Below the pieces are notes generated by a model, which had not been told where the DNA came from, did no database searches, and saw only the letters and a list, made by a program, of their open reading frames with translations. From the NCBI GenBank assembly GCA_938041625.1, contig CALISK010000200.1, positions 1 through 35,535 of the forward strand: a stretch of 35,535 nt of DNA, written 5' to 3'. Positions 1 through 35,535 of the stretch are shown piece after piece. The translations under genes were made by a program, and so were the position numbers. Source of the DNA: an uncultured Tenacibaculum sp. Lineage in GTDB: Bacteria; Bacteroidota; Bacteroidia; Flavobacteriales; Flavobacteriaceae. The first letter of the stretch is position 1. Every line of letters starts with the position of its first letter.

Positions 1-1
1 C

Positions 2-62
2 GCTAAATATAAAATTTGGCGTTTATAGAAGAAAAGATAAAAGCAAAATATTTATATTTAGC
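2..62. repeat. 12-bp perfect inverted repeat (gctaaatataaa 2-13 / tttatatttagc 51-62)
   Basis: Arms read directly; 37-nt spacer; followed by acaatagtgc (79-88), a near match to the ACAATGGC motif seen at other boundaries. Confidence 0.6.
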
Positions 63-120
63 TAAGTAATAAACCGAAACAATAGTGCTTATCACCTGCC
101 CTACGTTTCTTATACTTAAC

Positions 121-847
121 GTTGGCAATAAGCTCAAAAAAGAATGAATGAGACTAAAAAATCAGAAACAAAAGACTTTCTTGAATCAATACCTAATGAA
201 TTTAGAGTAATTGAAGATAAAATCAATTCAAAAGTTCTTGATGAATATCATGAAATAGCTAATGATATAGAAAATAAAAATCATATTGAAATTTCTAAAA
301 ATCAATGGACAGAATTGAAATCCCAAAAAGCTTTAAAAGAACTATTAGTTTATTTGTCAGAAATTGGAGATGTAAAAAGTTATAGAAAAATAGAAGAAAT
401 TACAAAAAATGGAAAACCTGAGATTATAGAATTCTCATACGTAGCATTAAAATTTGCTAGATTAAATTTAGAAAACAACTTATCTGATGAACCAATAGGA
501 TGTATTTCAACCGAATTAGGAGGAAAAGGGAACAAATTGAGACATTATTTTGTTGTGAAATCAAAAGATAAAATTATACAGAATAAGGAATCAAAGATAA
601 TTAATGAGCTTAAAAACATTTGTAATGAGAACGATTCTGAACTTGAAGAAATTGAAAATAACGGCAAATATATCTTAGTTAAGATTTTAATTTCAATGGA
701 TTATGCTGTTGGAAATATAATTGATAAATTAACTAGTAAATGTTTGTTCTTGGATAGAGAATATATTTGCAACAATGTGGAAAAACCTAAAAAGGAATTC
801 ATTGAAAAATGGATAGATAACAAACTAGAATAAAACCTATTGCCAAC
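121..847. repeat. Cassette-like unit: inverted repeat gttggcaata (121-130) / tattgccaac (838-847) closely bracketing one ORF
   Basis: 10-bp perfect inverted repeat immediately outside ORF 144-833; followed by acaatggc (846-853). Confidence 0.65.
144..833 (+). CDS. hypothetical protein, 229 aa, cassette cargo
   Basis: Complete ORF, charged soluble protein, no recognised family; tightly bracketed by inverted repeats. Confidence 0.75.
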   Translation: MNETKKSETKDFLESIPNEFRVIEDKINSKVLDEYHEIANDIENKNHIEISKNQWTELKSQKALKELLVYLSEIGDVKSYRKIEEITKNGKPEIIEFSYVALKFARLNLENNLSDEPIGCISTELGGKGNKLRHYFVVKSKDKIIQNKESKIINELKNICNENDSELEEIENNGKYILVKILISMDYAVGNIIDKLTSKCLFLDREYICNNVEKPKKEFIEKWIDNKLE

Positions 848-857
848 AATGGCAGCC

Positions 858-1041
858 GTTGCACAACCCCATAACTTAACAAAAAACAACTTTAAATAAG
901 CCTTTTCAAGAGGATTGTTCTTTTAATAATCATAAACTGTTTTTTCTCTTGATATATTTTAATGCCTTGCATAATTAAAAATAAGAAACCTATTAAATCT
1001 GAACTCTATTCTAATCTTATTTTTTTGTTAACTTGTGCAAC
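858..1041. repeat. ORF-less cassette-like unit: inverted repeat gttgcacaa (858-866) / ttgtgcaac (1033-1041)
   Basis: 9-bp perfect inverted repeat, no convincing ORF inside; followed by acaatggc (1046-1053). Confidence 0.5.
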
Positions 1042-1195
1042 AGACACAATGGCTATAATTAATTGCTAGGTCTGAGTTACTTCAAAATAATCCTTCAGAT
1101 GATTCCTTTTGCTAATTTTTATTTATTAAATTTAATGCTTCACAATGCAATCAAACATACACAAACACTTTGATACCCCCAAAAAACATACAGCT

Positions 1196-2878
1196 ATGAA
1201 AAAATATTTTCTATTATTATTTCTTTTATTTTTTTCAATATATTCTTTTGGACAGATAAAAGAAAGTCAGAAAATAGATAGTGTTTTTGCCAAATGGAAT
1301 AATAAATATGCTCCAGGTTGTACCATAGGCATTATAAAAGATCATAAATTAATTTATACTAAAGGTTATGGATTAGCCAATATGGAATATAATATTCCAA
1401 ACTCAGAATCTTCAGTATTTAGGATTGCATCAACTTCCAAGCAATTTACAGCTGCATGTATTTTACTTCTTGTAGAAAAAGATAAATTAAGTCTTGATAA
1501 CAATTTGAAAAAAATATTTCCAGAATTTCCCGAATATGCTAAAAAAATTAAAATTAGACATTTACTAAATCATACGAGTGGTATTAGAGATTACTTACAA
1601 ATTGCTTATTTAAAAGGATTAAATGATGATGACTATTATACTGATGACAATGTTATGAAATGGTTAGTAAATCAATCTAATTTGAACTTTGTCTCTGGGG
1701 AGGAATATTTATACAGTAATTCTGGTTATTGGCTTCTTGGTCAAATTGTAAAAAAGATAGCAGGGATAAACATTGCTGAATTTGCAAGGAAAGAAATATT
1801 TATCCCCCTTGGAATGAATAATACACATTTTCATAATGACCATACACAAATAGTGAAAAATAGAGCGTCTGGATATGTTCTAGATAATAATGGTAATTAT
1901 AAAATTAGCATGACAACTTTAGATATGATTGGTGATGGAGGTATATTCACGACTATTAATGATATAAAAAAATGGGATGATTCCTATTATAAATCTAAGA
2001 TTTTAAGTAGAGAGTTCTGGAATATGATGACAGAACAAGGTATCTTAAATAATGGTAAAATTATTGACTATGCTTCTGGATTAAGGATAAGTAAATATAA
2101 AGGATTAAAAACTATCAAACATGGAGGGGGCTTCGTTGGTTTTAGAGCAGAATTATTACGCTTTCCTGATCAAAAATTATCGATAGCAATATTTGCCAAC
2201 AGAGACGATATCAATCCATCAAGTATAGCTTATAAAATCGCTGATATATTGTTGAAAGATAAATTTACTGAAAACATTTTTAAGAGAGATAAAAAAAATA
2301 AGATTGATAATCCAGAAGGTAAATTTAAACTAAGTCAATTATCAGGTGATTATGAATTAAGCCCAGGTTTTATTGCTAAGTTCTTTATTAAGAACGACTC
2401 TTTAAAATTGTTTCAACGTTGGGATAAATCAAATCATGATCTTAAGAGATTAAGTAACAATATATTTCAAATATCAGGAAATGAATATGTGAGTTTTTCA
2501 TTTTCTAATTTAGAAAATGGTTTCACACAGACACTTAAAGTTATGGAAGGTAGTAGAAAGACAATAACCACAACAAGAAAAAAGGAGATTGACATTACTA
2601 GAATTAATTTAAAAGACTATTTAGGCGTTTATTATAGTAAAGAATTAGATGTGAATTATAGTTTTGAAATAGAAAACCAAACTTTAGTTCTTAGAATTGA
2701 GAATAAAAAATCAACTATTAAGTCTACTATTAATAACATAGATGAATTTTCAACTAATTTAGGTTTAGTAAGATTTAAAAGAAAAAATAGCCTGATTTAT
2801 GGTTTAGAGTTAGATTCAGGAAGAGTTATAAATTTGATATTTAAAAAAATAACTGATACTAACAAAAACTATAATTAA
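1196..2878 (+). CDS. serine hydrolase, beta-lactamase class C / penicillin-binding-like family, exported
   Basis: Signal peptide MKKYFLLLFLLFFSIYSFGQ; SxxK in FRIASTSKQFTAAC; YSNSGYWLLG (YxN motif); HGGGFVGF (HxG-like motif). The ORF track starts at 1145, but ATG at 1196 begins the signal peptide. Confidence 0.9.
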   Translation: MKKYFLLLFLLFFSIYSFGQIKESQKIDSVFAKWNNKYAPGCTIGIIKDHKLIYTKGYGLANMEYNIPNSESSVFRIASTSKQFTAACILLLVEKDKLSLDNNLKKIFPEFPEYAKKIKIRHLLNHTSGIRDYLQIAYLKGLNDDDYYTDDNVMKWLVNQSNLNFVSGEEYLYSNSGYWLLGQIVKKIAGINIAEFARKEIFIPLGMNNTHFHNDHTQIVKNRASGYVLDNNGNYKISMTTLDMIGDGGIFTTINDIKKWDDSYYKSKILSREFWNMMTEQGILNNGKIIDYASGLRISKYKGLKTIKHGGGFVGFRAELLRFPDQKLSIAIFANRDDINPSSIAYKIADILLKDKFTENIFKRDKKNKIDNPEGKFKLSQLSGDYELSPGFIAKFFIKNDSLKLFQRWDKSNHDLKRLSNNIFQISGNEYVSFSFSNLENGFTQTLKVMEGSRKTITTTRKKEIDITRINLKDYLGVYYSKELDVNYSFEIENQTLVLRIENKKSTIKSTINNIDEFSTNLGLVRFKRKNSLIYGLELDSGRVINLIFKKITDTNKNYN

Positions 2879-2985
2879 AATAAAAAGTTTTGGCTCAGGG
2901 CTTAATCCGAAATTAAATGCAAATTTAATTCTGTACTAATCATAGTCAAAATATTGTCATACATTAAAAAAGCTCCGGTAAATAA

Positions 2986-3519
2986 ATGTTTTTAGGATTT
3001 CAATTACTTTTTTTACTTCTAATTTCTCCTTTTATAATTGGAATATTTCTTTACGGAATTAAAAGGAAAACGGAATTTATGGGAAAGGCAATTTTAACTT
3101 TTTATGCATTCGGAATTAGCTTTATTATAATAATGTTAATTATTGGTATTCTCGGAAAAAAGAAAGTATTAGAAAAATCCGATTTTTATGGAGAATATAC
3201 GATTGACCGAAATTACTTTTCTGGAAAGCAAGCAGATTGGCAATACAATAACTTCCGATTTGAAATTAAAGAAAATGATTCTATGTACTTTTACGTAACA
3301 GACGGAGAAATAATAAACGAAACCTATAAAGGGACAATATCAACTCTTGTACCATACAAGTCAGCAAGACTTGTAATAGAGATGAAAAATCCAAATCATC
3401 ATATTTTGACATCAAACCCAACAATTTATAGAGAAGCTTGGGGCTTCTTTATGGTTTTTAAATCTCCTAAGTTTAATAATATGTATTTTAGGAAAGCAGA
3501 ATGGAAAATAATAGAATGA
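2986..3519 (+). CDS. hypothetical membrane protein, 177 aa
   Basis: Two N-terminal hydrophobic segments, then a beta-rich soluble domain; followed by gaacaatggc. Confidence 0.75.
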   Translation: MFLGFQLLFLLLISPFIIGIFLYGIKRKTEFMGKAILTFYAFGISFIIIMLIIGILGKKKVLEKSDFYGEYTIDRNYFSGKQADWQYNNFRFEIKENDSMYFYVTDGEIINETYKGTISTLVPYKSARLVIEMKNPNHHILTSNPTIYREAWGFFMVFKSPKFNNMYFRKAEWKIIE

Positions 3520-3724
3520 AAATAAAAACACTAGGCGGAACAATGGCAGTAAGGTTGATCCTTATTTAAAAATTAAAGTTTCACGTTGGCTTATATAAAA
3601 AAATCATAAAGACTTATCCTATTACAAATCGTATCGTAATTCATGAAATAAACACGAATTAATTCGAATACTTTCTAAAAATATTAATTGGAATAATACC
3701 GATTTAGGTATATAATTTAACTTG

Positions 3725-3809
3725 GTCAGTTAAAGTAGAGTGATGTTTTATAGGGATTATTTTATAGTCACAAGAACTATTACTTACATACTGCCTCTAC
3801 TCAACTGAC
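3725..3809. repeat. Imperfect inverted repeat (gtcagttaaagtagag / ctctactcaactgac)
   Basis: 7 + 7 complementary bases interrupted by a small asymmetry; lies in a non-coding gap of about 730 bp. Confidence 0.45.
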
Positions 3810-4247
3810 AATGTACTTTGTTTATACATAACCACACACTCCCCGTATGATTAAGTAAACAAAATTATTAGCTAAAGCATTATCAAAAAACTTTTTTAAT
3901 AACTTATTGCTATATAAAAAAACTTACATATCAAATGTATTCATTTTAAAAACACAACGTTTTTTTCAAGTGTTAAAAAAAACTTAAAATAATCTTAAAA
4001 AAGATAAATCAAATCACTGAATTACAACACATTAAAAACATTGATAAATGACAAAAAAGTATACATTTTTGTTCTTTTTAACACTAATTATCTATTAAAA
4101 ATAAGTTTACTGAAGTACAAAAGATAAATTCTATTTGCTTAACAAAAAGAAAACAATGAGTTATATTATTTTCTCCTCGCTTTTTCTTTAAAGCTTTTAA
4201 ACCGATACATTACATTCAAAATTTAAACTAGACAATTCTTTAAATTA

Positions 4248-6581
4248 TTAATTAGAATCATACAATCTAAAAAAGCTACATTTACTTCTTATTTTTTGAT
4301 AAAACTTGGTGGTATTATATTTTGTTTTTAAAGCTTTAAATCCTTCTTTTTTATGTTTCTTATAATCACCTCCATCATAATCACTCCATCGATCTTTATA
4401 TATATTATTATAGTAATCGTTTAATTCACATTTCGCTATCATATAAGAACAACGCGCATTTAATTCATTATCTGAAGATAAAGCAATTGTTTCTTTATAA
4501 TATGCCATCGCTTTATTTGCTAGTCCATTATAGGTGTTTGGGTACCCTCCATAAGGAAAACTGTACGTCTTTTTCTTTTCTATTACCTCAGAAATATCAG
4601 GTCTTTTTTCTCCGAAATAATAATTATACCAATAAGCCCCATCATATACTACAGTTCTATAATATCCTGTATTAGATACGTTAAAAAAATAATTACCCAA
4701 TAAGTATAATGCTAATTTTCGTTGCCATTTTTTGGCTTCTTTATTTTGTGATAATTCTTCTAATTTTTGAAGGTTTAAAAGAAGATTATACTTATTCATT
4801 TTGGTGTTTAAAAACGAAAATACATCTGCTTTATATACTTCATCTTCCATTACATATCCATCATCACAACCAAAGCATTCTATGATATTATTACTAAAAA
4901 TCGTTGCTGGTATTTCTTTAGAAACATCATAGTTTTCATAGTAAGGCAATGCTTTATTAAAATTACCACTCCTAAAGTAGATATCTCCTTTGGCTGCCTT
5001 CATTAGCTTAACTAACTTTGTTTCTATATAACCTTTATTCGTTAACCTTTTTAACAATAACTTTTCAAAGCCACTTTTATTTTTCTTTTTTACAAAACGA
5101 GTTAGTTCATCAACTAATTTATGAGATGGAGTTCCTTCAATATTTTCTAAATAATTATGTAATAAATAAGATTGTGCTATTTTATCTTCTTTTAAATACA
5201 AATGACTTAATTGTTCTATGATAATATTTTTTAAGCTACACCCTAATCTTTCATCTATAATATCGGTATAGTTACATTGATCTAATACAGCAATGCTTTC
5301 TGCATCTTTTGAAAATAATTTAGTTAACCAAACATCATTTTCTTGAGTAATGTTTTGCCAAGAAAACACTTCAAATAGTACTGCTAAATTTTCTTTTTGT
5401 TTTTTAAACTTTTTTGAAGTTATTAATTTTAATTTGCTCTTAGCTTCTCCTATATTCTCTTTTAAAAACAGAACATAAGCTTCTGTTAACTTCCAAAACT
5501 CAATGTTGTGTTTGTTATTTATTTTTCTAATGATGAATCTTAACAACTCATTTAGTTTGCCATTTGTTTCTGCTTCCTTTTGAAATATATTCTTTCTAAA
5601 ATTAACACCTAAAATAGTTCTCTCTAAATTATTAAGAATACGAATAGCTAATAATTCTTGTTTATCTTCTGCAATACCTAACTCCGTAATCTTTTTTAAA
5701 TCTTGCATCGTATCAGAGAAACTTCGTAATCCAGTTATAAAAATTTGATTTGCTTTTTCTTCATTTGTTTTCAATAATGATTTTCCTTCTGCTTTTTTAT
5801 AAGTACAGAATTTATAACTTACAAAAGCAGATTGTTTTTTATCAATACTTTTATCAAAAACATTCAAGAAAGTATATGCAGCTTTTTCATATTGTTTTGT
5901 TTTATAATAGCACCCTCCTACTTGATCTAATATATAATAATAGATCTCATTTTTAAATTTGAACGATTCTTTCTCGTTCTCAAAAAAATCTAATGCTAGT
6001 TTAAAACGATGATTATATCTGTATAAACGAATTAATTGATATGCATAACGTTGTTTTAAGCCTTTATTTTTCTCTTTGTTATATAATTTTAATCCTTCAT
6101 TTATAAGCTGTGGTGCATTTTCTTTTCTTCCTTTTATCAACTTATCATAATCCCAATAATATCTGCTATTATTAACAGTTACTTTTTCTGTAGATTTTGC
6201 AAATTTTAAATATCTGATTGCAGCAGATTCTTTTTCCTTGTTACTCTTTAATAGTTGAAATTTTTCCTCTTTACCATAGATTACTTCAACTAAAATTTCT
6301 ATTGAATATTTTTCATTAAAAAATTGATACCATAATTGAATGTTCTCACTATCCTTAGGTTGTAAACTTTTATAAAAAGGACTTTGGTCTGTTCTTAAAA
6401 AAGGATAGAATGCTTTTTGAGATATGTTTTCTTGGTTGAATAAATTATAGTAATAATAATCTGAATCGTAAGATCCTCCACAAAAATAAATAGGCTCATT
6501 TGCATATAAATTACTTACTGATAACTTAAAAAATACGATTATAAACAATAGGTATTTCTTAAAAAAAAATAGCTTTCTCAT
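4248..6581 (-). CDS. exported 777-aa protein with TPR-like helical repeats
   Basis: Signal peptide; repeated helical segments (e.g. EKAAYTFLNVFDKSIDKKQSA, FNKALPYYENYDVSKE); 4-nt overlap with the upstream gene. Confidence 0.8.
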   Translation of the reverse strand: MRKLFFFKKYLLFIIVFFKLSVSNLYANEPIYFCGGSYDSDYYYYNLFNQENISQKAFYPFLRTDQSPFYKSLQPKDSENIQLWYQFFNEKYSIEILVEVIYGKEEKFQLLKSNKEKESAAIRYLKFAKSTEKVTVNNSRYYWDYDKLIKGRKENAPQLINEGLKLYNKEKNKGLKQRYAYQLIRLYRYNHRFKLALDFFENEKESFKFKNEIYYYILDQVGGCYYKTKQYEKAAYTFLNVFDKSIDKKQSAFVSYKFCTYKKAEGKSLLKTNEEKANQIFITGLRSFSDTMQDLKKITELGIAEDKQELLAIRILNNLERTILGVNFRKNIFQKEAETNGKLNELLRFIIRKINNKHNIEFWKLTEAYVLFLKENIGEAKSKLKLITSKKFKKQKENLAVLFEVFSWQNITQENDVWLTKLFSKDAESIAVLDQCNYTDIIDERLGCSLKNIIIEQLSHLYLKEDKIAQSYLLHNYLENIEGTPSHKLVDELTRFVKKKNKSGFEKLLLKRLTNKGYIETKLVKLMKAAKGDIYFRSGNFNKALPYYENYDVSKEIPATIFSNNIIECFGCDDGYVMEDEVYKADVFSFLNTKMNKYNLLLNLQKLEELSQNKEAKKWQRKLALYLLGNYFFNVSNTGYYRTVVYDGAYWYNYYFGEKRPDISEVIEKKKTYSFPYGGYPNTYNGLANKAMAYYKETIALSSDNELNARCSYMIAKCELNDYYNNIYKDRWSDYDGGDYKKHKKEGFKALKTKYNTTKFYQKIRSKCSFFRLYDSN

Positions 6582-7579
6582 TTCAATTTATGTATAAGTT
6601 CTTTAAATTTATTTTCTTGTAATTCTATTTCGTCTAAGTGATACAAAATAGTATTTCTAATATTTAATTTACTGTTTTTTACAATTTCGTTACTCTTTAT
6701 AATTTCTTCTAAATTACTTTTTTCTAATTTTAATAAAAAGTCTTTGTATAGATATTGACCTTTATAAAGTTTCTTTTTTATTACTTTATATATATTAGTA
6801 CTTATTTTTTTAAAATGAAGTGTATCTTTTTCAAAATCATCTACAATTACACGATTAATTAATCGTATTCTCTTTTCTTTATTCTTTATAACTACCTGAG
6901 AAAATAAAGGCAATGCAACATCTAAAGTAAGCGGATACTTAGCTTCTTTATGTATATACTGTTTTACAACTTTATGATTCAAAATTGAATTTTCCTTAAA
7001 ATCACTTAAATCACCCACATTATACAACATTAAAACACCATAATCAACAGGTGGTACTCCTGTATTTTTTCTATATTTAATTTGATGTAATCGTATGGTA
7101 GCACTCGTTTTAACTTTCCGATTTAATAATTCTAAAAATTGAAAGTATTTTTCTTTTGTAGTACCAGACCAATCACAATCGATTTGAATTTCTTTTGCGT
7201 TTTTATTAAAATATCGATGGTGTATTTGTTGTACTAATTTTTCTGTTTTTTCTACTAATTTTTCAATAGAAATTTCTTTATTTTTAAACACAGTGTTTCT
7301 AATAAAAACAACCGGAATTATTGTTCTTTTTTTAAAGGCCTCATCTATATTTTGAATAACTGCTACCGGATGAGATGTGTTTTCTGTTAATACAATATCA
7401 AAATAATGTATAAACGTTTTCTCTTTATCTGTTACTTCTAATGCTTCCTTTTCTTTATTTGTTAAAGTAGCATCAATTTTCCAATGATAAAACTGAATTT
7501 TTGCCTTTTCTTTATGTTCTTTTTCACATGAAAAAAATACAATAATAATGATTACTAAGCTTATTAATTTAGAGTTCAT
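6578..7579 (-). CDS. lipoprotein, TIM-barrel glycosidase-like (possibly DUF3142-like)
   Basis: Lipobox VFFSCEK; motifs IQIDCDWSG, ATIRLHQIKYR, GVPPVDYGVLMLYNVG; ATGA overlap with the downstream gene. Confidence 0.75.
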   Translation of the reverse strand: MNSKLISLVIIIIVFFSCEKEHKEKAKIQFYHWKIDATLTNKEKEALEVTDKEKTFIHYFDIVLTENTSHPVAVIQNIDEAFKKRTIIPVVFIRNTVFKNKEISIEKLVEKTEKLVQQIHHRYFNKNAKEIQIDCDWSGTTKEKYFQFLELLNRKVKTSATIRLHQIKYRKNTGVPPVDYGVLMLYNVGDLSDFKENSILNHKVVKQYIHKEAKYPLTLDVALPLFSQVVIKNKEKRIRLINRVIVDDFEKDTLHFKKISTNIYKVIKKKLYKGQYLYKDFLLKLEKSNLEEIIKSNEIVKNSKLNIRNTILYHLDEIELQENKFKELIHKLK

Positions 7580-7616
7580 TAAATATGATACTTTGTGTAA
7601 TTTTGTTTTACAAATT

Positions 7617-8066
7617 TTATTCTATAATTTTTATATACTTGGGCTCCATTTCTAAAAAACCAACTAGAACATAACATTTCAACAAGATAGATAGGTATGT
7701 AATCTCCCATTCTATCTTATCATTTTTTATGATCCCAATTGTCATTCCGTCAAGTTTAAATTCGGAATCAATTTTTTCAATTACAGCTTTTTCTACATTC
7801 CCTTCAAATTCTTCTTTTAAAAAAGGAAGAATTATTTTCTCATTAATCTCTATATATTCTATATTTAGTTTGTTAAAAAACTTCTTTTGCTCTTTTGTTG
7901 GGCCATTTTCATTTGCAGTAATATCAATTCCTATATATTCTCCTTGAAACTTCACCTCTCCATAATAAAAGTTTTCAGATTCATCTTTAGATGTTTTATA
8001 TGCTAATGCTCCAAATATATCATCTATAAACTTTCGTTTTTTCCTAAAGAAATTTAATATTTTCAT
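7617..8066 (-). CDS. small cytosolic protein, 149 aa, immunity-like
   Basis: Complete ORF in a tightly packed minus-strand cluster; acidic, no signal peptide. Confidence 0.7.
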   Translation of the reverse strand: MKILNFFRKKRKFIDDIFGALAYKTSKDESENFYYGEVKFQGEYIGIDITANENGPTKEQKKFFNKLNIEYIEINEKIILPFLKEEFEGNVEKAVIEKIDSEFKLDGMTIGIIKNDKIEWEITYLSILLKCYVLVGFLEMEPKYIKIIE

Positions 8067-8112
8067 TCTAAACTTTAATTTCTAATTATAAAACACCTCA
8101 ACTGATTAAAAA

Positions 8113-8586
8113 TTATAACTTCTTTACAAACAACTCTTTTAATTTTTTTGATTCAACAATCTCTTCTTCTAAGGCATTTGCATTTTCTTCACTTCCTTGT
8201 TTTTTGGGCCAAATGTGAAAACCTCCTCTTATTTTATCTTTAAATACTTCTTTTAATTTTTGTATCATTTCTGGTGAAAACTGCTTACTTAAATCTGTTA
8301 AGTCTTCCCACATTCCCCAAATACCATTCTCATCTGCATCTCCTTTGTAATATATTTGATGTGTAGGATATGTTTTCATCATTCGTATCTTAAAACTATT
8401 TAAATCATAATCTCCTTTCCATGTAAAAGGAGCTACATCATCTGTACCCGAACCCGATATTTTACCTTCTTTAAACGTTAACTCTATAAACATTTTATGT
8501 TGCGCCGGTGTATCATTATAACAATAAAAACCTTCCCATTCTCCGCTAGGTAAAAACTGATGTGTTTCTAAATCTTCTTTTTTCAT
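8113..8586 (-). CDS. hypothetical protein, 157 aa, probable beta-barrel (lipocalin-like)
   Basis: Alternating beta pattern WEGFYCYNDTPAQHKMFIELTFKEGKISGSGTDDVAPFTWKGDYD. Confidence 0.75.
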   Translation of the reverse strand: MKKEDLETHQFLPSGEWEGFYCYNDTPAQHKMFIELTFKEGKISGSGTDDVAPFTWKGDYDLNSFKIRMMKTYPTHQIYYKGDADENGIWGMWEDLTDLSKQFSPEMIQKLKEVFKDKIRGGFHIWPKKQGSEENANALEEEIVESKKLKELFVKKL

Positions 8587-8595
8587 GATTACTTC

Positions 8596-9063
8596 TCAAT
8601 TTATTTTTTTCAAAAATATTTTATTCTTTTTCTTAACTATTTTAAATTTTAAGTTTATAAAATCATCATTATCAAAACTACTATCATTTAATTTGTTTCT
8701 GCTTTTTTTATAATTAAAAATAAAAATATTTTCTTTGCTAATAATATATTTCATTCCAAAAATACTTGATTCAAACAAAGCGTTTAAACAAGAGCCTGTA
8801 TTCATATTAAAACTGTCAAAATACTTTTCATCATAAAAACAAACTATATTTTCATCTGTTAAACTATTTAGTTTTTTTTCATTTTTTATTGCTGTTAATT
8901 TATATTCTTTAATACTTGGATTTAAACCTAATATTTTATTAATAACCCATGTTTTATTTTCTAGCTCTTGTTTTAAAGAAATCAGTGCTTTTTCTGTTAA
9001 TTGCCCTGCTATATTTTCACATAACAAAAAAAACATTAAATATATAATATAGTTACTTTTCAT
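8596..9063 (-). CDS. exported hypothetical protein, 155 aa
   Basis: N-terminal signal-like segment ending near ENIAGQ; lipocalin-like length. Confidence 0.7.
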   Translation of the reverse strand: MKSNYIIYLMFFLLCENIAGQLTEKALISLKQELENKTWVINKILGLNPSIKEYKLTAIKNEKKLNSLTDENIVCFYDEKYFDSFNMNTGSCLNALFESSIFGMKYIISKENIFIFNYKKSRNKLNDSSFDNDDFINLKFKIVKKKNKIFLKKIN

Positions 9064-9113
9064 CTTAAGAAAGTTTAGTAATTAATTGACGATCTAGTCT
9101 CTAAATTATTACT

Positions 9114-9980
9114 TTAACTTTCTTTATTTTTTATTGTTAGCTTTAAGTATTGAAACTCTAATTTTTTAGGATCTCCTTCTTTAATATACTTTCTAACTGG
9201 ATACGCTCTAAAAATTAATTCTGAGTTAGAAATCCAAAAGAAATGAGAGGGTTCCTCTGAAGGCATCCAACTTTTAAAATTCACTCTTAAAATTGGTTTG
9301 TTACTTTTTCCTTTATTTTTTAAATGAACTATTGTTAACTCAGCAGATTCGTTATGTTGGTATGTAGCAGTATTTGGAAATAAGTCTACTAAAATCTTTT
9401 TATCTGGTGAAAAATGAGGAAATCCGCCAGTACCTATTTCGGTTCTCTCTCCTGAATTTTTGTCAATAAAAAAATGAGTTAGTGTTTCAAAAAATGATTT
9501 GATTACATATTTATTTATTGCATTTATTTCTCCAACATAATTAAAATACTCAATATAAGCTTCAATAGATTTCTCAGATTGTATATGCTTTTTTTTATTC
9601 CCTTTTTTAATTGGTAAATCAAAAGATCCGTTTTTATAAAACTTTACCTTACTGGTTGTTTTATCTAAATCATACGGATTTTTAATTTTGGTATATTTCT
9701 TTATATCGTTAACTATTTCGAGTTTAATATAATGTTTTAATGTATCAATACTTTTTTCTGAAAATCTTTTTGGATGAAAGATCGGTTTTGATATATTCGG
9801 AGCGTAGTAGTTTTTATACTTATTAGGAAAACTCGTTTTCTCAGGATATCGAATATTAAAATTACCAATAGTTAATTCATAAAAATGACATACTGCTTCT
9901 TTAGGTATTTTTGTAATACTTTCTTGTGAAAAAACAGCTGTTATACTAAAAAGAAAAAATACTTGAACACTACGTTTCAT
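9114..9980 (-). CDS. exported hypothetical protein, 288 aa
   Basis: Signal peptide MKRSVQVFFLFSITAVFSQ. Confidence 0.75.
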   Translation of the reverse strand: MKRSVQVFFLFSITAVFSQESITKIPKEAVCHFYELTIGNFNIRYPEKTSFPNKYKNYYAPNISKPIFHPKRFSEKSIDTLKHYIKLEIVNDIKKYTKIKNPYDLDKTTSKVKFYKNGSFDLPIKKGNKKKHIQSEKSIEAYIEYFNYVGEINAINKYVIKSFFETLTHFFIDKNSGERTEIGTGGFPHFSPDKKILVDLFPNTATYQHNESAELTIVHLKNKGKSNKPILRVNFKSWMPSEEPSHFFWISNSELIFRAYPVRKYIKEGDPKKLEFQYLKLTIKNKES

Positions 9981-9994
9981 TTGTTCTCTTTATA

Positions 9995-10822
9995 TTAATC
10001 AGTTTTCATTAAAATAGACGCATTTGTATCTATTTCAGGTTTAAAATATCCTTGTTCTCCTTCAAAAAAATGAAATGTATTTTTATTTAATGTCTTTATA
10101 TCTAATAGTACTATTTCTTTCTTTTTTCTCCTAAAACTACTTGTCGATGGTCTTTCTTCTCTAATAGTATTACCATCTATAACAGTCCATGTTCCTTTTT
10201 CCATTTCTTTTCCTACCCCATCTACATAAGTTCCATCTATATTATATTTCTTCCATCGTTTATTCCTTCCATTAAATAATTTTGTGACTCTTTCATCTAG
10301 TTTCCCTCTTACATAGGTTTTATTTTTATCATCTATTACAGAAAAAATTAATTCAGAATCTTTTATAAACATAGCTCTATTTAATATAGTTTTTGCCATT
10401 TCTATATTTTCTGGTGTCTTTCTACGTACCTGTACTTGAAATGCATACTCCTTTATTCTCCATTTTTTATTGCATAATAATTTTGCAATAGCTTCAAATT
10501 GTTTTTTCTTTTCTTTCTTTTTTTGTTTTTCCCTCTCTTCTTCCTCTTTTTTTTCTGTTTCTATTGCTATAGAATCTTTCCTCTCTTGTATTTTCTCTTC
10601 AGCTCTTTCTAATAAACTTCCATAAAAAACACCTTCTAAAACTTCTTTTTTAGCTTCTTTTTCTGAAATATAGTTTTTCAGTAGTATTAATTGCTCTGGC
10701 GTTATTTGGTTAGTCATCTCTTCAAAATCTTTTTCCTTAGATATTGATGCATATTTTTTATGAATTCCTTTTTCACAAGAAACAATGACAAGGACTAAAA
10801 CTAATATTAATATTTTTTTCAT
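9995..10822 (-). CDS. lipoprotein with charged coiled-coil linker, 275 aa
   Basis: Lipobox VIVSCEK; EKKEEEEREKQKKKEKKKQ segment. Confidence 0.75.
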   Translation of the reverse strand: MKKILILVLVLVIVSCEKGIHKKYASISKEKDFEEMTNQITPEQLILLKNYISEKEAKKEVLEGVFYGSLLERAEEKIQERKDSIAIETEKKEEEEREKQKKKEKKKQFEAIAKLLCNKKWRIKEYAFQVQVRRKTPENIEMAKTILNRAMFIKDSELIFSVIDDKNKTYVRGKLDERVTKLFNGRNKRWKKYNIDGTYVDGVGKEMEKGTWTVIDGNTIREERPSTSSFRRKKKEIVLLDIKTLNKNTFHFFEGEQGYFKPEIDTNASILMKTD

Positions 10823-10863
10823 TTCTTCTTTAATTTTAGGACAATAACTTATTTATTCTTTAT

Positions 10864-11826
10864 TTAAATTTTCAATTCCCCTTTAAAATACTCTTGTACT
10901 CCTTTAATACTGTCTGTTCTATAATTTATTATACTGTAAATAAATGTTGTTTCATCTATCCAATAAAAATCGACAAATCTACAAGCTATATTAAAATCTG
11001 TTAAGTATATAAATTCTCCTTTTTCTTTTTTCTGAAAAAAGTATAGTATGCATTCTTGACCAGATTCATATCCGTTTAAGCGATAGGTATTTTTAGGTGA
11101 CGGAATTATATAATCTGGATTACCAACAGTACTTTGCGTTGCTCCTGTTTTTATAGAAAAGCAAGCGTCACTAGAATGCCCACCTTCTAAAACTAAAATA
11201 TCGTACTTCGGATAATAACCAGAAAAATCTTTGTTAAAGCCATAATCATTACTCATTTGATTTATGATTAATTCTTTTCCTTTATTAGTTATAATACTTT
11301 TAATAGCATCTTCTCTTTTGTATGCTTCATCTTCAAAACTAGTGATCCAAGTAACTCTGTTTTTTAATCTCTTTTTTATCGAGTTTAAATCGGTTATTTT
11401 TTCTGATTTCTGAAAAAATGCTGTTCTTTTCCCTCTTAATCTTATAAACTCTTTTTCGGTTATTTTAAAAGTGTCTATTTCTTCTCTTCCTTCTTTCTTT
11501 TTCTTTAAATAAGCATCAAACACATATCCTTCTCCTTCATATTGTTCATGCTTTGTTTTTTTGGGTAATAAATACAAATAATTGTTATATTTAATTTTAA
11601 CCCATTTCCCTTTTATTCTTTTTCTTTTTACTTTTATTGTTATTTCTTCACTCTCATCTTTTAACTTTTTAACTGTAACTCCAAAAGGTAATTTGGTCAT
11701 TTTTTTTGAACCTAATTTTTTATCTGCTCTAACATTTAAACCATTTTTTGCATTCACAAAATAGTCTTCTTGTGCATTCATTGAAAAACACACTATTGAT
11801 AGTATAATTATTAAAAAAGTTCTCAT
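10864..11826 (-). CDS. exported protein with bacterial SH3-like domain, 320 aa
   Basis: Signal peptide; VNAKNGLNVRADKKLGSKKMTKLPFGVTVKKL resembles a bacterial SH3 domain. Confidence 0.8.
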   Translation of the reverse strand: MRTFLIIILSIVCFSMNAQEDYFVNAKNGLNVRADKKLGSKKMTKLPFGVTVKKLKDESEEITIKVKRKRIKGKWVKIKYNNYLYLLPKKTKHEQYEGEGYVFDAYLKKKKEGREEIDTFKITEKEFIRLRGKRTAFFQKSEKITDLNSIKKRLKNRVTWITSFEDEAYKREDAIKSIITNKGKELIINQMSNDYGFNKDFSGYYPKYDILVLEGGHSSDACFSIKTGATQSTVGNPDYIIPSPKNTYRLNGYESGQECILYFFQKKEKGEFIYLTDFNIACRFVDFYWIDETTFIYSIINYRTDSIKGVQEYFKGELKI

Positions 11827-11842
11827 TTCATGAATTTATTAT

Positions 11843-12355
11843 TTATCCAACACCATGAATTTGTTTCAATTTATATTCTCCATCAATCAGTTTAAATGTA
11901 AAATTTATTGAATACTCACCAATAGATTCTTCTATTAAATCTACACAACCAACCGACCATTGAAAAGAGCTTTTATCTTCATTAATGCGTAAATATGATT
12001 TATAAATACACCCTTTGTATAACACTTCTTTATTGTTCTCTTGTTTATTAAAATTAAATTGGGTTAGTAACTTTAGTTCAGGTTCTTCTAAAAACAAGCA
12101 GTTTTTAATTAATAATTCTTTTGAGATTTGAAAATTATACTTTCTCATTTGCTCCTCAGAATCATCCTCGCTTATCAAACGAACTAACCCCGCATCTCCT
12201 TCTATTGGAAAGTTAGATAACTCTATTATTTTTTTACAATCATTTTTTACAATTGCTTCTTGAAATTCTTTAAAAACTTTTCCTATTTTATTATTAGTGA
12301 TATCTGTTTTTAAAAACCCTAGTGATATACTAATTATTAATAATACAGTTTTCAT
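11843..12355 (-). CDS. hypothetical protein, 170 aa, possibly exported
   Basis: Complete ORF with a short hydrophobic N-terminus, in the packed cluster. Confidence 0.7.
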   Translation of the reverse strand: MKTVLLIISISLGFLKTDITNNKIGKVFKEFQEAIVKNDCKKIIELSNFPIEGDAGLVRLISEDDSEEQMRKYNFQISKELLIKNCLFLEEPELKLLTQFNFNKQENNKEVLYKGCIYKSYLRINEDKSSFQWSVGCVDLIEESIGEYSINFTFKLIDGEYKLKQIHGVG

Positions 12356-12396
12356 CTTTTCTTAATTAAGTTATCATCTAACTTTATTACTTAAAA

Positions 12397-12891
12397 TTAG
12401 TTTACTTGATGTCTTTTAAAGTTACTTTCAAAAATAGTATCTATAGAATTACTTTCTAAAAATTGATTTGTCAATTCCCATATTTCATCTATTAAATCTT
12501 CTTCTACATCTATACTTCCTATTCCAATATCTTCAGCTATTTCTCCTTGCGAAGTAATATATTTTCTTTTTAATTCTTCATTATTATAATGCTCAAAATA
12601 ATACGTATCTGAAACATCAGAAACCATAAATTGAATTACTTCTTCTTGGTAACTAGAAACATCATACAACCTACCTAATTCATATAATAATAATGTTCCT
12701 TTTTCTGTATGTAATACATCTATAATATTTTCTTCAAAACCTGTAGTTGCATCTTCAAAACCTACTTCTTCAGTATAACTTAAATTTTCTTTTAATAAAT
12801 TTTCTATTTCAGAAGTATTTTCAAGTTTTTTACGAATTAATAGTCCTGCTAAATTATATCCCATTTTTATTTTTTTAATAATTGATGTCAT
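12397..12891 (-). CDS. acidic hypothetical protein, 164 aa, immunity-like
   Basis: Strongly acidic helical small protein, no signal peptide. Confidence 0.7.
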   Translation of the reverse strand: MTSIIKKIKMGYNLAGLLIRKKLENTSEIENLLKENLSYTEEVGFEDATTGFEENIIDVLHTEKGTLLLYELGRLYDVSSYQEEVIQFMVSDVSDTYYFEHYNNEELKRKYITSQGEIAEDIGIGSIDVEEDLIDEIWELTNQFLESNSIDTIFESNFKRHQVN

Positions 12892-13113
12892 TTCTAGTTT
12901 TAAAATTCAAAGTGAATACCTCTTTAAAACCTCTTAATTATTTACGAAGTTAACTTGAATTACTAAAAAAATGTTTTGAATATATAAAAGCGTGCTATTT
13001 AAATAAATATTTGAATCCTTTTTTAAAACATTTGCTTTTATCTATTATGAATGTAGTATCTAATTAAACTTTGATTTTAGTAAAAGTAATACTACTGATT
13101 ACTACTTCATTTT

Positions 13114-13167
13114 AAGGCTTTAGTAGCCTTCAAGAACTATATGTTAATCGTAATTATATATTACGAT
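13114..13167. other. Two adjacent hairpins (aaggct-ttagt-agcctt; atcgtaat-tatat-attacgat)
   Basis: Perfect 6-bp and 8-bp stems in the 12892-13208 intergenic gap, downstream of the minus-strand gene ending at 13209. Confidence 0.4.
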
Positions 13168-13208
13168 AGTTATCAATATTGTTTTATTAAATTAGTTAAA
13201 TGAAAATT

Positions 13209-13748
13209 CTATTGATTTTTTTTAACTTGTCTCTTATTCCATTCACTTCGTAACACTTTGGTTTTTGTAATATAATCTACACACCCTGTAGATATTGCTT
13301 TACTCCCAATTATTATTTCTCTTTTTCCTTTTTTTCTTAAATCAATAGTTCCTATGCTCTTATATTTACTTGAACTTATATTAGGCTCAAAACTCTTCGT
13401 AAAAACATTATATTGATTATTTTTCACTGAAATAGGTGTTTGAAAGTCAAATATTATTTCATGATTAATTAATTCATTTTCAATTTTGATAGCATATGGA
13501 TAATCTACTTGTTTAGATTCTGGTCTTTTTGAATCTATTATTTTAAATGTTAAATCATTAAATTCAGAATTGTTTGCTTCAATGAGTTTATTTTCTATTA
13601 TCTCATATTCGTGTTTTTCATAACAATTGCAATTTGCTTCTTCAATTTCAACATACTTAGATTGAAAAACAGAACAACTAGAGATTAAAAGTGATATTAA
13701 AATAAAAAATAGACTCTTTAATATGTATTTGCTCTTCAATTTCATCAT
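13209..13748 (-). CDS. lipoprotein, 179 aa
   Basis: Lipobox LLISSCSV. Confidence 0.75.
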   Translation of the reverse strand: MMKLKSKYILKSLFFILISLLISSCSVFQSKYVEIEEANCNCYEKHEYEIIENKLIEANNSEFNDLTFKIIDSKRPESKQVDYPYAIKIENELINHEIIFDFQTPISVKNNQYNVFTKSFEPNISSSKYKSIGTIDLRKKGKREIIIGSKAISTGCVDYITKTKVLRSEWNKRQVKKNQ

Positions 13749-13778
13749 AATTATTTAGCGTATATTTTCTTAAAGAAC

Positions 13779-15647
13779 TTATTCTTTAATTAAATCACCA
13801 AAAGCATTGTATTTACTATCACTCATTTGATATACTCTATCTAAACCTTCACCACTTACAGAAAACCCTCCATATTTACTTTTTGCTTTTGCTTTTACTT
13901 TTCCTTTACGATCTATAATATGCCAAAACCCATCAAATTTAACCATGGTAAATCCATTTACAAACTCCTCAGCGCTTTCATATTTAAAAGGAAGTATTAC
14001 CTCTCCTTTTTTGTTAATATAACCGAACTTTTGGTCTTCTTTAGCTAATGCTGCTAAACCTTCACTAAACTTATTTCCATAATGATACTTAAAAGGAATT
14101 ACAGTATAGCCAGAAGGGTTTATAAAACCAACTTTATCTTTTTTATTATATGCAAGTAGTAAATCTTCAGAGTAACCATCATTGTATACACCTGCAATAT
14201 TTTTAAGCAGCTTACTTGTACCCGTTTTATCTATTAAAAAACAATCGTGCTCATTAATTAAAATCATTTTATCGTTATGTAAAAGAACATAATTATGGCA
14301 ATCTTTAGCTAACAATAATTCATAATTCTTATTATAAATTTTGAAAGACTGACCTTTCTTTTCTCTAATTCCAAAAATTCCGTTATTAAAATTAAGAACC
14401 TTATGTATATTCAATGTTTTTAATTTCTTTTCTTTTACATCTAAATAATAATAATCAGAGTCATAATAGTCATCAGTTGCTGTATAAAAATTACCTCCTG
14501 AAGCATATAAATTTTCTTTATCTGTTTTTACAACTTCGTTTAAATATTTATCTACAAAAACTACTTTTCCTTTTGATTTTTTTGGAAATAAATCGTTATC
14601 TATTTTTAGATTAGTTGCTGTGAACCTTTTAATTTTCTCTACTCTATCAGTTTCAAAATAGATTCTTACTTCTGCTATATTTCCTCTATAGAAATACTCA
14701 TGATGAATCATTCCATCTTCATCCCTAAAGAAATCTATACCCTTTATATGTGTATCTAAGTAGGTTATAAACTCTTCTTTTGTTTTAAAAGAATTCTCTT
14801 CAAAAAGCTCTTGAGTTTCTCCTAAAAAATTACTGAACTTACGAATTGCCTTTTTTGCTTTTTTAGGCAACAATTCAGAAGTATTGGAAAAACTATCGCT
14901 TAATGGTTTTCCTTCTTTATTAAATGCATAAATATGATAATTTAACTTCTTTAAACTATCACTTACTGATATATGTAAATAATTATCCGTTAGTTTTTTT
15001 ATTTTAATTTCACCATTTTTATATTTTTTCTTCTTAGTACTATTGGAAAGTACAACTGAATCATAGGCTTTCAAATAACTTAATTTATAATCTATGAAAA
15101 TACTATCTACAATTTTTTGTTTTCCCCATGCTCTTGGGAAATGCTCAAAACTTACTTCATAATTTTTTAGACTCTCAGTTCGTTTTTCTTTACTCTTATA
15201 ATAAATTGTATTTGGTAAGAATGATTGTTTGTTAACTGAAAGAAAATCCGTTGTATTTTCTGATAATCTTAGTGTAGCTCCCTCCTTGAATTCTTTATCC
15301 AATCTGTAAAACACAAATTCAGATACAGTATCATTTATTATTTGATCAAACCCTACATCTTTAAACTGCTGTAAAGTAGCTGCCACCATAGAAGTATCTA
15401 TTTTAAAAGGAGATCTTAATTTTTCATCTTTTTGGGCTATGTTTTTAATTTCCTTGTCTGAACCTCCTATTTTATTAAAATATTTTAATGTTCTTATCGT
15501 ATTATTTAATTGTGTTGAAATCTCCTCTAAATTCATTCCTTCAAATTCAGCAATGAATTCATCCATTTCTTTGGTACGAGATTTCTCTTGACAACTTGTA
15601 AAAAAAATTGAAAATAAACAACTTAAAACTATAATATACTTTTTCAT
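13779..15647 (-). CDS. WG-repeat lipoprotein, 622 aa
   Basis: Lipobox FFTSCQE; C-terminal repeats KKDKVGFINPSGYTVIPFKY / DQKFGYINKKGEVILPFKY / FDGFWHIIDRKGKVKAKA. Confidence 0.85.
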   Translation of the reverse strand: MKKYIIVLSCLFSIFFTSCQEKSRTKEMDEFIAEFEGMNLEEISTQLNNTIRTLKYFNKIGGSDKEIKNIAQKDEKLRSPFKIDTSMVAATLQQFKDVGFDQIINDTVSEFVFYRLDKEFKEGATLRLSENTTDFLSVNKQSFLPNTIYYKSKEKRTESLKNYEVSFEHFPRAWGKQKIVDSIFIDYKLSYLKAYDSVVLSNSTKKKKYKNGEIKIKKLTDNYLHISVSDSLKKLNYHIYAFNKEGKPLSDSFSNTSELLPKKAKKAIRKFSNFLGETQELFEENSFKTKEEFITYLDTHIKGIDFFRDEDGMIHHEYFYRGNIAEVRIYFETDRVEKIKRFTATNLKIDNDLFPKKSKGKVVFVDKYLNEVVKTDKENLYASGGNFYTATDDYYDSDYYYLDVKEKKLKTLNIHKVLNFNNGIFGIREKKGQSFKIYNKNYELLLAKDCHNYVLLHNDKMILINEHDCFLIDKTGTSKLLKNIAGVYNDGYSEDLLLAYNKKDKVGFINPSGYTVIPFKYHYGNKFSEGLAALAKEDQKFGYINKKGEVILPFKYESAEEFVNGFTMVKFDGFWHIIDRKGKVKAKAKSKYGGFSVSGEGLDRVYQMSDSKYNAFGDLIKE

Positions 15648-15675
15648 TTTATACTTTATTAAGAGCTATATTAAT

Positions 15676-16152
15676 TTAATTAAAGCTCGCTATTAATTTT
15701 TTAAAATGCGGATAATATATAGCTCCCCACATCGGATTTTTTTCAAACTTAAAAATCTCCTTTGTTTCTGAGTTATATGCTACAGGAATTGAAAATCCAG
15801 CCCATTTTTTTCCTGACTTCAACTTTCTACAATACTCTTTTGCTTCTTCTGTAATATTGGTTGAAATTAATATTGAAATCACCCCAACAGCAGATTGCAA
15901 TCCTCTTGGCCATCCTTTATAATTTTGTTTAGAAAATTTAAAAGATTCAGATAAATGCTGCTCAATGATCGATTTATTAATTTCTTGATCTCCTAAGTCT
16001 GTAATAACAATAAATGTATTTAATTGAGTAGCTACCCAACTCCATTTAAATTTCTTTTCATAACCTATGACACTTTGGTTATTTAAAATTTCACCTTCTG
16101 AATGAAAAATATTAGCTTCTTTCAATGTTACTTTTACTGATTCTATATTCAT
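15676..16152 (-). CDS. hypothetical cytosolic protein, 158 aa
   Basis: Complete ORF, soluble, no signal peptide. Confidence 0.7.
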   Translation of the reverse strand: MNIESVKVTLKEANIFHSEGEILNNQSVIGYEKKFKWSWVATQLNTFIVITDLGDQEINKSIIEQHLSESFKFSKQNYKGWPRGLQSAVGVISILISTNITEEAKEYCRKLKSGKKWAGFSIPVAYNSETKEIFKFEKNPMWGAIYYPHFKKLIASFN

Positions 16153-16199
16153 TTTATTATTTTTTATTTCTCGTGTTTTACTAAATGTTTATCAGACAT

Positions 16200-17429
16200 C
16201 TATTTATACTCCCCTACATTTACATTATGCTTTCCTAACAAAGTTCTTGCATGTTTTACAAAACGCATCATTTTATCGTAATCTTTTTTCTTTGTAAAAG
16301 ATTTTGGTTTTTTAGCGTATTCATCTGCTGGTAATACATAATATTCTTTTTTACCATTTACTACTGGTTCGTATACCCAAGTAAGTAAGTAATTTGCATT
16401 TTTAATGTGTATTTTTTTATCCTTGTCTTTCGTTAATGATAATTTTAAAACTGCTCCTCCGTCTCTAGGAAATGTACGCTGGTGTGAAACAAAATTTCCT
16501 AATGAATACACCACAAAATCTTCTTTTGTATTTTCTTTTGTTGGTTTTGTCCATTTCATTGGTTGTAATACATGTGGGTGTGCACCTATTACAATATTTA
16601 CACCTAATGATTTAAAGTAAGCAAACATATCTTTTTGCTCTTTATTGGGTAAGTTTTTATACTGTAATCCCCAATGTACAAACGCAATAATTTGATCTGG
16701 ATTCACTTTACTATTCACATAGTTTATATCTTTTTTAATCGTTTCTTTATCTAAATAATTCACGATATTCGGAGGTGTTGGTTTTATACTATTTGTACCA
16801 TATGTGTAGCTTATTACAGCTATTTTAAAATTATTTTTTTCGATAACATATGCCGGATTTTTTGTTTTTTCTATTGAATTGATAAACGTTCCTGTATGTC
16901 CGATATTTAATGAATCTAAAATTTTAATTGTTCGTTCTACTCCTTTCTTACGTTTGTCACAAGAATGATTATTAGAAGTTGTTAATATATCTACTCCTGC
17001 ATTTTTTATTGCTGAAGCATATGATGGTGGAGAACTAAATTGTGGATATCCCGAATATGGTTTTACACCTAAAGTAACTTCTAAATTACCTAAAGTAACA
17101 TCTGCATTACTTAATATTGGTTTTATTTTAGAAAAGCATGAATCATACTCATATAATTTTGTTTTTTTATTATATGCCGCTTTTATTTGATCCATATGTC
17201 CCATAAAATCACCAATAAATAATAAGCTTATTTCATCGTCTTTTTTAGGACCTAATTTCTTTATGATTTTTTTTATAGGCTTGGTTACTACCTCTTTTTT
17301 ATTTTCTTTTATGGTAACCGTATTTTCTTTTTTTGATTCCCCTTTCTTTTGTGCTTCTTTTTTAGAAACACATGCATATTGCAAAAAAAGAATTAATAAT
17401 ACATATAATGTTACTTTACCTATCTTCAT
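16200..17429 (-). CDS. CapA-family (poly-gamma-glutamate biosynthesis / metallophosphatase-like) lipoprotein
   Basis: ISLLFIGDFMGH, VTLGNLEVTLG, ILTTSNNHSCDKRKKG, IAFVHWGLQYKNLPN, NIVIGAHPHVLQPM; lipobox YACVS. Confidence 0.92.
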   Translation of the reverse strand: MKIGKVTLYVLLILFLQYACVSKKEAQKKGESKKENTVTIKENKKEVVTKPIKKIIKKLGPKKDDEISLLFIGDFMGHMDQIKAAYNKKTKLYEYDSCFSKIKPILSNADVTLGNLEVTLGVKPYSGYPQFSSPPSYASAIKNAGVDILTTSNNHSCDKRKKGVERTIKILDSLNIGHTGTFINSIEKTKNPAYVIEKNNFKIAVISYTYGTNSIKPTPPNIVNYLDKETIKKDINYVNSKVNPDQIIAFVHWGLQYKNLPNKEQKDMFAYFKSLGVNIVIGAHPHVLQPMKWTKPTKENTKEDFVVYSLGNFVSHQRTFPRDGGAVLKLSLTKDKDKKIHIKNANYLLTWVYEPVVNGKKEYYVLPADEYAKKPKSFTKKKDYDKMMRFVKHARTLLGKHNVNVGEYK

Positions 17430-17647
17430 TTTTAATAGTTTTTAACTTATAGAGCTAATGTATAAATTATTTTAATGTTGTTCTTTATTGTTAACTATAT
17501 AAACCCTTAAATTATTATAGGTAGATATTCAATTTATAGTTTCTATTTTCAAAAATTATATGACTCTATCATTTCAAAAGATGCAATATTAGCGTCAAAA
17601 TATTTGTCATTTTCACACATTTTTATTCCTATTTGTTTTCTTTATTT

Positions 17648-18310
17648 TTAAACCTTTAATTCGTTAATTATATCATCACAATTTATTTCTTCATATATCA
17701 TATTACCAACAATTAACTTTTTTAAATTTGGTAACTTTTTCAATAGATTGGATACTTCTTTTTTTATTTCAAATTTACTTTTCCCTGTATTTCTATCATA
17801 AGCAATTTCAAGTACTTCTAACGTTTTAGCTGTTTGAAGGTCTGATATTCCTGTTAAATATTTACAGTTACGAATTGAGAAGTGTTTTAAGTTCTTCAAT
17901 TTTGAGAAATTAGTTAACTCTTTTATGTTTACATCAAATAGAGTTATGGATTCAATCGTGGTTGTATTTTTCAAAAAAGATAAATCTTCTATTTCTTTTG
18001 ATTTCATCAACTCTAAATTTAAATTCTTTATTTTAAGTGTCTCTATAAAATCAAGATTCTTGATATTACTACTAGATATCAATAAATACTCAAGATTTAA
18101 ACAATCAATCAGTACTGAATAATCTTTTATGACACTACCTGCAAATCCTATTTTTTTGAGGTTCTTAAACTTTTTTAAAAATCTTAATGAAATTTTCTTG
18201 AAAACAATTAAAAATAACTCTTCTATTTCATCTAAGTTCTTATTTTGAAGAATATTCAAATCTTTTACCCCATTTAATATTTCAATTTCAATTCTTTTAT
18301 CATTAATCAT
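17648..18310 (-). CDS. leucine-rich-repeat-like protein, 220 aa
   Basis: Repeated units such as LKNLKHFSIRNCKYLTGISDLQTAKTLEVLEI and LKKLPNLKKLIVG. Confidence 0.75.
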   Translation of the reverse strand: MINDKRIEIEILNGVKDLNILQNKNLDEIEELFLIVFKKISLRFLKKFKNLKKIGFAGSVIKDYSVLIDCLNLEYLLISSSNIKNLDFIETLKIKNLNLELMKSKEIEDLSFLKNTTTIESITLFDVNIKELTNFSKLKNLKHFSIRNCKYLTGISDLQTAKTLEVLEIAYDRNTGKSKFEIKKEVSNLLKKLPNLKKLIVGNMIYEEINCDDIINELKV

Positions 18311-18580
18311 ATTTCTGACTTGATTAGTGTGTTTGCAGATAATATAACGACAAAGACTGCTCGTAATAGATAAAAAATCATACTCCTTTTTTTAAATTAC
18401 TTTTGTAAAAAAAGTAAAAACATCTTTTATAATTAAAACTATTGAGTTTATTTATGTAACTAATAATTCTATTTCGTTATATTATTTTTTAATTTTTATT
18501 AAAGAAAACCTCTATTAATGATAAAATAATTCATCATCTCAAAAACACAACATAGAACTATTAATAAACATCTCTTTAAT

Positions 18581-19537
18581 TTACTTTTCAATTTCTTTTA
18601 TAAATATTAATTTACTTCCATTCCACTTATAATATTTAAAAGATATTTTCTTAATGTTTTTTGAATACACTTTTGTAGTTTTCAATACCACTAAATTTCT
18701 TACTGGAATATTAATGGATGAACTTGGTTCAACAATATCGAACGTTAAATCGTTTTTTAAAATATCTTTAAACTTTCCCCAAGGCGCTAAAACCACTTTA
18801 TTTGCAGTTACTATAGGAATATATAGTGTAAAAATTTGATCTTCTAACTCATCATTTTCTTCGTATTCAACCTCATCAGAACTCCATAATTTAATTAGTT
18901 TATTTTTTGTTGTAACTATTATTTCTTGATGAGATCTTCCTGGGCATGATTCTTCTTCGGTTCTGTAATTAAAAATATAATTTATTCCTTCTAAAGCATG
19001 TTCAGATTCATATAAATTCTCTAAAACATGATAGTCATAGTAATGTGGTATTGTATATTTTTGAAGTATTTTATTTGTTTTGGTATTAAATAATTTAATT
19101 GAAAAGGCGCCTTCATTATTGGATTTTGTTATAATTTTACCTAAAATTCCTAAATCCAATTTACTGTAACTTGTATAAAAGTTACTCATTACATTCGCTT
19201 TAATATATCCTCCTTCTTTAAAATCTGGATTCCATCCTTGCAGCTTATACCAATATATTCCTTCGTTTAAAATATGTTCTTGTACTGTATATTGACTATC
19301 GCTAAATTTTAGTTCTCTCACCACTTCACTTAAAGTATCTGGAGCGGCATATATATTAGCTGTTTCTGGAAAAATAAAAGTTCTTAAACCAGAAGGTAAA
19401 TTTAGAACATGTTTATAGTTATCTATCTTTTTAATAACAATACTATCTCTTAATATAACCTCTTCTACTTTTATATTTTCTTGTTTACAATTTGTAAACA
19501 TTAGTAGTGCTATTATAATTAAAAATACTTTATTCAT
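18581..19537 (-). CDS. SH3-like domain lipoprotein, 318 aa
   Basis: Lipobox MFTNCKQ; ETANIYAAPDTLSEVVRELKF...GIYWYKLQGWNP...GGYIKANVM resembles bacterial SH3. Confidence 0.78.
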   Translation of the reverse strand: MNKVFLIIIALLMFTNCKQENIKVEEVILRDSIVIKKIDNYKHVLNLPSGLRTFIFPETANIYAAPDTLSEVVRELKFSDSQYTVQEHILNEGIYWYKLQGWNPDFKEGGYIKANVMSNFYTSYSKLDLGILGKIITKSNNEGAFSIKLFNTKTNKILQKYTIPHYYDYHVLENLYESEHALEGINYIFNYRTEEESCPGRSHQEIIVTTKNKLIKLWSSDEVEYEENDELEDQIFTLYIPIVTANKVVLAPWGKFKDILKNDLTFDIVEPSSSINIPVRNLVVLKTTKVYSKNIKKISFKYYKWNGSKLIFIKEIEK

Positions 19538-19713
19538 TAGTACTTATTTATTAAGGGTACGCTAAAGTATATGAACTATTGTTTTTAATAATTACTCAAT
19601 TAATTTTTGTAGCTTATTATTGTATTTCCGTATTAATTTTAAAATAAATAGACCACACCAAAAAAGACATCCTAAAAGTGTTTTTTTTAATATAGTCTCA
19701 TTTTTTGTTGTAA

Positions 19714-20115
19714 TTATTTCTTTAATTCAAATTTTTCAAATTGACCATTTGAAATAAGAGTTTCTGCATTTTCTAATTTACAAGACCTACCAAACATAAT
19801 ACTTAGTTTTTTTAATCTCATTATTATTGTATTATTTTTTATTGTGTAAGTTCCACTTGAAGATATTGTTCCTTGTGAATAATTCCAATAAGAAACATTA
19901 ACATCTTTTTTATTAACAAACTCAATAGAAGCAAGACTTGTAAGGTATGTTTTTGCAAAATCTGGATTCGCTTTTATATCTTCTGGCGATAATTGGTTTT
20001 CTGCATACCCTTTTTCTTCAAAAGTTTTTCCTGATAAATATGATGATGAAACTTTATACGTTTGATTACAAGAGATCAATAAAAAAATTGTTGCTGTTAA
20101 AAATATCTTTTTCAT
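19714..20115 (-). CDS. small lipoprotein (start moved to the internal ATG)
   Basis: MKKIFLTATIFLLISCNQ lipobox begins at 20115; the track ORF starts at 20175. Confidence 0.75.
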   Translation of the reverse strand: MKKIFLTATIFLLISCNQTYKVSSSYLSGKTFEEKGYAENQLSPEDIKANPDFAKTYLTSLASIEFVNKKDVNVSYWNYSQGTISSSGTYTIKNNTIIMRLKKLSIMFGRSCKLENAETLISNGQFEKFELKK

Positions 20116-20219
20116 TATTATGTTATTTTTAATTATGTCTTTAATTTTAATAAACATTAACCTTATCAGTTGCATAGGTTAATCAGATTATGATATGAAA
20201 AATCAATGTTAATAATTTT

Positions 20220-21353
20220 TTACACCTTGTACAAACTAAAACAACCATAATCGGTTCTTACTCCTAAATCTTCTCCTATAAATTTAATTTTTGCAGTTTT
20301 CACCATATGCGCTATTTTAAAACTACCTATCTTCTTTTTATTAATAAAATCGAAAATATAGACTGTTTGCCCTTGTCTTACCACTAGTTTTGATTGGTCA
20401 TTATTAAAACAAAAATCATTTACTTCTTTTGTATATTCAGGAATATCCAAGGAAGGGTATTCAATTTGCTTCCCGTCTTTTAAATTAAAAAAACGTAGTG
20501 GTTTTGGGTAATATTCTTTAACAACTAATATCTTTTCCAATTCTATGAACTCCATTTCACTTACAATATCGAAATCTCCTTTAATTTCTTTTACTCTTTT
20601 TTTATTTTTTATATCAATAATATTAATTTCTCCTATTTTGTTATGAAGAGCTAACATATTTTGAGTTTTTGAGGTGATTGCACAAAAAGGAGAATTTCCT
20701 TTAATAATTTCAACCTCGTAAGGTTGAGTAAAAATGACTTCGTTTTTACTATTTTTAACAAATAACTTTTCATTTGTTCCATAACTGTATGATTCTTTAG
20801 ATACTGATATAAAACTTGCCCATTCACCTTTTTCTCTATCTGCTATTTTTTCAAAGTTGTACGTATTTATATCAAAAGAATAAATATGATGATCTAAATC
20901 CATTAACAATAAATTATTAATTGAACTGTATTTAATATCCCATGGTAATACTTTAGGAAGTTTAATTGTGTTCTTCAAATCCCCTTTGTTATCTATATAA
21001 ATGATAAAATCATAACTATTTTTAGGATCTTCATAAGAGCCATGTTTGTATACAAAAATTCCTCTAGGTGTATCTTCAAAAGATAAAGCTCCTGTATAAC
21101 CTGTACCTACTAAATAATGTAATTTAGGAGTTCCAAATGTTTCTGTTTCATTACTTAGTATATATCCTTTTTTTAGAATCTCCCATTCTTTCTTATAAAA
21201 AAACTTAAGAGCATCTTCCTTTAACTTAAAAACCTTCTTATAGCTTCTTAGTTTTTCTTTCTTACCAATTTCATATAGAACCTCTGATTGTAATAACTCT
21301 ATATTAAATATTTTATCGATTTGCTTGTTATATAAAGAATGTTTTATAGTCAT
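20220..21353 (-). CDS. beta-propeller-like cytosolic protein, 377 aa
   Basis: Repeated beta units (IYSFDINTYNFEKIADR, INIIDIKNKKRVKEIKG, RFFNLKDGKQIEYPSL, VYIFDFINKKKIGSFK). Confidence 0.78.
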   Translation of the reverse strand: MTIKHSLYNKQIDKIFNIELLQSEVLYEIGKKEKLRSYKKVFKLKEDALKFFYKKEWEILKKGYILSNETETFGTPKLHYLVGTGYTGALSFEDTPRGIFVYKHGSYEDPKNSYDFIIYIDNKGDLKNTIKLPKVLPWDIKYSSINNLLLMDLDHHIYSFDINTYNFEKIADREKGEWASFISVSKESYSYGTNEKLFVKNSKNEVIFTQPYEVEIIKGNSPFCAITSKTQNMLALHNKIGEINIIDIKNKKRVKEIKGDFDIVSEMEFIELEKILVVKEYYPKPLRFFNLKDGKQIEYPSLDIPEYTKEVNDFCFNNDQSKLVVRQGQTVYIFDFINKKKIGSFKIAHMVKTAKIKFIGEDLGVRTDYGCFSLYKV

Positions 21354-21388
21354 TTTATTACTTCTTGTTTTTATTAAAGGGCTTTTTA

Positions 21389-22453
21389 CTATTTATAATA
21401 CTCTTCTCCATTTACATCTACATAACCCTCTCCATATTCTTCATGCTTAAATTCCGCTAAATTAAATTCAAACGGTTTTAGTTCTAAGTATCTAATGGAA
21501 GTTATATCATAATATCCGTATAACTTGTTTCTCTTTACTTTAATAGGCCACTGAGTAATATCTACAGAATCAAAATACTCTATTCCATATTTTTTAGATA
21601 GAATTCCAAAATAAGTTCCAAAATCTATGATCATAGATTCTTTTTTTGGAGAATTTTCATCGTATTGTAATGTTCGTTTCTTATTTAAAAAATAAATATC
21701 TTTTATGTTTTCTTTCTTTAAAGAGTCAATAACCTTATAATTATCAAAATTATAACTTGTAAATCCTATTGCTTTTTTTAAAATAAAATACTCTTCAACT
21801 TCTTCAATTTTTAAACCGTACGTAGTAACATTTCCACAAACTTCTTGACTATTTATTTTTATATCAATAGCCTCTTTAAGTTTGTTTAATTCTTCATCGT
21901 AATATTCAATTTCCGTAGTATCATTTAACACCTGAAAACCATTAGATATTCGAGAAATATGTTTAATCTTTTTTAATATTACGTCTCCTTTTCCATTAGT
22001 AACAGTTAATCGATTTCCTTTTTTTATAACCGTATACTGTTTGCCTTGCAAAAAAAGATTCCAAGTATTTTTTACAGGATACGATCTATCGTATTCTCTT
22101 ATTATTTTAGCGTTTATTTTTCTAGGTAATTTAATATAAATGCTAGCTTTCATATATAATTCATCTTCACTCCAAAAAAAATGATCATCTACATGTGAAA
22201 TCATCTCAACAGAACAAGAAGTAATTAATCTATTTTCTAATTCATCATATAAATGTACTTTTCCGCCAGCATCTCCAAATTTCACAAATGGCAGTTTTAA
22301 ATTAAAATACTTACTCCTAGATGCATATATACTGTACTGACCATCTGGACTGTAACTTTTATAATATTCACCTTCTGTTATAGTACTAATCCAATATAGC
22401 GTAATAGTTAAGCCAATAAAAATTCCTAATATAATTTTAGTTCTAAATTTCAT
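21389..22453 (-). CDS. membrane-anchored hypothetical protein (alternative start 22483)
   Basis: N-terminal TM segment KIILGIFIGLTITLYWIS; the internal ATG at 22453 is the likelier start. Confidence 0.7.
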   Translation of the reverse strand: MKFRTKIILGIFIGLTITLYWISTITEGEYYKSYSPDGQYSIYASRSKYFNLKLPFVKFGDAGGKVHLYDELENRLITSCSVEMISHVDDHFFWSEDELYMKASIYIKLPRKINAKIIREYDRSYPVKNTWNLFLQGKQYTVIKKGNRLTVTNGKGDVILKKIKHISRISNGFQVLNDTTEIEYYDEELNKLKEAIDIKINSQEVCGNVTTYGLKIEEVEEYFILKKAIGFTSYNFDNYKVIDSLKKENIKDIYFLNKKRTLQYDENSPKKESMIIDFGTYFGILSKKYGIEYFDSVDITQWPIKVKRNKLYGYYDITSIRYLELKPFEFNLAEFKHEEYGEGYVDVNGEEYYK

Positions 22454-22517
22454 TTTTAGAATTTGTTTCCTGTATGAAACCATTTCTTTTACATATAATA
22501 CTTATAAAAGCATGGTA

Positions 22518-23045
22518 TTAAGGTTTTATCATTTTTGTGATTTCTTGTTTAATTTCTAAAATGTTATCCATCTCTTTAGGTATCATTACAAAATTCCCAA
22601 CTACACCAGAAACTTTAATTTGTATACCTCTTTTTTTCTCTTTTATCGATTTAATTTTACTTGCTAAAAATGTTTTATTGCTATAAGTACCAAACCTATT
22701 AACACGATTATAAAAATATTTTTGAATAAAATTGAGTTCTTCTTTAAATTCTTTACTTGTTCCAATAGTAACAGAATTATTGTCAATTATTACAAACCGA
22801 TACTTATTTAGTTTATATAACATACCATTAACTTGTTTAAACATGAATCCAAAAAGCACGATAAATAATAAACCTCCTAAAGTTAATGGTATTACCGCTA
22901 TTTTTGCATCGTCTTTTAAAATCAAAAAAAAAGTTATAGATATAATCAAACCAACTACTATTACTGAAGAAACCAAAGTGGTTTTTCTTGTCTTATTTGC
23001 TAATTCTTCTAATATTCTAGGGTTTGTTATTTTATATGTTTTCAT
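22518..23045 (-). CDS. two-TM membrane protein, 175 aa
   Basis: Two consecutive hydrophobic segments, then a soluble domain with a KEKKRGIQIKVSGV pattern. Confidence 0.75.
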   Translation of the reverse strand: MKTYKITNPRILEELANKTRKTTLVSSVIVVGLIISITFFLILKDDAKIAVIPLTLGGLLFIVLFGFMFKQVNGMLYKLNKYRFVIIDNNSVTIGTSKEFKEELNFIQKYFYNRVNRFGTYSNKTFLASKIKSIKEKKRGIQIKVSGVVGNFVMIPKEMDNILEIKQEITKMIKP

Positions 23046-23093
23046 TTTAAAATCTAATTTCTATTATAAAAAAACTTCAAATTTCAATTGTTT

Positions 23094-23813
23094 TTATAAC
23101 TTTATTCTATTTAATGTTGCATCAAAAAATACTACTTCTTTTTCTTCTTTTACTCCTTTCATTTCGTCTACTAACTTTTCTAAAATTACCCATTCACTTT
23201 CAAAAAGTAAATCATCATTATCTTTATTAATAAACGCTATTGTTTTTGATATAAATTCTTCATTTTTATACCCCCAAGAAATAGGCCTTGGCTCAAAATG
23301 TCTTCTGTATCCTCTTATAGCCATTCCAAACAAACTTACACAAGGAATTCTTTCTCCTATCTCAATTTTATGATTTGGTAAATTATTTATGGTCATTTTC
23401 TGACAACCCCAAATTACTTTCTCTTGTTCTGAAGAAGATCGCATATCTGCCAATGCAATAATTTTAATCGGATTTAACTCTATGATTATTGCGGGAATAA
23501 TTAATCCATTTTCGTAAGCAATTCTTTTAGTGACACTTCCTTTTCCTAAGGAGAATGAAAGCATTCCTAAAAATAAGGTTATAGGTACTAAAAATGATCC
23601 CCAAATCCAATGTCCTGTATAAAATGAATAAACAGATAAACTTAAACAACCTACTGTTAAAATAAGCGCAACATATTTAAGCGGATTTACTTTTACTTCA
23701 TATTCATCAAACTTTTCTATTTGATCTTCATCTGGTTCTATATTCATTGCTCTAGAGGCAGCGCTTAGATTTAATATATCTCCTTGATCTCCGATCTCTT
23801 TTTTAATTTCCAT
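23094..23813 (-). CDS. two-TM membrane protein, DUF3239-like
   Basis: TM pair followed by YENGLIIPAIIIELNPIKIIALADMRS and RIPCVSLFGMAIRGYRRHFEPRPISWGY, resembling DUF3239 (from memory). Confidence 0.65.
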   Translation of the reverse strand: MEIKKEIGDQGDILNLSAASRAMNIEPDEDQIEKFDEYEVKVNPLKYVALILTVGCLSLSVYSFYTGHWIWGSFLVPITLFLGMLSFSLGKGSVTKRIAYENGLIIPAIIIELNPIKIIALADMRSSSEQEKVIWGCQKMTINNLPNHKIEIGERIPCVSLFGMAIRGYRRHFEPRPISWGYKNEEFISKTIAFINKDNDDLLFESEWVILEKLVDEMKGVKEEKEVVFFDATLNRIKL

Positions 23814-23869
23814 TAAAATTATTTTCTTATTTAAATTATTTCTTTTTATTTATGAAGTTAATTTCTTAA

Positions 23870-24670
23870 TTACCCCATAATATCATATACCTTTCCAGAA
23901 TCAATTAACTTTTCTTTACTATTGTATAACTCTTCATAAACTCCACCTCTTATTGGTTTTTCTATTTTATAATTACCATTTCTATAAAAAGTTTTTACAA
24001 CCCCATTTGTATATGTTATCCTTTTTTTTATTTTATTTCTAAAGTCAAAATTTTTTATTACTTCTTTTATACTTCCTGGTAAATTTTTAGTTTTTATTAC
24101 AGTTATTAATTTTCCTTTTAAATATTTTTCTTCAATTCCTTTAATAAAATCTATTTTAGAACAATCACCCATTTCAGGGTTTTCATAATAATCACTACAC
24201 GAATATTCATAAATATTCTCTCCCTTTATTGTTTTTAATTCATAATAAACAGTTTTAGTTTCTTTATATGATTTTGTTATAATAGTATCTCCCCTCGTAT
24301 AAGTTTCTTTTTCTAAATATTTTTTTCTTTGATGAAATTCTTTAACACCTAAAACAAGCCCTTCTTTTACTTTTATCTCAGCTAATAATTGTCCTTCTTT
24401 CTGAACTCCAATAATTACTTTTACCGTTCCATCTATTTCTCCTGTGCTTACTATAGAAAACCAAAAAGACAAAGGTTGTGTACCTTCTTTAATCTCATAC
24501 ATATAACTACCTGGATGCAGTTTTTTACCATTTTTATTCTTAGCATGTACTTTTTCGCCTGTATTACCTCTATTATAAATATTAGTTTCATAATCTTTCT
24601 TGGAAAGTAGCGTTTGCCCAAATGTTAATAAAACTGACAGTAAGCAAATTAGAGTTGTTATTTTTTTCAT
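23870..24670 (-). CDS. exported protein, 266 aa
   Basis: Signal peptide MKKITTLICLLSVLLTFGQ; C-terminal YTNGVVKTFYRNGNYKIEKPIRGGVYEELYNSKEKLIDSGKVYD resembles MORN/toxin-antitoxin YwqK-like repeats. Confidence 0.7.
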   Translation of the reverse strand: MKKITTLICLLSVLLTFGQTLLSKKDYETNIYNRGNTGEKVHAKNKNGKKLHPGSYMYEIKEGTQPLSFWFSIVSTGEIDGTVKVIIGVQKEGQLLAEIKVKEGLVLGVKEFHQRKKYLEKETYTRGDTIITKSYKETKTVYYELKTIKGENIYEYSCSDYYENPEMGDCSKIDFIKGIEEKYLKGKLITVIKTKNLPGSIKEVIKNFDFRNKIKKRITYTNGVVKTFYRNGNYKIEKPIRGGVYEELYNSKEKLIDSGKVYDIMG

Positions 24671-24687
24671 TTTTTAAAAATTATTTT

Positions 24688-25338
24688 TTATTTCCTTTTC
24701 AAATCAGTTATTAATAATGGATTCTCTTTTCGCAATCTCTCTAATAACTTTTGAGTTTCTGTAGTTTTAGGATTTACTAATAACTGTTCATATTCTTTAG
24801 AAGTAATACCTACCATTTGTAAAAACTGAACCTCACCATGCGGTGTATTTATTTTTCCAAGTTCAGGATCAGAAACAAAAGCAATCGCTGTTATTTCTGT
24901 ATCTGTATTTAATCGAATAGGGCCATTAGCAGGAATAAAATGAAACTCTTCAAACCATTTTTTACTATTAAAAACATACTTCGCTAAATTTTGCATTAGA
25001 GATACTACCCATTGAAGATCTTCCTTATCTTCTTCTAAAGGAATTAAACGAAAAGTAAATTCAAATCCCCAACCACTAAATTCATTCCCTGTAGCTTCTT
25101 CATTGTAATAAAGATTTGACATTCCGTACGAAATAAAATGATCGTGATCTTTTTGCTTTTTCGATTTATAGATACTAACACCATCTAGAGGATCTTCTCC
25201 TCCTAACATCATTTTAAGAATAGTTGCATAATGTTTTGGTTCTTCATTAGGATATAATTTCTCTATTACTTCATCAATACTTTTCCAACCAACTGCTTCA
25301 TCTTCATTATACTTTTTTCTATATTCTTCTATATTCAC
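24688..25338 (-). CDS. suppressor-of-fused (SUFU)-like domain protein
   Basis: GEDPLDGVSIYKSKKQKDHDHFISYGMSNLYYNEEATGNEFSGWGFEFTFRLIP is characteristic of bacterial SUFU proteins. Confidence 0.85.
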   Translation of the reverse strand: MNIEEYRKKYNEDEAVGWKSIDEVIEKLYPNEEPKHYATILKMMLGGEDPLDGVSIYKSKKQKDHDHFISYGMSNLYYNEEATGNEFSGWGFEFTFRLIPLEEDKEDLQWVVSLMQNLAKYVFNSKKWFEEFHFIPANGPIRLNTDTEITAIAFVSDPELGKINTPHGEVQFLQMVGITSKEYEQLLVNPKTTETQKLLERLRKENPLLITDLKRK

Positions 25339-25506
25339 TTCTATTAGAATTAAAAATTACCGATAGTAAATATATTGAAACCTTCTTTTATTAATATTAA
25401 TGAAACTATTTCTGTATGTGAAGAATATTTTTTTGCTTTAAATACACTAACATCTGTAAAAAACAAGTAACTTAAAATTCTTTTCTAAAAATTATTTAAA
25501 ATAAAG

Positions 25507-25534
25507 ACTCCTTAAACTTTAAGGTTTAAGGAGT
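25507..25534. terminator. Bidirectional intrinsic terminator-like hairpin
   Basis: actccttaaac / gtttaaggagt 11-bp stem, 6-nt loop, T-rich flank on both strands; lies just after the stop of the 25560-28049 gene. Confidence 0.7.
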
Positions 25535-25559
25535 TTTTATTTTATTAAAAAATGAATTT

Positions 25560-28049
25560 TTAATTCTCTTTAACCGATAATAAATTAGCAAATAATTTAT
25601 ACGCTCCAGGTACACCTGCTGGTAATTCTCTAAAGAAACTTAAACCAGTATATATATAATTTCCTTTACCATATTTAGCAACTAACAAACTTCCTTTTTT
25701 AGCTGATTCTCCTTTATCATTCATTGATAATATAGGCGTATACTCACTACTCCATTTATTAGGAAAATACAAACCTCTTTCCTGCACCCAATTTTCAAAA
25801 TCTGTTGTTGTAATTTTATTTGGATAGTTTAAAATTGAATGTTGTTTTGCTAACATAGTTATTTTAGCAAACTCATCTGTAACTCTATCTCTAGATAATT
25901 GTAAATCATACGGAGCTTTTACATCTACTCTTCTATTTGTGTTATACTGCACAATTACGTTCCCTCCATTCTTAACATATTCTAAAATGTGTTTTTGTTT
26001 AAACTGAAGTTCTTTTTTAGTATTGTAAGCTCTAATACCAATTACTACTGCATCAAATGATGTTAAAGTAGTTTCATTAATGTTTTCTGGTGAAATCTCT
26101 GTAACTGTATATCCTATTTGACGTAAACTTTCTGGAACTGCATCTCCTGAACCTTGAATATAACCTATCGATTTTCCTTCTTTTTTAATATCTAAACGAA
26201 CTACTTTTGCTTTTGACGGTAATAGAATAGATTGTTTAGGTATATGACTATAATTAATCTCTACTAATTCTTTTTCAAAAGAAGTTCCATTAACTGAAGC
26301 TATGGCTTGTATATATCCATCAGATTGGTTTTTAGAAGGAGTTACCATAAAATCAACAACTCGTTTATCTCCTTTTTGCTCTATATTAAAATTAATACTT
26401 TTTGGAGATACAGACCATCCTTTTGGAGCTTTTAAGCTTACTGATCCTTTTGTATTCATAGCTCCTGAGCGAACTTCTACTCCTATTTTTTTTGCTTTTT
26501 TATCTGAAAAAATAAGAACTTTATCTTTTAATTTAGTAGTTACTTTAGGTAACACTTCAAAAGGTTCATAAATTTCCCCTTTATCACGTTGAGAATATCT
26601 TCTTACTACGTTCTTAGTAAATGAAATAGGTACATTCTCTATTACTAAGTTAAATTGAATTTGAACTGGACGTTTTGTTTCAGGATCTCCAATTAACCTT
26701 TGGTCATTTACTGTATACATTCCCAAATTCCATTCAGAAGCTAACCAATAAGGTGCCGAATATTTAAGATTCCCTACTGATAATGTTTCTGTGAAGGTTT
26801 GCTTTTTATTAGGTGCTAAATCAAGTGTCTTAGTTATTTTTTTATTAGATGGCAACCATTCTACAGAAGTAATTCCCATAGAAATTGAGCTTCTATTTAA
26901 AGCTTCTATATCTACCTTTACAGATGAATTCGGTGTTACACTAGATAATTTAGCTGAAGCTTCTAAATACAAACCTGCACAAGCTTCTATAATTTCTTTA
27001 ATTTGTTTTGTTTTTATTATTTTCCAATGATTGTCTTTCAATTTCTCAATTAAAGCATACGCTTTTAATAACTTTGGTAAATGTATAGATGGATTTGTAA
27101 AATTGAAATTCTTTTCAACATCATACAAAATAGTTCCAATTTCTCCACCGCCTGCTACTCTATTCCATGTAGTATTAATACCTGAAAAAAGATCTTTTTT
27201 ATCTTTTGGAAAATCTCCTTTTAAAAATTCAACATATTCTGTTTGCCCACCTCTGGTTGTCACTCTTCCAAAACCTTGGCATAAGTGTTGGCTACTAGCC
27301 ATTGATGCTAATTCATTGTTTGAAACCCCTTTTAATGGGTAATATACACCTACATCAAAATTTAATAATTTACTCTGATCTGCTTTTGCAAACTTTTCTC
27401 TACTACCATAAAACCACCAAGAAGTATTAAAGAACAAACGATTTGGGTTCCAAGTATCTGTATACTTTAATTGTTCAGGGTATTTTGTTTTATCTCCTGC
27501 CAAATCAAAAGCTTCTACACTTAACATAGCAGAAGACGTATGATGTCCATGAGTAGTTCCTGGAGTTCTATGATTAAAACGATTAATAATCACATCTGGT
27601 TTAAATGTTCTAATTGCCCAAACCACATCAGATAATACTTTATCTTTATTCCATATTGCTAATGTTTCATCTGGATGTTTTGAATATCCAAAATCATTGG
27701 CTCTTGAGAAACGTTGCTCTCCCCCATCAACTCCTCTTGCAGCTAATAATTCTTGCGTTCTAATTACCCCTAATAATTCACGAATTTCTGAGCCAATTAA
27801 ATTCTGACCTCCATCACCTCTTGTTAATGATAAATAAGCAGTTCTTGCTTTTACATTATTGGCTAAATATGCTATTAACCGTGTGTTTTCATCATCTGGA
27901 TGTGCAGCAACATATAAAGCAGAACCCAAGAAATTTAATTTCTGAATTTTTTCATATACTTGATTTGTTGTTAATTTTTTTGGCTTTTGTGCTATCGCTG
28001 AAAAAAAAGTTAGCGCAAAGACGAAGGGTACTAATAATTGTTTTTTCAT
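25560..28049 (-). CDS. PIG-L family deacetylase with C-terminal GATase-like domain
   Basis: ALYVAAHPDDENTRLIAYLANN, LTRGDGGQN, HHTSSAML; C-terminal DAVVIGIRAYNT...GGNVIVQYNTN. Confidence 0.92.
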   Translation of the reverse strand: MKKQLLVPFVFALTFFSAIAQKPKKLTTNQVYEKIQKLNFLGSALYVAAHPDDENTRLIAYLANNVKARTAYLSLTRGDGGQNLIGSEIRELLGVIRTQELLAARGVDGGEQRFSRANDFGYSKHPDETLAIWNKDKVLSDVVWAIRTFKPDVIINRFNHRTPGTTHGHHTSSAMLSVEAFDLAGDKTKYPEQLKYTDTWNPNRLFFNTSWWFYGSREKFAKADQSKLLNFDVGVYYPLKGVSNNELASMASSQHLCQGFGRVTTRGGQTEYVEFLKGDFPKDKKDLFSGINTTWNRVAGGGEIGTILYDVEKNFNFTNPSIHLPKLLKAYALIEKLKDNHWKIIKTKQIKEIIEACAGLYLEASAKLSSVTPNSSVKVDIEALNRSSISMGITSVEWLPSNKKITKTLDLAPNKKQTFTETLSVGNLKYSAPYWLASEWNLGMYTVNDQRLIGDPETKRPVQIQFNLVIENVPISFTKNVVRRYSQRDKGEIYEPFEVLPKVTTKLKDKVLIFSDKKAKKIGVEVRSGAMNTKGSVSLKAPKGWSVSPKSINFNIEQKGDKRVVDFMVTPSKNQSDGYIQAIASVNGTSFEKELVEINYSHIPKQSILLPSKAKVVRLDIKKEGKSIGYIQGSGDAVPESLRQIGYTVTEISPENINETTLTSFDAVVIGIRAYNTKKELQFKQKHILEYVKNGGNVIVQYNTNRRVDVKAPYDLQLSRDRVTDEFAKITMLAKQHSILNYPNKITTTDFENWVQERGLYFPNKWSSEYTPILSMNDKGESAKKGSLLVAKYGKGNYIYTGLSFFRELPAGVPGAYKLFANLLSVKEN

Positions 28050-28068
28050 TTAATTATAAATAAAAATG

Positions 28069-28120
28069 TTAAGTCGAGCGGAGTCGAGACTTAACTATTT
28101 TACCTCTCGACTCCGCTCGA
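28069..28120. repeat. Palindromic repeat tcgagcggagtcgaga (28074-28089) / tctcgactccgctcga (28105-28120)
   Basis: Perfect 16-bp inverted repeat with 15-nt spacer; GC-rich against AT-rich flanks; in the divergent intergenic region. Confidence 0.85.
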
Positions 28121-28295
28121 GGCGACAAATTAGTCGTACAACAAATGTACTCTTTTTACGTTTTTAATAACTGAGTTTAACAAAATGCTAACACTTTTAT
28201 TAATTACAACAAAAGTACCTGACTATAAAAACAATAACTTTTAGATTTACTTTTTTGTGTACATTTACAATTAATCAATCAAAACTTTAACTACT

Positions 28296-29234
28296 ATGAA
28301 AATTAAATTTTCAATTTTATCTATTTGCATATTATTTTTAGCTTCCTGTAAAGGAAAAGATAACAAAAACGGGAATTCTCCCTCTCCTAATTTTTCAAAT
28401 AAAAATACTGCTTCTCAAATAATTACCTATTATAATCTTATTATAGATTATGATGCTAATGCTTCTGGAAAAATATCTAAATTAATAGATAAAGATCTAA
28501 AAACATTAGATAAAATGGTAACTGCTAAAAGTAAAAATAGAGGTTTTATTACTTGGACCACTTTTATTGGTATCGATCCTAAAGTAGAAAACTGGTCTGG
28601 TAGCTCTAGAGTTAATCTTTTAAAACCAGAAACTTTATTAGAAAAAAATATGGCTAACAAAGTATTGCCTTTGGTACAAGGGATGAACAATTCTTATAAA
28701 GAAACAAAAAAAGCTTATTTAGATTTTAAAAAATATTATAAAAATGAAGACTATAAAGATGATGCTTGGAAGAAAGGAGCTGAATTAATACAAGTAATGG
28801 GAGATAAAAGTAAATCGTATTACGAAAGTAGAAATAATTTTTATTCTGTTTTTGAAAATGTTATTGATAAAGCTGAAGAAGATGTATTATCAGATCATCC
28901 AATTAGAGATGAAATTATTCACGCAAAAAGAACTCTAAAATTAATAGATAAAACACTTACTCTACTTCAAAATAAAGAAACTCCTATTACTGATATTGAA
29001 GATATTTACAAAAAAGTAGAAGATCGTTTTAATGAAGGTAAAAAAATGGATCTCAAAAAATTGACTGAGCAAAATAAAGAAGATTATTTCAATTCTTTTT
29101 ATGATGAAGTTGATGAATTTTTAGGAGCTTTTAGAAAAGCAAAAAGAGATGGAAAAATAACAGACAGAGAATATAGAAGTGTTTATTCTGAATACAAAAG
29201 TGTTATAGGCGATTATAATCGTTTTGTAAAATAA
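28296..29234 (+). CDS. YiiG/DUF3829-type lipoprotein
   Basis: Lipobox FLASCKG; IITYYNLIIDYDA and helical C-terminus resemble DUF3829. Confidence 0.8.
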   Translation: MKIKFSILSICILFLASCKGKDNKNGNSPSPNFSNKNTASQIITYYNLIIDYDANASGKISKLIDKDLKTLDKMVTAKSKNRGFITWTTFIGIDPKVENWSGSSRVNLLKPETLLEKNMANKVLPLVQGMNNSYKETKKAYLDFKKYYKNEDYKDDAWKKGAELIQVMGDKSKSYYESRNNFYSVFENVIDKAEEDVLSDHPIRDEIIHAKRTLKLIDKTLTLLQNKETPITDIEDIYKKVEDRFNEGKKMDLKKLTEQNKEDYFNSFYDEVDEFLGAFRKAKRDGKITDREYRSVYSEYKSVIGDYNRFVK

Positions 29235-29256
29235 TTTATTTACTTCTATAAAATTA

Positions 29257-29293
29257 AAAAGCCAATAAAAGATTCATCTTTCATTGGCTTTTT
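29257..29293. terminator. Intrinsic terminator-like hairpin between convergent genes
   Basis: aaaagccaat ... attggctttt with T-run on the + strand and A/T symmetry. Confidence 0.75.
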
Positions 29294-29345
29294 AATTTTA
29301 TTTTTTAATAAGTTTTACATCAATAAACAATATTTTAGATCCCCT

Positions 29346-30773
29346 TTATTCTAAAAAAGATTCTTCTTTAAAACCTATTAAATACAATTTTTCTTGAGCT
29401 CTAGTAATTGCTGTATATAGCCATCTTAAATATTCTGTACTTAAACCATCTGGCAAATAAGGCTGTTCTATAAAAATAGTTTTCCATTGCCCTCCTTGCG
29501 ATTTATGACAGGTCATAGCGTATGAAAACTTCACTTGTAAGGCATTAAAAAACTTATTCTTTTTTACCCCCATAAATTGTTTATACTTCGATTTCTCATC
29601 TGCAAAATCTTCTTTAACCGCATTATATAATTTATTAGACTCCTCATAAGTTAATGAAGGAGTTTCACTTGTTAAAGTATCTAATAACAAAACCGTATCA
29701 AAAGGTTTCATATCTGGATAATCAATCATCCTAATTTCTACTTCTGCAAATTTAAACCCGTACAATTCTTTTATTTCTTGAATACGCATTACTTCACAAA
29801 TATCTCCATTCGCTATAAAACCAGCAGAAGAAGATTCTTTTAACCAAAAATAATTATTTTTAACAACCATTACATAATCTCCTACCGAAATTTCATTTTC
29901 TTGTCCACGTATTTTAGTTCTAATTTGATCATTATATTGGTTTGCCCTTTTATTAGAACGAACTATAATTGCAGTATCCTCTACTCCTATTTCTCCATCA
30001 TAAGCCTGTGTAATAGCATCTTGTATATCATAACCATCTTGTAACCTTATAACATCTGGATAGTTAACATCAAATTTAAAATCAATTCCATCATTTTGAA
30101 TCAACAACCGTAAATCGGTTGCGTTTTCTAAAATTCCTGAATCTTGTTGTTGTCGTACTACCTCATCTAATTCTATTTCAGAAACATCTTTATTATAATT
30201 AAGTGATAATTTATCTGCATCTAAAGCCGGACTTACATTTAATTTTACGGGTGGCAATTGTGCTGTGTCCCCAATAAAAACAAGTTTACAATTATTTCCT
30301 GAATATACATAAGAGATTAAATCATCTAAAACAGATCCGTTTTCAAACAATTTAGCATTCTGAACTTGATCAGATATCATAGAAGCCTCATCAACTATAA
30401 ACAACGTATTGGTATGTTTATTTGGTTGCATTACAAAACTTACCCCTCCGTTAGATTGTTTTTTTGGAAAATATATTTTCTTATGTATCGTAAATGCTTG
30501 CCTCTTAGAATAACCAGAAATTACCTTAGCAGCTCTACCTGTAGGTGCTAATAGTACCGCTTTTACGCCTACTTTCCATAAACTATGAACTACTGTACTT
30601 ATAACGGTAGTTTTACCTGTACCAGCATATCCTTTTAATAAAAAAAGGGCTCGATTATTTTTATCAAAAACGAACTCAGAAAGCTCATTAATTAATGCTA
30701 ATTGTTTTGATGTAGGGTCATAAGAAAACTTCTGAATTACCTCTTTGTGAAAATCACCTGCAGTTTTAATCAT
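29346..30773 (-). CDS. ATP-dependent RecD-like DNA helicase (AAA, UvrD C-terminal)
   Basis: Walker A LLKGYAGTGKTTV; FIVDEASMISD; VFIGDTAQLPPV; YAMTCHKSQGGQW; LYTAITRAQEKLYLIG. Confidence 0.95.
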   Translation of the reverse strand: MIKTAGDFHKEVIQKFSYDPTSKQLALINELSEFVFDKNNRALFLLKGYAGTGKTTVISTVVHSLWKVGVKAVLLAPTGRAAKVISGYSKRQAFTIHKKIYFPKKQSNGGVSFVMQPNKHTNTLFIVDEASMISDQVQNAKLFENGSVLDDLISYVYSGNNCKLVFIGDTAQLPPVKLNVSPALDADKLSLNYNKDVSEIELDEVVRQQQDSGILENATDLRLLIQNDGIDFKFDVNYPDVIRLQDGYDIQDAITQAYDGEIGVEDTAIIVRSNKRANQYNDQIRTKIRGQENEISVGDYVMVVKNNYFWLKESSSAGFIANGDICEVMRIQEIKELYGFKFAEVEIRMIDYPDMKPFDTVLLLDTLTSETPSLTYEESNKLYNAVKEDFADEKSKYKQFMGVKKNKFFNALQVKFSYAMTCHKSQGGQWKTIFIEQPYLPDGLSTEYLRWLYTAITRAQEKLYLIGFKEESFLE

Positions 30774-30839
30774 ATTTCAAATAAATCATCAAAGATAAAT
30801 GTAATTATAAAAATTGTTTTCATGATTGAAAAAAAATTG

Positions 30840-30847
30840 TAGATTTG
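30840..30847 (+). promoter_or_regulatory. Possible Bacteroidota -7 element tagatttg (TAnnTTTG)
   Basis: Exact match about 31 nt before ATG 30878; upstream TTG spacing is not ideal. Confidence 0.4.
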
Positions 30848-30877
30848 CGAATATCACACTTAAAAAATCTAAACACA

Positions 30878-31612
30878 ATGAATTTAATATTAATGATCAT
30901 AGCTGCTGTTGTTGTTGCTGTTCTATTAGCTATTCTAATAGTTAAGTTTATTCCTTTAAAACTAAGGCCTTTAGTTTCTATACTTTTATTAGCTGTATCG
31001 GTGTATTTAGGATACTTAATTTATAATGGTGTTATGGAACCTATTAGATTTAATGTTGAAAAGAAGGTTCGTTATGCTAAAGTTATAAAACAGCTTAAAT
31101 TAATAAGAAAAGCTGAATTAAAATACAAAGAGTCTAAAGGTGTTTACACTAAAAGTAAAGATAAACTAATTAACTTTATCGAAAACGATTCTTTAGTCTT
31201 GACAGAAACAATCAATTACACTGAAATGGAAAAAAGAGGAGCTATTGAAGTTGAAGTTTCTAAAAAAAGAATAGATACGACTGGATATGATCAAGTTCTT
31301 AAATTCTTTAAAGGAGAAGATTACAAAGGTATGTTTAAAGTACCTGAATCTGATAAAGAATTTGAGATCGGTATTGGAGAAACAGAAAAAATACCTGGAT
31401 TATTTGTTCCTTTATTTCAAGCTAAAACAGAAAAAAAGGATGTTTTAAAAGGTTTGCCTGTCCATTTAGTAAAACAAGAATTAGAAGCTCTTGAAGCTGA
31501 TCAAATAAAAGGAGCTTACATTTCTGTAGGATCTTTAGAAGAAGTATCAACTGGTGGTAACTGGCCTCCATTTTATGATCTAGCAGATGCAAAAGCTAAC
31601 GCAAAGAAATAA
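30878..31612 (+). CDS. hypothetical membrane protein, 244 aa
   Basis: MNLILMIIAAVVVAVLLAILIVKF N-terminus; the track used an upstream TTG at 30845. Confidence 0.8.
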   Translation: MNLILMIIAAVVVAVLLAILIVKFIPLKLRPLVSILLLAVSVYLGYLIYNGVMEPIRFNVEKKVRYAKVIKQLKLIRKAELKYKESKGVYTKSKDKLINFIENDSLVLTETINYTEMEKRGAIEVEVSKKRIDTTGYDQVLKFFKGEDYKGMFKVPESDKEFEIGIGETEKIPGLFVPLFQAKTEKKDVLKGLPVHLVKQELEALEADQIKGAYISVGSLEEVSTGGNWPPFYDLADAKANAKK

Positions 31613-32411
31613 AAACTTTACATCAGAAAATAAAAATCTATCCATCCAATTTAGTTTGGATGGATTTTCTTTTTGTATCAAAGACGCTATTTCTGAAGAG
31701 ATTGCTCTACTTTCTGAATATGTTTTCACTAATAAATTAGAAACACCTAATTTATTATTAGAAAAAATTAAATCTATATTCGAAAGTGATGAAGATTTAC
31801 AAGCTAACTTTAAAAAAGTAAAAGCAGTTCATTTAAATCAACTAGTTACTCAGGTACCTAATGAATATTTTGATGATGCAAATTTAAAGTCATATTTAAA
31901 TTATAATATAAAAACACTTGCTTCTGATTATATTACCTATGATAATTTACAAAGTATTGATGCAAAAAATGTATTCATTCCTTATGTAAATATTAATAAC
32001 TTTTTATTTCAAAATTTTGGCGAGTTTGAATTTGAACATCATTCTACAATTTTAATAAATAAGTTAGTTAAAAAATATGAAAATAGTTCTAATGATCTTA
32101 TTCTTGTTAATGTTGTATACGATCATATAGATGTAATAGTACTTAAAAAAGGAACTTTTTGCATGTATAATTCATTTCACTTTACAACTAAAGAAGATTT
32201 TTTATATTATATTCTTTTCTCTGCCGAGCAATTAAATCTTAACTTGAAAGAATTAGAACTTATATTTGTAGGAAATATTACTAAAGAATTTACTTCTTAT
32301 CAGATTATAAGTGATTATTTAAAAAATATTAGTTTTTTACAGCCTAGTTATGATTTTTTAGACGAAGCTGAACATTTTTTTCCACATTCAAATTATATTT
32401 TACTATCATAA
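31587..32411 (+). CDS. DUF3822 family protein
   Basis: Actin-like fold pattern; conserved position immediately before rsmD; overlaps the preceding gene by 26 nt. Confidence 0.8.
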   Translation: MQKLTQRNKNFTSENKNLSIQFSLDGFSFCIKDAISEEIALLSEYVFTNKLETPNLLLEKIKSIFESDEDLQANFKKVKAVHLNQLVTQVPNEYFDDANLKSYLNYNIKTLASDYITYDNLQSIDAKNVFIPYVNINNFLFQNFGEFEFEHHSTILINKLVKKYENSSNDLILVNVVYDHIDVIVLKKGTFCMYNSFHFTTKEDFLYYILFSAEQLNLNLKELELIFVGNITKEFTSYQIISDYLKNISFLQPSYDFLDEAEHFFPHSNYILLS

Positions 32412-32948
32412 ATGCGTATTATTTCAGGAAAACATAAAAGTAAACGAATTACAGCTCCCAAAAACCTACCTGTACGTCCAACTACAGACATGGCAAAAGA
32501 GTCTTTATTCAATATTTTAAATAATCTATATTATTTCGATTCTATTTCAGTATTAGACCTATTTGCTGGTACTGGTAACATCAGTTATGAATTTGCTTCT
32601 AGAGGTACAGAAACTATCTATGCTGTAGATGGTCACTTCGGTTGTATTAAATTTATAAATAAAACAGCTGACGATTTAGAAATGGACATTACTACTTTTA
32701 AAAGCGATGTCTATAAATTTTTAGAAAAAACATCTTTAAAAACTGATGTTATTTTTGCTGATCCACCTTATGATTTTGAAGAAGAAAAATTTCTTTCTAT
32801 CGTAAATCTCGTTTTTGAAAAAGAATTACTTAACGAAGAAGGTGTACTTGTTGTAGAACATTCTAAACATACTGATATATCAAAACACCCAAAGTTTAGT
32901 TATGATAAACGTTATGGAGGTAATGTTTTTAGTTTCTTTGAATTTTAA
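32412..32948 (+). CDS. rsmD: 16S rRNA (guanine(966)-N(2))-methyltransferase RsmD
   Basis: MRIISGKHKSKRI, RPTTDMAKESLFNIL, VLDLFAGTGNISYEFASRG, DVIFADPPYDF. Confidence 0.95.
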   Translation: MRIISGKHKSKRITAPKNLPVRPTTDMAKESLFNILNNLYYFDSISVLDLFAGTGNISYEFASRGTETIYAVDGHFGCIKFINKTADDLEMDITTFKSDVYKFLEKTSLKTDVIFADPPYDFEEEKFLSIVNLVFEKELLNEEGVLVVEHSKHTDISKHPKFSYDKRYGGNVFSFFEF

Positions 32949-32974
32949 TTCTTTTAGAATTATATATAATAGAG

Positions 32975-32995
32975 CAAGGGGTTTTTAACCCCTTG
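32975..32995. terminator. Hairpin caaggggtt-ttt-aaccccttg downstream of rsmD
   Basis: 9-bp perfect stem 27 nt after the rsmD stop; weak T-tract. Confidence 0.6.
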
Positions 32996-33151
32996 ATTAA
33001 ATTTTCACCTTAATATCATACTCTTTTTCAAACGATACTACTTTTTCAAAAATTTAATATAAACAGACACTTTCTTCGTTTATTTCTACAATTATAAATT
33101 TAACATTCTTGTTTTTCATATTTTCTGTTATTTTAGCTAAAAAAACAACTT

Positions 33152-33703
33152 ATGGTATATTTAGTAGTATTAGCAATCATTATTTTATCATTCTTTTACG
33201 GAGTTTCTGTATACAATAGCTTAGTTAGAAAAAAAACAGAGATGGAAGAAGGTTGGAGTAGCATTGATGTTTTTTTAAAGAAACGATACGATTTAATTCC
33301 TAATTTAATGGAAACTGTAAAAGGGTATGCTAGCCATGAAAAAGAATTATTTGAAAACATTACTAAAGCACGAAATTTAGCACAAAATGCTTCTTCTGTT
33401 AATGAACAAGGTCAAGCTGAAAATGCTTTAAAAAATTCAATGATGAATCTTTTTGCTATCGCAGAAAACTATCCTGAATTAAAAGCTAATCAAAACTTTA
33501 GTGAGTTACAAAATGAATTGACTTCTTTAGAAGAGGAAATAGAAATGACTCGTAGATATTATAATGGAACTGTAAAAGAAAATAATATTTCTATTGAAAG
33601 TTTTCCTTCTAACATTATTGCGAATATGTTTAACTTTGATAAAGGAGACTTTTTTGAAATTAGTAATGCTACAGAAAGAGAACCTGTAAAAATTTCATTC
33701 TAA
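33152..33703 (+). CDS. lemA: LemA family protein
   Basis: YNSLVRKKTEMEEGWSSIDVFLKKRYDLIPNLMETVKGYASHEKELFENITKAR. Confidence 0.95.
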   Translation: MVYLVVLAIIILSFFYGVSVYNSLVRKKTEMEEGWSSIDVFLKKRYDLIPNLMETVKGYASHEKELFENITKARNLAQNASSVNEQGQAENALKNSMMNLFAIAENYPELKANQNFSELQNELTSLEEEIEMTRRYYNGTVKENNISIESFPSNIIANMFNFDKGDFFEISNATEREPVKISF

Positions 33704-33716
33704 TTCTTTTTATTTT

Positions 33717-34877
33717 ATGAAGCGGAATATATATGCTACTTATGACGTATTTCCTAGTGCTAAAGGAGCCTCTACACATATTAAAGAAATGATTTTAGAA
33801 GCTTCTAATCATTGTGATGAACTTCAATTATTTTGCCTAAGAGGAAACAACTCTTTACCAGCTGTGCAAACAGATGGAAAGGTTTTTATAAAACGTTATT
33901 ACAACGAAGAAAAATTAAATTACTTACAAAAAGCATCTCTTTTTTCTAAGCAATTATATATTGATGTTCAAAAAAACAAGGAAACGATACAGGTAGGTCA
34001 TTTTAGAGATATTTGGAGTGGTATGGGCATGGTTATGGAACCTAGTATCAAAACAATTTTTGAAGTAAACGCATTAACTTCTTTAGAATTACCTTATAGA
34101 TACCCTAATTTAACGCCTTCTTTTTTACAGAAAATGAGAGACTTAGAATCTCAATGTTTAAACAAAGCAGATATAATTATAACTCCTTCAAATGTAACTA
34201 AAGAGTATTTAAAAAATGCATATGACATTCATGAAGATAAAATAACTCTTATTCCTAATGGAACTCATATTCCTAATACATTTGAAAAACCTGAAGATGC
34301 TCCCAATAAATATATCATATATTTCGGTGCTATTCAACCTTGGCAAGGTGTAGATGTACTACTAAAAGCAATGACTTATTTAGAAGATTTTAAAGATTTA
34401 AAATTAGTTATTTGTTTATCTGTAAAAGAAAGAGCTTTTAAACCATTTAAAAAACTAGTAGAAAAATTAAACCTACAAGAACGAGTTATTTTAAAATCTA
34501 AATTAAAAAAGAATGAGTTATATAATTACATCCATTTTGCTGAGGCTTCTGTAGCTCCTTTAAAAGCTTGTGATAGAAATATAATCCAAGGTTGTTCTCC
34601 TTTAAAAATTCTTGAAACTATGGCTTGTAAAACTGCTTTAATAGCTTCTGAATTACCTGTTGTAAATGAATTAGTTTCAGAAAAAGAAGCTTTACTTTTT
34701 GAACCTGATAGAGAACAAGATTTAGCAAGATGCATTCGTTTTATATTAGATTCACCAGAAAAAAAAGTAGAATATGTAACAAATGCATTTAAAAAAGTTA
34801 AAAAAGATTTTCTTTGGGATATGCAAAAAGAAAAATTAAAAAAAGTGTATGAAAAATTAATTGTTGCTCATGAATAG
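33717..34877 (+). CDS. glycosyltransferase family 4-like
   Basis: YFGAIQPWQGVDVLLKAM, GCSPLKILETMACKTALIASELPVVNELV. Confidence 0.9.
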   Translation: MKRNIYATYDVFPSAKGASTHIKEMILEASNHCDELQLFCLRGNNSLPAVQTDGKVFIKRYYNEEKLNYLQKASLFSKQLYIDVQKNKETIQVGHFRDIWSGMGMVMEPSIKTIFEVNALTSLELPYRYPNLTPSFLQKMRDLESQCLNKADIIITPSNVTKEYLKNAYDIHEDKITLIPNGTHIPNTFEKPEDAPNKYIIYFGAIQPWQGVDVLLKAMTYLEDFKDLKLVICLSVKERAFKPFKKLVEKLNLQERVILKSKLKKNELYNYIHFAEASVAPLKACDRNIIQGCSPLKILETMACKTALIASELPVVNELVSEKEALLFEPDREQDLARCIRFILDSPEKKVEYVTNAFKKVKKDFLWDMQKEKLKKVYEKLIVAHE

Positions 34878-35535
34878 ACAAGGTAATGTTTTAAATAAAG
34901 AACAATATACTGGTGCTCCTATAGAAAGAGCTCATTTACATAGAGGTTTTAACTCTAAGAAAACGCCTATTAAATGGGTTCGTTTTTTTAGAGCCTGTGT
35001 TTTACAACGTAAAGTAGCCGAAGAGAAAAAGAGTGAAAAGATCAAAAAAACTTGGAAAAACTTTTTCATATATGCTGCAATGGTTATCATATCTTTTTTC
35101 TTAGTTTTTCCTTTATTTCCTTTTGCTAGACCTTTAATGCCTTTTTTATTCCTATCTATTTTTATTTTCTTAATTGTTGCTATTGTTATCAACTATAGAA
35201 GTAATAGTAGATTCAATAAAAACTTCACAGAAGGTTTTGATTTTTTTGCCGATTACTTTTCTGCCTTTTTTACACTTATTGAAGAAGATTTACAGCCGCA
35301 ATCTAAAATAGCTTTAGATGCTAACTTAAAAAACACTGTTTCTAAAGAAAATTTTATTCAAAAAGAGGTTTATGAAAGCGATACTTATGGTTTCGTTTCT
35401 GGAAAACAAAATTTCTATGAACGTGCTATTAGTAGAGGTTCTTGTTTCTTCAACGATGGATCTTTAGTTTCCTTTCAGTTTACAGAAAAAATTAGAGAGC
35501 GAATTGTTAACAAAAGAGGACGCATAAGTGGTAAG
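34870..35535 (+). CDS. partial membrane protein running off the window (LemA-associated DUF3137-like candidate)
   Basis: Open frame from ATG 34870 (MNRQGNVLNKEQYTGAPIERAHLHRGF...) to the window end with no stop; overlaps the GT stop; missing from the ORF track because it is unterminated. Confidence 0.8.
   Translation, partial: MNRQGNVLNKEQYTGAPIERAHLHRGFNSKKTPIKWVRFFRACVLQRKVAEEKKSEKIKKTWKNFFIYAAMVIISFFLVFPLFPFARPLMPFLFLSIFIFLIVAIVINYRSNSRFNKNFTEGFDFFADYFSAFFTLIEEDLQPQSKIALDANLKNTVSKENFIQKEVYESDTYGFVSGKQNFYERAISRGSCFFNDGSLVSFQFTEKIRERIVNKRGRISGK

Follow-up and report, generated by a model that had tools for sequence, protein, structure and literature searches.

A decayed cassette array in a Tenacibaculum genome and its probable origin in an integron-like system of Flavobacteriaceae with a patchless integrase

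Bases 1 to 3645 of the window, by which the whole 35,535 nt stretch of DNA analysed here is meant, very probably represent the terminal, now decayed part of a cassette array that belongs to an integron-like system of the Flavobacteriaceae, and this assignment is made jointly with the mechanism proposed below. It is also considered probable, with rather less confidence, that Flavobacteriaceae and some other members of the order carry a large and previously unnoticed class of chromosomal integrons, with an integrase that lacks the IntI-specific patch and falls in the nearest sister clade of IntI. The sequence comparisons that bear on these readings concern the layout of the platform, the pairing of each cassette's own arms, covariation, an asymmetry in strand folding, the precise edges of cassettes, their exchange between species, and the turnover of the locus. 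They suggest a system that is integron-like on all points testable here but two, the patch in the integrase and the R-box consensus.

In the proposed mechanism, a recombinase encoded directly upstream of the array, and in the same direction, would join an attI-like site, TATAACNNG|TT, to the attC-like site of a circular cassette, the substrate most likely being the folded bottom strand of the attC-like site. A cassette would begin with GTT, include one gene or none, and close with its own attC-like site. The left arm of the cassette would be complementary to the left edge of that site, giving a hairpin made up of arms of 10–13 bp, a bulge and a covarying inner stem. The adjacent recombinase is the presumed enzyme acting on these sites, and modelling predicts the bottom strand to be the reacting strand.

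The following features were assigned in the window.
1 to 120, forward strand: 3' part only of an attC-like site of the long form (~185 nt), truncated by the contig start
2–13 and 50–61: internal hairpin gctaaatataaa/tttatatttagc within the long attC-like site at 1–120
121 to 133, forward strand: 5' arm of cassette 1, GTTGGCAATAAGC, complementary to 835–847 barring position 11 and the outermost bases
144 to 833, forward strand: cassette 1 ORF, 229 aa, of no known family
835 to 847, forward strand: 3' arm of cassette 1, ACCTATTGCCAAC
846 to 857, forward strand: start of the cassette 1 attC-like site, ACAATGGCAGCC, split by an IS relic
858 to 1041: internally deleted IS relic of 184 bp, IS1182-like (DDE_Tnp_1_6), with ends GTTGCACAA/TTGTGCAAC
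1045 to 1171, forward strand: almost whole attC-like site (covariance model R1, 47.7 bits)
1197 to 2878, forward strand: gene for a serine beta-lactamase-fold hydrolase (Pfam PF00144, E 2.6e-54)
2861 to 2952, forward strand: decayed attC-like site (R1 score of 17.8 bits, with an E-value of 0.007 for 4.4 kb searched with filters off)
2986 to 3519, forward strand: ORF of the last unit, 177 aa, of no known family
3539 to 3549, forward strand: AACAATGGCAG, probably where the last attC-like site, now decayed, begins, in a register shared with other sites
3646: synteny boundary, with conserved chromosome rightward and cassette turnover leftward

The array in the window is worn, with one site that scores well (1045–1171; R1 E-values of 9e-8 with 212 kb searched and 1.9e-9 with 4.4 kb searched) and one that scores weakly (2861–2952). 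R1 gave no significant match at 3539–3549, where an attC-like site is presumed. Bases 1–120 align with complete sites, over the right two thirds of these, from two contigs of the same genome, C381 (L107), which includes four consecutive cassettes, and C134 (L090), and share 85% identity with the site that occupies the syntenic position in the sister genome, G012. An Rfam search of the window returned only snoRNA-like chance matches.

The preliminary description of this DNA had proposed units bracketed by inverted repeats specific to each unit. This holds for cassette 1, where arms GTTGGCAATA (121–130) and TATTGCCAAC (838–847) flank the ORF in a pattern seen in hundreds of cassettes of relatives, and where arm position 11 has an A against a C, a mismatch that is invariant in relatives. 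However, the repeats at 2–13 and 50–61 form the internal hairpin of an attC-like site and are not unit arms. No relative of the cassette 1 ORF was found in the 117 other congeneric genomes. The hydrolase unit has no recognisable arms, and clear arms are also absent from the last unit, which includes the third ORF. A start for the hydrolase ORF at position 1145, as given in the ORF list, was rejected as it falls within the attC-like site, and 1197 was taken.

The motif ACAATGGC was confirmed at positions 846–853, 1046–1053 and 3540–3547. It occurs 77 times on both strands of the 3.72 Mb genome, corresponding to an expectation of ~0.07 per 3.6 kb. Nearly all of the copies read on other contigs are in coding sequence, and one (C108) is in the same context as the second copy in the window. 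The bare motif was therefore rejected as a genome-wide boundary marker, and as a universal boundary motif it is not supported. Judged from many relatives, ACAATGGC is the first bases of one variant of the attC-like site, CAAC|AATGGCTATAA, with a site length of ~120–185 nt, and hence part of the site itself rather than a fixed motif outside it.

The stretch without an ORF at 858–1041, previously counted as a unit of the array, was rejected as a gene-less cassette because its halves match IS ends. The left half (to 944) matches one end, and the right half the other end, of longer relics (C108, C134, C293 and C226), which are located elsewhere in the genome and hold a broken transposase, the C293 copy matching Pfam PF13751 (DDE_Tnp_1_6). 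The stretch is such a relic of an IS1182-like IS, and it interrupts the array but does not account for it. The ACAATGGC copies on its two sides constitute an 8 bp direct repeat, which would be compatible with a target-site duplication, though the flanks of the C108 copy are unlike.

In G012 (L276, reverse complement, near a long attC-like site), another gene-less element was seen, unlike the IS relic in the window and with ends GTTGCACAACTC/GAGTTGTCCAAC, but placed at an attC start of the kind that the relic occupies. The left flanks of all such element copies are alike (ACANNGGTAACC-like).

Arrays in congeners are located directly downstream of the recombinase gene, and their units follow the design GTT[G/A]NNNNNN-gene-NNNNNNCAAC, with arms that vary per unit. 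The spacers that separate the units are mostly 114–121 or 181–184 nt in length. As a first regular expression for the junctions found too few of them, covariance model R1 was used instead, constructed from an alignment (A2) of 54 spacers and holding no information on the arms except AAC and GTT. In the 389 kb of array sequence retrieved, R1 identified 361 sites, on a single strand within each stretch, and 359 were used.

The ends of the spacers form an inner stem with 13 pairs. Both sides vary in 10 of these, and 95.6% of cells are paired, compared with 24–48% when one side is slid by 1–3 columns. Covariation and folding identify the attC-like sites as imperfect palindromes in which structure is conserved above sequence. 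At arm positions 4–10, cassettes matched their own arm at 6.52 of 7 positions (335 cassettes, sites set by R1 alone), and the arm across the site at 2.99 of 7. For the 154 distinct arm pairs the mean was 6.46, whereas 5000 shuffles averaged 2.57 and never exceeded 2.97. On the 5' side, 332 of 335 cassettes have an A at position 11, which is almost never paired, giving A/C in the top strand and T/G in the bottom strand. As pairing is with the cassette's own arm and not that of its neighbour, the full hairpin would be complete only in a single-cassette circle. When 269 circularised sites were folded as DNA, the bottom strand had the lower energy in 267 (mean difference 5.25 kcal/mol), and own arms folded better than neighbour arms in 254. 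The R box consensus GTTRRRY was not seen, the arms having GTT[GA] followed by bases mostly unfit for RRY.

The spacers are hairpins that follow genes, and many are near-alike within an array, as would be expected if they were repeated intergenic elements, such as terminators or REP-like sequences, at loci that change by homologous recombination alone. Some decayed loci may now change in that way. However, this explanation is very unlikely to account for the arrays, as it leaves unexplained the cassette-specific arm pairing outside the spacer, the invariant A/C mismatch, and the association with a neighbouring integrase that has attI-like sites.

R1 found matching sites in 113 of the 118 congeneric genomes and, across the order, in 25 of the 62 genera sampled, and on this evidence from sequence searches the system is widespread in marine flavobacteria. 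Named loci with both integrase and sites include those of Winogradskyella, Aurantibacter, Lutibacter, Bizionia, Polaribacter and Algibacter. No R1 match was found at true-IntI loci in the same search. For genomes at least 90% complete, the median number of sites was at least 28 with the integrase versus 15 without. Many sites are possible without a detected integrase, as one such genome has at least 29.

An ORF is present in 260 of the cassettes, oriented in the direction of the array in 239, and 75 cassettes have no ORF. The ORF begins a median of 30 nt past the GTT and ends 15 nt before the closing AAC. The genes carried are varied, with Type IIG restriction, defence reverse transcriptases and SduA among them. 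As cassettes carry anti-phage systems, the arrays would be a place to seek new defence genes. Many near-identical gene-less units of ~330 bp with arms GTTAGCAAATATT were also observed as the first cassettes behind the integrase at one locus (L116 in G013, oriented coordinates 9680–19095), where they sit between different gene cassettes, and similar repeats are present in G009 and G093.

Movement of cassettes between genomes was examined using 332 units, and 35 between-genome pairs with at least 85% identity were found, with a different following cassette in every pair. These include 7 non-redundant shared pairs, 87–97% identical, in different species and with different neighbours. In the shared cassettes, the left limit of identity falls exactly in front of GTT and the right limit exactly behind AAC (|GTT...AAC|), indicating that the unit moved is the gene together with its own right-hand site. 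G012 shares 95% DNA identity with the window over positions 3646–7570. However, window positions 1–3645 are replaced in G012 by other cassettes with the same kind of arms and sites, and a counterpart was found only for the attC-like piece at 1–120. This is the opposite of what had been put forward as evidence against a cassette system, namely that the ORFs are always present in syntenic relatives.

As the arms flank each gene in the manner of terminal repeats, and IS relics are present in arrays, the units might be regarded as transposon-like elements that have inverted repeats at their ends and depend for movement on a transposase supplied in trans, with spacers that are merely intergenic. 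This seems highly improbable given that arm sequences differ between units, the transferred unit includes only the right-side spacer, the units within an array all have the same direction, and the head of the array holds an integrase and an attI-like site. In the integron-like reading, which is preferred, cassettes appear to move as units and to join at G|TT, with the exact cut predicted to fall within G|TT.

A tyrosine recombinase of 366–404 aa is encoded just upstream of the array, and in the same orientation, in 79 of 118 congeners. These recombinases include the conserved C-terminal motifs of tyrosine recombinases and an N-terminal extension of ~90 aa. The attI-like sequence TATAACNNG|TT is located ~34 bp past the recombinase stop codon. 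The pattern TATARCNNGTT was found no more than 250 bp from the stop for 47 of 64 integrases (median 34 bp) and in 57 of 4000 random 250 bp windows (1.4%), and this sequence, the GTT of which joins the first cassette, is a candidate attI. Two integrases that are 98% identical are encoded on one chromosome (L113 and L114 in G001), each with a separate array, and in one of these arrays the first cassette codes for an AbiH-like protein.

No integrase had been seen in the window, and none of this family was detected at E<=1e-60 in the 70%-complete assembly of the window genome (G000), the genes being present in congeners. With a looser search, G000 yielded only a 317 aa Xer-like protein, and G012 only C-terminal fragments. 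From the sequences, the integrase seems to have been lost or broken in both genomes, and this would account for the worn state of the sites and for the IS relic. The original suggestion of a Bacteroidota cassette system with structure-recognised ends and an enzyme elsewhere is strongly supported by the integrase-bearing arrays of congeners and other Flavobacteriaceae.

The number of residues between the GKxR and HxLRH motifs is 56–59 in the flavobacterial recombinases compared with 98 in true IntI, and the IntI-specific patch (~40 aa) is absent. Model TIGR02249 aligns on both sides of the resulting gap, with scores of 197–210 bits against a cut-off of 265. Scores for NF040815 ('site-specific tyrosine recombinase/integron integrase') were 217.6–222.4 against a cut-off of 220, and as these straddle the cut-off some such proteins would already bear that ambiguous name in databases. 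The best matches among solved structures were XerC-like proteins and archaeal XerA, followed by IntI4, to which the best aligned stretch covers only query residues 96–269. The nearest named integrases are from Winogradskyella, Subsaximicrobium, Hanstruepera, Aurantibacter and Lutibacter.

In a tree of 85 proteins, clades were recovered for IntI (support 100/100), flavobacterial Xer (100/99) and the patchless Bacteroidota recombinases (98/76), with the last placed apart from Xer and adjacent to IntI and to two patchless proteins from other phyla. It is likely that the patchless clade is sister to IntI, with support near the base being moderate and some branches long. The patchless recombinases L177 and L204, from a planctomycete and Desulforhabdus, branch on the IntI stem. 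Recombinases from Acinetobacter plasmids, one of which is called TnpF, share 47% identity with the C-terminal part of a flavobacterial integrase, and are closer to it than class 1 IntI is.

An attC from Polaribacter phage P12002L, which carries a CALIN, was recombined by class 1 IntI1 via the bottom strand and not via the top strand (PMC9892861). It could accordingly be argued that these are ordinary integron cassettes, with a canonical IntI elsewhere or lost as the true enzyme and the adjacent recombinase unrelated. This is the least probable of the alternatives, as no match to canonical IntI above the cut-off was found in 39 genomes of relatives, and the adjacent recombinase, with an attI-like site behind it, recurs in congeners at the frequency given above.

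The system is like sedentary chromosomal integrons in having an adjacent tyrosine recombinase with an insertion site beside it, long one-way arrays of small cassettes, structure-conserved hairpin sites with a bottom-strand bias (here by folding), circular own-arm complementarity, a G|TT join, and defence genes in the cargo. It differs in that the recombinase is without the IntI patch, has the ~90 aa N-terminal extension and scores below the TIGR02249 cut-off, the arms are 10–13 bp with an invariant mismatch and no GTTRRRY, and integrase and cassettes are in the same direction. The recombinase shares a core fold and its best solved-structure matches with XerA/XerC/XerD, but forms a clade separate from flavobacterial Xer and is paired with arrays and an attI-like site.

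IntI is defined by an additional domain around patch III (PMC9668308). As the definition requires the patch, the system would lie outside integrons proper, and it is filed here as a new integron variant. For Bacteroidetes sensu lato, an IntegronFinder 2.0 survey lists one complete integron, in Salinibacter, with In0 elements earlier (PMC9024848), and IntegronFinder 2.0 identified none in a Tenacibaculum genome outside the set scanned here (PMC10013915). No description of the flavobacterial integrase–array platform was found in the open-access literature, preprints being outside the scope. Standard integron searches would probably miss these arrays, and surveys probably understate by far how common integrons are in marine Bacteroidota. 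The IntI patch has been described as necessary for integron recombination, and a patchless system with all other integron parts, long arrays and recent exchange of cassettes among them, would permit a direct test of that claim and of the origin of integrons. If the reading is correct, single-stranded, structure-directed capture of cassettes either predates the IntI patch or arose a second time.

The array in the window resembles a CALIN, the name for clusters of at least two attC sites that lack an integrase, in being the remnant of an array without an integrase, and P12002L bears sites found with the same model, but the consulted portions of the source state no link between the published P12002L CALIN and the flavobacterial platform or integrase (PMC9892861). 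The attC tested with IntI1 (PMC9892861) is presumably one of the sites found with R1. In the genome of this lytic phage (L272), about eight R1 sites were found, some of only 54–57 nt, including those at coordinates 38036–38089, 38880–38935, 32224–32280, 39123–39244 and 14503–14624. The sites lie around a methyltransferase gene and other small genes, and two of 54–56 nt flank a methyltransferase gene.
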